Positions 1-44,487 of a DNA stretch of 44,487 bases are shown here, one piece after another. The stretch is from positions 1 through 44,487 of the IMG/VR virus record IMGVR_UViG_3300003895_000015; one strand, given 5' to 3'. The stretch is from a virus. The translations under genes were made by a program, and so were the position numbers. The notes under the pieces are model-generated. The model was not told the DNA's origin, did no database searches, and saw only the letters and a program-made list of their open reading frames with translations. Each line of letters begins with the position of its first letter. Positions within the stretch are counted from its first letter, which is position 1.

Positions 1-58
1 TGAAGTCAAATCAATCAGTTCTGTTATCTAGAACCATTCAGATCCGCAGAGGTAGTTT

Positions 59-1675
59 ATGGAGTTTTTGCAACGCTCGATTGCGAAAAAGATCTTTTTA
101 ATTCCGGTAATTGGCACTTTAATGTTCTTAGTGTTCCTGGGATTATCCACCCGCACTGCATTAACTAGCGTGCACACATTAGAGCATACCCGCGACGTCC
201 AATTCCCTGTTTTGCAGCGCTCTGAAAGTGCATTGGTACAACTCGAACGAGTGAAAGAGTCACTATCTGGTGCTGTGACAACTGGCGATGAAGAAGCCCT
301 GAAAACGGCAACTAGTTTTGCCGAGCAGTTAAAAAAATCACTGGCGGAAATAGTTCAACTCGAGAAAGCATCAGCATCAGACATCAACCAAATCCAAAAA
401 ACCTTCGACGAGTATTACAGTGTCGCCTTTAAAGTATCGCAAGAAATGGTTACCAACACAGCCGATATGGCATCTATTGGTGAGCGCTCGCAAAAAATGA
501 ATGCTTTTTATGATGAAAGTAATAAAAAGCTCTCTCTATTTCGCGACACACAATTAAAAGAATTTAAAGACTCGATTGAAGATGCAAGCTCCCAAGCAAG
601 CGGGTTGATCACTGTAGGTGCGATTATGGGATTAATTACCTTTTTGGCGCTGTTTGGCACTGCAATCCCTGTCGTAAATAACATCAAAAATAGCTTGGGT
701 CACATCATTCGCTCACTACGTGACTTAGCAAAAGAAGATGGTGATTTAACCGTACGTATCAAAACAAACTCGAAAGACGAGCTTGGCGATTTAGTGTATT
801 GGTTTAACTCGTTCATGGAAAAGCTACAAGGAGTGGTCAAAGAAATCGTAAATACAGCCCTGCCACTGTCGTCATTAGCGCAAGACTTACACCATTTGAC
901 CGAAGATACTAACAGAACCATTTCGACTCAGCGTGCTGCAGCTAATGAAACTCGTAGTGCAGTAGATTCTATGCGCCACAGTGTCATTGCTGAGGCAAAC
1001 AGCGCTAACGAAGCATCAAATGCAGCAAATGATTCGAGTAACGCAGCGGACAGAGGTCAACAAACGGTAGGTGTCACTGTCAACAATATTCGCCAACTCG
1101 CTGATAATGTTCAAGAAGCCTCCGATGTTATCCTTAAACTTGAAACCGATGCCAATCAAGTCGGTGCAGTACTTGATGTGATAAAGGGTATTGCGGAACA
1201 AACGAATTTACTGGCTCTAAATGCGGCAATTGAAGCAGCTCGAGCTGGGGAACAAGGTCGAGGTTTTGCAGTTGTTGCAGACGAAGTTAGAACACTGGCA
1301 TCGCGCACTCAGAAGTCTACCGAAGAAATCCAGAAGACGATCGAGCAATTACAAAGTGCAGCGCGCTCCGCAGTTCAGAAAATGCAGCAGTCTCGTGGTC
1401 AAGCCGAACACAGCGTTTCATCTGCAAATCAAGCGGGTGATTCACTGCAAGCCATTACTAGTAGCATTCGACGGATTCGGGAGATGAACCAACATATTGC
1501 TGCAGCTACTGACGAACAACAAAAGATGGCAGGCAATATTGTCGGACATGTAGAGGAAATCGTTCGCCATACTGAACACACATCGCAAAGTGCTGATCAT
1601 ATAGCTAAAGCAAGTAGTGAATTGGCAAACTTGGCTCAGAACTTAGAAAACGTTGCACGTCAATTCCGAGTTTAG
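59..1675 (+). CDS. Methyl-accepting chemotaxis protein (host)
   Basis: Inner-membrane chemoreceptor that passes periplasmic ligand information to a CheA/CheW array. A first membrane segment lies at residues about 11-31, a periplasmic helical sensor at about 34-180, a second membrane segment at about 182-206, then a HAMP region to about 258 and a long cytoplasmic coiled coil. The hallmark hairpin tip with [18 protein letters not shown] and [12 protein letters not shown] lies at about 377-413. The 538-aa length is usual. No C-terminal pentapeptide tether for CheR/CheB is seen; the protein ends in QFRV. The ATG is preceded by a good Shine-Dalgarno (GAGGTAG). It is convergent with the CheX-like gene and ends at its own terminator. 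The ligand cannot be inferred. Confidence 0.95.
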
Positions 1676-1684
1676 CTTAGGCAT

Positions 1685-1720
1685 GCGGTAGAACTCCGTT
1701 CTACCGCTTTTGTCATTTTT
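1685..1720 (+). terminator. Intrinsic terminator of the chemoreceptor gene
   Basis: A perfect 10-bp stem (GCGGTAGAAC / GTTCTACCGC) with a 3-nt loop is followed by TTTTGTCATTTTTT, ten bases after the stop codon. Confidence 0.9.
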
Positions 1721-1769
1721 TAACTCTAGTGAATAAATGTCGTGTAAGTAGTTAAGAAAATAAAATTAA

Positions 1770-1800
1770 AAAAAGCCCCACTGTAGTGGGGCTTTTTATT
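1770..1800 (-). terminator. Terminator of the CheX-like gene
   Basis: Stem AAGCCCCAC / GTGGGGCTT with loop TGTA lies nine bases beyond the stop of the leftward gene. It has a run of seven T on the minus strand and a shorter T-run on the plus strand, so it may act on both convergent transcripts. Confidence 0.85.
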
Positions 1801-1809
1801 GAATCTTGG

Positions 1810-2274
1810 CTATTGGTCAAAGCTTACTTCAATATGGACTTTGCCAAACTCAGAATCAAAAGGCATCAGGATTTTAGGACCATCACATTTATGTGTAATT
1901 GTGTGTCCTTTTCCTGAAACAACTACTGGGGTTGCCATAGAAAACTCGTACCCTTTTTCACCAAGGATCCGCTTCGCACCACCAGTAACCATGTTGGTTA
2001 TTTCGCCAACCATGTCTGTCACTTCTTCATTGATAGTTTTGGGGCGTTCACCGAGCATCCGGAACATAATTTCCAGCGCCAATGACTCCTCAAAACTTAC
2101 CGAAAAAGAGCCTTTTGTTTGTGGACCAATCATCCCTATAAGGCCAGAGACATCGCCACGGGCAATCTCGTCCTTTTTCAGTCGCGGTTGACCAGGAACA
2201 ATAGTCGTATTCGCCATCGTGCCTAACACGTTCACTAATGACGATAAGAATGGATTTACGTACTCAACATTCAT
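1810..2274 (-). CDS. CheX-like CheY-P phosphatase family protein (host)
   Basis: A 154-aa member of the CheC/CheX/FliY phosphatase family. The single ExxN catalytic motif is visible as E91-ITN-94 in the helix GEITNMVTGGAK, and a single copy of the motif is typical of CheX. Family members hydrolyse phospho-CheY or related response regulators in the cytoplasm. The neighbouring chemoreceptor agrees with a chemotaxis role, although the two genes are convergent and not an operon. Which response regulator it serves cannot be told. The start ATG has only a weak Shine-Dalgarno. Confidence 0.85.
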   Translation of the reverse strand: MNVEYVNPFLSSLVNVLGTMANTTIVPGQPRLKKDEIARGDVSGLIGMIGPQTKGSFSVSFEESLALEIMFRMLGERPKTINEEVTDMVGEITNMVTGGAKRILGEKGYEFSMATPVVVSGKGHTITHKCDGPKILMPFDSEFGKVHIEVSFDQ

Positions 2275-2439
2275 GTAACTGACCCACTAATTATTTGCAT
2301 ACCTATTCGGAGGTCCCTAAAACTTAGGTTAGGCGCAAATTATCAAAGAAACAAGTCTACCTTGTTGTTTTTGAGGTACTTTCCGCAAGGATTTTTCCAA
2401 AAAAACCAGCAAGCACCATTTCGCACCATAAAAACTAGG

Positions 2440-2883
2440 CTATTCGCCGTCCGCCGAGCACTCTTTGCATAAGCCTCTTGCTTCAATAGTTTGTTGTTGA
2501 ATCACAAAACCTTTCGCAGCAGCTAGAGCCGCGAACTCATGAAACAACATATCCGAATGCAACTCTTCAACCTGGCCGCATCCCTGACAAATCAACAATT
2601 GTGCAGGATGATGGTGTTCAAAGTGGTGGCACAGCATAAAAGAGTTATTGGACTCAATCTTATGAATAAAGCCTTGCTCAGTAAGAAACTCAAGCGCTCG
2701 ATAAATAGTCGCAGGCTTAGCTGCTGGTTCAGTAAGTTTTAGTTGCTCCAACAATTCATAGGCGCCGACACCTGACTGCGTGGCAGCTAGCAACCGAAAA
2801 ACTTTTTCACGGATTGATGTAAATCGTGCACCATTTTGCTCGCAAATTAGACGAGCACGGCTAACAAGAGATTCAACAGACAT
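2440..2883 (-). CDS. zur: Zinc uptake regulator Zur (Fur family, host)
   Basis: Fur-family metalloregulator that represses zinc-import genes when loaded with Zn(II). The N-terminal winged helix contains KPATIYRALEFL, close to E. coli Zur. The C-terminal dimerisation domain has the two CxxC pairs of the structural zinc site (C-QG-C, about residues 99-102, and C-KE-C, about 139-142), plus LCHHFEHHH as metal ligands. I chose the ATG at 2883, with AGGT about nine bases upstream, over an in-frame TTG at 2892. Zur is divergent from the dusA start, as in E. coli, and the prophage now separates it from the dusA body. An alternative Fur paralogue is unlikely given the Zur-like motifs. Confidence 0.9.
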   Translation of the reverse strand: MSVESLVSRARLICEQNGARFTSIREKVFRLLAATQSGVGAYELLEQLKLTEPAAKPATIYRALEFLTEQGFIHKIESNNSFMLCHHFEHHHPAQLLICQGCGQVEELHSDMLFHEFAALAAAKGFVIQQQTIEARGLCKECSADGE

Positions 2884-2952
2884 TTGCAGCAACCTGTATT
2901 TTCAATTGAAAAACAGTGTATCACACAAAAAGCTAGAGAAAATCAGCTCGCT

Positions 2953-2983
2953 TTGAACGCTCTAGCCCGAATTAAGTTAAAAT
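2953..2983 (+). promoter_or_regulatory. Candidate original dusA promoter
   Basis: TTGAAC (2953-2958) and TAAAAT (2978-2983) are spaced 19 bp apart, about 27 bp before the native GTG of dusA and after the divergent zur start. In the lysogen this promoter can read only the 25-codon dusA fragment and the phage left end. Confidence 0.4.
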
Positions 2984-3009
2984 GCGGCATAACTTTTTTG
3001 GAGGCCATT

Positions 3010-3087
3010 GTGGATCATCGCTTTTCTGTAGCCCCTATGCTGGATAGGGCAGACACACCGCCAAAGCTTAGTGCTGCAACACACTGA
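3010..3087 (+). pseudogene. dusA: 5' fragment of dusA cut off by the prophage
   Basis: The GTG at 3010, with GGAG six bases upstream, starts the peptide [12 protein letters not shown], which is the DusA N-terminus. After the 15-bp core at 3031-3045 the frame runs into phage DNA (R-A-D-T-P-P-K) and stops at 3087. On excision this fragment would rejoin the dusA body at 42892 and give a DusA of about 321 residues with a GTG start. It is inferred to be the native dusA start separated from its gene by about 39.8 kb. Confidence 0.85.
3031..3045 (+). other. attL core
   Basis: GCCCCTATGCTGGAT is identical to 42877-42891. To its left the two copies differ only at scattered bases (similarity extends back to 3013), and to its right they diverge, which places strand exchange in or near this 15-mer. 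Confidence 0.85.
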
Positions 3088-3103
3088 AAATCACGCTACC
3101 CTA

Positions 3104-3143
3104 TTGTATACCCCGACATTTTTCAAGACGTGATTTGTATACC
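3104..3143 (+). repeat. Left-end integrase arm-type sites (two copies)
   Basis: TTGTATACC occurs at 3104-3112 and 3135-3143, 60-110 bp inside attL. The same 9-mer in the same orientation recurs just inside attR and nowhere obvious between, as expected for the arm-binding sites of a lambda-type integrase. Confidence 0.7.
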
Positions 3144-3219
3144 TGACTTCGTGTGCATCATTTTGTGATTTACCTTTAAAAATTCGCGGTAAACAGACAA
3201 AAAAATGAGCGTATTTTGG

Positions 3220-3252
3220 GGAAAATTAAGCCCCTTTTTAGTGGGGCTTACA
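3220..3252 (-). terminator. Terminator of the leftward early operon
   Basis: The stem TAAGCCCC / GGGGCTTA at about 3227-3250 is followed on the minus strand by AATTTTCC. It lies about 90 bp beyond the last leftward gene and would shield the left attachment region. The rest of 3146-3342 shows no gene. Confidence 0.6.
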
Positions 3253-3342
3253 TTGAACTGAAGAAAAAAATTCTCAGAGCCAAAACAGTAGTGAGTGCAT
3301 TTTCCTAGAAGTGACTGATATCTAAAGCTTGCAATGCACCAT

Positions 3343-3657
3343 TTACTTCGACTTAAACACTTTCAGTTGCTTGTTAAAATCAGAAGCCAAGCGTTCCATC
3401 TTTTCAGTTTGCTGGTTGTATAAAGCGGTCAAAGGCCCATTCGGTTTCCCTTTACCTTCAAATTCTAGACAGGCCAAGTAGTCCTGAGTTAAGGCAAGGT
3501 AATCTTTAACAAGCTTTTGAGCCTCTTCCATCTGCTGCGCAGTTGCCGTAGCCCCGTCAGGAATGGCGGGAGGCTCGTTGATAACGCACCCTGCTTTACT
3601 GGCGCTAGTACACAACAGCAGCGCTATAGCTATCGACAAAGCTGGTATTTTTTTCAT
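3343..3657 (-). CDS. Small exported protein, paralogue 1
   Basis: A 104-aa protein with a clear signal peptide (MKK, hydrophobic core, cleavage near SKA-G). The mature part has two cysteines, so a periplasmic disulphide is possible, and an acidic/basic helical region ending VFKSK. It is clearly related in sequence to the gene at 3891-4205, with an identical core INEPPAIPDGATAT. I chose the MKK start over an upstream in-frame ATG because the longer form would read through a terminator hairpin and lose the N-terminal signal. I do not recognise the family. Being last in the early leftward operon but behind its own upstream terminator, it may be expressed separately. Confidence 0.75.
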   Translation of the reverse strand: MKKIPALSIAIALLLCTSASKAGCVINEPPAIPDGATATAQQMEEAQKLVKDYLALTQDYLACLEFEGKGKPNGPLTALYNQQTEKMERLASDFNKQLKVFKSK

Positions 3658-3718
3658 GTTAGTTGGTTTCCGCTCAATCAATACATTTGCGTGTAAGTGT
3701 AGATGCTTTTGCAGACAT

Positions 3719-3742
3719 GAAAAAAGCCCCATTCGGGGCTTT
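3719..3742 (-). terminator. Terminator behind the SSB-tail remnant
   Basis: AAAGCCCC AT TCGGGGCTTT hairpin with a T-run on the minus strand. It is a near copy of the terminator behind the intact ssb at 4265-4290. Confidence 0.85.
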
Positions 3743-3745
3743 ATC

Positions 3746-3888
3746 TCAAACGCAGTGAAGCATGCGCCAACACTCTAGACCCATCGGCGCGAATGGAATG
3801 TCATCGTCAAACGGCGGCGGCTGCATTGCTGGTGCATTTCCTGGTTGTTGCCATTGCGGTGATTGGAATCTACCGCTCGCCACGCTCA
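3746..3888 (-). pseudogene. 3' remnant of a second ssb gene
   Basis: Read leftward, this stretch encodes an SSB C-terminal tail: Q-rich linker, then [19 protein letters not shown] and the ending WRMLHCV, with its own stop and terminator. The whole OB-fold and the start are missing. The sequence differs from the intact ssb tail (for example WRMLHCV against RRMLHCI, and a different Q-rich linker), so it is not a fresh copy. It looks like the leftover of an allele exchange or an old tandem duplication that also carried the adjacent small exported gene. Confidence 0.8.
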
Positions 3889-3890
3889 AA

Positions 3891-4205
3891 TCACTTTGAC
3901 TTAAACACTTCATATTGCTTGCTCAAATCCGATGCCAAGCGCTTCAGCTTTTCAGTTTGCTTGTTGTATGATACGACCCACTCTTGATCTTGTTTCCCTT
4001 TGGACTCGGATTCCAGACAGGCAAAATACTCCTGAGTTAAAGCAGTATATTCCTTAACAAGTTTTAGAGTCTCTCTCATTTGCTCATCAGTGGCGGTAGC
4101 TCCGTCAGGAATGGCCGGCGGTTCATTGATAACGCATTCAGCAAAACTGTTGCTGGCGCAAAGCATCAAGGTTACGGCTATAGCCAAAATCGGTCTTTTT
4201 TTCAT
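3891..4205 (-). CDS. Small exported protein, paralogue 2
   Basis: A 104-aa paralogue of the product at 3343-3657, with a signal peptide (MKKRPILAIAVTLMLCASNS, cleavage near FA-E). It shares the core CVINEPPAIPDGATAT and the terminal FKSK, with many substitutions between. The gene follows ssb and its terminator and has the same upstream sequence as paralogue 1, including the hairpin. The function is unknown. Two diverged copies kept open suggest that the protein matters, perhaps as a lysogenic-conversion factor acting in the periplasm. Confidence 0.75.
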   Translation of the reverse strand: MKKRPILAIAVTLMLCASNSFAECVINEPPAIPDGATATDEQMRETLKLVKEYTALTQEYFACLESESKGKQDQEWVVSYNKQTEKLKRLASDLSKQYEVFKSK

Positions 4206-4264
4206 GTTAGTTGGTTTCCGCTCAAGCAAGGCATTCGCGTGAAAGTGTACATGCTTTTGCAGAC

Positions 4265-4290
4265 ATGAAAAAAGCCCCAATCGGGGCTTT
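4265..4290 (-). terminator. ssb terminator
   Basis: AAAGCCCC AA TCGGGGCTTT with a TTTTTT run on the minus strand, three bases after the ssb stop. The stem may extend to a longer GACAT/ATGTC pairing. Confidence 0.9.
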
Positions 4291-4293
4291 ATG

Positions 4294-4878
4294 TCAAATG
4301 CAGTGAAGCATTCGCCGACACTCTAGACCCATCGGCGCGAATGGAATGTCATCGTCAAACGGCGGTGGCTGCATTGCCGGCGGCATTTGCTGGCTGTAAC
4401 CTTGAGCCTGGCGATTAGCGGCAGAGTTCGGGAATGGCTGCCCGCCCCGTGGAGACTGCTGTTTGTACTGGGGCTGTTGTGGCACCTGATAGTTACCGCC
4501 CGCTACAGTGGCTGGGGCTGGCTGTGCTTGAGTGCCTTCTGGTTTACCGTCCAGCATCTGCAACTCACCTGCGATAATCTCAGTGGTATAACGTTCTACG
4601 CCTTGCTGATCCTGCCACTTGCGTGTGCGTAAGCGTCCCTCGATATACACCTTGCTGCCTTTGCGCAGGTATTCACCGGCTATCTCGGCCAAGCGCTGAT
4701 AAATCACCACGCGATGCCATTCGGTTTGTTCTTTGCGTTCATTAGTCTGTTTGTCTGTCCAGCTTTCGCTTGTGGCCACTGTGATGCTTGCCACGGCTCC
4801 GCCTTGGGGCATATAGCGCACTTCTGGATCCGCGCCCAAGTTGCCAATCAAAATTACTTTGTTAATTCCACGAGCCAT
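4294..4878 (-). CDS. ssb: Single-stranded DNA-binding protein (phage)
   Basis: A 194-aa SSB. The OB-fold occupies residues 1-110 and contains W40, W54 and W88, the DNA-stacking tryptophans of E. coli SSB. A Q/P-rich linker follows. The protein-interaction tip DDDIPF lies at 175-180 but is not the C-terminus: 14 more residues (APMGLE...LHCI) follow. A good Shine-Dalgarno (AAGGA) supports the start. It binds single-stranded DNA during phage replication and recombination. It is last in the main leftward early gene block and has its own terminator. Confidence 0.95.
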
Positions 4879-4901
4879 TTTTATTCCTTGTAAATGCCAG
4901 G

Positions 4902-5123
4902 CTACTGGTCGTAGCCGGTGATTTTGATACCGCGCATGCGTTCGCGCTTGCTGTGGTCGTCACGGCAATCGGCATCGCAGTATGAGTGGGTTGGCGCCAG
5001 TGAGACGCCACAGTTGAGGCAGTAGCCATGGCCGAACTCTTTGGCCGCGGCTCTGGCTCTGTTGATTTGGTTTTCACATGAGAACTGAGTCAGTTCCTGT
5101 GCTTGGTCGATGATGTCAGCCAT
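4902..5123 (-). CDS. TraR/DksA-like zinc-finger protein
   Basis: A 73-aa protein whose N-terminus ([13 protein letters not shown]) resembles phage TraR/YbiI-type DksA relatives. These bind RNA polymerase through the secondary channel or serve as small regulators. Four cysteines form a C-x2-C...C-x3-C zinc ribbon (CLNC, CDADC), but the C-terminal half ([16 protein letters not shown]) differs from the usual TraR finger, so it may be a hybrid. The start codon overlaps the upstream stop as TAATG, showing translational coupling. The assignment to the DksA superfamily is moderately sure; the activity is not shown. Confidence 0.7.
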
Positions 5124-5599
5124 TACTCACCGCCTTGCCACATTTTGTCGGCGTATTCGCTGGCAATTTTATAGTCAATGAAGTTCTGTGCGGCGAACCG
5201 CATAATAGCGGCTGCTATAACATCGCGCAGGCATTGCAGCGGTGTTGCGTGCACCTTGTTGTATCCATTTCGCATTGCGTGAAACATTTCACCAATTGCG
5301 GTTTCCATTTCGGCTGTGCCTTCTTCGCAATTGTCCATATCGTCAATTGCTCCACACAGATTTTGGTAAGCTGAACGCAATGCCTCAACCTGTGCCGCCA
5401 ACGCATCGCGCTCTTCAATCAATTCAGCGTTGCGGTCGTTGGCTGCGTCTACTTCCTTGGCCAGTGCGTCACGCTCGGCTTGGGCTTGCTCCCACTTTTG
5501 CATAACTTCGTTGTGCTTCTCCGCAGGAACGAAAAGGCCAAGACCTACAACTTGAATAATGCCCGACCCATTTCCGTCAAATAAAACTTTGTGACCCAT
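5123..5599 (-). CDS. Coiled-coil early protein (Ead/Ea22-like architecture)
   Basis: A 158-aa protein with a long heptad-rich segment at about 30-75 (AQAERDALAKEVDAAND, EERDALAAQVEAL) and a helical C-terminus. Such coiled-coil proteins are common in early left operons of lambdoid phages and often carry Ead/Ea22-type names, but no catalytic motif is visible. The Shine-Dalgarno TGGAG fits the chosen ATG. Its stop overlaps the start of the zinc-finger gene, so the two are made together. Function unknown. Confidence 0.7.
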   Translation of the reverse strand: MGHKVLFDGNGSGIIQVVGLGLFVPAEKHNEVMQKWEQAQAERDALAKEVDAANDRNAELIEERDALAAQVEALRSAYQNLCGAIDDMDNCEEGTAEMETAIGEMFHAMRNGYNKVHATPLQCLRDVIAAAIMRFAAQNFIDYKIASEYADKMWQGGE

Positions 5600-5616
5600 A
5601 TCTCACTCCAGCGGCA

Positions 5617-6156
5617 CTAGGCCGCGCTCAATTCTGGTTGGTTGTTAAGTGCAATCAGCTCACGGCCGGCGGCTAACAGTGTGTCGCGGTCAACGTGGCT
5701 AACGATTGGTGCGGCGCGTCCGAATGGATGCCAAATCAGGAACATGCTGCCTTTGTTGTTGCCAGCGGCTGGTTTGCCAGTAACTGGGTCCAGAAAGCTA
5801 ATGCGACCGCCGACAATGAAACGAACTTCATTGCAGGTCTTGATTGCTTCGGCGTACCAGCCGACGCTTGTGTCGGCCATCACCAACATCACGCAGCCGA
5901 TGCCATTGGTTTGCGCTTGCTCCGCAGCTTTTCTAACCCACGGTCCAATGTCTGAGTAAGGTGGATTGCACCACGCGTAGGTGTTGACGCATTCGCGATA
6001 ATTCATCCAGTGACGGCTTAATGAGTCATCGTCTTCAGTTATATAGTTGGTGCACAGTGCATTTTCAGCACTCGCTGCCACATCGATTTTGAAGTTGAAT
6101 TCAACGTCCAGAGCTGCGAACAGCTCCGGAGGTGTACGGTATGCGTCGCGGTTCAT
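5617..6156 (-). CDS. Phage DNA N-6-adenine methyltransferase (Dam family)
   Basis: A 179-aa protein beginning MNRDAYRTPPELF, the typical start of the phage DNA N-6-adenine methyltransferase family. The catalytic NPPY motif is at residues 64-67 (AWCNPPYSDIGPW), and IDVAAS near residue 24 is a likely part of the cofactor/substrate region. It would transfer a methyl group from S-adenosylmethionine to adenine in phage DNA, probably protecting it from host nucleases. I chose the ATG at 6156, which overlaps the previous stop as ATGA, rather than the upstream in-frame ATG. It sits directly after the DGQHR gene and no restriction enzyme is adjacent. Confidence 0.9.
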   Translation of the reverse strand: MNRDAYRTPPELFAALDVEFNFKIDVAASAENALCTNYITEDDDSLSRHWMNYRECVNTYAWCNPPYSDIGPWVRKAAEQAQTNGIGCVMLVMADTSVGWYAEAIKTCNEVRFIVGGRISFLDPVTGKPAAGNNKGSMFLIWHPFGRAAPIVSHVDRDTLLAAGRELIALNNQPELSAA

Positions 6157-7232
6157 GCTGCGCTCTCCATGCATTCCATATACGAAATCACGGATTCAAC
6201 AATCAGCTCAGCTGCAGCGATTTGGCCGGAGGTTCCTGACTTCATGTTGCCGTTTTCATCGACCAAGTTGCCTTGCCACATATCAGCCGATTTGCTCCAA
6301 TCAAGCTGAGCCAGTGCTTCACCCACAGAAATCAGTGAAAACCTATTGCCTTTTCTTGATTTGATAAGCGCATATGCACGACCAATAGCCATCAGGCCCG
6401 CTGCAGTGAAGGCCACGCTGTTGGCTGCAGCCTCACGCAGTGCGATGCACTCTTTGTCGTCTTTAGTTGCTGCAATCCGCTCTGCGAGATTCCAACCCAC
6501 AGCCGGTGCAACGGTATTCCACCATGAGCTGATGCTGCGCACTTCAAATTCGTTTGGCACTTGCTTGGCTTTGAGTGCCAAAGCGAGGCGGCTGGCCTGC
6601 ACTGCATGACGGAATGAGAAAAGGGTGTTGTGTGATTTGGCGATGTTGTTTTCGTGGTCGATGCGGCCTTTCCAGGCGTCAACCTTCTCGATTTGCTCAG
6701 CGATGGCAGTCACAGCATCATTGCGGCGGTCATAGACCATGTTCAGACTGGCGCTTACAGCTTTGGCGTTGCTGTTGATGTCAGAGAACGCTTGTTGCCG
6801 GTCTTCCAGTGTCATGTTCACAAATAGCTGAATAGTGACTTGCTGCCCCTTCAGTGTTGGCATGCGCTCCTTCAGCGCGGCCATGATGCCAGTTGCCCGG
6901 TGCTGGCCATCGAACAACTTAATGATGGCATCCATTGACAGGCTCAGCTCACCGACTGAAGACTTTGCTCCAGCAGTATTGAAAATCAGCGTTTCGTCTT
7001 CAACAACACCGGTTAGCGCTGGCAATACAAAACTTTCAGGATTGTCCAAGATGTATTGGCTGATCGCCTTAGCTCGTTTAGGGTCTACCGCGCGTTGGCT
7101 GCGGTCCAGAACGTTACCTGTATCAATAGCCAGTAACCGAGCCAGCATGCCGAAGGGGATGCACGCAGTGTAAAATGTGCGACCACCTTGGACCCCGCGA
7201 GCAGCAGGAAAGTTAAAGCGCATATCATCCAT
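6153..7232 (-). CDS. DGQHR-domain protein (DndB/DpdB-like)
   Basis: A 359-aa protein with the signature LFDGQHRATGI (residues 107-117) and the downstream DINSNAKAVSASL (151-163), both typical of the DGQHR family. Known members are DndB, which regulates DNA phosphorothioation, and DpdB of the 7-deazaguanine DNA-modification cluster; the fold is ParB/Srx-like. Here no dnd or dpd partner is present, and its neighbour is an adenine methyltransferase. I chose the ATG at 7232 (TGATG overlap with the upstream stop). A DNA-modification or anti-modification role is inferred from family and context only. Confidence 0.8.
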   Translation of the reverse strand: MDDMRFNFPAARGVQGGRTFYTACIPFGMLARLLAIDTGNVLDRSQRAVDPKRAKAISQYILDNPESFVLPALTGVVEDETLIFNTAGAKSSVGELSLSMDAIIKLFDGQHRATGIMAALKERMPTLKGQQVTIQLFVNMTLEDRQQAFSDINSNAKAVSASLNMVYDRRNDAVTAIAEQIEKVDAWKGRIDHENNIAKSHNTLFSFRHAVQASRLALALKAKQVPNEFEVRSISSWWNTVAPAVGWNLAERIAATKDDKECIALREAAANSVAFTAAGLMAIGRAYALIKSRKGNRFSLISVGEALAQLDWSKSADMWQGNLVDENGNMKSGTSGQIAAAELIVESVISYMECMESAA

Positions 7233-7498
7233 CACACCACCTCCAACAAAACAATCTGAGTATCTTCAAAAACGCTTTCCAAATAGAAATCGTCGTTCTC
7301 TTCGTATTCGACATAGAACAGAGCGCCGTCTGGCTCGTCGATAGTGCAATTGCTAGGGTCAACGATGCCGCCAAACCGCAACTGCACTTGGCCATCGCCG
7401 AGAACCTTGGTCACAACAACACAGTGCATGCTCAACATTTGGTAGAGGCCGAATTGGTCCACGGCTTCAATGCCGGTAATTGTTTTGCCGGTGATCAT
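7232..7498 (-). CDS. Hypothetical early protein, 88 aa
   Basis: An acidic 88-aa protein, probably a small beta-rich fold (alternating hydrophobic strands such as HCVVVTKVLGDGQVQLRFGG). No signal peptide, membrane segment or known motif is visible. Its start overlaps the exonuclease stop (ATGA-type overlap) and its stop overlaps the DGQHR start, so it is clearly part of the coupled early operon. Not recognised. Confidence 0.7.
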   Translation of the reverse strand: MITGKTITGIEAVDQFGLYQMLSMHCVVVTKVLGDGQVQLRFGGIVDPSNCTIDEPDGALFYVEYEENDDFYLESVFEDTQIVLLEVV

Positions 7499-8073
7499 GC
7501 TGCCACCTCACGAGGTGCAGCCATGGCCGACAGTGATTGGTAGATTTGGCTGACGTACTTAGCCTGGTGAATTGCATCGTCCAAAGCGTTGTGTGCAACA
7601 CCGGCGATTTGTGAGTGCTTGGGGTCGATACCCAGCAGTGAGCGGCCAAGGTCGACGATGGTGCGAACACAGCGCTCGTTGGAATAGCGCCAAGGCAACT
7701 TGATGCCAACTGCAGCAAACGCTGTGGCAAGGATGGCGCAATCAAAGCTTGGACCATTGCCCCACACAAACGGCTTGTGTTCTTCGCTGTGGATCTCAAT
7801 CCACGCAGCAAATTGGTGCAGGGCAACGGCCACAGGCAGCGCATTAGGGCAGTTGAGAGCGGCACGAACTACCTCACTCTGCTTTTCCCACCACGCGACA
7901 GTGTTTTCGTCAACATCCATCCATGTATCTTCGCAGCTACGGCGAGTCACAGTGCGATAGAATTTTTCGCCAAGCTCGCCTGTTGCCGGGTTGAAGAACA
8001 CGGCTCCGATGCTAACCAGAGCGGCGTTCTTGGCAGTGCTCAGCGTTTCGATGTCGATCATGATGTGGTTCAT
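7495..8073 (-). CDS. DEDDh-type 3'-5' exonuclease
   Basis: A 192-aa RNase H-fold exonuclease. The catalytic set is visible: D7 and E9 in MIDIET, D111 in GPSFDCAIL, and H161/D165 in VAHNALDDA. It resembles the phage/Rv2179c-like exoribonuclease-type family, which trims single-stranded or 3'-overhanging nucleic acid. In the early operon with ssb it probably serves phage DNA or RNA processing. The start overlaps the previous stop as ATGA. The substrate (DNA or RNA) cannot be decided. Confidence 0.85.
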   Translation of the reverse strand: MNHIMIDIETLSTAKNAALVSIGAVFFNPATGELGEKFYRTVTRRSCEDTWMDVDENTVAWWEKQSEVVRAALNCPNALPVAVALHQFAAWIEIHSEEHKPFVWGNGPSFDCAILATAFAAVGIKLPWRYSNERCVRTIVDLGRSLLGIDPKHSQIAGVAHNALDDAIHQAKYVSQIYQSLSAMAAPREVAA

Positions 8074-8747
8074 GCTGCCACCTTCAAGTCGTTCTGAATT
8101 TCGGTGAGTACCGTCGCAATGGTTGGATCCAACAGAGCGGATAAGCGCTCAAGGACTGCCAGCTTGGTTGGTAGGTTGTTGATTTCGCGTTTAGTCAGTG
8201 CAGAGCTCAGGTTGGCAAGCGCTGCCTCAATGTCTGTTGGTACAGTTCCAGTGATGGCCAGTTCAAACGCTGCGGGTACATCAACCTCGATCACGTCTTC
8301 AACCACCTCGACGGCTGCCAGGACTGGAATTGCTTTCCAGTAGCCGTTGCCATACTTCTGAGCTAATCGACGTGATTTAAGCTCGTTCAGCAATGAGCGA
8401 ACTACGCGCACATCGATACCAGACGCTTCGGCAATCTTTGTTGCCGATACTGGCTCGGCCATAAATTGAAGTAGAGCCTCAGCCTCAGGCGCTTGTTGCT
8501 CGGCAACATCATCGCCAAGCTCCATCAACGATCCTGCTTGTGGCAAAGCGTGAGCAGCTGTCGCCATGCTTAGCGCGCGTCGGCCAGTGTCAGTGATGGC
8601 CAGCTTGACGCCCTCCTCTTCAACCAGATCTTGAGCAATCAGCGATGTCACCATATCGCCAAGCACTTCAGGGTCTACGCCAATCGTCCGCGCCAGTACC
8701 GGTGGTGTCATTGGCCGCTCGGCCAGTGCACTTAAAATTTCCTTCAT
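8070..8747 (-). CDS. Winged-helix early protein, 225 aa
   Basis: Two helix-turn-helix-like segments are visible: residues 1-60 (PPVLARTIGVDPEVLGDMVTSLI) and about 88-130 (ATKIAEASGIDVRVVRSLLNELKS followed by a wing). The C-terminal third is helical (LTKREINNLPTKLAVLERLSALL). Such tandem winged-helix proteins are found in phage early regions as DNA-binding accessory or regulatory factors, but I cannot name a family. It is coupled to the exonuclease gene through an ATGA overlap. Confidence 0.65.
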   Translation of the reverse strand: MKEILSALAERPMTPPVLARTIGVDPEVLGDMVTSLIAQDLVEEEGVKLAITDTGRRALSMATAAHALPQAGSLMELGDDVAEQQAPEAEALLQFMAEPVSATKIAEASGIDVRVVRSLLNELKSRRLAQKYGNGYWKAIPVLAAVEVVEDVIEVDVPAAFELAITGTVPTDIEAALANLSSALTKREINNLPTKLAVLERLSALLDPTIATVLTEIQNDLKVAA

Positions 8748-8754
8748 AACTACC

Positions 8755-9018
8755 TCAAGCTGCTCGGTGGATGTTTTCTTTGGATGCCAATTCGCGGCAC
8801 TTGTCGATGTGCAGCGCTAAATCGGACAGATGGACCAGCCACGGGCTTTTTTGGCTTGAGCTGAGTCGGAACGCGGGTACAGGCAATGTGCACTTCTGAG
8901 CGCTTACAGACGCCTTCTGAGAGGACATGCCGAAATATTGGTTACAGATGCTTTCGAGCGTCACGGTTGCTTGGCCATTGAATTGAGCCATAAGCATCCA
9001 AAGGGTTGGGCTAGTCAT
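8755..9018 (-). CDS. PrtN-like transcriptional activator
   Basis: An 87-aa protein whose pattern (LWMLMAQFNGQATVTLESIC, YFGMSS, LPVPAFRLSSSQKSPW, HLSDLALHIDKCRE) matches the pyocin activator PrtN family. PrtN activates R/F-pyocin genes in Pseudomonas, and similar small proteins are found in many prophage early operons. The ATG at 9018 has GAGGT about seven bases upstream; the longer in-frame reading to 9120 overlaps the next gene and was not used. Because no other excisionase candidate is next to the integrase, a directionality-factor role is also possible. Confidence 0.75.
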   Translation of the reverse strand: MTSPTLWMLMAQFNGQATVTLESICNQYFGMSSQKASVSAQKCTLPVPAFRLSSSQKSPWLVHLSDLALHIDKCRELASKENIHRAA

Positions 9019-9028
9019 AATTCGGACC

Positions 9029-9394
9029 TCACGCATTGGCGCCAAGACGGCGCATGACGAAGTTGCGACCTTTTTCTGAAAGGGCATAACGATTGGTATA
9101 GGTGCGCAGCAGCCAGCCAAATGAGGCCAAGTTCTCTAGGACTGACTCCGCTTGCGAGCGACAATCAAACACCCCGGATTGCAGCGCTGCGTTTATGCCG
9201 CATGCATCGTCACTTCCACCCGAATTGCGATAGATGACGTACAGTGCCGAACGCTGAATGGTAGACAGTTGTTTTTCTGTGCCAGGCAAAATGGCCTCTG
9301 CTTCAAACTGTCCATTTTGGATACATACGCGGGCTGAGTAGCCTGTATTGTGTGTGATGCTTTCCTTTATCATTACTGCTGACTGCAAGCTCAT
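9029..9394 (-). CDS. First gene of the left early operon, 121 aa, unknown
   Basis: A 121-aa protein with a C-terminal winged-helix-like part (SQAESVLENLASFGWLLRTYTNRYALSEKGRNFVMRRL), the pattern of a DNA-binding wHTH. The N-terminus is short and not recognised. The ATG at 9394 has a strong GGAGG five bases upstream, directly behind the left promoter. As the first gene of the operon it may be an early regulator. It contains no N-like Arg-rich region. Confidence 0.65.
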   Translation of the reverse strand: MSLQSAVMIKESITHNTGYSARVCIQNGQFEAEAILPGTEKQLSTIQRSALYVIYRNSGGSDDACGINAALQSGVFDCRSQAESVLENLASFGWLLRTYTNRYALSEKGRNFVMRRLGANA

Positions 9395-9410
9395 GTGAAC
9401 CTCCGTGGTT

Positions 9411-9494
9411 ATAATCGCTATGCAGTGAATATAATCACCCTCAAATCCGATGTCAACCACAAATGATGAATATATTCACCGCTTGGATATTTTT
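9411..9494. promoter_or_regulatory. Left operators of the early operon
   Basis: Palindromic sites overlap and precede the left promoter: GTGAATATAATCAC at 9425-9438, and TGAATATATTCA (a perfect 12-bp palindrome) at 9467-9478. Half-sites of the form ATAATCRCY recur at 9411-9419 and 9431-9439. The same half-site occurs at 9941-10015 and 11456-11536, so one repressor family probably controls all three loci. Confidence 0.65.
9428..9456 (-). promoter_or_regulatory. Left early promoter
   Basis: On the minus strand TTGACA (9456-9451) and TATATT (9433-9428) are separated by exactly 17 bp, a near-perfect sigma-70 promoter about 35 bp before the first leftward gene. The -10 box lies inside an operator palindrome. 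Confidence 0.85.
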
Positions 9495-9781
9495 TCAATC
9501 AGCTGAGAAATGCTTGAATTGGTTTGGTCGCAGTTAAGCAAAGTGAGGCTTCGAGCTATTTGCTCGGCTGATGGTGAGTGGCCAGCAATGCCAAGAATGT
9601 AATTGGGAGAGACTTTAAGAACGGAGCATATTGCAAGGAGCTGATCAGTCTTAAACTCTGCTCCTGACTTAATTTTAGATATTGTACCTGCGCTGTAACC
9701 CGTTGCCATAGCGAGCGAATCCCGCGTGAAGCCGGCATGCTTCATCGCTTTTGCGATTCGTTCTCCACGAGCTTTATCCAT
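9476..9781 (-). CDS. XRE-family HTH regulator, 101 aa
   Basis: A single-domain helix-turn-helix protein (FTRDSLAMATGYSAGTISKIKSGAEFKTDQLLAICSVLKVSPNYILG, residues about 18-62) with a short helical tail. No S24 peptidase domain is present, so it cannot be a RecA-cleaved repressor by itself. Its end overlaps the left operator region and its start faces the rightward 33-aa/membrane-protein cassette, whose promoter holds the operator motif. It is a likely second switch regulator that acts on the left promoter or the cassette. Confidence 0.85.
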   Translation of the reverse strand: MDKARGERIAKAMKHAGFTRDSLAMATGYSAGTISKIKSGAEFKTDQLLAICSVLKVSPNYILGIAGHSPSAEQIARSLTLLNCDQTNSSISQLIEKISKR

Positions 9782-9922
9782 CGAATAGTCTCAACAGGTT
9801 ATGGATTTCGACCATACAGCAAGTCAGGCTTTCCTGCCGTCAGGCTTTTAGACGGAAAACAATCAAAGCCGTCATTTTCCCAAAACGCAGATGACTCGTT
9901 GTAGCCAAGTTGTATCTATTTT

Positions 9923-10015
9923 TGGTATAAGATGATGTTCATAGTCACCGCATTGGTGATTATGATGATCAATGGAGGGATTTACAATGAAAATAATCAC
10001 TGATACAGTGATTTT
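9923..10015 (+). promoter_or_regulatory. Promoter and operators of the immunity-region cassette
   Basis: TGGTATAAG (9923-9931) is an extended -10 element; no good -35 is seen. Two dyads lie just downstream: ATAGTCACC-N5-GGTGATTAT (9941-9963) and ATAATCACT-N5-AGTGATTTT (9993-10015). The second overlaps the first codons of the 33-aa gene. A repressor bound here would block initiation or elongation. Confidence 0.6.
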
Positions 10016-10088
10016 CAGCAAGTACTGTTACTGCCCTGGCGGCGGTGATGGTGATGATGAAGACCCGCCGCCAAAGAAAACCAATTAG
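9987..10088 (+). CDS. 33-aa peptide gene heading the immunity cassette
   Basis: A short ORF with an excellent Shine-Dalgarno (GGAGGG, about seven bases before the ATG). The peptide starts MKIITDTVIFSKYCYC, then has an acidic Gly/Asp/Glu run (PGGGDGDDEDPPPKKTN). It has two cysteines spaced by one residue and no membrane segment. An operator dyad overlaps codons 3-9, so part of the sequence may be constrained as DNA. It could be a real microprotein, a leader peptide for the downstream membrane gene, or both. Not recognised. Confidence 0.55.
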   Translation: MKIITDTVIFSKYCYCPGGGDGDDEDPPPKKTN

Positions 10089-10109
10089 CATCGGGCCACG
10101 GAGGGTGTG

Positions 10110-10661
10110 ATGGAGTCGTGCGTTGTTCAATCAGGTCTTTTTGGGATAGGTAATCTCTACCTTTACACCTTAGTCGTATTGGCCGGAATTGCATTTACCA
10201 AGCGGAATCTATCTGGGTTCTGGCTCGCTTCCGTCACAGCCCTTTTTTACGCAATATCAAAAGCTTACCACTGTGAAATAAAAGCCTTTGATCAATGGCA
10301 TGTGCTTCGGTACCTTTTTTGGGTAGGGCTGGACTTACTGTATTTATGTACAGTATATTTGTGGGTGAGCAAGGCTTGGATTATTAAAAAACCAGTGTTG
10401 CAAGGGTTGCTCATCCTGCATTTGTTCATGTGGTTTTTGCATTGTGCACGCATCGTCGACATCCACTTGCTACCCAGTCTTGATATGAAAGACGCATATG
10501 GGATCGGAATTGCAGTGTCTAACTTTTTTATTGTGTTACTTGTGGTAGCCCAAGTTATTCCAAGCCAGAAGGATTTAAGGGGGGATTATGGAAACAACAA
10601 TCGTACTAATCGCGATCGGTCTCGTGGTGGCAGCTTCGCTGCTCGCAATCAAGGCCTTTAA
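10110..10661 (+). CDS. Five-helix membrane protein in the immunity region
   Basis: A 183-aa integral membrane protein with hydrophobic segments at about 12-29, 36-52, 67-86, 95-111 and 130-150, and a polar, Arg/Asn-rich tail. The ATG at 10110 follows GGAGGG closely. Its place between the two repressor genes is where lambda keeps rexAB, so a superinfection-exclusion or defence role is a reasonable inference, but I see no RexB similarity. Its last 74 bases overlap the next gene, so the two are probably translated together. A LexA-like box lies inside the gene. Confidence 0.75.
   Translation: MESCVVQSGLFGIGNLYLYTLVVLAGIAFTKRNLSGFWLASVTALFYAISKAYHCEIKAFDQWHVLRYLFWVGLDLLYLCTVYLWVSKAWIIKKPVLQGLLILHLFMWFLHCARIVDIHLLPSLDMKDAYGIGIAVSNFFIVLLVVAQVIPSQKDLRGDYGNNNRTNRDRSRGGSFAARNQGL
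10338..10353. promoter_or_regulatory. LexA-like box inside the membrane-protein gene
   Basis: CTGT-ATTTATGT-ACAG fits CTGT-N8-ACAG. The flanks extend it to TACTG...CAGTA, the full outer consensus of E. coli LexA sites. It lies in coding sequence, about 235 bp before the next gene, so its role is uncertain. Confidence 0.5.
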
Positions 10662-10884
10662 AAAATCGGGAAAAAAAGGACTTCAGCCTTTAAATAGCAA
10701 TGCTTTTGGCGAGGCCGCGATTCAACTTTTGCGAGACATGCGGGCAGCCGAAAGCATCAACGATAAAGGTCGCCGCATTCCACGAAACATTGAGTTGATT
10801 GAAGAGCGAAACCGACTTTTGGATTGTATTGACGATCAGAAGCGTCAACATTTGATAAATGAATACTCTGATAACTGCGCATAA
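10588..10884 (+). CDS. Membrane-anchored cassette protein, 98 aa
   Basis: A 98-aa protein with one N-terminal membrane segment (residues 4-21, TIVLIAIGLVVAASLLAI), a lysine-rich border and a cytoplasmic helical domain rich in charged residues (RDMRAAESINDKGRRIPRNIELIEERNRLL). A strong G-rich Shine-Dalgarno precedes the ATG. It overlaps the end of the five-helix protein gene and is the last gene of the cassette. The family is not recognised; an effector or partner of the membrane protein is the simplest guess. Confidence 0.7.
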   Translation: METTIVLIAIGLVVAASLLAIKAFKKSGKKGLQPLNSNAFGEAAIQLLRDMRAAESINDKGRRIPRNIELIEERNRLLDCIDDQKRQHLINEYSDNCA

Positions 10885-10900
10885 AACTGCACAGGCGGAA

Positions 10901-10927
10901 AATAAAAAAGGCGGTAATACCGCCTTT
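10901..10927 (-). terminator. Terminator of the repressor gene
   Basis: AAAGGCGGT AAT ACCGCCTTT hairpin (10907-10927) followed by TTTTTTATTTT on the minus strand, directly after the leftward repressor gene. On the plus strand the T-run is weak, so it may only partly end the cassette transcript. Confidence 0.85.
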
Positions 10928-10929
10928 GT

Positions 10930-11382
10930 TTACTTCATGAACTCTCTCGTTATCCGAGCTACCTCAGCATAACGCTCCGCCTCAGGAACATCGTTTTGCT
11001 TCGCGAAATAGATGTAACTGGCCAGCGAGCTTTCAAAGTCAAAATTCTCAATCCCTTCACTCTCGGCGATATGTCGAACAAGCTTCAATGATTCAGCTAA
11101 AACAGCCAGGTCAAACTTCGTTTGGCTTTTCGCGCCGTAGTTAAACGATGGATTAAGCATATCGTAAGCAGGTACCTTCAAAGCTGCGCTTATTGCCTCA
11201 AGCTTGTCCAGCGAAAGGTTAATCGGCTCGTCGTTTTCCTTCAGCATGCTGTTGCAGTAAGTTTTTTCTATCTGCTTTTTGTGTTCCGCAGCCAGTTTTG
11301 ACAAAGCTGTCCCACTAGTTACACCTTGAGCGCGTGCAACGGACAGAAAATTCCGTTTAAAGACCTCTTTTAACGTAGCCAT
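10930..11382 (-). CDS. Putative CI-like repressor, 150 aa, without peptidase domain
   Basis: The N-terminal half looks like an HTH protein (LSVARAQGVTSGTALSKLAAEHKKQIEKTYCNSML, then a KLEAISAALKVPAYDML helix typical of XRE-type repressors). The C-terminal half is helical and acidic. The length and content leave no room for the S24 self-cleavage domain of lambda CI. It lies leftward, divergent from the Cro-like gene across an operator-rich gap, which is the classic repressor position. I chose the ATG at 11382 (GGTGGG just upstream) over the longer frame. Confidence 0.75.
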   Translation of the reverse strand: MATLKEVFKRNFLSVARAQGVTSGTALSKLAAEHKKQIEKTYCNSMLKENDEPINLSLDKLEAISAALKVPAYDMLNPSFNYGAKSQTKFDLAVLAESLKLVRHIAESEGIENFDFESSLASYIYFAKQNDVPEAERYAEVARITREFMK

Positions 11383-11413
11383 ACACCCACCAAACCTAAA
11401 AGTATTCAAAAAA

Positions 11414-11536
11414 ATATATCACTTTGATACTGATGTTAACAAGCAAACGGACAAAATAATAACCGCTTTGGTGATTCTTTTCACTTGATCTCTCAGCAAT
11501 CTTCGGCCAATATAATCACTGCAAAAGTGAATATAT
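11414..11536. promoter_or_regulatory. Right operator region between repressor and Cro-like genes
   Basis: Three dyads share one half-site: a weak one at 11414-11437, ATAATAACC-N5-GGTGATTCT at 11456-11478, and ATATAATCACT-N5-AGTGAATATAT at 11510-11536 (11-bp arms, one mismatch). A perfect TATAAT -10 box (11511-11516) for the rightward Cro-like gene sits inside the last dyad; no convincing -35 was found. Confidence 0.7.
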
Positions 11537-11546
11537 CGGTATTTCC

Positions 11547-11768
11547 ATGTCAAAAAAATCTCAACTACTTGATGCTGCTCGAGAAATTGTTCAACAGCAT
11601 TCGCAGCTAAAAACGATTCATGACCTGTCAAAGCGATCAGGCCTAAGTCGTTCATATCTTCAACATTTTGCGAACGGAAAGATTATAACCCCCGGCGTAA
11701 CTCAAGTTGAGAGTATTTTGCGTGCAGAACAGCATCCTGTTATCGAACAGATAGACGCTTTGTGCTGA
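11547..11768 (+). CDS. Cro-like HTH regulator
   Basis: A 73-aa single-domain helix-turn-helix protein (IHDLSKRSGLSRSYLQHFANGKIITPGVTQVESILRA). Size, position (first rightward gene) and divergent orientation to the repressor match a Cro-type antagonist that binds the same operators. The -10 box and operator lie just upstream; the Shine-Dalgarno is weak. It is assigned by position and fold, not by close sequence similarity. Confidence 0.8.
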   Translation: MSKKSQLLDAAREIVQQHSQLKTIHDLSKRSGLSRSYLQHFANGKIITPGVTQVESILRAEQHPVIEQIDALC

Positions 11769-11942
11769 AAAAATCCGCGCCTGTTCGGTGCTGCCACGTT
11801 AGCCAGTTTCCCGCGCGTGGATCCACAGCGTAAGCAGGTAGTCACCGTTCAGCTTTGTAAGACCGGCTGAATACGGATACGCGAGTTGAGGTTGCGACTC
11901 GGACGACAGGACAACCTGACAGCTGGAACAGACAGCTCAGTT

Positions 11943-12012
11943 GCATTGAAATGCAGATGGCCAAACCCAACAGGGTTAAATCGATTTGTAATGGTCGTCT
12001 GCATTTCAATGC
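11943..12012. repeat. 15-bp perfect inverted repeat, 40-bp spacer
   Basis: GCATTGAAATGCAGA (11943-11957) and its exact reverse complement (11998-12012). Each arm also contains the smaller dyad GCATT-N2-AATGC, so the arms could be two protein-binding sites as well as a long RNA stem. Confidence 0.75.
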
Positions 12013-12061
12013 GATTGCGCGTGACTGCCATAGATGGTGCAGCGCTGCTGTTCGCAGCCCT

Positions 12062-12093
12062 AGAAAAAATAAAACCCCAGCTGCAACTGGGGT
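12062..12093 (-). terminator. Hairpin terminator, stronger on the minus strand
   Basis: AAACCCCAG-CTGCAA-CTGGGGTTT stem. On the minus strand it is followed by TATTTTTT, a proper terminator tail; on the plus strand only TTT follows. A leftward transcript from the O-like gene would stop here, recalling lambda oop RNA. Confidence 0.55.
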
Positions 12094-12125
12094 TTCAGAG
12101 ACATACCAAACCTTGAGGAGATCAT

Positions 12126-12983
12126 ATGTCTGTAGCAACTAATGTAATTCCTTTGCGAACCGGTGTCAAACCGGAGGGGGCCGTGGTGGCTGATATCGAG
12201 AACGGCTATTGCAAACTGGCCAATGAGCTACTGGATAGCATCTGCCAGTTGGATATCAGTGGTAGCCAATACCAAGTATTGATGGCAGTCATCCGCTGCA
12301 CCTATGGCTACAACAAAAAGGAAGATCGAGTCACTAACACGTACCTGGTCACACTTACTGGCCTATCAGAAAAAGCTGTGCGTGATGCGTTAAATACATT
12401 GTCAGAACGCAACGTAATTACCTGTGAAAAACAGGGCATTATGAAGCTCATTTCGGTTAATAAAGTTGTCAGCGATTGGTCTGTTAAGTCAAACAAGGCG
12501 GCCAACATGCGCAAAGGGACGGAGCAAATGCACCGGAGCAAATGCTCCACACAAGCGGAGCAAATGCTCCGCGAAGATGGAGCAAATGCACCAAAAAGAT
12601 GGAGCAAATGCACCAACACCAAAGACAACTTAAATACAACTAACCAAATACAACCTACAAAAGACAACCAGCGCGCTACCGCTCCAAAAAATCTGGATTA
12701 CAGCCAGTGGCCTTCAATGCCATCAGAGCAAACACTGAAAGACTGGTTTGCAATGCGGAAAAACAAAAAGGCGCTGGTTTCGCAAACCGTGATCAACCGA
12801 ATGGCCAAACAACTTCAAATCGCCGCGAACGCAGGCCTCACCGTTGATGATTGCTTGGCTGAAGCCGTGACTCGTGGTTGGACTGGTTTTGAAGCGGAGT
12901 GGATGATTCGTCGTGGCAACCAGGCACAAACTCGGTTCCCGCAAGCATTTGCTGGCCAAAACTACGTATCGGGAGATCTGTGA
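12126..12983 (+). CDS. Phage replication initiator (O-like)
   Basis: A 285-aa protein whose N-terminal part (ENGYCKLANELLDSICQLDISGSQYQVLMAVIRCTYGYNKKED) is the typical phage replication protein O winged-helix domain that binds origin iterons. The middle (about 130-165) is of low complexity because it is encoded by the iterons. The C-terminus would recruit the helicase loader. A strong GAGGAG ribosome site precedes the ATG. The stop overlaps the DnaC-like start (TGATG), as in other O/loader pairs. Confidence 0.9.
   Translation: MSVATNVIPLRTGVKPEGAVVADIENGYCKLANELLDSICQLDISGSQYQVLMAVIRCTYGYNKKEDRVTNTYLVTLTGLSEKAVRDALNTLSERNVITCEKQGIMKLISVNKVVSDWSVKSNKAANMRKGTEQMHRSKCSTQAEQMLREDGANAPKRWSKCTNTKDNLNTTNQIQPTKDNQRATAPKNLDYSQWPSMPSEQTLKDWFAMRKNKKALVSQTVINRMAKQLQIAANAGLTVDDCLAEAVTRGWTGFEAEWMIRRGNQAQTRFPQAFAGQNYVSGDL
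12521..12614 (+). repeat. Replication origin iterons inside the O-like gene
   Basis: Five copies of GGAGCAAATGCWCC start at 12521, 12535, 12557, 12579 and 12601; the last four are exactly 22 bp apart. Copies two and three (GGAGC-AAAT-GCTCC) are perfect dyads. An A-rich, G-poor stretch (about 12615-12680) follows as a likely unwinding element, the same layout as the lambda origin. Confidence 0.9.
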
Positions 12984-13759
12984 TGCGAATGATTGATTCC
13001 ATGCCATTAGTTCCAGAAGCGGGAGTTTGCGCTGAGCACGGGCCGTTTAATTTTAGATATCAACCGATGGGGCCAAAATTCTTCGTGTCTGATACCTGCC
13101 CACAGTGCGCGGCTGCGCTCAAAGTCAAAGAGCAAAACGATGATGCGGCGCGTCGTCAACGTGAAGAACAAGCGCGTGTTGAGCGTAAGCGTTGTGAAGC
13201 CGGTGTTGGCTTGCGCTATGTCCAATCATGCTTTGAATCGTTCGTTGCAGAAACCCACGAGCAAAGAAAAGCATTGTCTGAATGCGTTGCATACGCAGAT
13301 CACATTGCCGGTGGCGGTCATGCCAATTTGGTGATGTCTGGCCAAGTCGGGACTGGCAAAACCATGCTGGCGTGCGCAATGGTAAATCGCCTCCTGTCTT
13401 CTGGCCGGCGCGTTCGGATTGTCAATCTTGGCCACATCGTTCGCGATATTAAGGATTCATGGCAAAAAACCGGCTGCAAAACAGAAACAGACATCATCAG
13501 AGAGCTTGTCCAGCTTGATCTGTTGGTGATTGATGAAGTTGGCCAGCAGCGTGGTACCGAAACTGAACTTCTTCTGATTTTCGAAATTATCGACGGCCGG
13601 TACAAGGCTATGTTGCCAACCGTCCTGATCTCAAACTTGGACAAGAAAGGAATTGTCGAAGCCATCGGTGAGCGAGCATTCGATCGCTTGCGCCAAGACG
13701 GCGGCAAATTGGTTGCATTCAACTGGGGCAGCATGCGCGGCCTTCGGAGAACAGCATGA
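12983..13759 (+). CDS. DnaC-like helicase loader (AAA+ ATPase)
   Basis: A 258-aa AAA+ protein with Walker A GQVGTGKT (120-127) and Walker B LLVIDE (180-185), close to DnaC/IstB-type loaders. The N-terminal region has C16/H19 and C39-x2-C42, a possible zinc-binding site for contact with the O-like protein or the host DnaB. It would load the replicative helicase at the phage origin. I chose the ATG at 12983 in the TGATG overlap; the reading that starts at 12899 lies inside the O-like gene. Confidence 0.92.
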   Translation: MRMIDSMPLVPEAGVCAEHGPFNFRYQPMGPKFFVSDTCPQCAAALKVKEQNDDAARRQREEQARVERKRCEAGVGLRYVQSCFESFVAETHEQRKALSECVAYADHIAGGGHANLVMSGQVGTGKTMLACAMVNRLLSSGRRVRIVNLGHIVRDIKDSWQKTGCKTETDIIRELVQLDLLVIDEVGQQRGTETELLLIFEIIDGRYKAMLPTVLISNLDKKGIVEAIGERAFDRLRQDGGKLVAFNWGSMRGLRRTA

Positions 13760-14964
13760 GTAAGTCTGTGGCTGTGCAACTGTCGGATGCGAGCATTGGC
13801 CGGGCATTGGCTCAGTCAGAAGTAAGCGAGTTGCGCGACATTCGCCAGCCATTGGCTTTGCGCGTCCACAGCGACCGCCAAAAAGGCACTTGGTACTTGG
13901 TGCAATACAAGAACGGCCAAAAGCGGCGTGTCCGGGTGGGCTATTTCCCGACATTGAAAACCAAAGATGTTCAGGCAATGGTCCCTACCCTTCTTGCGCA
14001 GATGGCCGTTGGAGATGAACCGAGTGCAGACCGATTTGAAACCGTGGGTGATCTGCTCACCTGGTACATGCAGCGCACCGACAAAGACCACAGCAAGTCA
14101 CGTGTTTGGCGCAATGCTGTTGCCAGTGCTATCACAGCGCACCTAATACCGCGGCTTGGTGATATGCCACTGGCGAACCTGACCAAAGCCAACATCGATA
14201 GCAAGCTGATCCTGCCGCTGATGGGTGAAGGCTTAAAGCCAAGCACGATGCGCAAATACTGGGGCACGCTTAAAACGGCGGTATCGATGGGCGCCAAAAT
14301 GGATTTACTGCACCGCGATTACATGGCCGGCATGAAGTTCGTCGACCATGTTCAAAAGCGGATCCTGCCTAAAGAAGGCCGATTGATGCTCAATAAGCTG
14401 CCCACAGTCCTTGAGCAATTGCAAAGCGCTGCGGAGCTTGGCTGGGGCTTAGTGGTCGTGATGCTCATGTTCGCAACACGCATTGGTGAGACGCGCCAGT
14501 TGCGTTGGTCGATGGTGGATTGGGTGAGCCGCATGATTGTCATTCCAGCGGAGCTGACCAAGACCAATGTGACGCATGTACTGCCGATAACTCCGCTGGC
14601 CGAGGAACTGCTCCGCGCTTACCAAGCCTGCCAGTCGGCAAGTTCGGATCTTTTGTTTCCATCAGGCCAAGAAGCTATCAGCAGCCAAGCGGCGCAGGAT
14701 GCTATCAGGTTGGTCAGCAAGGGCAAGTGGTCTGCACATGATTTACGAAAATTAGCTCGGTCGGCGTGGGCTGAGCTGGGTATCGATTACTGGATTGGCG
14801 AGCGATTGCTGAACCACAAGCCGCGTGGGTTGGATGCCGTTTACATCAAAACCGATGGTTTGGCCAAGCGTATGGAAGCGTTGGAGTTGTACCACGAGTG
14901 GCTAAAAACTCAGGGTGTTGGCGCAGGCATTATGCAGGCATTGAGAAACAAGCGGGCGGCCTGA
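13756..14964 (+). CDS. Second tyrosine recombinase, in the replication operon
   Basis: A 402-aa tyrosine recombinase with a full catalytic set: R242 (FATRIGETRQL), K269, H328-x2-R331 (SAHDLRKLARS), H354 (LLNHKPRG) and Y363 (AVYIKT). The N-terminal arm-binding and core-binding domains are present. It is coupled to the helicase loader by an ATGA overlap, 28 kb from the integrase that borders the right end. Possible roles are dimer or concatemer resolution, a recombination function during replication, or an integrase from a second element. No att-like repeats were seen around it. Confidence 0.88.
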   Translation: MSKSVAVQLSDASIGRALAQSEVSELRDIRQPLALRVHSDRQKGTWYLVQYKNGQKRRVRVGYFPTLKTKDVQAMVPTLLAQMAVGDEPSADRFETVGDLLTWYMQRTDKDHSKSRVWRNAVASAITAHLIPRLGDMPLANLTKANIDSKLILPLMGEGLKPSTMRKYWGTLKTAVSMGAKMDLLHRDYMAGMKFVDHVQKRILPKEGRLMLNKLPTVLEQLQSAAELGWGLVVVMLMFATRIGETRQLRWSMVDWVSRMIVIPAELTKTNVTHVLPITPLAEELLRAYQACQSASSDLLFPSGQEAISSQAAQDAIRLVSKGKWSAHDLRKLARSAWAELGIDYWIGERLLNHKPRGLDAVYIKTDGLAKRMEALELYHEWLKTQGVGAGIMQALRNKRAA

Positions 14965-15033
14965 TAGCTGCGTGTTTATTGGCTTTGGCGCTGGTTGGCA
15001 TTTTTCAGCGGCGGAATATTGGAGAGGTGTTTA

Positions 15034-15249
15034 ATGGGGCACTACGACGAACAGCGTGAACAGGATTGCATCCAAAATCAACTCTGCGCGACTAGCCCAG
15101 AGGCCAGCTTTAAGCTGTCTGAAGCAGCTAACCAACTTGATGCCGCTGTGAGCTGCATGGTTCGAGACTGGGTTCAATCAGCATGCCAGCCAGCAGACCT
15201 AGCTCGAGCACAGTACGCACTATCAGTGTTGCGCGGGGTGGCTCCATGA
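15034..15249 (+). CDS. Hypothetical protein, 71 aa
   Basis: A helical 71-aa protein (ASFKLSEAANQLDAAVSCMVRDWVQSA) with no known motif. The ATG at 15034 follows GGAGAGG, and its stop overlaps the start of the RuvC-like gene as ATGA, so it is a real member of the replication operon. Not recognised. Confidence 0.65.
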   Translation: MGHYDEQREQDCIQNQLCATSPEASFKLSEAANQLDAAVSCMVRDWVQSACQPADLARAQYALSVLRGVAP

Positions 15250-15695
15250 TTATTGGCATTGACCCTGATCTGCGCAAATCTGGTGTTGCTGTGGTCGATT
15301 GCGGCGAAATCAAAGAGCTACTTTCACTGGATGCAGTCAACCTTGTGCTGTTTTGTCGCGAGCGCTGGGTAAAGGATGGCGCCACAGTGGCGATGGAAGA
15401 TCCTAACTACAACAAGCCAATTTTCGACCGCCCAGGCTTAAATGCTCTGGCTCGGTTGAAGGTGGCGCAGAACGTTGGCCAAGTTAAAGCTGCAGCCACT
15501 TTGCTTGCCGAGTTTATTGCCTCGCACGGCGTTCCAGTGGAAATGGTCCCTCCCCTTATGGGATACGCCAAGGCGGCAAAGAAGGATGCGGACATGTTCA
15601 AGCGCATGACGCAATGGAATGGTTCCAGCAATGAAGACCAGCGTGATGCTGCTCTGATTGCGTTGTATGGAGGTCGATATGGTGCACGGCGGTGA
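15246..15695 (+). CDS. RuvC-like Holliday-junction endonuclease
   Basis: A 149-aa RNase H-fold nuclease. D6 in MIIGIDPDLRKSG, E51 in VAMEDPN and D131/D134 in NEDQRDAALIAL make the acidic catalytic set of the RuvC/phage crossover-junction family. It would cut branched DNA produced during replication before packaging, the role of Rap or RusA in other lambdoid phages. The start overlaps the preceding gene by four bases. Confidence 0.85.
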   Translation: MIIGIDPDLRKSGVAVVDCGEIKELLSLDAVNLVLFCRERWVKDGATVAMEDPNYNKPIFDRPGLNALARLKVAQNVGQVKAAATLLAEFIASHGVPVEMVPPLMGYAKAAKKDADMFKRMTQWNGSSNEDQRDAALIALYGGRYGARR

Positions 15696-15888
15696 TTTGA
15701 TTAAAGTGGCCAGAACAGCCCGCGGCATGACCCAAGACGAATTGGCGTCACTCAGTGGGTTTGGTCGTCGTACTCTACAGCGGTGGGAGTCAAAAAGGGC
15801 TGAGCCGGGCTTTTCAGCTGTATTCATGATTTGTGATCAGATTTGCGGGGTCGAAGTACCGCAAGCAATGAAACTGCTGGAGGCGTGA
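15679..15888 (+). CDS. XRE-type HTH protein, 69 aa
   Basis: A compact helix-turn-helix protein (RTARGMTQDELASLSGFGRRTLQRWESKRAEPGF) that spans almost the whole product. The ATG at 15679 has GGAGG five bases upstream and lies within the end of the RuvC-like gene. Its stop overlaps the next start (TGATG). As a late-early regulator just before the Q-like gene it may tune the late switch; the target is unknown. Confidence 0.8.
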   Translation: MVHGGDLIKVARTARGMTQDELASLSGFGRRTLQRWESKRAEPGFSAVFMICDQICGVEVPQAMKLLEA

Positions 15889-16229
15889 TGACACTAAAAG
15901 AAGTTCGCCAAGCTCTGCGACGCTGGGGCCGGTTCTGGTCTGAGAAGGAAAACGGGCTTGGTTTTGCCAGTCGCTCAATTACCGCCACAATGATGGAGGT
16001 TGGTGTTCTTGGTGTCAGTTCGCGATCAGATAAGCACTTATATAGTCATGGTGCTGACGGTATCTTTGTCCCTGACTATATCGCTGAAATTGATAAGGTG
16101 ATCAGTAAATATCTGGTACCAGAGGAAAGGGTTTTGCTCCGTTCGGTTTACGTGCAAGGCGCTCAATTGACCGACAAAGGGGAAAAAGCGATTTTGAAGG
16201 TTGAAACTACCCTATCAATTTTTCTCTGA
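15888..16229 (+). CDS. Q-like late antiterminator
   Basis: A 113-aa protein beginning MTLKEVRQALRRWGRFWSEKE, with IAEIDKVISKYLVPEERVLLRSVYVQG in the middle. This matches the size and layout of phage antitermination protein Q-type families (a W-G-R-W N-terminus, then a helical domain with a sigma-4-like feel). The position, last gene of the early right operon, fits. It would let RNA polymerase read through the stacked terminators at 17928-18089 into lysis and morphogenesis genes. The exact Q subfamily is not decided. Confidence 0.7.
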   Translation: MTLKEVRQALRRWGRFWSEKENGLGFASRSITATMMEVGVLGVSSRSDKHLYSHGADGIFVPDYIAEIDKVISKYLVPEERVLLRSVYVQGAQLTDKGEKAILKVETTLSIFL

Positions 16230-16439
16230 GCCACCGTAGATTAGGGCAATATGTCCGATTGCCGCTTTAAGATTTTCCTCGGTGACTTGCTTATCGTCGC
16301 CAAGCAGATACGTCCCGATCGTTTGGGCATGCGCCAAGGTTTTTGGGTCATGCATGCCAACATGCTCAATACGGGAATACATGTCTGCAACGGCCAGCGC
16401 AGCCACGATTGTCTTCTTTGGTATTGCCTCAGTTTTCAT
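16215..16439 (-). CDS. Small leftward accessory protein
   Basis: A 74-aa helical protein (KKTIVAALAVADMYSRIEHVGMHDPKTLAHAQTIGTYLLG) on the strand opposite to its neighbours, overlapping the Q-like gene end to end by 15 bp. GGAGGT lies upstream of two tandem ATGs; the second (16439) has the better spacing. A promoter TTGGAA-N16-TATGAT is visible behind it. Independent expression in a lysogen is likely (a moron). Function unknown. Confidence 0.65.
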   Translation of the reverse strand: MKTEAIPKKTIVAALAVADMYSRIEHVGMHDPKTLAHAQTIGTYLLGDDKQVTEENLKAAIGHIALIYGGSEKN

Positions 16440-16528
16440 CATTACCTCCTTCGTTAATCATAGGCTGAGCTTTAAATTTTCCAACTGATATGTTAGAAAT
16501 TGATTAACTGTATGTCTTTTGGGAAATT

Positions 16529-17170
16529 ATGATGAAAGGGATTATTTGGTTGGCCTCTCTGGCGCTAATCGCAGGCTGCGCATCTACGTCGAGTGATAGT
16601 AGCGACTCGAGCGGCCCGTGGGCTGCATCGGTCAAGCATGACCGATTCAGTGGTGAAGTTGAGTGTTTTGTATCTACCGGCGATTTCTTCACTGAAACCA
16701 GCGTTGTTACATCAAACAACAAGTATTACCCACTGATTCAAATAAAGAATGGAGTCCTTATGGTTGGCGTTCGCTCTGGTGGCCGCTACCCAATTCCTGT
16801 TGGTGATGTAAAAATTCGGGTTGATTCAAATAAGGCTTATGACATTTCTATCACTGAAACGCCAGTTGATGAAAAGGTTGATCCGATGATTGCATCAATG
16901 AAAGCGAGTTATGAATCCCTGCCTGAAGATCAGAAAAAACTGGTCATTAGCGCTATAGATAACGCCAGCAAAGCCCAAAAGGCAATGGTTTCAACATATA
17001 CAGTGGCCACAGGAGATAAAGCCAAAGCGCTGCTAGAAGAAATCAAGAATGGCCGAAAGCTGATTTACCAAGCTGGTATCTTCAGCAATATGCCGGCAAT
17101 GCAGTCGTCGATAGGGGAAGTGGAAATAAACATTTCTCTATCAAAAGCACTTAAGCAATGTGAGATTTAA
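16529..17170 (+). CDS. Phage-borne lipoprotein, 213 aa
   Basis: A typical lipoprotein signal: MMKGIIWLASLALIAGC, with the lipobox LIAGC and then a Ser/Asp-rich linker (ASTSSDSSDSS). The second residue after Cys is Ser, so sorting to the outer membrane is expected. The mature part has a beta-rich region (VECFVSTGDFFTE, PLIQIKNGVLMVGV) and a helical region. I do not recognise a family. Sitting between the Q-like gene and the lysis genes with a membrane-protein partner, it is probably a lysogenic-conversion or exclusion gene. Confidence 0.75.
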   Translation: MMKGIIWLASLALIAGCASTSSDSSDSSGPWAASVKHDRFSGEVECFVSTGDFFTETSVVTSNNKYYPLIQIKNGVLMVGVRSGGRYPIPVGDVKIRVDSNKAYDISITETPVDEKVDPMIASMKASYESLPEDQKKLVISAIDNASKAQKAMVSTYTVATGDKAKALLEEIKNGRKLIYQAGIFSNMPAMQSSIGEVEINISLSKALKQCEI

Positions 17171-17175
17171 GTTTC

Positions 17176-17928
17176 ATGAATATTCCGCAAGCAGAAAGTT
17201 GGTTTACAAGCACTGGGAAAGGCCTTCTGACGATATTGATTATCGGAATGGCATACAATTTTTTGGATGTTCAGCTCATCACTACGACAATTAAAATCCC
17301 GGCACTTCCAGAGGTTAGGATAAATAATGCTCTCGGATTTCAGCACTTGTTCTTATGTTTCCTATTTTATGCGATCTACAGATATGCACTTCATAACTCG
17401 GAATCACTTTTGCAGGTGATGACGATGTCGCTGGGGAAATATTTAGCTTCAACCAAGTGTAGATTTCTTATTAGTGATATTTTTGCAGACCCTACTATTG
17501 AATGCAGTTACGAAATAGGAGGCAACCCAATCAACCAAGTTGGTTCAGTTTTGGTGAAAATTTACCCGCACGGAAAAGGTGAACCTGGCCGTTACTTGAG
17601 ATTCACTCTGGCTTTTGAAAATTGGCGCACAGTCTCAATTTTCATGAATTGCGAACGTATTGATCTAGATTTATTTAATGATGTTTTACTTAGTTACGGT
17701 GTGAAACGAGCTGATGTTAATTACCTACAAAATGGTAAATATGAACTGAGTAAAACTAGTCTCAACGACCAATCAAGTTACAAGCTCATGAGCTATAGTC
17801 TTCTTCGTTTCTGCCCCACGATGCTGACTAATAAAGTTTCATTCGACTTTGCGTTTCCATTAGTGTCATGCCTTATATTGGCGGTTTATAACTCCGTTTC
17901 GATAATTCGCGCCACATTTGGCGCATAA
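17176..17928 (+). CDS. Membrane protein partner of the lipoprotein, 250 aa
   Basis: A 250-aa protein with hydrophobic segments at about 16-33, 54-70 and 223-245, and a soluble domain of about 140 residues between the second and third. Starts five bases after the lipoprotein stop, so the two form one operon, and ends at a terminator. No motif is recognised. The AT-rich composition of this pair differs from the late genes, which suggests separate acquisition. Confidence 0.7.
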   Translation: MNIPQAESWFTSTGKGLLTILIIGMAYNFLDVQLITTTIKIPALPEVRINNALGFQHLFLCFLFYAIYRYALHNSESLLQVMTMSLGKYLASTKCRFLISDIFADPTIECSYEIGGNPINQVGSVLVKIYPHGKGEPGRYLRFTLAFENWRTVSIFMNCERIDLDLFNDVLLSYGVKRADVNYLQNGKYELSKTSLNDQSSYKLMSYSLLRFCPTMLTNKVSFDFAFPLVSCLILAVYNSVSIIRATFGA

Positions 17929-17950
17929 AGCGCCAGAAATGGCGTTTATT
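17928..17950 (+). terminator. Terminator of the accessory operon
   Basis: AAGCGCCA-GAAA-TGGCGTTT stem with TTTATTT after it, starting at the stop codon of the membrane-protein gene. A nearby GCGCC...GGCGC pair at 17910-17925 could compete with it. Confidence 0.65.
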
Positions 17951-18006
17951 TGCCCCTAAAAAACAGTCATAATTTTCTAAGCTGGTGCGAACTGGCTGAA
18001 CAAGAA

Positions 18007-18029
18007 CCCGACCCTGCGTCGGGTTTTTT
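18007..18029 (+). terminator. First stacked terminator before the lysis genes
   Basis: CCCGAC-CCTGC-GTCGGG stem followed by six T. With the next hairpin it forms a tandem stop between the Q-like gene and lysis genes, as expected of a tR'-like site. Confidence 0.9.
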
Positions 18030-18065
18030 GTTACCTGGCATTGCAACTTCCTCGGCGTCCTGTTT

Positions 18066-18089
18066 GCCCAGCTTCGGTTGGGCTTTTTT
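18066..18089 (+). terminator. Second stacked terminator before the lysis genes
   Basis: GCCCA-N8-TGGGC stem followed by TTTTTTA. It ends against the stop codon of the leftward gene at 18088. Confidence 0.8.
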
Positions 18090-18432
18090 ATTTCAGGTCG
18101 CACCACGCAATAGGCCAGTTGTCTCTGAGAACAATGAATGCAACCTGCCTTTGCGGGCAGTAAGCTCCAAGCACCTTAGTAGCTCTGCAATAGCCAACAC
18201 TGTTGGTCGAAATCAGGCCGTCTGGGCTATATGCCATGATGTCCTCAATCTTCACTCTAAGGTACGACAAACCCAAGTCGGCATAATCAATAAAGCCTAC
18301 AAATTGCACGTTGATTGATCCGTCCTTAAGTTTTACTGGGACTGTTTGCCCGCATAGCAAGCCATGGCCATCAATGATTTCAGGAGCCATGGTTACTGCT
18401 CCGTAGTTGTATCTTCGCCGTATGACTGGCAT
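18088..18432 (-). CDS. SOS-boxed leftward gene, 114 aa, candidate antirepressor
   Basis: A 114-aa protein starting MPVIRRRYNYGAV, with strands such as QTVPVKLKDGSINVQFVGFIDYADLG and a C-terminal RQVAFIVLRDNWPIAWCDLK. The ATG at 18432 has GGAG just upstream and a perfect LexA box 11 bp away, so it should be derepressed by DNA damage. The family is not recognised. LexA-controlled antirepressors (Tum of phage 186, Gifsy-type antirepressors) are the known precedent; an SOS-timed lysis or inhibitory function is the alternative. The longer frame upstream of this ATG would overlap the endolysin gene. Confidence 0.75.
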   Translation of the reverse strand: MPVIRRRYNYGAVTMAPEIIDGHGLLCGQTVPVKLKDGSINVQFVGFIDYADLGLSYLRVKIEDIMAYSPDGLISTNSVGYCRATKVLGAYCPQRQVAFIVLRDNWPIAWCDLK

Positions 18433-18442
18433 AACCACTCCA

Positions 18443-18458
18443 CTGTATTTAAATACAG
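18443..18458. promoter_or_regulatory. LexA (SOS) box
   Basis: CTGT-ATTTAAAT-ACAG is a perfect palindrome that fits CTGT-N8-ACAG; the perfect pairing extends two more bases on each side (CA...TG). It lies between the divergent 114-aa gene (11 bp away) and the endolysin gene (27 bp away), directly before the ribosome site of the former. Confidence 0.85.
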
Positions 18459-18484
18459 TGTAATTACTTATTGAGCTCGTTGAA

Positions 18485-18964
18485 ATGGCCGACATCCGCA
18501 AATCTTTGATTGCTGCAGGCGTCAGCGGCGCCGTATTACTGTCAGCCACGGTTCTGGTTGTGCCTTTCGAAGGCAAGGTCAACAAGGTTTATGTTGACCC
18601 GGCAAACATCCTAACTAGCTGCTATGGCCACACTGGCCGCGAGCTTAAGAAAGGCATGCAGTTCACCGACGAACAGTGCCTTGACCAGTTAGCAACTGAC
18701 TTGGCCAAGCACGACAAGCAAATGCTATCAGCTGTAACGGTCCCGCTTTCTGAAGGTGAGCATGCTGCTTACCTATCTTTCGTCTACAACGTTGGCGTCG
18801 GAAGTTGGCAACAGTCTACGTTGCTGAAGTTGCTGAACAAAGGCGCTCGTTTGAGTGCATGTGAGCAATTAAAGCGGTGGATTTACATCGATGGCCAGCC
18901 AAGCAAAGGCTTAGCTAACCGTCGCCAGGCGGAGTACACGATGTGCATCAAGGATCTGAAATGA
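18485..18964 (+). CDS. SAR endolysin (lysozyme, GH24)
   Basis: A 159-aa muramidase with the catalytic E29-N8-D38-N5-T44 arrangement (FEGKVNKVYVDPANILTSCYGHTG in two parts, E29 and T44 visible). The weakly hydrophobic N-terminal segment (about 7-26, rich in Ala, Gly and Ser) is a signal-arrest-release domain, so export should be by Sec and activation by membrane release, as in phage 21 and P1. First gene of the lysis block; the next gene overlaps as ATGA. Confidence 0.92.
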   Translation: MADIRKSLIAAGVSGAVLLSATVLVVPFEGKVNKVYVDPANILTSCYGHTGRELKKGMQFTDEQCLDQLATDLAKHDKQMLSAVTVPLSEGEHAAYLSFVYNVGVGSWQQSTLLKLLNKGARLSACEQLKRWIYIDGQPSKGLANRRQAEYTMCIKDLK

Positions 18965-19440
18965 AATCGCTAAACAGAATTCTGGTCATTGTTATTGGTG
19001 CTGTAATGATGGCGCTGATCACATATGCCACCTATGCGTGCTTTCGCATCGCCAGCGCACAACAAGACGCTGCAATGTTGCGTATGCATCTCGAATCGCA
19101 GCAAAAACAAGTGCAACTCCTATCAGCAGCTGTTGAATCAGCTGACGTCGAGCTACAGCGCATGCGTAAGGAGCGTGAGAAGCTGGCTGCGATCCAGTCT
19201 GAATATGAGCTGCGCATAGCGATTATCAATAAACAAAACGCTGCACTGAGCAAAGCAGTCAGCACCATTGAGCACAGCACAGATGAATCAGTTCAATCTT
19301 GGGCTAGTGCTGAGCTGCCTGCTGATGCTGTCGGCGTGCTCCAGCACCGAGCCAACGAAGGTAGTAGTACAGACCAAAACGGTAACACTGCTGCCACCAG
19401 ACAACATGCTATCAACGAGTTGCCAACCACAACCCTTTGA
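18961..19440 (+). CDS. Inner-membrane spanin (Rz-like)
   Basis: A 159-aa type II membrane protein: one N-terminal segment (about 5-27), then a long coiled coil (ESQQKQVQLLSAAVESADVELQRMRKEREKLAAIQSEYE split across residues 45-85). This is the Rz i-spanin plan, which spans the periplasm and fuses the membranes at lysis. The start overlaps the endolysin stop (ATGA), and the o-spanin gene lies inside it in another frame. Confidence 0.85.
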   Translation: MKSLNRILVIVIGAVMMALITYATYACFRIASAQQDAAMLRMHLESQQKQVQLLSAAVESADVELQRMRKEREKLAAIQSEYELRIAIINKQNAALSKAVSTIEHSTDESVQSWASAELPADAVGVLQHRANEGSSTDQNGNTAATRQHAINELPTTTL

Positions 19441-19555
19441 TGGATCTACCAACATCGACCTGCTGCGCTACACCGTGCAGCTACAAAATGATATGAGGCT
19501 GTGCGATGCAGATATCCAGCGGTATCGCCAGTGGAGGCAAGCCAACCATGAGTGA
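19283..19555 (+). CDS. Outer-membrane spanin (Rz1-like lipoprotein), overlapping Rz
   Basis: A 90-aa lipoprotein starting MNQFNLGLVLSCLLMLSAC; the lipobox is LSAC followed by SS. The first half lies within the Rz-like gene in a different frame and the rest extends beyond it. A short Pro-containing segment (LLPPDN) and cysteines at about 47 and 74 follow. Together with the Rz-like protein it completes a two-component spanin. I prefer the ATG at 19283 over an in-frame TTG at 19268. Confidence 0.85.
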   Translation: MNQFNLGLVLSCLLMLSACSSTEPTKVVVQTKTVTLLPPDNMLSTSCQPQPFDGSTNIDLLRYTVQLQNDMRLCDADIQRYRQWRQANHE

Positions 19556-19784
19556 GAGGATTTCTGACATGGCTGAAAAGGTCTCAACACCTGCTGCCTA
19601 CACCATCAGCACGGGCACTGCGACTGCAGGCATGTTAGGCATCGGCGATTGGGCTGTTATCATCGGTATCTTGGGTACCATCGCAACAGTGCTTATGAAC
19701 TGGTACTTCAACCGGCGCCGGCTAGAGATGGAAGAACGTGAGCACAATGCTCGCATGAAGCAACTCAATGCCCAGAACAAGTAA
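19548..19784 (+). CDS. Putative holin
   Basis: A 78-aa protein with one clear hydrophobic segment (WAVIIGILGTIATVLMNWYF, about 35-54), a weaker one before it, and a charged C-terminal tail (NRRRLEMEEREHNARMKQ). Size, tail and the pattern TISTGTATAGML...IGDWAVIIG fit phage holins found beside SAR endolysins. It overlaps the spanin gene by eight bases. The order endolysin-spanins-holin is the reverse of lambda. Confidence 0.8.
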   Translation: MSERISDMAEKVSTPAAYTISTGTATAGMLGIGDWAVIIGILGTIATVLMNWYFNRRRLEMEEREHNARMKQLNAQNK

Positions 19785-20130
19785 GCCTTGCCGTAAGTGC
19801 AAGGTGTTGACTCGCTGCTCGTCTGGCTACTGCGACAAGTGCAGGCCAGCCGACACCACCAACTGGGGTGCTTGGCAGCAGAAGCACGGGACCAGTTCGC
19901 AACGTGGTTACGATGCTGAGTGGATGAAGCTGCGGCAAGTAGTGCTCGAACGTGATTCGTTCCTTTGCCAGCACTGCTATGCACAAGGCGTGTTCACCAG
20001 AGCAACACACGTCGACCACATCAAACCCAAGTCTCAAGGCGGGACCAACGACTTGAGCAACCTGCAAGGCCTCTGCAAAGCCTGCCACGCGACGAAAACC
20101 GCAACGGAGCGCAGACGGGGGGCGGGTTAA
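19768..20130 (+). CDS. HNH endonuclease
   Basis: A 120-aa HNH nuclease. Two zinc-binding cysteine pairs (C-RK-C and C-DK-C near the N-terminus, C-QH-C and C-KA-C around the core) frame the motif VDHIKP (H84), N98 and H107. Such genes lie right before terminase in HK97-type and cos-type phages, where the nuclease supports DNA cleavage at packaging. It overlaps the holin end by 17 bp. Confidence 0.9.
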   Translation: MPRTSKPCRKCKVLTRCSSGYCDKCRPADTTNWGAWQQKHGTSSQRGYDAEWMKLRQVVLERDSFLCQHCYAQGVFTRATHVDHIKPKSQGGTNDLSNLQGLCKACHATKTATERRRGAG

Positions 20131-20223
20131 ATCTCTGCAACCTATCGCCAAATCGACCGCCCGTGAAGTCAGATTTTTACAGCCGCGAAATTAAAAGTTT
20201 AGTCCGAACACCAAGGAACGCCG

Positions 20224-20703
20224 ATGTCAGGAACTTCAACAGTGCCTGGTCGGGGTCGAAAGCCAAAGCCAACGGCAAGAAAACAGCTGGCTGGGAACCC
20301 CGGCAAGCGCAAATTAAACAAGAACGAACCTCAGTACAGTCCGGTACTTGCTGGCGTTACTGCTCCCGACTGGATCTCCGATGATGCGAAGGTCATGTGG
20401 GAAGCTGTCACTACAGAGCTATGCCGCGAGGGTGTACTGAAGGTCACTGACTTACACAACGTTGAAGGCTTCTGCTGCGCCTATTCAAACTGGCGAAAAG
20501 CACAAAAAGAAGTTGATTCGATGGGAGTCACATTGATGACGCCAACCGGAACATTCATCAAGAATCCGGCGGCCACGGTCGTCAATGAAGCAATGCGACA
20601 AATGGTATCGCTTGGGTCACTGCTAGGCTTGGATCCATCCAGCCGCTCGCGGTTGATGGGAGCCAGTAAAAAGCCTGCGGCCAACGAATTCTCGGAGTTC
20701 TAG
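20224..20703 (+). CDS. Terminase small subunit (P27 family)
   Basis: A 159-aa protein starting MSGTSTVPGRGRKPKPTARK, with KQLAGNPGKRKLN and the C-terminal LGLDPSSRSRLMG, typical of the P27-type small terminase. It recognises the packaging site and guides the large subunit. AAGGA lies before the ATG. Four bases precede the large-subunit start. Confidence 0.92.
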   Translation: MSGTSTVPGRGRKPKPTARKQLAGNPGKRKLNKNEPQYSPVLAGVTAPDWISDDAKVMWEAVTTELCREGVLKVTDLHNVEGFCCAYSNWRKAQKEVDSMGVTLMTPTGTFIKNPAATVVNEAMRQMVSLGSLLGLDPSSRSRLMGASKKPAANEFSEF

Positions 20704-20706
20704 GAT

Positions 20707-22431
20707 ATGTCCCGCGAGGCATATCCGCACGTTAACCGTGCGAATAAGTACGCGCGCGACGTAGTTGCAGGGAAGATTGTCGCTTGCAAATACGTCATTC
20801 AGGCCTGCAAACGCCATCTCGATGACATGGAGGCTAGCGCCAGCAAGGCCTATCCGTACCTGTTCTGCAAAGATACGGCCGAACGTGCAGTTCGCTTCAT
20901 AGAGAAGCTGCCCCACACCAAAGGCGTGTGGGCGATGCGTGGTGAACGGCTGAAGCTTGAAGCTTGGCAGAGTTTCATCATCTGCTGCGCATTTGGCTGG
21001 CTGCGCAAGAAAAACAAACTGCGCCGGTTCCGCGAAGTCTACACCGAAGTGCCACGTAAAAACGGCAAGTCGGCTATAAGCTCTGGCGTTGCCGTTTACA
21101 CCTTCACCGCTGACCGTGAGTTTGGCGCGGAGGTTTACTCTGGCGCTACGACTGAGAAGCAAGCATGGGAAGTATTCAAGCCTGCGCGGCTTATGTGCTT
21201 ACGAACGCCCGCGCTCACGGCTCACTTTGGTATTGAAATCAATGCCGGCAGCTTAGTTAAACCTGCTGACGGCTCCAAACTTGAGCCAATTATCGGCAAG
21301 CCTGGCGATGGTGCCTCACCAAGCTGCGCGATAGTAGACGAATACCACGAACACGACACCAGTGAGCTTTACGACACCATGCTTACTGGTATGGGTGCGC
21401 GTGAGCAGCCTCTGCTCTGGATCATCACTACAGCTGGCTACAACATTGAAGGCCCCTGCTACGACAAGCGCCGTTCTGTGCTCGAAATGCTGTCAGGCGT
21501 AACGCCTGATGATGAATTATTCGGCTTGGTCTACACGATAGACGAAGATGACGACTGGACAGACCCGAAAAACCTCGCGAAAGCGAACCCAAACATGGGC
21601 ATTTCGGTGTTCGAAGACTACCTGATTAGTCAGCAACAGCGTGCAATCAAGAATGCAAGTTTTGCCAACACCTTTAAAACGAAGCATTTAAACGTCTGGG
21701 TGAGCGCCAAAACAGCGTTTTTCAACCTAGAAGCGTGGCGTTCTTGTGAAGATAAAGCGCTGGATCTGGCTGCTTTGCGCGGTCTTGATGCGGTTGCCGC
21801 CTGCGATATGGCGTCAAAACTCGACTTGACTGCGATGGTGCCGCTGTATTGGCGGGATATCGATGGCCGCCGGCATTACTACTGCGTTGGCTCCAAGTTT
21901 TTCATCCCGTACGAAACGGTATACAGCTCTGATGATCAGAAGCTGAGTCAGCGTTATCAGAAATTCCTGAACACTGGCCACTTAACCGTCACGGACGGTG
22001 CTGAAATTAACTTCCATGAAGTGAAATACGAAATCCTTGGCTTGCACAGGCAAACGCCGTTCCGCGAAGTTCCACTGGATCCACATGGTGCTACTGGTCT
22101 TGCGCATGACCTCGAAGGCGAAGGTCTACTGCCGGTCAACATACCGCAAAATTATTCCAACATGAGCGAAGCCATGAAGGAACTCGAAGCAGCAATCATG
22201 TCTGGCCGGTTCCATCACGATGGCAATCCGCTTATGACCTGGTGTATCGGCAACGTTGTGGCACAGCAAACGCCTGACGGAAAAATGATGCGACCAGTCA
22301 AAGAAAAGCGTGGCTCTGCCATGAAAATTGACGGTGCTGTGGCGCTGATCATGGGCATAGCTCGAGCGATGGCCAACGAGCCTTCTGGCATTAATTACGA
22401 CGACATAAACGTGGATGACCTTATTGCATGA
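20707..22431 (+). CDS. Terminase large subunit
   Basis: A 574-aa packaging motor. The ATPase part shows VPRKNGKS (115-122) as Walker A and AIVDEYHE (208-215) as Walker B; the nuclease part starts with the acidic [14 protein letters not shown] near 362-376. It is of the YmfN/HK97-like class that pairs with P27 small subunits and HNH proteins, usually with cohesive ends. The stop overlaps the portal start (ATGA). Confidence 0.95.
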
Positions 22432-23645
22432 GCATTTTCTCGAACGTGAAAAACCTTTTGAGCAAAAGGGCTGATCCTCTGGAGAATCCGCAGAACCCGC
22501 TGGATTTTGATGATTTAACCGACTTCTTTAACTCGTACAGTTCAGTCTCTGAAGAAGCGGGTATGAAACTGTCGGCTGTGTACTCTTGCATCAATGTGCT
22601 TAGCAGTAATCTTGCCCAGCTGCCGCTGCACGTTATGCGCCGCAACGGGAAAAATGTTGAGCGCGCAACAGATCACCCCGCGTACGATCTGCTACATCTT
22701 GAGCCAAACGCTTTGACATCAAGCTACGACTGGCGAGAAACATCGCAAGCAATCACGGTAGCTTGGGGAAATAGCCTAACCAAAATTAAGCGAAATAAGC
22801 GCGGAGAAATTGAGAGCCTGCACCTTTCGAACCCTCATAACATTGAGCCTGTGCTGAAAGGTGGTCGACTGTACTACCGATTTGTGAATGCCAATGGTGA
22901 TGTGGAAGCGCTCGAAAGCCAAGAGGTGTTGCATGTCCGGGCTTTTAGCGCTGGAAAACAGATGTGGTCCAAGAGCGTCATTCGGCAAAATGCTGATGCT
23001 ATTAGCCTTGGCCAGCAAGCTGTGAACTACGGAAACAACTTCTTCAGCGGTGGTGGTCGCCCAACAGGGATCTTGTCAGCGAAAGGCGACATGAGCTCTG
23101 ATCAGTTCACAAAATTCGTTGCTTTCTGGAACAAAGTAAAATCTCAATTACGGACAGAGGACAACAAGACTGTTCTGTTGCCAAATCAGCTTGAGTACAA
23201 ATCCATCACCATACCGCCCGAAGATGCGCAATTCATAGATTCAAGAAAGCTTAGCCGCAGCGAAATTGCCGGGATATTCAACGTTCCAGCGCACATGATT
23301 AACGACCTAGAGAAGGCAAGTTTTTCAAACATTACCGAAAGCAGTATCAATTTCCTGCGCTACACCATGATGCCTTGGATTGTTCGGTGGGAGCAGGAAA
23401 TGAACCGAAAGATCTTTACGAGTGCTGAGCGTAAGGCGGGTTACTACGTGCAATTCAATGTCAAAGGGTTGCTGCGGGCTACGCCAAAAGAGCAATCAGA
23501 AATTTACTCGAAAGCAATTCAAGATGGATACATGAACCGGAACGAGATCCGCAGTCTTGAAGACTTAAATCCGGTTGACGGGCTCGATGAATTCCTGATT
23601 TCGGTTAACGCATCACAAAGTATCAACGGAGACTCTAATGAGTGA
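22428..23645 (+). CDS. Portal protein (HK97 type)
   Basis: A 405-aa phage portal. Typical motifs are [21 protein letters not shown] near the start, [13 protein letters not shown], and [21 protein letters not shown] near 283-305. Twelve copies form the DNA channel at the capsid vertex. Overlaps both neighbours (ATGA at the terminase, eight bases at the protease). Confidence 0.95.
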
Positions 23646-24225
23646 TTTTGAGCGTCGCAGTTTTGCGACTGAACTACGTTCAGAAAGTAATTCGGAGCGT
23701 GGCCCCCAAATTTTCGGCCATGGAGCCGTATTCAATACTCGCTCGGTCAATCTTGGTGGTTTCCGCGAAATCATTATGCCTGGTGCATTTGATGATGCCA
23801 TCAATGATGACGTGCGCGCCGTGTTCAATCACGATCAAAACTTTATTTTGGGTCGCAGTTCATCTGGAACATTACGCTTGAGTTTGGACGAAACAGGCTT
23901 GGCCTACGAAATTGATGCCCCAGATACCCAATCTATTCGCGATTTGGTTTTGACACCCATGGCACGTGGTGATCTGCGCGAAAGCAGCTTTATGTTTTCA
24001 GTGGCCTATGACGGCGATGAGTGGATGCAAGATGATGAAGGCATCATCGTTCGAAAAGTCCATCGTGTTTCGCGCCTATACGATGTTGGCCCCGTTACCT
24101 ATCCTGCTTACGAATCCGCAGATTCAGCCAAGCGCTTTGTTGAGCAGATGAAATCTGATGGCGATCTAGAGAAAGCAATCAACCAGCGCTCCTATCGAGA
24201 GCGCTTACTAAACCTCATTCGTTAA
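23638..24225 (+). CDS. Prohead protease (HK97 type, U35)
   Basis: A 195-aa serine protease: GHGAVFN near the start, H65 in VFNHDQNFILGR and Ser116/117 in DLRESSFMFSV form the usual catalytic set. It removes the delta domain of the capsid protein during maturation. It is encoded between portal and capsid as in HK97 and is followed by a terminator-like hairpin. Confidence 0.95.
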   Translation: MSDFERRSFATELRSESNSERGPQIFGHGAVFNTRSVNLGGFREIIMPGAFDDAINDDVRAVFNHDQNFILGRSSSGTLRLSLDETGLAYEIDAPDTQSIRDLVLTPMARGDLRESSFMFSVAYDGDEWMQDDEGIIVRKVHRVSRLYDVGPVTYPAYESADSAKRFVEQMKSDGDLEKAINQRSYRERLLNLIR

Positions 24226-24238
24226 CTAACCCGTACCG

Positions 24239-24262
24239 CCCGCTTCTGCGGGTTTTTTATTT
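24239..24262 (+). terminator. Intrinsic terminator between protease and capsid genes
   Basis: CCCGC-TTCT-GCGGG stem with TTTTTTATTTT after it, inside the late operon. It must be read through (Q-dependent or partial) or it sets the ratio of upstream to capsid transcripts. Confidence 0.8.
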
Positions 24263-24274
24263 TAAGGAACATCC

Positions 24275-25465
24275 ATGAAATTACATGAACTTCAGCAGAA
24301 GCGAAGCGCTATTGCACTGGCGATGCGTCAACTGCACACCGAAATTGGTGACAAAAAGTGGTCAGAAGAGCAGCGCACTGCGTGGGATATGCACCAGGCG
24401 AACTTCGACCAAGTTGACCAGCAAATTCAACGCGAAGAGCAGTTGCAGTCGCGTGAAAAACTGGAAGTGACCACTGAGATCGAAACTCGCTCAGAAGGTG
24501 CTCCAGAAGCAGAGTATCGTTCTGCATTTAATAAATTTATGCGTTCTGGTTTTAGCGGCATGTCAGCTGACGAGCAGCGCATTTTCAAAGAAGTCCGCGC
24601 ACAGAACTCAACTGCAGGTGGCGGCAAAGGTGGTGAAACAATCCCACGTGAATTCCGCGGCTTGATTGTTGACAAGATGAAAGCCTATGGCGGCATTGCT
24701 AACGTCTGCCAAGTGCTGGAAACAGACGCTGGCAACCCGATGGATTGGGTTGTGACTGATGGTACAGCCGATCTTGGTGAATTGGTCGGTGAAAACACTG
24801 ATGGTGGTGAGCAAGATGTTGCGTTCTCAACTGATTCATTGGGAGCCAAAAAGCTTACTTCAAAAATCATTCGTGTTCCGAATGAACTACTGGTCGACAG
24901 TGGTATCAATTTTGAAGCGTTTTTGGCCGCTCGAATTGCAAGCCGTATTGGTCGCAAAGAAGCAGATTTAATCGTCAACGGCACTGGTACTGGCACTCCA
25001 TCTCAAAACAAAGGCCTGAAGGTGTCTACCACGCTCTCTCAGAGTGCCGCTGCCGCTGCAGCACTGTCAGCAGACGACTTGTTAAACCTCAAACACAAAA
25101 TCGACCCTGCGTATCGTATGGGGGCTATGTTCGCCTTCAACGACTCAACCTTCTTACTGCTTAAAAAGCTGAAAGATGGTCAGGGCCGCCCATTATGGCT
25201 GCCGGCTATTGCGGGTGTCGCCCCTGCTCTTATCGATGGTGACCAATACGTTATCGACCAAGGCATTGACAGCGTTGCTACGGCCAAGGTCTCTGCTTAT
25301 TACGGTGACTTCAATCGCTTCGTGTTGCGTCGTGTACGTTACATGCAGCTGAAACGCTTAACTGAGCGTTATGCAGAATTCGACCAAACGGCCTTCGTTG
25401 CTTTCCACCGTTTCGACACCGTGCTGGAAGATACCAGTGCAATGGCCAAGTTGCTGCACCCATAA
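24275..25465 (+). CDS. Major capsid protein (HK97 fold)
   Basis: A 396-aa HK97-type capsid protein. The N-terminal delta domain is a coiled coil (KLHELQQKRSAIALAMRQL to about residue 100), and the Gly-rich QNSTAGGGKGG near 109-119 is a plausible end of the scaffold where the protease cuts. The core has IPREFRGLIVDKM and VPNELLVDSGINFEAFLA. AAGGAA precedes the ATG. The C-terminus ends LLHP. Confidence 0.95.
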   Translation: MKLHELQQKRSAIALAMRQLHTEIGDKKWSEEQRTAWDMHQANFDQVDQQIQREEQLQSREKLEVTTEIETRSEGAPEAEYRSAFNKFMRSGFSGMSADEQRIFKEVRAQNSTAGGGKGGETIPREFRGLIVDKMKAYGGIANVCQVLETDAGNPMDWVVTDGTADLGELVGENTDGGEQDVAFSTDSLGAKKLTSKIIRVPNELLVDSGINFEAFLAARIASRIGRKEADLIVNGTGTGTPSQNKGLKVSTTLSQSAAAAAALSADDLLNLKHKIDPAYRMGAMFAFNDSTFLLLKKLKDGQGRPLWLPAIAGVAPALIDGDQYVIDQGIDSVATAKVSAYYGDFNRFVLRRVRYMQLKRLTERYAEFDQTAFVAFHRFDTVLEDTSAMAKLLHP

Positions 25466-25466
25466 C

Positions 25467-25504
25467 GGAGAGCGTGGGCGGGCAACCGCCCACGATTTAA
25501 CATG
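25467..25504 (+). promoter_or_regulatory. Hairpin-bridged ribosome binding site
   Basis: GGAG at 25467-25470 is 31 bases from the ATG at 25502. A perfect 9-bp stem CGTGGGCGG / CCGCCCACG with loop GCAA (25473-25494) fills the gap; folded, the Shine-Dalgarno and start codon are nine bases apart. No other ribosome site is seen. Phage T4 gene 25 is the known parallel. Confidence 0.65.
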
Positions 25505-25825
25505 AAAAAAGTTTTTATTAAAACCCATTTGGTGGGCGTGGACTGCGAGTTCCTTCCAAACAAAGAATATGACCTTCCAGACGCGGATGCTGCCAGCATC
25601 GTGGCAGCAGGTTGTGGCGTTTATGTGGATCCTGTTCAAGTTGCAGATTCGGGTGGCGGTGGCGTCGAACCTCCGGCTGATGCTGTTGTTGAAGCCGCAG
25701 CTCCAGAAGTTGTTGAAGAAGCGCCTCAAGAAGTAGCGGCAGAAGCCGCTCCAGAAGTTGCCGAAGAAGCAGCTCCTGAGGTGATTGCTGAAACGGAAAA
25801 AGCCAAAAAAGGTAAAGCGAAATGA
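25502..25825 (+). CDS. Ala/Glu/Pro-rich head-region protein, 107 aa
   Basis: The N-terminal 45 residues are a compact domain (VFIKTHLVGVDCEFLPNKEYDLPDADAASIVAAG) seen in small proteins beside capsid genes. The rest is a low-complexity acidic repeat based on APEVVEEA/APEVAEEA, ending in a lysine cluster (KAKKGKAK). It may be a head decoration or head-assembly accessory; no enzyme motif is present. The start lies behind a hairpin-bridged ribosome site, and its end overlaps the connector start (ATGA). Confidence 0.75.
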   Translation: MKKVFIKTHLVGVDCEFLPNKEYDLPDADAASIVAAGCGVYVDPVQVADSGGGGVEPPADAVVEAAAPEVVEEAPQEVAAEAAPEVAEEAAPEVIAETEKAKKGKAK

Positions 25826-26154
25826 TATCGCTGCGCAGTGTTAAACATCAGCTTCGGCTCGAGCTCGACGACAACAGCGAGGATGAATTTCTCCAGCAGT
25901 TAGTCGATGCGGCGGTCGAATCTGTTGAGCTCTACTTGAACCGCAAGTTATACGCAACTAGCGATGACTTGACTGCTGACACTGCGCACCCTGTTGGATC
26001 GATGGTTATTACTGCAAGTGTGAGACAAGCAGCTTTGATGATGGTCAGTGAGCTTTACAACAATCGAGAAACCACAACGTTTTCTCGTGTAGCTGACAAT
26101 CCCGCAGTTGCTTTACTGCTTTCGCCACACCGGAGGATAGAAGGCTTTGATTAG
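25822..26154 (+). CDS. Head-tail connector (gp6-like adaptor)
   Basis: A 110-aa helical protein (VKHQLRLELDDNSEDEFLQQLVDAAVESVELYLNRKL), the standard pattern of the HK97 gp6/SPP1 gp15-like adaptor that docks below the portal. It is coupled to both neighbours by overlaps. Confidence 0.9.
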   Translation: MISLRSVKHQLRLELDDNSEDEFLQQLVDAAVESVELYLNRKLYATSDDLTADTAHPVGSMVITASVRQAALMMVSELYNNRETTTFSRVADNPAVALLLSPHRRIEGFD

Positions 26155-26479
26155 ATCAGGGAATCTTCGCCATCGCTGCCAACTCTATCGCGTTACCTCA
26201 GAGCGCAATACGTTCGGCGAGCTGGTGCAAGGCGCCAGCTTTGTCCGTAACTTTCAAGCCGAAGTTTTAACCGCGAGAATTGATGCAACTCAACAAGCCG
26301 ATGGCCAAAGCTACCTTGGCGATTTGCAGCTACGCGCTCGCTACAGCCGAGAATACCAGCCAGATTGCGTGGTTGGATATGACGGCAAGCATTACAAAAT
26401 CCTTCGTGCTGACAATCCTGGTGGACGGCGTGAAGAATCTATTTTGAGTCTGGAGGAAGTGCGTGGCTTCATCAATTGA
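26147..26479 (+). CDS. Head closure protein
   Basis: A 110-aa phage head-tail joining protein of the SPP1 gp16/HK97 gp7-like type (IRSGNLRHRCQLYR, NTFGELVQ, DGKHYKILRADNPGGRREESILSLEEV). It closes the connector after packaging. The only fitting start is TTG at 26147, behind GGAGG and AAGG; it overlaps the adaptor gene by eight bases. Confidence 0.88.
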   Translation: MIRSGNLRHRCQLYRVTSERNTFGELVQGASFVRNFQAEVLTARIDATQQADGQSYLGDLQLRARYSREYQPDCVVGYDGKHYKILRADNPGGRREESILSLEEVRGFIN

Positions 26480-26855
26480 GTCCGTAATCATTCAGGCGAT
26501 CAAACCAAGCCTGCCCCTAGTGGCCGACCGTATCACTCCGGTCAAGAGAGACCCGAACGGCGCTTTGCCAGCCATAGTGTATGAGTCTGGCTTGGAGCAG
26601 CGCGAAAGATACCTCTCTGGCAAGGCCAGTGAAATTGCCAGCGTGAACATCCAGTTCTCAGTCTTCGCCAAGACCTACTTTGTTGCAAAAGAACAGCTGG
26701 CGCTGTTGTCTGCCGCAATTTTGAATTCCCGTAGCTTTACGATGAACGGCGTATCAATTTTAGCCACAGAAGTCTCTGGTATTTCAGAGCAAACTGAGTC
26801 CGACTCGGACAGTTTGTTTTCTGCGTCCTTGGTCGCAACAGTCAAATTCAAATGA
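26463..26855 (+). CDS. Tail terminator/completion protein (DUF3168-like)
   Basis: A 130-aa protein (SIESVIIQAIKPSLPLVADRITPVKRDPN, PAIVYESGLEQRERYLSGK, ASVNIQFSVFAKTYF) of the DUF3168/tail-completion type. The start codon is GTG at 26463, overlapping the closure gene by 17 bp. It caps the tail tube. Here it precedes the gp10-like gene, whereas the opposite order is common. Confidence 0.8.
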   Translation: MASSIESVIIQAIKPSLPLVADRITPVKRDPNGALPAIVYESGLEQRERYLSGKASEIASVNIQFSVFAKTYFVAKEQLALLSAAILNSRSFTMNGVSILATEVSGISEQTESDSDSLFSASLVATVKFK

Positions 26856-27331
26856 GCAAAATCACATTCAAGCTAGAGGGCTTTTCTGACATTAAGCAGA
26901 AGCTGGAAGCCATGAAAGTCGAGATGCGTGACAGAACCGCCAAAGACTGCCTTGGCCGTGCTGCAGAAGTGATCCTTGATGAAGCAAAGTTGTTTGCAAG
27001 CGGCATCGATGATCCAAAAACAGGCCGACGAATTTCGGACAACATCATTAAAGAGTTCGGTTCCAAGGTTTATCGTCGCAGCGGCAAGCGCGTCGCTATG
27101 TGGCGTGTTGGCGTTCGCACTCGCTTCACCGGTATTCAACGCGGCAACCCCGACGAGGGTGCAGGCGGCAACACACCTCACTGGCACATGGTCGAGCTTG
27201 GCACCAAACGCCAAAAAGAACAGCCGTTTTTGCGGCGAGCTATGCGCTCCAAAGGCGGCGCTTTTTTCAATCGATTCCGTGATGAACTGGAGCGGCGAAT
27301 TCGCCGGCTAGGCAAGCGGGCAAGTAAATAA
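26852..27331 (+). CDS. HK97 gp10-like tail-connection protein
   Basis: A 159-aa protein with [58 protein letters not shown], the diagnostic gp10-like pattern. It takes part in head-tail joining. Starts within the previous stop (ATGA). Confidence 0.9.
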
Positions 27332-27345
27332 CTATTGGAGATACT

Positions 27346-27813
27346 ATGTCCATTCTGGCACAAGGCACACAGGTCTGGTTTATCGACCCGACTGGCTCAA
27401 CACTGACTGAAATTCCAGACGTAACGTCATTCAGCCCTGCTGGCGCACCAGCAGATCAAATCGAAACAACACCACTGTCTTCCCAAGCACGTACCTACAA
27501 AAAAGGTCTTCGCACGCCAGGTCAAGCAACCCTTGGCATTAACGCAGACCCAGCTATTCCAGCTCACATCCGTTTGTTTGATTTGTCGAAAGACAATACA
27601 AACACAACCATTAAGTTCGCGGTGGGTTGGTCCGATGGCACCACGGCGCCAACAGTAACCGGCGGTAACTTCACCCTGCCAACAACTCGCACATGGTTCA
27701 CATTTGAAGGCTATATCGCAGACTTCCCGCTGGACTTTGCTGCTAATGGTCTGGTCACAACGTCATGTGCAGTGCAGCGCAGTGGCGATGCTACGTGGAC
27801 GAAGAAAGCATGA
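27346..27813 (+). CDS. Major tail protein
   Basis: A 155-aa beta-rich tail tube protein ([74 protein letters not shown]). This is the usual pattern of siphovirus tube subunits that stack as hexamers. GGAG lies seven bases before the ATG. Overlaps the chaperone gene by four bases. Confidence 0.92.
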
Positions 27814-28163
27814 TCCTGACCAAGCAAATGGCCGTTGAGAGTGGCGGCTTCGTTAGCGCTGCACCAATCAAAAAAACGGTTACCTGGCTTAGCGGTGGCA
27901 AAAGCCATGAGGCTGATGTCTTCGTTCGTCTGAAGAGCTACCAGTCAGTCATGGCTGAGATCCAGAACGGAGCCAGCGGTAATGGCGCTGCTGCTCGCAT
28001 TGCAAGCTCCATCGTTGATGAAACTGGTCAGCCAGTTTTCACAGTGGACGACATTACTGGCAATGCAGAGCATGGGCCGATGTCAGAAAGCTTGACCGTG
28101 GCTTTGCTAACCGCAATCAGTGAAGCAAATGGTCTGGATGTCGCTCCGGGCCCAAAGCCCTAG
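27810..28163 (+). CDS. Tail assembly chaperone, G-like short form
   Basis: A 117-aa protein ([41 protein letters not shown] in two pieces) between the tube and tape-measure genes, the invariant position of the G/GT chaperones. It ends at the TAG at 28161, just after a slippery sequence. It binds the tape measure during tail assembly. ATGA overlap with the tube gene. Confidence 0.85.
28148..28157 (+). promoter_or_regulatory. -1 ribosomal frameshift site
   Basis: GGGCCCAAAG contains two overlapping heptamers of the X-XXY-YYZ form in the zero frame: GGGCCCA (28148-28154) and CCCAAAG (28151-28157), four to seven bases before the zero-frame stop. A -1 slip joins the frame that stays open to 28453. 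Confidence 0.85.
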
Positions 28164-28453
28164 CCTCTGAAGATGAAATCTGGCACGAGTTAGTTTTGGC
28201 GGGAGTCGGCGGTAAAACTGTCGCAGAAGCCAAGGCAAACGTGAGCGTGCCAGAGTTCACGGCATGGCTAACTTATCGCCGCCGCTACGGCCCTATTTGT
28301 CCGAATCGGCGAGCCGACACTTTGAATGCTCATTTGATGCACCTAATGGCTGCATTGAATGGCAACAAATCAGAAGTATCAAAATTCCTCGTATTGCAAG
28401 ACGACTCACAGCGTGTCTTGTCTATGGAAGAAGCGTTAACCAACTGGAGCTAG
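28154..28453 (+). CDS. T-domain of the frameshifted tail chaperone (GT long form)
   Basis: After a -1 slip the reading continues as [17 protein letters not shown]... to the stop at 28451-28453 and adds about 99 residues, for a fused product of about 214. The pattern FTAWLTYRRRYGP and ALNGNKSEVSKFLVLQ is usual for T domains. There is no convincing internal start (only a TTG at 28196 with no good ribosome site), so this region should be annotated as part of a fusion with the gene that starts at 27810. Confidence 0.85.
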   Translation, partial: KALASEDEIWHELVLAGVGGKTVAEAKANVSVPEFTAWLTYRRRYGPICPNRRADTLNAHLMHLMAALNGNKSEVSKFLVLQDDSQRVLSMEEALTNWS

Positions 28454-28454
28454 C

Positions 28455-31247
28455 ATGTCCAATCAATCGCTTGGCAATTTAACGGTCAACCTTGTAGCTG
28501 AAACAGGAAGCTACGAAGAAGGCATGGACCGTGCTCAGCGTGCGACTGAGAACTTGGAAAAGGCAACTAAGAAGCAGGCCGCAGAGCTTGATAAGTTGCG
28601 CTATGCCATTGATCCGTTGGCCGGCCAGCTGGCGAAAGTTGAAAAACAACAGCAAGCGTTGAACAAAGCTTTTGCCGATAGTCGTGTTAGCGCAGATGAA
28701 TACAAGAAACTGAATGATAAGCTCGAGCAAACACGCCGCGGACTGAATGGTCTTGGTAAAGAAATGAAGCAGAGCGGCATGTCAGCAGCCCAGCTTGCTT
28801 TTGCAACTCGGCAATTGCCTGCCCAGTTCACAGATATTTTCACGAGCTTGGCCAGTGGCCAAAGTCCAATGACAGTGCTGATCCAACAAGGTGGGCAATT
28901 AAAAGATACCTTTGGTGGCATCGGACCTGCCGCCGAAGCGATGGGCGGGTACATTAAAGGACTCATCAATCCAGTTTCAGTTCTTGCGGCCAGCGCGGCG
29001 GTGCTTGGGACTGTGTTTTATTTGGGCTCAGAAGAGTTTGACCGGTTTAACGAAGCCGTCAATCTGACTGGTGGGTCCTCTGGTATAACGGCTGAAGAGC
29101 TCGCTGTTCTTGCTAAAAAAATTGATACGGTTACATCTACCACAGCTAAAGCATCCGAGGCTCTCGCACTGATCGCGGGATCAGGTAAGTTTGCCAAAGA
29201 ACAGTTTGACGACATTGCCTATGCCGCGTTAATGCTTGAGTCGGCGACAGGCCGAGCAGTCTCTGAAACAGTTAAAGAATTCGAACGTTTGGCTGAAAGC
29301 CCATCCGCTGCGGCGTTGGAGCTCAATAAAAACTATCACTACCTCACCCAAGCGGTATACGAACAAATCACAGCCTTGGAACGCCAGGGTAAAACTACTG
29401 AAGCTGCAGAGCTGAGTGTCAAAACCTATTCAGATGTGGTTCGGGACCGTTCGTCGGCTATCGTCGAGAACATCGGCTCAATCGAGGCAGCTTGGCGTGG
29501 AGTGAAGTCTCTGAGTAAAGAGGCTGTCGATTCACTTTTAAACATAGGCCGCGATGAAACCGATATCGAACGTCTTCAAAAGCTTCGCCAGCAAATCTCG
29601 CGATTGTCAGCTGGCGCCGCATACGCTGAACGGGGCGACTATGCCGGTGGAAGTTTAAAACAGCTCCAGGCAGAAGAGGCTGCGCTCGCAAAAAAGGTCG
29701 AGTCTGAGAAGAAAATTGCTGAACAAAAGGCGCAGCAAGCAAAGTCCCAAAGCGACGCTATTGCCGCTCAACAAGCTATTCAGCGGCTTTCCGAGTCGGC
29801 TCTAACAAATGAAGAAAAACGCACTAAGGCGATTGCTGATTATCAGGCAAACATCGAGAAGATCCGTGCAGTAAATCCAAATTCGGATTTGCTTAATAAA
29901 GACAAAATTGCCAAAGATCTGGCAAATATCAACAGTCAATACGCCGACAAGTCTGCCCCTGCAGCGGTAAAAGATTCGTCGGCTGAGCGGCTGCTACTGA
30001 CACTGAAGCAGCAACAAGAAGTTTTGCAAGCGCAAGTTGGCAGCGTAGAACGTCTTGGAACGAACGCAGCTAAGTTGATCGCATTTGAGCAAGAGATTGC
30101 CGACCTAAAAGACAAAAAGACGCTTACAGCTGAGCAAAAATCGCTGCTGGCCAGTGAGGGCGTGATTCGAGCGCAGCTTGAGAAAAACGCTGCTATCGAA
30201 AAGCAAATTGAACTCCAAAAACAAGTCGCTCGGACACTTGAAGTTGAACGCAGCTTGCGCGACCAGTTGAGCCGTGAACAGCAGTCTTACAATGACCGTC
30301 TCGAAGCTTTCGGCAAAGGGGACAAAGCACTGGATAAGCTGCGTGAACGCCAGCAAATTGAACGCGACTTCCAGCGCCAACTGGAACAGTTGAACGACCA
30401 GAAATCCCGTGGTGATATTGGCGCAGACCAGTACACCACAGAGCTTGAACTGTTGCAGGATAGCCTTGAAGAGCGACTAAAGCTGTATGAGGACTATTAC
30501 GCGCGGCAAGAAGAAATGCAAGCTGACTGGACGGTCGGCGCAAACCGTGCGCTTGAGAACTACATCGAAAATGCCAAAAACATCGCAGGCATGACAGAGG
30601 ACATCATTGGAAATGCATTCTCCGGTCTGGAAGATGTGATCTATGACTTTGTTGCCACCGGCGAAATGAAACTCGGCGATCTGATGCGCTCGATTGGTCA
30701 AGAAGTCATTCGGATGCTGATCAGAATTGGCGTACAGAAAACAGCATCGTTTTTGCTTGATAAAGCCCTTGGGACGGCTGCTGCAACTGGCTATGTTGCC
30801 CAAGTTACCGGTCAAGCCTATGCAGGGATGAACCTCGCGGCAATCAACGCTTTTGCATCTACTGCAGCAATTCCTATAGTTGGCCCATTAGCTGCGCCGG
30901 CCGCGGCAGGGGCAGCACTCGCGTTTACATCTCCTTTTGTTGGCGCTGCAATTACCTCGGCAACTAGCACCCTAGCAGGTATGGCGCACAGCGGTATCGA
31001 CAATATCCCATCAGAAGGTACATGGCTGCTAGATAGAGGCGAAAGGGTTCTATCTCCTCGCCAAAACCAAGACTTAACTCAGTTTTTAGCGACACAGCCT
31101 AGCAGTCGAAATGGTCCAGTTGAAGTATCAATCAATCTTTCCGCTGTCCGCGATGACGAGCTGTTGCGCATGCTATCTGGCAAGCGTAGCGAAATTGCCG
31201 GGATGGTCGCCGCTGCACTGGCTGACGCAGGAATCACATTGGGATAA
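28455..31247 (+). CDS. Tail tape measure protein
   Basis: A 930-aa protein with an N-terminal coiled-coil part (YEEGMDRAQRATENLEKATKKQ), a lambda H-like segment (RQLPAQFTDIFTSLASGQSPMTVLIQQGGQLKD), long helical heptads in the middle and a hydrophobic Ala-rich stretch at about 775-845 that may insert in the membrane. At 930 residues and about 1.5 angstrom per residue the tail should be about 140 nm. GGAG precedes the ATG closely after the GT stop. Confidence 0.95.
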   Translation: MSNQSLGNLTVNLVAETGSYEEGMDRAQRATENLEKATKKQAAELDKLRYAIDPLAGQLAKVEKQQQALNKAFADSRVSADEYKKLNDKLEQTRRGLNGLGKEMKQSGMSAAQLAFATRQLPAQFTDIFTSLASGQSPMTVLIQQGGQLKDTFGGIGPAAEAMGGYIKGLINPVSVLAASAAVLGTVFYLGSEEFDRFNEAVNLTGGSSGITAEELAVLAKKIDTVTSTTAKASEALALIAGSGKFAKEQFDDIAYAALMLESATGRAVSETVKEFERLAESPSAAALELNKNYHYLTQAVYEQITALERQGKTTEAAELSVKTYSDVVRDRSSAIVENIGSIEAAWRGVKSLSKEAVDSLLNIGRDETDIERLQKLRQQISRLSAGAAYAERGDYAGGSLKQLQAEEAALAKKVESEKKIAEQKAQQAKSQSDAIAAQQAIQRLSESALTNEEKRTKAIADYQANIEKIRAVNPNSDLLNKDKIAKDLANINSQYADKSAPAAVKDSSAERLLLTLKQQQEVLQAQVGSVERLGTNAAKLIAFEQEIADLKDKKTLTAEQKSLLASEGVIRAQLEKNAAIEKQIELQKQVARTLEVERSLRDQLSREQQSYNDRLEAFGKGDKALDKLRERQQIERDFQRQLEQLNDQKSRGDIGADQYTTELELLQDSLEERLKLYEDYYARQEEMQADWTVGANRALENYIENAKNIAGMTEDIIGNAFSGLEDVIYDFVATGEMKLGDLMRSIGQEVIRMLIRIGVQKTASFLLDKALGTAAATGYVAQVTGQAYAGMNLAAINAFASTAAIPIVGPLAAPAAAGAALAFTSPFVGAAITSATSTLAGMAHSGIDNIPSEGTWLLDRGERVLSPRQNQDLTQFLATQPSSRNGPVEVSINLSAVRDDELLRMLSGKRSEIAGMVAAALADAGITLG

Positions 31248-31250
31248 CGA

Positions 31251-31853
31251 ATGCCACTACCCTCTCAACTATCCATCGATACGGTGGAACTGAAAAGCAA
31301 CAGCCCAACGATTGTGAGCGAAGGTCGAAATCTCGTTACTTTAGCAAGGGCTGTTCCATCTCATCGATGGGAAGCAACTATTAAAAGCGTGCCATTGCTC
31401 AGCGCAGATGCGCGCGCCGTCTCAGCATGGGTAAATTCTCTTGGCGGTCGGTTTGGTACTTTCACGGCCATTTTACCGGAAGTAAGCACTCCAAAAGGAG
31501 TTGCCACCGGAACGCCACTTACCAGTGGCTCTTATGCTATTGGTGCAAGTGCAATCACAATGTCTGGCTTTACAGCGAGTGTTACTGGCCAGCTGAAAGC
31601 CGGTGATGTACTGAAGTTTGGGAACCACACCAAGGTTTACCAGGTGACGGCTGATACAAGCTCAAACTCTTCAGGCGTGGCTGTAGTGAACATTTATCCA
31701 AAGCTGACGAAAGCGGTACCAAGCGCAACGGCGGTAACTGTTCGCGATGTGCCATTTCTTTTCCGCTTGGACAATGACATTCAAGAGTTCAAATTGAGCG
31801 CACAGAACTCTGGTTTTGTGCGAATCGAATTGGACTGTATCGAGGCCTTATGA
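31251..31853 (+). CDS. Distal/minor tail protein, 200 aa
   Basis: A 200-aa protein directly after the tape measure, where minor tail proteins of the distal tail lie. Beta-rich throughout (STPKGVATGTPLTSGSYAIG, GDVLKFGNHTKVYQV). The ends (SHRWEATIKSVPLLSADARAVSAWVNSLGGRFGTFT) suggest a Dit-like hub or M-like ring. The family is not firmly recognised. Couples to the next gene by ATGA. Confidence 0.7.
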   Translation: MPLPSQLSIDTVELKSNSPTIVSEGRNLVTLARAVPSHRWEATIKSVPLLSADARAVSAWVNSLGGRFGTFTAILPEVSTPKGVATGTPLTSGSYAIGASAITMSGFTASVTGQLKAGDVLKFGNHTKVYQVTADTSSNSSGVAVVNIYPKLTKAVPSATAVTVRDVPFLFRLDNDIQEFKLSAQNSGFVRIELDCIEAL

Positions 31854-32401
31854 TCACTGTCACTCCAGCTGTTGCCAGTGCTATTGCTGGCGACCACCTA
31901 TTTGCACACCTGCTGAAATTCGAGTTTACCGGCGGATCCACCTGCTTCACCGATGCAGGGTATGACATTACATACAATGGTGACGTATATCAGGCCAACG
32001 GTCTTTTGCTTGGCATGGAAGCGCCAAAGTTTACGAACGAGCTCCGAGTAGGTGAAATATCGGTGACATTTAGCGCCGCAGATCAATCCGTTCTGGCCAT
32101 GGTGTTGAACAACAGCCAAGTAAACCGTTATGTGCACATCTATCGAGCTTATTTGGGTACCTCACTTCAAGTCATTGCGAACCCAATATTGCTGCACTCT
32201 TGGCTAATCACTGACGCTTCGGTGTCCAGCGATCGGAAAGACGCAGAAATTACAGTTTCAATGGCCAGCGAATGGGCAGACTTCGAAGCCCCCCGAGGTC
32301 GGCGAACTACTGATGCGAGTCAGCGTCGTTTTTATCCTAATGACCGTGGCCTTGAGTTTGCGACTCAGGTTAAAAAGGACATCAAGTGGGGCGGTGAATA
32401 G
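31850..32401 (+). CDS. Minor tail protein (DUF2163/DUF1833-like)
   Basis: A 183-aa protein with KFEFTGGSTCFTDAGYDITYNGDVYQANGLLLGMEAP in two pieces, a pattern found in L-like minor tail proteins that lie between the tape measure and tip. The C-terminus (RGRRTTDASQRRFYPNDRGLEFA) is usual for the family. No iron-sulphur cysteine cluster is seen. Probably part of the tail hub. Confidence 0.72.
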   Translation: MITVTPAVASAIAGDHLFAHLLKFEFTGGSTCFTDAGYDITYNGDVYQANGLLLGMEAPKFTNELRVGEISVTFSAADQSVLAMVLNNSQVNRYVHIYRAYLGTSLQVIANPILLHSWLITDASVSSDRKDAEITVSMASEWADFEAPRGRRTTDASQRRFYPNDRGLEFATQVKKDIKWGGE

Positions 32402-35400
32402 ATGAGTATTGTCTCGCAAGTTTGGAAATTAGCTAATCCATTTAGGCACATCAAACGAGTTATCAGTTGGATTATTCCAACACCTGATTTGCCGAAAATT
32501 CAGGCCGTCATGGTCGAAAAACAGGGCTCAAACAATCCGATCCCTGTCGTATATGGCACACGTAAAATAGGCGGCATAAAAGTCTACAAAAACGTAACTG
32601 ACGCTTGGGGTGGTGCAGCAAACGAGTTTCTGCACTTAATTGTCGTGTTATGCGAAGGTCCTATCGACGCTATCCAAGAAGTTTACTTTGATGGCGTGTC
32701 AGAAAACGATGAGCGTTGGAACAAGAATAGCGGTAAGTGGTTCACTATTGAGCGCAGACTTGGCGAGCCGGGACAATCTGCAGTCACTATGTCTGGAGCA
32801 AACAGCTGGACATCAGACCATAAGCTGGAGGGGTTGGCGTACCTTTACATTCGCTTGCAAATGGACAAAGACCAAAGCATTTGGAGAGGTGAGCCGGAGA
32901 TAACTGCTTTGGTGCGTGGCCGCAAGGTTTATGATCCACGCAACGGACAGACTGCCTATTCAGAAAATTTGGCACTTCAGCTTCGTGACTATTTATTAAA
33001 TAGTACGTACGGAAAAGGTCTGCCCGCTTCTCGTCTTGATGATGCCAGCATCATTGCCGCCGCGAACAAAGCAGATGCTGAATCACTATCTAGCATTACA
33101 AAAGATGGTGTTGAATCTACCTATTTGCACAAACGGTTTGCGGGTAACGTTGTGCTTGATACAGGTAAAAGCGTCTTCAGCAACGTAAAAACACTATTGT
33201 CAGGGATGCGCGGCAACCTGCCTATAGGTTCGGGTGTATTAAAACTGGTTATCGAAGATACAGGTTCACCTGTATTTTCATTCGGCCATGACACAACAGC
33301 TAACGCGATAATCATTGGCAAAATCAAAACCCGCGTGGGCAGCAAGTCCGATCGGTTGAATCGTGCAATTGTCAGATTTTCTAACAAGACCTTAGCCTAT
33401 GAAGCAGATGAAGTATTTTGGCCAGCTGATTCAAATCCCCTAGCCGCTCAGTGGCTGACGGAAGATAACGGTATACGGCTTGAACAAAGTTACGACTTTG
33501 AAACGATTACTGACAAGGCTGAAGCTTTGCAGATGGCTGAAATCATAGCTAAGCGAAGTCGCAACATGCTCAGTTGCAGTTTCAGCGCATCGCCCGCAGC
33601 TATTGTGTGTGAACCTGGCGATATTGTTTCAGTAACCGACGATAGTCATGGTTGGGTTGGTAAGCCATTTCGTGTTAACGAAATAAAGTTCAACGAAGAT
33701 GGAGAGGTCGACCTCGAATTATTTGAACACCAAAATGCCATTTACCCTTGGTCTGGAACTGCATATAGCGAGCGAACCGTTGGCACAAACTTGGGCAATC
33801 CAACCCAGCTGCCAACACCAACAAATTTGACCGTTGCAGCTGATGGCACACTTGCTACTGGTGGCCGATTAACTTGGTCAATTACTCAAAATGCTTTCAT
33901 TCGCCGGTTTCGCATTACCGCTAGCTCTGGGTCTACTCAATTGTGGAGTGACGAAACTACAGCTAAAAGCATGGATCTACCCGTGCTTTCACCGGGCACA
34001 TATAGCATTTCTGTTGTTGCGATAAGCACTCTTGGCACGCTGTCACCTGCAGCAAGCATCAGTTTCACATATGTTGCACCAGTAGTTCCGACATCGCTAG
34101 ACGTCACGGCAAACAACTTCGATATCACTGTTCGCCCTGTGTTGGCCGGTATCGGTCTCGGCACTGAATTTGAGTTTGCGCTCAACAGCACGTCAACGGT
34201 TCGCGGACGCGGTATGTCGATGGTGTTTGCGGGTTTGGCTCCGGCAACGCAATACACCGTATTCGCACGAACAGTTAACGCGCTTGGCGCATCGGCTTGG
34301 TTTTCGCAGGAAGTAACGACAACATCAAGTCCTGATGCGGTTTTTGAACTGATTAAGGATCGTGTCGAAACCAATTTTCAGCCTACCTTTAACAGCTTAA
34401 ATCAACAAATTACTGATGTTCTTGCATCGGTGGATACCGCTGAAGGCACAATATCAGATCATCAACTCAGCTTGTCTCGCTTAAAAGGCGCAAGCAAGGA
34501 ATTGGAAAAGCTGGCGTTTGTTGCAGTCGCAGAGCGGCTAAAAATGCGTAACAACTTGCTAGAGATTGGTTCATCAGCTGCACTAGCCAACCGCGATATT
34601 CAGGCTCTGGCGACAGATAAGGAGGCCTTCGCTCAAGAAGTGTTTGAGCTTCGCGCATCGACGGCTACATCAATTGGTCAGCTCAATTCATCCATCGTTG
34701 ACACCGCAAAAGCTGTGAGTTCAGAGGTTGAAGCTCGGGCGGCAGCGGTGAGCGCTCTTGAATCAAACATCAACGGCAGTTTGCAGGCTCAAAGCAACCA
34801 GATCCAGTCAGTAAAATCTACGGCTGATGGCGCGGCTAGTGCGTTGGCAGGCCTTCGAACTGCTGTTGCCGGAAGCGATAGCCAGAGTCAGGCTGAGTTG
34901 ATCTTGTCGTCCACAGTCGATAAAGCAAACCAAGCCGCTGCAAGAGCCTATCTTGGTGTGACGACAACAAACAACGCTGGCAAGAAAAAGGTGACCGGCG
35001 TAGTTGTTGACGGTGCAAGTTCTGGATTGGAGTTTAGTGCTGACGCTTTGATCCTGACTGATACATCAGGCAATTTGAAGTTGTATTGGGATGCTGCCAG
35101 TGGAACGTTTGTATTTAAAGGTAAGCTCGTTCTAACAGACGGAACAGCTATAAACCAAGTGTCTGATATTCGCGGTCTCGACGGTGCCACTGGCCCGCAA
35201 GGTCCGGCTGGACCACAAGGACCTCAAGGTCCCGCAGGTGCCGTTGGTTCAGCAGGCGCAGGGTTCTACACGATCACTTTGCGCGAGGGTGTGTTTCCAA
35301 CGTCTTCCGTGGCGACAGCTGATTTCGCGACGGCAATTGGTCGCCAGCCAGTCAATGGTGATGTTCTTACCTACCGAAATGCAGCCGGAACCGTCAGCAG

Positions 35401-36166
35401 TGCCAAACAATTTGACGGTACGAGCTGGGTTGCACCTACTGCGCTTATTGCTGGCAATCTGATTGCTACGGGCAGTATTGCCGGTGACCGGCTGATGGCC
35501 GGAACAAGCATAACAGCGCCTGTGATCCAAGGTGGTGAGTGGCGCTCTATTGGCACATCACATATGGAGATTTGGTCATCCAATCCATTTGGCCCTCACA
35601 GCCTGATTGACTGGTATGGACCGAAAATAGATGGTGTGAATTGGAATACCTCAACCAGTCAACCAATCCTGAGCGGTATGCTGAAAAGTAATGCTGTCAA
35701 CTACAAGGATTCTACTGGTCGCGCGTACTTTGGTGGAACTATCAGTGCAGGCACTCTGCGCAATGCACAGCGCAGCACTACATTGTCACAGAATACTGCT
35801 GTCGAAACTGGCTCATATGGCAGTAACGGCGGAGTCATCACGGTAAAGAACTCCATCAACATCAGTATTGGCCGTACAAGTGCCAGCAGTTTCACGCCTG
35901 GCACAATCACTGCGACGCTCGTACTGTTCCGCAAAAGTGGCGCGAGCTGGATTCAAGTAGCAAGCCAAGCGTTTACCGGTACATACGAACAAACTCTCGA
36001 GAGTGGGACCTATACGCAAAACTGGCTGCTTACCGGTTCTTTTACCTACACCGACACCTTACAAACCGCAACAAACCGCGAATATCGCCTGACGGTGACG
36101 CACAACTTACCTGTCAGCGGCGGCGGTCAAGTATTTCAAGATCTAGCGCTTATAAGCGAGGAATAA
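32402..36166 (+). CDS. Tail tip/host specificity protein (J-like)
   Basis: A 1254-aa tip protein. The N-terminal hub (about 1-450) has NPIPVVYGTRKIGGIKVY and EGPIDAIQEVYFDG, typical of J/TipJ. Two fibronectin-like modules follow at about 470-650, then a coiled coil at about 660-830, a collagen-like run (GPQGPAGPQGPQGPAG, about 927-945) and a C-terminal beta domain for receptor contact. It starts one base after the previous stop. No separate K- or I-like genes are present before it, which is shorter than the lambda tip set. Confidence 0.9.
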   Translation: MSIVSQVWKLANPFRHIKRVISWIIPTPDLPKIQAVMVEKQGSNNPIPVVYGTRKIGGIKVYKNVTDAWGGAANEFLHLIVVLCEGPIDAIQEVYFDGVSENDERWNKNSGKWFTIERRLGEPGQSAVTMSGANSWTSDHKLEGLAYLYIRLQMDKDQSIWRGEPEITALVRGRKVYDPRNGQTAYSENLALQLRDYLLNSTYGKGLPASRLDDASIIAAANKADAESLSSITKDGVESTYLHKRFAGNVVLDTGKSVFSNVKTLLSGMRGNLPIGSGVLKLVIEDTGSPVFSFGHDTTANAIIIGKIKTRVGSKSDRLNRAIVRFSNKTLAYEADEVFWPADSNPLAAQWLTEDNGIRLEQSYDFETITDKAEALQMAEIIAKRSRNMLSCSFSASPAAIVCEPGDIVSVTDDSHGWVGKPFRVNEIKFNEDGEVDLELFEHQNAIYPWSGTAYSERTVGTNLGNPTQLPTPTNLTVAADGTLATGGRLTWSITQNAFIRRFRITASSGSTQLWSDETTAKSMDLPVLSPGTYSISVVAISTLGTLSPAASISFTYVAPVVPTSLDVTANNFDITVRPVLAGIGLGTEFEFALNSTSTVRGRGMSMVFAGLAPATQYTVFARTVNALGASAWFSQEVTTTSSPDAVFELIKDRVETNFQPTFNSLNQQITDVLASVDTAEGTISDHQLSLSRLKGASKELEKLAFVAVAERLKMRNNLLEIGSSAALANRDIQALATDKEAFAQEVFELRASTATSIGQLNSSIVDTAKAVSSEVEARAAAVSALESNINGSLQAQSNQIQSVKSTADGAASALAGLRTAVAGSDSQSQAELILSSTVDKANQAAARAYLGVTTTNNAGKKKVTGVVVDGASSGLEFSADALILTDTSGNLKLYWDAASGTFVFKGKLVLTDGTAINQVSDIRGLDGATGPQGPAGPQGPQGPAGAVGSAGAGFYTITLREGVFPTSSVATADFATAIGRQPVNGDVLTYRNAAGTVSSAKQFDGTSWVAPTALIAGNLIATGSIAGDRLMAGTSITAPVIQGGEWRSIGTSHMEIWSSNPFGPHSLIDWYGPKIDGVNWNTSTSQPILSGMLKSNAVNYKDSTGRAYFGGTISAGTLRNAQRSTTLSQNTAVETGSYGSNGGVITVKNSINISIGRTSASSFTPGTITATLVLFRKSGASWIQVASQAFTGTYEQTLESGTYTQNWLLTGSFTYTDTLQTATNREYRLTVTHNLPVSGGGQVFQDLALISEE

Positions 36167-36167
36167 T

Positions 36168-37514
36168 ATGACTTGGTATTATGCAACCTCTGTATCGGTA
36201 ACGAACGGAGCAACCGTTGTTTCGGTCAATACCGGCGATGACGTTGCTATCGCTCAGGCCGAAGGTGGCTTAATCATCGGCACCAATCCGCCGGTCGAAA
36301 TCAAACGCACGTATCTGGATGCATCAAGCAACAAAAAGATTGAGCTTGCCAAACCTTGGCCGTATGCGACACAAACCAATCAGCAGGCATATGCATATCC
36401 GACTGATGGCGATTTTGCCGCAGCTACGGCCACACTGCAGAGTTTGATTGATGGGTTTACGTTAGCAGCTCAAGCTGATGCGCTTGCAGGCACGGATACA
36501 GCCAAACCGATGACGGCACTGCGGGTGCATCAAGCTTTTCAGCAATATGGGCTTGGTGCTGGCGCAATTGACTTGCCAAACTTTACGGCTGCGACAGCAA
36601 ACTCCGCCCGTTTTTTCCGGTTTATCAACACTGCAGTTGGCAAGCCTTCATTTATCAACTACGGATCCGGCATTTCATTGCCTTATGACGGCACTCCAAA
36701 TACCTACTTTGCAGGCGTTGGCCTTCGTGCCGACAGCACGCGGGCGTTGTTCTACGGTTACAAGTCAGGAGCCGCAGGAACGCCAACTTGGCTGGAAGCT
36801 TGGGACAAAGGCAAGAACCCAGCTCAGTCGCACCTCGCTGACATAGGCGGTGGTGCAGCAGTGTTAACGGCTGGCTCATTTGGGTGGGGCGGTACATCTA
36901 CAGCTCCACAGCTTGCACTTCTATCTGCAACTCTTGATACAACCACATTGCCGAGCGGAGCTTGGCGAGTCATAGCAGCTGATACTGGCACCAAGCCGCC
37001 TGGGTATACCGACTTCAATATGCTCCAAATGAGATACAACTCATCTGACGCAACTCGAATCGCTATCGGTACGACTGGCGAAATGTTCAGCTACGCGAGC
37101 GCCGGTGGCGTTTGGAACTCAACGGGCTGGCGTCGCCAGTATGATTCACTGAATGCCCAAGGAACTGTGAACCATGACGGCACCAAAAATACTGGTGCGA
37201 TCATGGAGTACGGAGCTAATGCCAATGGTCAGTACTACAAGTATCTAGATGGTCGGCTGGAGTGTTACTTAAGTCGCTCAGTAGCAATGACAGCAGATGT
37301 CGATGATGTATTTACGTGGACATTCCCCTCTGTATTTGCCAATGCCCCAACATTCATCAAAACAGCAATTACTGGCGCCAGCAACACTCACAGCTTCAAC
37401 ATCACCAAAGATGCAGCTCATGGGCAAACAACAACTGGGGCAACTTGTCGAACAAAAGTTAACTCAAGCCAGACGCATACTTTGACACACATGGCTGTTG
37501 GCCGGTGGAGATAA
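36168..37514 (+). CDS. Tail fibre protein
   Basis: A 448-aa fibre that begins TWYYATSVSVTNGATVVSVNTG, an attachment domain shared with many phage fibres. The middle (about 80-125) is helical and the rest is beta-rich and Gly/Ser/Thr-rich. It starts one base after the J-like stop. The C-terminal part probably binds a cell-surface receptor. No tail spike enzyme motif is seen. Confidence 0.85.
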   Translation: MTWYYATSVSVTNGATVVSVNTGDDVAIAQAEGGLIIGTNPPVEIKRTYLDASSNKKIELAKPWPYATQTNQQAYAYPTDGDFAAATATLQSLIDGFTLAAQADALAGTDTAKPMTALRVHQAFQQYGLGAGAIDLPNFTAATANSARFFRFINTAVGKPSFINYGSGISLPYDGTPNTYFAGVGLRADSTRALFYGYKSGAAGTPTWLEAWDKGKNPAQSHLADIGGGAAVLTAGSFGWGGTSTAPQLALLSATLDTTTLPSGAWRVIAADTGTKPPGYTDFNMLQMRYNSSDATRIAIGTTGEMFSYASAGGVWNSTGWRRQYDSLNAQGTVNHDGTKNTGAIMEYGANANGQYYKYLDGRLECYLSRSVAMTADVDDVFTWTFPSVFANAPTFIKTAITGASNTHSFNITKDAAHGQTTTGATCRTKVNSSQTHTLTHMAVGRWR

Positions 37515-37516
37515 TC

Positions 37517-37843
37517 ATGAAAATCACTTTGTCACCGGTAGCTTATAACCGGAATTCAATCATTTCTGTCACTGGCAATACAGTGACAGTCGATGGTCAA
37601 GTCTATGACCTGTCGGCATTGCCGGACAATTCTCAATGTGATGCGGAATTCCCCGCAACCGGCTTAATCAAGAAAGTTAACGGAGTGATTGAGGTAACGA
37701 TTGTCTATTTCTATGACTCAGCATTGGCTGACCCCATTCAGCCAACATCAGTTGACGCATACAAATTCGACATTTCTGAAGGGGTTGTTCCTTCACCAAT
37801 CATCTGGAAACCATTAGCCCAAGACGGTGGTCACGATGCTTAA
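37517..37843 (+). CDS. Fibre-associated hypothetical protein, 108 aa
   Basis: A beta-rich 108-aa protein (ITLSPVAYNRNSIISVTGNTVTVDGQVYDL) behind GGAG, starting two bases after the fibre stop. This pattern (a short protein before a DUF4376-like one) is common next to phage fibres, where such proteins act in fibre assembly or sit at the fibre base. Function not shown. Confidence 0.7.
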   Translation: MKITLSPVAYNRNSIISVTGNTVTVDGQVYDLSALPDNSQCDAEFPATGLIKKVNGVIEVTIVYFYDSALADPIQPTSVDAYKFDISEGVVPSPIIWKPLAQDGGHDA

Positions 37844-38156
37844 TCTATCAACTATACAGTCGCTTGAATCTGTAAGTGCTGCAGCCGAAGTTCAGCAGTT
37901 TAAAGTAAGCCGCCAACAAGCCTTGGACAATGCAGTCGTAACCACGACAGCAGGTAACCAATACAATGCCGACGAAAAGAGCATTGGACGAATGGCGAAC
38001 GCTTTGCTCGCCTCACTTCACGAACCAGAGTCGTTTGCACTCGAGTGGTCGATGGCCGACACGCCAACCGGTGTAATGACGCCAACAACAAAGGCTGATC
38101 TAGCACAAGCGCACCGGCTGGCCGTTGAAAACATGGCCGCAATTTGGGGGCGCTAA
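37836..38156 (+). CDS. DUF4376-like fibre accessory protein
   Basis: A 106-aa helical protein (KVSRQQALDNAVVTTTAGNQYNADEKSIGRMANALL) of the DUF4376 type, found with tail fibres. I chose the ATG at 37836 (overlap with the previous gene) rather than the GTG at 37827. Its stop overlaps the next start. Confidence 0.75.
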   Translation: MLNLSTIQSLESVSAAAEVQQFKVSRQQALDNAVVTTTAGNQYNADEKSIGRMANALLASLHEPESFALEWSMADTPTGVMTPTTKADLAQAHRLAVENMAAIWGR

Positions 38157-38455
38157 TGCAGCACACACCAATCAAGGTTGAGAAGATAGGCAAGCGCAGA
38201 TGGCGACTGGTTGAAAGTTGGCGTGGCGTTCCTGCCGGATTTGAGACTGATGGGGCTTCAGTGCCCCGTATTTTTTGGTGGTTTATGGATCCCGCAAGCG
38301 AAGCGTTTGAAGCCGCGGTGCTTCATGACCATGCGCTGCGCCGGCATAACCCAGCAGCACACAGGATTTTCCTTCGCACGTTAATCGAATACAGAGTGCC
38401 TACATGGAGAGCGCTCATTGCTTATTTTGCCGTTTGGCTTTGGGGGTTACTGTGA
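38156..38455 (+). CDS. DUF1353-family protein
   Basis: A 99-aa protein with GVPAGFETDGASVPRIFWWFMDP and AAVLHDHALRR, the diagnostic DUF1353 pattern, and a hydrophobic C-terminal segment (LIAYFAVWLWGLL). Found in many phage tail regions; its activity is not known, although conserved HDHALR could bind metal. TAATG overlap with the gene before it. Confidence 0.85.
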   Translation: MQHTPIKVEKIGKRRWRLVESWRGVPAGFETDGASVPRIFWWFMDPASEAFEAAVLHDHALRRHNPAAHRIFLRTLIEYRVPTWRALIAYFAVWLWGLL

Positions 38456-39087
38456 CAAAAAACGAATACATCGCGAGCCAAATTGCTGCAGGCAAAACTC
38501 ATTCACAGATTATTGCAGATCAGCCAATGGTGGACGTTATTGGCTCAATTCGCGGGGATAACCTGCGGAACGTGGTTGCAATTCTTGCGTCTGGTTTGCA
38601 ATACAGATTGGACACCTCCCCCGATTCGCCAATCAGGACAGCGCTGCTGACAGCATTTAAATATCTGTCCTTGCCTGACTATGCAATCAACTTATCAGAG
38701 CCTGCCAATGCAGCTCTTTTAGACGCTGCGGTTGCTGAAGGGCTGGTAACGAATCAAGAAAAAAACCTGTTTGTACAGTTGGCTACTTATCAAAAACCGC
38801 TGTACGACATTACGAAGGATGATTTCCTTGGCACTTGGTTTGAGCTCGGCGAGCGCCCCGGAAATTTATTGTCGTTTACATTAAAGACAAAGGCCCCTGA
38901 GGCAACCTACATCCTAATACAAAGTCGAGACATTTTTAGTGATGACTCAAGAGGCGACTGGGCTCACAACACTGCATTGCATGGAGTTGAAGCAGCGCGC
39001 GTCTATCGCGTACACGTGCGCAATGAATCTGGCCGGCAAGAGCTCCGGTGGCGTTGTGAATACAGTCTCAACGTCGAGGTAGTCTAA
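38452..39087 (+). CDS. Tail-region hypothetical protein, 211 aa
   Basis: A 211-aa protein starting with GTG at 38452, which overlaps the preceding stop (GTGA) and has a G-rich ribosome site. The N-terminal half is helical (NEYIASQIAAGKTHSQIIADQPMVD), the rest beta-rich. The ATG upstream in this frame (38404) is inside the DUF1353 gene and is not preferred. Not recognised. Confidence 0.7.
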   Translation: MTKNEYIASQIAAGKTHSQIIADQPMVDVIGSIRGDNLRNVVAILASGLQYRLDTSPDSPIRTALLTAFKYLSLPDYAINLSEPANAALLDAAVAEGLVTNQEKNLFVQLATYQKPLYDITKDDFLGTWFELGERPGNLLSFTLKTKAPEATYILIQSRDIFSDDSRGDWAHNTALHGVEAARVYRVHVRNESGRQELRWRCEYSLNVEVV

Positions 39088-40358
39088 TGGGCTACAGATG
39101 GCGGCTAGATGGTGTAAACGACTATGCGCAGTTCGGTAGCTCTATCTCGATTGATCTCGGGGGGAATCAGTACGCATTAGAACTGAAGTGCATCATCAAT
39201 GCGTGGCCCACAACGTTTGGCGGCATCATTGGCCGTAACGGAACTCCTGCCGGCTTCTTTATTATGCCGAACGGCGCAATTGCCACATACTCTTCAGGAA
39301 CTCAGCGATACGCTTCCGCTGCTGGTTTTTTCATACTTGGTGAACTACACACTTACAGGTTAGAGCACGACGTTGGTGGTGCGTGGCGTGTATACCGCGA
39401 CGGAGTTCTTTTCGGAAGTGGAACATTCAGTACGGCGGCTACAGCAGCCCCGATAACACGCATAGGTCAGGCAACGAATGGTGACAACAGTTACTGCTCG
39501 ATGGACCTTGAATACATCGAAGTCACAGGTGTAGCGAACGGCCAAAAATGGAATGCTGGTTTGTCGGGTGGAGCTGGAATAACTCTTCAAACAGATAGCG
39601 GAAGTAATCCAGCGACATTGATTAATACAGCTACAGACGGCAGTCAGTGGGTATTTTTTGATAGCGGCGCAGGTGTTGCAGCGCAACCTGTAACCGTCGC
39701 CGCAGCGAAGCAGCAGGACATTGCCAGTAGTATTACTGTTGGTGTTTCCCAGTCGCCTACAGTGGTCACAGCAAGTCAGGCCGATCGCGCTTCAACACTC
39801 AATGTCTCGGCAGCTCAGCCAATAGAAGCTCTTCCGGCAAAGCAGCAGGACGTTGCAATAGCAACAACTGTTGGCGCAAATCAGTCTGCCATTATTGCAC
39901 CAGCGAAGCAGCAGGATTCAGCATCGATTCTCAGTGTGACCCAGAGCTCGCCAGGCGCACAGGCTGTTATCGTTGCTGCAGCCAAACAACAAGACACGGC
40001 GTCGCAACTGATTGTCAGCGCGTCCCAGTCGATTGTGATCGGTGTGGCGCAGCAATCTGATCAGTGCTCAAGCATCAGCGCTGCCATCAATCAATTACTG
40101 AATGTTGCATCTGCAAAACAACAAGACAGCGCAGCCGCAATGCCCGTCGCATCAGTTCAGGTCTTATCTGTTGCGCAAGCAAAGCAAGTCGACCGAGCGA
40201 CGGTTAGTGCTGTGTTGCAGTATGGGCCGATAACCCGCGTTATTGACCGCGCATCACTCCAAATATCGCTATCAACTTCACGTGCTCATTTAGAGCGCTC
40301 AACTAAGCAATACAGCGCACAACTGGATACATCGAGATATTCGATTGCCAGAGCGTAA
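39087..40358 (+). CDS. Lectin-like tail protein with AKQQD repeats
   Basis: A 423-aa protein. Residues 1-165 resemble a concanavalin/LamG-like sandwich (RWRLDGVNDYAQFGSSISIDL, HTYRLEHDVGGAWRVYRDGVLFGSG, MDLEYIEVTG). From about 205 to 375 there are about eight degenerate units of about 23 residues of the form AKQQD-x-AS-x-L-x-V-x-x-SQS. A charged tail follows. The layout suggests a carbohydrate-binding head on a repeat stalk, possibly a virion surface adhesin. TAATG overlap with the gene before. Confidence 0.75.
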   Translation: MGYRWRLDGVNDYAQFGSSISIDLGGNQYALELKCIINAWPTTFGGIIGRNGTPAGFFIMPNGAIATYSSGTQRYASAAGFFILGELHTYRLEHDVGGAWRVYRDGVLFGSGTFSTAATAAPITRIGQATNGDNSYCSMDLEYIEVTGVANGQKWNAGLSGGAGITLQTDSGSNPATLINTATDGSQWVFFDSGAGVAAQPVTVAAAKQQDIASSITVGVSQSPTVVTASQADRASTLNVSAAQPIEALPAKQQDVAIATTVGANQSAIIAPAKQQDSASILSVTQSSPGAQAVIVAAAKQQDTASQLIVSASQSIVIGVAQQSDQCSSISAAINQLLNVASAKQQDSAAAMPVASVQVLSVAQAKQVDRATVSAVLQYGPITRVIDRASLQISLSTSRAHLERSTKQYSAQLDTSRYSIARA

Positions 40359-40394
40359 GCCAATAACTTTTCAATCACAGCTATCGGAGAACCT

Positions 40395-40790
40395 ATGGCT
40401 TTTTTCACTTCCAATGATTTTAAACAGTTCGGTGCAAACATCCTGAAGACTGATGCCAATGCTATTGCGTTGGTGAAAGGTGTAGTCAAGGCCGACAGCT
40501 ATGCCACGGCTATCAGCAAAATTGTGGCAAGCACTACCTTCGCCGCTGCAGACGTATCTTTTGCTGCGAACGGCCAAGACCTACGAGCTACCTTTGTGGC
40601 CAAGTCCGGTGTCGCGGTGACTGCCGCCGCGATTATCACTGACGACCTATCGGTGATGGTCTACTCGACCACATCTCAAAAAATCCACCTTTGCCAAGAT
40701 GTTACTGATCGCGCAATCACAAACGGAGCTGGTGATAAGGTCGACATCCCCGCCTTTACCTACGACATCAAAGATCCTGTAGCAGCGTAG
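40395..40790 (+). CDS. Late hypothetical protein, 131 aa
   Basis: An Ala-rich 131-aa protein (MAFFTSNDFKQFGANILKTDANAIALVKGVV) with beta-like later parts (TTSQKIHLCQDVTDRAITNGAGDKVDIPAF). Has a good ribosome site (CGGAGAACC). Its place at the end of the tail module suggests a virion surface protein. Not recognised. Confidence 0.7.
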   Translation: MAFFTSNDFKQFGANILKTDANAIALVKGVVKADSYATAISKIVASTTFAAADVSFAANGQDLRATFVAKSGVAVTAAAIITDDLSVMVYSTTSQKIHLCQDVTDRAITNGAGDKVDIPAFTYDIKDPVAA

Positions 40791-40798
40791 AGGTATGC

Positions 40799-41101
40799 AT
40801 GGTCATCATTCCCGCGTTCCGTGGTCGCGATAACGTCGAAAAGCTATCGCTATCTGATGAAAATGGTCTGGTCGATTTCGCGGCGGCCGGTATCACATCA
40901 ATCAAACTTAGATCGGGTACTTCTGAGATCGCCTGCACTGCAGGTGTCGGCGGAGTGGTGACGTTCCAGCCTGGCGACCTAGATCTAACTTCAGGATATC
41001 ACCCAGCTCAGTTAATCCTATTCAGCGGCGCCAAGCCGGACGGTGAAGTTGTTGCGGGCCCCGGGCTGCCCGCGAACATTCAGATCCAAATGTTTGTCTA
41101 A
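40799..41101 (+). CDS. Last late gene, 100-aa hypothetical protein
   Basis: A beta-rich 100-aa protein (VIIPAFRGRDNVEKLSLSDENGLVDFAAAGITSIKLRSG), an immunoglobulin-like pattern often found in late phage genes for decoration or baseplate-upper roles. GAGGT precedes the ATG. Its stop overlaps the end of the convergent membrane gene by four bases. Confidence 0.7.
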   Translation: MVIIPAFRGRDNVEKLSLSDENGLVDFAAAGITSIKLRSGTSEIACTAGVGGVVTFQPGDLDLTSGYHPAQLILFSGAKPDGEVVAGPGLPANIQIQMFV

Positions 41102-41529
41102 ATTGGGCCGTTGAGGCTCTTACTCAGCAGCGGCAATGGAATGCCGTATTTGTTGGCAAACCAATATAGGCAGAGAATAGATGCGCCCAGTAAAAATGTG
41201 TTGAGAACTCTGAATATCAAAGCTTGAATTGCGAGCTTGCGTTCAAGGCGAACAATCCTGCTATCTTCATTGGTAGCTGATTCATGACACTTTTGCATCT
41301 TTAGATACGTTTCTTTGGCGATTCGATAGTTTAGAGATGCATCAGGCTGATCCTTATATAACTTTAGGAGCTCGTCTGCGGAATGGTTCTCTTTGTGCAT
41401 CATGCAAAAATTCGCGAAACTGAAAAAAGCAGCATCAAATTTCCGCTCAGCGTCTTTGCTGTCTATTACCTTGAACCCATCAAGCATTTTGGCAACGTTG
41501 TCCTTAATTTCTTTGCTTCTATCAGCCAT
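41098..41529 (-). CDS. C-tail-anchored accessory protein
   Basis: A 143-aa protein, charged and helical for the first 100 residues (ERKFDAAFFSFANFCMMHKENHSADELLKLYKD), with one membrane segment near the C-terminus (about 107-127, FRVLNTFLLGASILCLYWFA). It lies leftward between the late genes and integrase, a common place for morons expressed in lysogens. AT-richer than its neighbours. Function unknown; exclusion or defence is possible. Confidence 0.7.
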   Translation of the reverse strand: MADRSKEIKDNVAKMLDGFKVIDSKDAERKFDAAFFSFANFCMMHKENHSADELLKLYKDQPDASLNYRIAKETYLKMQKCHESATNEDSRIVRLERKLAIQALIFRVLNTFLLGASILCLYWFANKYGIPLPLLSKSLNGPI

Positions 41530-41610
41530 AAAGTTTTATCCATCTTAACTATTTGTCATCATTACGAATCATTTTCTCAGGTAAAACGAACCAAGCATCA
41601 CAGACTACGA

Positions 41611-42699
41611 TTACGCATCTTTCGGCTCTTTTAACTTCTGAAACTTTTCATGCAAACTGTCTGGGTACAGCTCCGTGTAGATTTGCCACAACGTGTTCAG
41701 GTTCCTATGGCCTGTGACCTGGGCAACTTCATGCACCGCAAAGCCCAGCTCGAAAAGACGGCTCGCCCCTTCCCTGCGCAGATCGTGATACCGTAAGTCA
41801 CTAATCTCAAGCGCATTGCGCACTCGCTGAAACCCCGCGGAAACGCTCCTTTCGTTGTATGGAAATACCCGATCTTCGGTGCGAGGTTGTCGCATAACAA
41901 TGTCCCAAGCGCCGCCAAGCAGCGGCACTAACATGTGGTTGCCAGTTTTCTTTCGCGGATCTTTTCGGTCGCGCACGATAACCGCTTTCTGTTCGACGAC
42001 TAAATCACTCCATAATATTTTGCAAACCTCGCCAATGCGCATACAGCTCAGCACACTAAAATCGAGTATGTCCACAAACGGAATTGGATTTACAACTCCA
42101 TGCTCGATCGCACGCTTGTTTCTTTCGATAAGTCCGGCCCTTATCTTTTCAAGTTCCTTTGTTGCTGGCCGGCGGCTTCGTTTAGTGGATTTGGCAATAA
42201 GCCTTTCGGCATATAATGCTGGATATGCATCCACGACAATTGATTCATTAGTCTTAACGCCAAACGATGCTGGGGCCATCCTAAGTACCCAACGCAAGTA
42301 GCTAACATCGTGACTGATAGTCGCGGGCCCAGCATTCGCTGACCGGTCGCGGCAATGTTCAACTATATCGTTTGGAGTCAGTTCGGCGGCGACCTTTTGT
42401 CCGATGTCGCAATCAGCCAACAGCTCAAGTACGAACCTTTTAGTCCTGCCAAATTCGAATCCACCCTTTAAGAACTTATCGATTAGCTCGCGTAGAAGGA
42501 TCGTATCTTGTTTTGGCTTGATGCCCTCGCGCTCAAGCCTGGCGACCTCTTGTTTACCCCACGCATCAGCAGTGTCACTGCGTGAGAAAGTTCGCGATTT
42601 GTTGTAAACTAGCACGCCTTTATCTTTGGCTTTCACAGTGCACACATATCGAGGTGTGCCGTTTTTAGCCGGTCTCGGCTTCACAGTGTAATAGGCCAT
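41611..42699 (-). CDS. int: Prophage integrase (tyrosine recombinase, dusA type)
   Basis: A 362-aa tyrosine recombinase with R221 (SCMRIGEVCKILW), K246, H305-x2-R308 (YHDLRREGASRLFELG), H331 (VTGHRNLNTL) and Y341 (WQIYTELYP). The N-terminal arm-binding domain (YYTVKPRPAKNGTPRYVC) is typical of dusA integrases. It lies about 180 bp from attR and reads away from it. I prefer the ATG at 42699; an in-frame ATG at 42717 is also possible. Arm-type repeats overlap its start region, so Int may repress itself. Confidence 0.95.
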   Translation of the reverse strand: MAYYTVKPRPAKNGTPRYVCTVKAKDKGVLVYNKSRTFSRSDTADAWGKQEVARLEREGIKPKQDTILLRELIDKFLKGGFEFGRTKRFVLELLADCDIGQKVAAELTPNDIVEHCRDRSANAGPATISHDVSYLRWVLRMAPASFGVKTNESIVVDAYPALYAERLIAKSTKRSRRPATKELEKIRAGLIERNKRAIEHGVVNPIPFVDILDFSVLSCMRIGEVCKILWSDLVVEQKAVIVRDRKDPRKKTGNHMLVPLLGGAWDIVMRQPRTEDRVFPYNERSVSAGFQRVRNALEISDLRYHDLRREGASRLFELGFAVHEVAQVTGHRNLNTLWQIYTELYPDSLHEKFQKLKEPKDA

Positions 42700-42700
42700 T

Positions 42701-42750
42701 TTGTATACCCGTCCCATTTTCTTGTATACCTATCTGTATACCTGAATACC
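42701..42750 (+). repeat. Right-end integrase arm-type sites
   Basis: TTGTATACC at 42701-42709 and 42722-42730, CTGTATACC at 42734-42742 and a degenerate TGAATACC at 42743-42750, all in the same orientation as the left pair at 3104-3143. They overlap the integrase start region, between int and attR. Confidence 0.75.
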
Positions 42751-42792
42751 TGAAAATGGTCAAAAATGGTTAAAAATAAGCAGGATTCGTAA

Positions 42793-43821
42793 TTGAACAC
42801 GCAAACGCCGAAAACAGTCGCAGCCTTAGAAACCCAAGGAACACAGGCAAAAACTCTAGATCACCGCTTTTCCGTTGCCCCTATGCTGGATTGGACTGAC
42901 CGCCATTCGCGGTACATGTATCGACTTATCAGCAAACACGCAGTGCTCTATACGGAAATGGTAACTACCGGAGCCATTTTGTTCGGTAAAGGTGATTATT
43001 TAGCATTCAACGATGAAGAGCACCCTGTTGTTGTGCAGCTTGGCGGGTCAGATCCCAAAGCCATGGCAGAATGCGCCAAACGTTGCGAAGAGCGTGGCTA
43101 TGATGCTGTGAACATTAACGTTGGATGTCCATCAGACAGAGTACAAAACGGTATGTTTGGGGCTTGTTTGATGGCAAATCCTGCGCTCGTTGCAGATTGT
43201 GTGCAAGCCATGCGGGATGTCGTCAACATACCTATCACCGTAAAAACTCGCATTGGGATTGATGATTCGGATGAATACCAATTTCTGCAAGATTTTGTCG
43301 GTAAGGTCTCAGAGGCTGGATGCACGGACTTTACGATTCATGCAAGAAAAGCCTGGTTAAACGGTTTGAGCCCTAAGGAGAACCGAGATATACCGCCTCT
43401 GAATTATGAACGTGTCTATCAATTAAAAAAGGACTTCCCGCAGCTCCAAATTTCCATAAATGGCGGCATTAAAACCATAGCGGATAGTTTGGAACACCTG
43501 CGCCATTTAGATGGCGTCATGATCGGACGTGAAGTGTATCAAAACCCGATGTTTCTGGCTCAAGTCGATTCCGCTATCTACAACAGTTCGGAAAGAACTC
43601 CAAGCGCTGTTGAAGTCGTAGAGAAAATGCTCCCATACATTGAGCGACAAATGCTGCAAGGTGCTCGCTTTTGGCATATCGCTCGGCATATGTTGGGGTT
43701 GTTTATCGAAGTACCCGGCGCACGACAATGGCGACGTCATTTAAGTGAAAATGGTCACAAACAAGATGCAACCATTCAAGTGCTGTCGGACGCCCTATCC
43801 TTTGTTAGCAAAAAACACTAA
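42793..43821 (+). CDS. dusA: tRNA-dihydrouridine synthase A, hybrid with a phage-encoded N-terminus
   Basis: FMN-dependent enzyme that reduces uridine to dihydrouridine in the D-loop of tRNA (positions 20/20a). Motifs: [44 protein letters not shown] with the catalytic cysteine, KTRIGID and HARKAWL. It is intact at 342 aa. Codons 1-22 (TTG start, [20 protein letters not shown]...) and up to the core at 42877 come from the phage; the rest is host. The TTG is the first codon after an in-frame stop, with a weak ribosome site. Expression must now depend on phage DNA upstream. Confidence 0.93.
42877..42891 (+). other. attR core
   Basis: The same 15-mer as 3031-3045, coding A-P-M-L-D of DusA. Upstream phage DNA (42857-42876) matches the host copy except at third codon positions. 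Confidence 0.85.
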
Positions 43822-43839
43822 ATTTTAGTGTTTTTTGCT
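43807..43839 (+). terminator. dusA terminator
   Basis: AGCAAAAAACACTAAA pairs with TTTAGTGTTTTTTGCT as a long palindrome that includes the last dusA codons and stop; the T-run works in both directions. Confidence 0.85.
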
Positions 43840-43935
43840 ACCCACCAAATTAACACAATATTTCACCAAGTCATGGAAAACGACAAATAGGAGATATAAA
43901 TCTTATATTTCAATGACTTAGAATGAAAACACAAA

Positions 43936-43952
43936 TTGGCACGCCCTTTGAT
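43936..43952 (+). promoter_or_regulatory. Sigma-54-like promoter
   Basis: TTGGCACG-CCCT-TTGAT matches TGGCACG-N4-TTGCW with one mismatch (A for C in the -12 element). Lies about 50 bp before the 80-aa exported-protein gene. An activator-binding palindrome could not be identified. Confidence 0.5.
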
Positions 43953-44002
43953 ATAGCTATGTGGTCAAACGACAACTTAACTGAACTCTTAAGGAAAATG
44001 TC

Positions 44003-44245
44003 ATGAAAAAATTAGCTTTAGTCGCCATCAGCTTATTTGCAATCACTTCAGGCCAAGCAAATGCGTCACCGATTGAAGATGTTAGTGCAGCTGTAGTTAC
44101 TGCAGTTTCCGCCGAACTAAGTCAGGTTACCTCTTCGATTCAAACCCAAGTGCAACAATCAATCAGTGAATCTGTTGAAGCCTTCTTTACTGAAAAAGCT
44201 CAATCCTCAGCAACTGCCGAAAGTACAGACGAGTCGGAGGAGTAA
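44003..44245 (+). CDS. Small exported protein, 80 aa (host)
   Basis: A signal peptide (MKKLALVAISLFAITSGQANA, cleaved before SP) and a short helical, Ser/Gln/Glu-rich mature part (SAELSQVTSSIQTQVQQSISESVEAFF) ending in an acidic tail. AAGGA lies before the ATG. The stop overlaps the next start (TAATG). In E. coli dusA is followed by the sigma-54-dependent pspG; this protein is not PspG by sequence, although it occupies that place and has a sigma-54-like promoter. Not recognised. Confidence 0.75.
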   Translation: MKKLALVAISLFAITSGQANASPIEDVSAAVVTAVSAELSQVTSSIQTQVQQSISESVEAFFTEKAQSSATAESTDESEE

Positions 44246-44367
44246 TGTTGTTTCTACCACAGCTGTTTGGACTTTTTCTGATGCCTGTGGCCAGCATCAT
44301 TGTGCTGGCTCAGGTTTGGAGCTGGTTGCTCCCACCAACGGATATCCCCGCAAAAACCCGGTCTTAA
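44245..44367 (+). CDS. 40-aa membrane peptide (host)
   Basis: A short ORF translationally coupled to the 80-aa gene (TAATG) with GGAGGAG just upstream. The peptide (MLFLPQLFGLFLMPVASI, then IVLAQVWSWLLPP) is one hydrophobic segment with a short polar tail. It ends just before a terminator, so it closes the operon. Probably a real small membrane protein; its function is unknown. Confidence 0.6.
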   Translation: MLFLPQLFGLFLMPVASIIVLAQVWSWLLPPTDIPAKTRS

Positions 44368-44386
44368 CACACCGGGTTTTCTTTTT
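44353..44386 (+). terminator. Terminator of the small exported/membrane peptide operon
   Basis: AACCCGG-N9-CCGGGTT stem followed by TTCTTTTTCC, spanning the stop of the 40-aa gene. Confidence 0.8.
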
Positions 44387-44440
44387 CCTTTCTTAGGAGC
44401 ATCGACATTAACGACTCGGCTCTACACGCTCGACCTGTCA

Positions 44441-44487
44441 ACACCAAACACCAAACACCAAACACCAAACACCAAACACCAAACACC
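44441..44487 (+). repeat. Heptanucleotide tandem repeat at the window edge
   Basis: ACACCAA is repeated about 6.7 times without interruption and continues past the window. No ORF is seen in 44368-44487. Confidence 0.9.

Follow-up and report, generated by a model that had tools for sequence, protein, structure and literature searches.

The window analysed here, the whole 44,487-base stretch of an IMG/VR virus record, carries a perfect LexA (SOS) box just ahead of a small leftward gene whose 114-aa product belongs to phrog_15882, a family without assigned function. Members of this previously undescribed family, most of them with a putative LexA switch, occur across marine bacteria, in phages of unrelated types as well as in plasmids and chromosomes. 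We think it somewhat probable that the 114-aa protein is an accessory protein, repressed by LexA and induced by damage, and that its target is in the host rather than being the repressor of its own phage.

Rheinheimera genomes give the best matches (96%) to a left-flank gene (1810-2274), and the window is therefore taken to be a Rheinheimera-type provirus. The features discussed below are collected in Table 1. The integrase gene (13756-14964) lies far from the left end, flanked by the replication genes on one side and the gene for a Holliday-junction resolvase on the other; the order is the same in the closest sister phage, in genome G619.

Table 1. Window features in and around the SOS-boxed gene and the immunity regulators.
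Feature	Position	Strand	Basis
LexA (SOS) box CTGTATTTAAATACAG, perfect palindrome	18443-18458	.	Motif match; box kept upstream of relatives
114-aa gene, phrog_15882 member, predicted all-beta	18088-18432	-	ORF, profile match, model
Terminator-like hairpin, rightward, beyond 3' end of 114-aa gene	18066-18083	+	Consensus match only
Second terminator-like hairpin, rightward	18010-18025	+	Consensus match only
Phage lysozyme (PF00959), hydrophobic N-terminus; divergent neighbour across the SOS box	18485-18964	+	Pfam
101-aa HTH regulator without peptidase domain	9476-9781	-	Pfam/PHROG
150-aa putative regulator, without Pfam or PHROG match	10930-11382	-	Pfam/PHROG

As in members of the LexA regulon, a CTGTN8ACAG motif lies near the start of the 114-aa gene. 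The box begins 26 bp upstream of the ATG (at 18432), within the usual range for the family, and is separated from it by a gap of 10 bp containing a GGAG ribosome site; the initial annotation, which was right about a perfect box ahead of this gene, had put the distance at 11 bp. The bare motif is weak evidence by itself (two occurrences in the window, 0.78 expected); by our own arithmetic from the motif rate, about 0.001 perfect boxes would be expected in the ~60 bp preceding one given gene. What is decisive is that the box is conserved together with the gene in relatives. Two rightward terminator-like hairpins follow the 3' end, so that the 114-aa gene appears to be a separate unit, opposed to the late genes. 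In phages with a related terminase (L060 and L023), the same pre-lysis site, upstream of the lysis genes, is occupied by a leftward gene for a 173-aa membrane protein; this gene is different from the 114-aa family, and an SOS box precedes its start by 14 bp.

A weight matrix made from the SOS boxes of family relatives scores 25.4 bits at 18441-18460, 28.7 bits at 10336-10355 and no more than 7.2 bits anywhere else in the window. The 10336-10355 site (TACTGTATTTATGTACAGTA), a second LexA-like site and the stronger of the two, is inside an ORF (10107-10661) for a hydrophobic 184-aa protein, whose relatives were sought and none found. In-frame TTG/GTG codons closely downstream of this box make an internal, SOS-driven start possible.

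Family loci, 74 in all, were fetched with their flanks and a box was sought up to 300 bp upstream; many of these loci are mutually related, a script picked their start codons, and a few marker genes served to assign phage types. A perfect box was found in 53 of the 74, against about 0.023 expected per locus from how often it occurs in that DNA. For 13 P2-like copies, the distance from the box is ~17 bp to int and ~100 bp to the family gene, both downstream of it. Of 20 loci with a P2-type repressor and no family gene, about a dozen keep a perfect box within ~20 bp of the int start (L318, L320, L321, L322, L324, L327-L330, L333-L335), and the boxes at the 13 P2-like copies are therefore read as linked to int; they were dropped as evidence for control of the family gene and excluded from the statistic. 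Of the remaining 61 loci, a perfect box is present in 40, in most of them 23-46 bp upstream of the start; another 12 have a box with one mismatch, and nine have none. Most copies lacking a box are preceded by other genes of like orientation: that of Vibrio phage HY01 follows the replication gene, and those on several Vibrio plasmids are behind another ORF, facing parAB. Such box-less copies in lytic or plasmid operons make SOS control a common, not a universal, trait of the family. As deduced from these boxes, LexA control of the family gene is near-certain, in agreement with what had been proposed for the window gene.

The P2-like phages have SOS-linked features of their own. The persistence of the box beside int suggests that the integrase of Vibrio-type P2-like phages is under SOS control, and varied defence-like genes flank this box on its other side. 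The P2-like phages of L212, L214 and L216, which have the family gene too, show a second perfect SOS box ~3.5 kb to the right of cI, ahead of a 78-81-aa gene (MSFKDTETLSTGIEFI...) that could be the antirepressor of those phages.

The assignment of the 114-aa protein to phrog_15882 (PHROGs v4) rests on a profile match with an E-value of 1.2e-7 over residues 2-110 of 114; relatives match the same profile with values down to 6.6e-53. Both HY01 and P2/186-like Vibrio phages have such relatives, as do bacterial genomes. PHROGs lists the family as of unknown function and says nothing of its regulation: the SOS box is newly found in this analysis, as is the spread of the family into inoviruses, Mu-like phages, plasmids and chromosomes. 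Profile searches were positive in 64 of 330 genomes in the family-level draw around G006 (the Photobacterium ganghwense genome of locus L136), in 8 of 397 in that around G001 (Rheinheimera texasensis, locus L089) and in 7 of 395 in the order-level draw; none of the 369 genomes of the class-level draw was positive, an empty result that does not amount to absence. The divergent window copy shares at most 36% identity with other members. Exact-peptide searches with it among viral and genome contigs found no match, and a plasmid search found none with the window protein and 18 records with a relative as query. P2-like, inovirus and lambda-like copies, with 50-57% identity, are united in a tree clade with 100/100 support. 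The sister phage has its family gene at the same locus as the window, reversed in orientation, with a one-mismatch box 28 bp upstream of that gene.

Outside phages, a copy on a mobilizable Vibrio plasmid has a perfect box at -32, and solitary SOS-boxed copies stand among ordinary chromosomal genes: one adjoins the gene for mannose-6-phosphate isomerase (L229), one htpG (L271) and one the gene for a class A penicillin-binding protein (L277). About 10 related genomes share a syntenic chromosomal set; in seven loci of this set (L240-L242, L244, L251, L254, L282) the family gene is followed, ~0.7-2.2 kb downstream, by a further SOS-boxed gene of 71-75 aa. Two further neighbours, RdgC beside one family copy and antirestriction genes beside one plasmid copy, are single hints.

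The predicted fold is confidently all-beta: an AlphaFold2 model made from an alignment of 56 family members has nine beta strands (pLDDT 89, pTM 0.83). Foldseek searches with it found nothing in PDB or BFVD at E <=0.001, and a search of solved structures by sequence gave chance-level matches only. The fold is thus unassigned relative to PDB and BFVD, which does not imply that it is novel. Pfam and NCBIfam each produced a marginal match, in one member only. These results bear out the earlier suggestion of a new sequence family, one with neither an annotated function nor a relative in Pfam, NCBIfam or PDB.

How might such a protein work? As a stand-alone damage-inducible unit, the 114-aa gene would be kept off by host LexA sitting on the box over its start region; on DNA damage, RecA would trigger cleavage of LexA and the small all-beta protein would be made. 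What it then acts on in the damaged cell would probably be a conserved host target, in replication, in division, in RecA/LexA signalling or in a defence tied to damage. We infer LexA binding at the window box, induction and the host target. Because the family occurs under SOS boxes of its own in unrelated phages, on a plasmid and, as solitary copies, in chromosomes, a conserved host target is likelier than the repressor of each carrier. Counting against a host target is the window phage itself, which has no cleavable repressor, as would fit an antirepressor; the divergent window copy could also have altered its role.

The target is perhaps the damage response itself. DinI, PsiB and SulA are small SOS-linked proteins that act on RecA or on division and are common to chromosomes and mobile elements. 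The likeness of the 114-aa family to them is in distribution and control only, that is, by role and not by sequence: the DinI model (PF06183) matches none of the 56 members, nor do the Pfam models for DinI/PsiB/SulA type proteins (0/56). DinI does occur in prophages (PMC3121763). Another comparison, by description only, is with Vibrio unfB, likewise an SOS gene without assigned function: LexA binds it in gel shifts in Vibrio parahaemolyticus (VP1428; PMC3323433), and in V. cholerae (VC1368) it is SOS-induced and required for UV survival (PMC5963079). A broader and tentative proposal sees in phrog_15882 a new class of SOS effector, widely mobile and having a new small beta fold, recruited under their own LexA sites by unrelated phages, plasmids and chromosomes, and acting on the host damage response or on competing elements.

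Another possibility, unlikely for the gene at hand yet the best placed of the alternatives, is that proposed by the initial annotation: a LexA-controlled antirepressor, with the 114-aa protein binding the 101- or the 150-aa regulator after damage and freeing the operators for lytic growth. Tum, AntC and the Gifsy antirepressors inactivate a phage repressor after damage, and the genes for Tum of phage 186, AntC of N15 and GfoA/GftA of the Gifsy phages share with the 114-aa gene that they are small prophage genes, outside the immunity region and under LexA. The window has such a layout, as described for GfoA/GftA, which are LexA-controlled from outside the immunity region (PMC3121763), and, as had been claimed, immunity regulators lacking a RecA-responsive peptidase: the 101-aa regulator consists of an HTH alone, its 150-aa counterpart has no Pfam match, neither matches the S24 peptidase in Pfam, and a motif scan of the window gave no convincing S24 domain. 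A 33-codon ORF (9987-10088) for an odd peptide, MKIITDTVIFSKYCYCPGGGDGDDEDPPPKKTN, also lies between the two regulator genes.

The rest of the family does not fit this role so well. Unlike those antirepressors, it also accompanies repressors that are unrelated or look cleavable and occurs outside phages, a comparison made for AntC and GfoA/GftA by description only. P2-like carriers have a Phage_CI_C repressor, and P2-like, inovirus and lambda-like carriers possess differing repressors even though their family members are 50-57% identical; some sharing would be possible, since Gifsy antirepressors can hit the repressor of more than one phage (PMC3121763). S24 repressors with Ala-Gly, Ser and Lys intact occur in several carriers (L246, L250, HY01 and the sister phage), so that the lack of a RecA-responsive peptidase holds for the window and not for these. 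A strict tie between a missing S24 domain and the presence of a box was likewise rejected, L246 and L250 having a perfect box plus an intact-looking S24 repressor. Copies on plasmids, and in chromosomes with no prophage nearby, also speak against the role. Kinship to Tum was rejected: hhalign gives it a probability of 0.1%, and Tum matches phrog_189 (DinI). When genes 30 and 32-36 of N15 were placed in PHROGs, none fell in phrog_15882. LexA control, a new family and a phage without a cleavable repressor thus survive from that proposal, and antirepressor action is the part that the family comparison does not back. A repressor-specific role appears weakened for the family as a whole; for the divergent window copy, action as an antirepressor is a live rival to a host target.

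Rather less probable is an SOS-induced weapon or shield, blocking co-resident prophages, incoming phage or host defences in the race to exit a damaged cell. Many elements do have copies in accessory sites; in P2-like phages one such site is the region from int to cI, which in other phages houses restriction- and defence-like genes, and on one plasmid the copy lies beside antirestriction genes. Against this, the searches, which did not extend to the PADLOC library, turned up no relative in defence or counter-defence, and the solitary chromosomal copies are compatible with the defence version only. It is very improbable that the box drives the rightward lysozyme gene (18485) instead of the 114-aa gene: being palindromic, it also lies 26 bp ahead of the lysozyme start, but in the sister phage, where the family gene is flipped, the box has stayed upstream of the family gene. 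That the window box is a functionless chance match is hardly credible despite the 0.78 occurrences expected in the window, its position and strength being those seen in dozens of relatives.

SOS-controlled prophage genes set the timing of phage exit and the behaviour of damaged cells. The window gene offers a caution in this respect, that a LexA-boxed prophage gene need not be an antirepressor. As a shared SOS-boxed protein that lacks known relatives and is common in Vibrio-type genomes (found in 64 of the 330 searched), phrog_15882 would add a new player.
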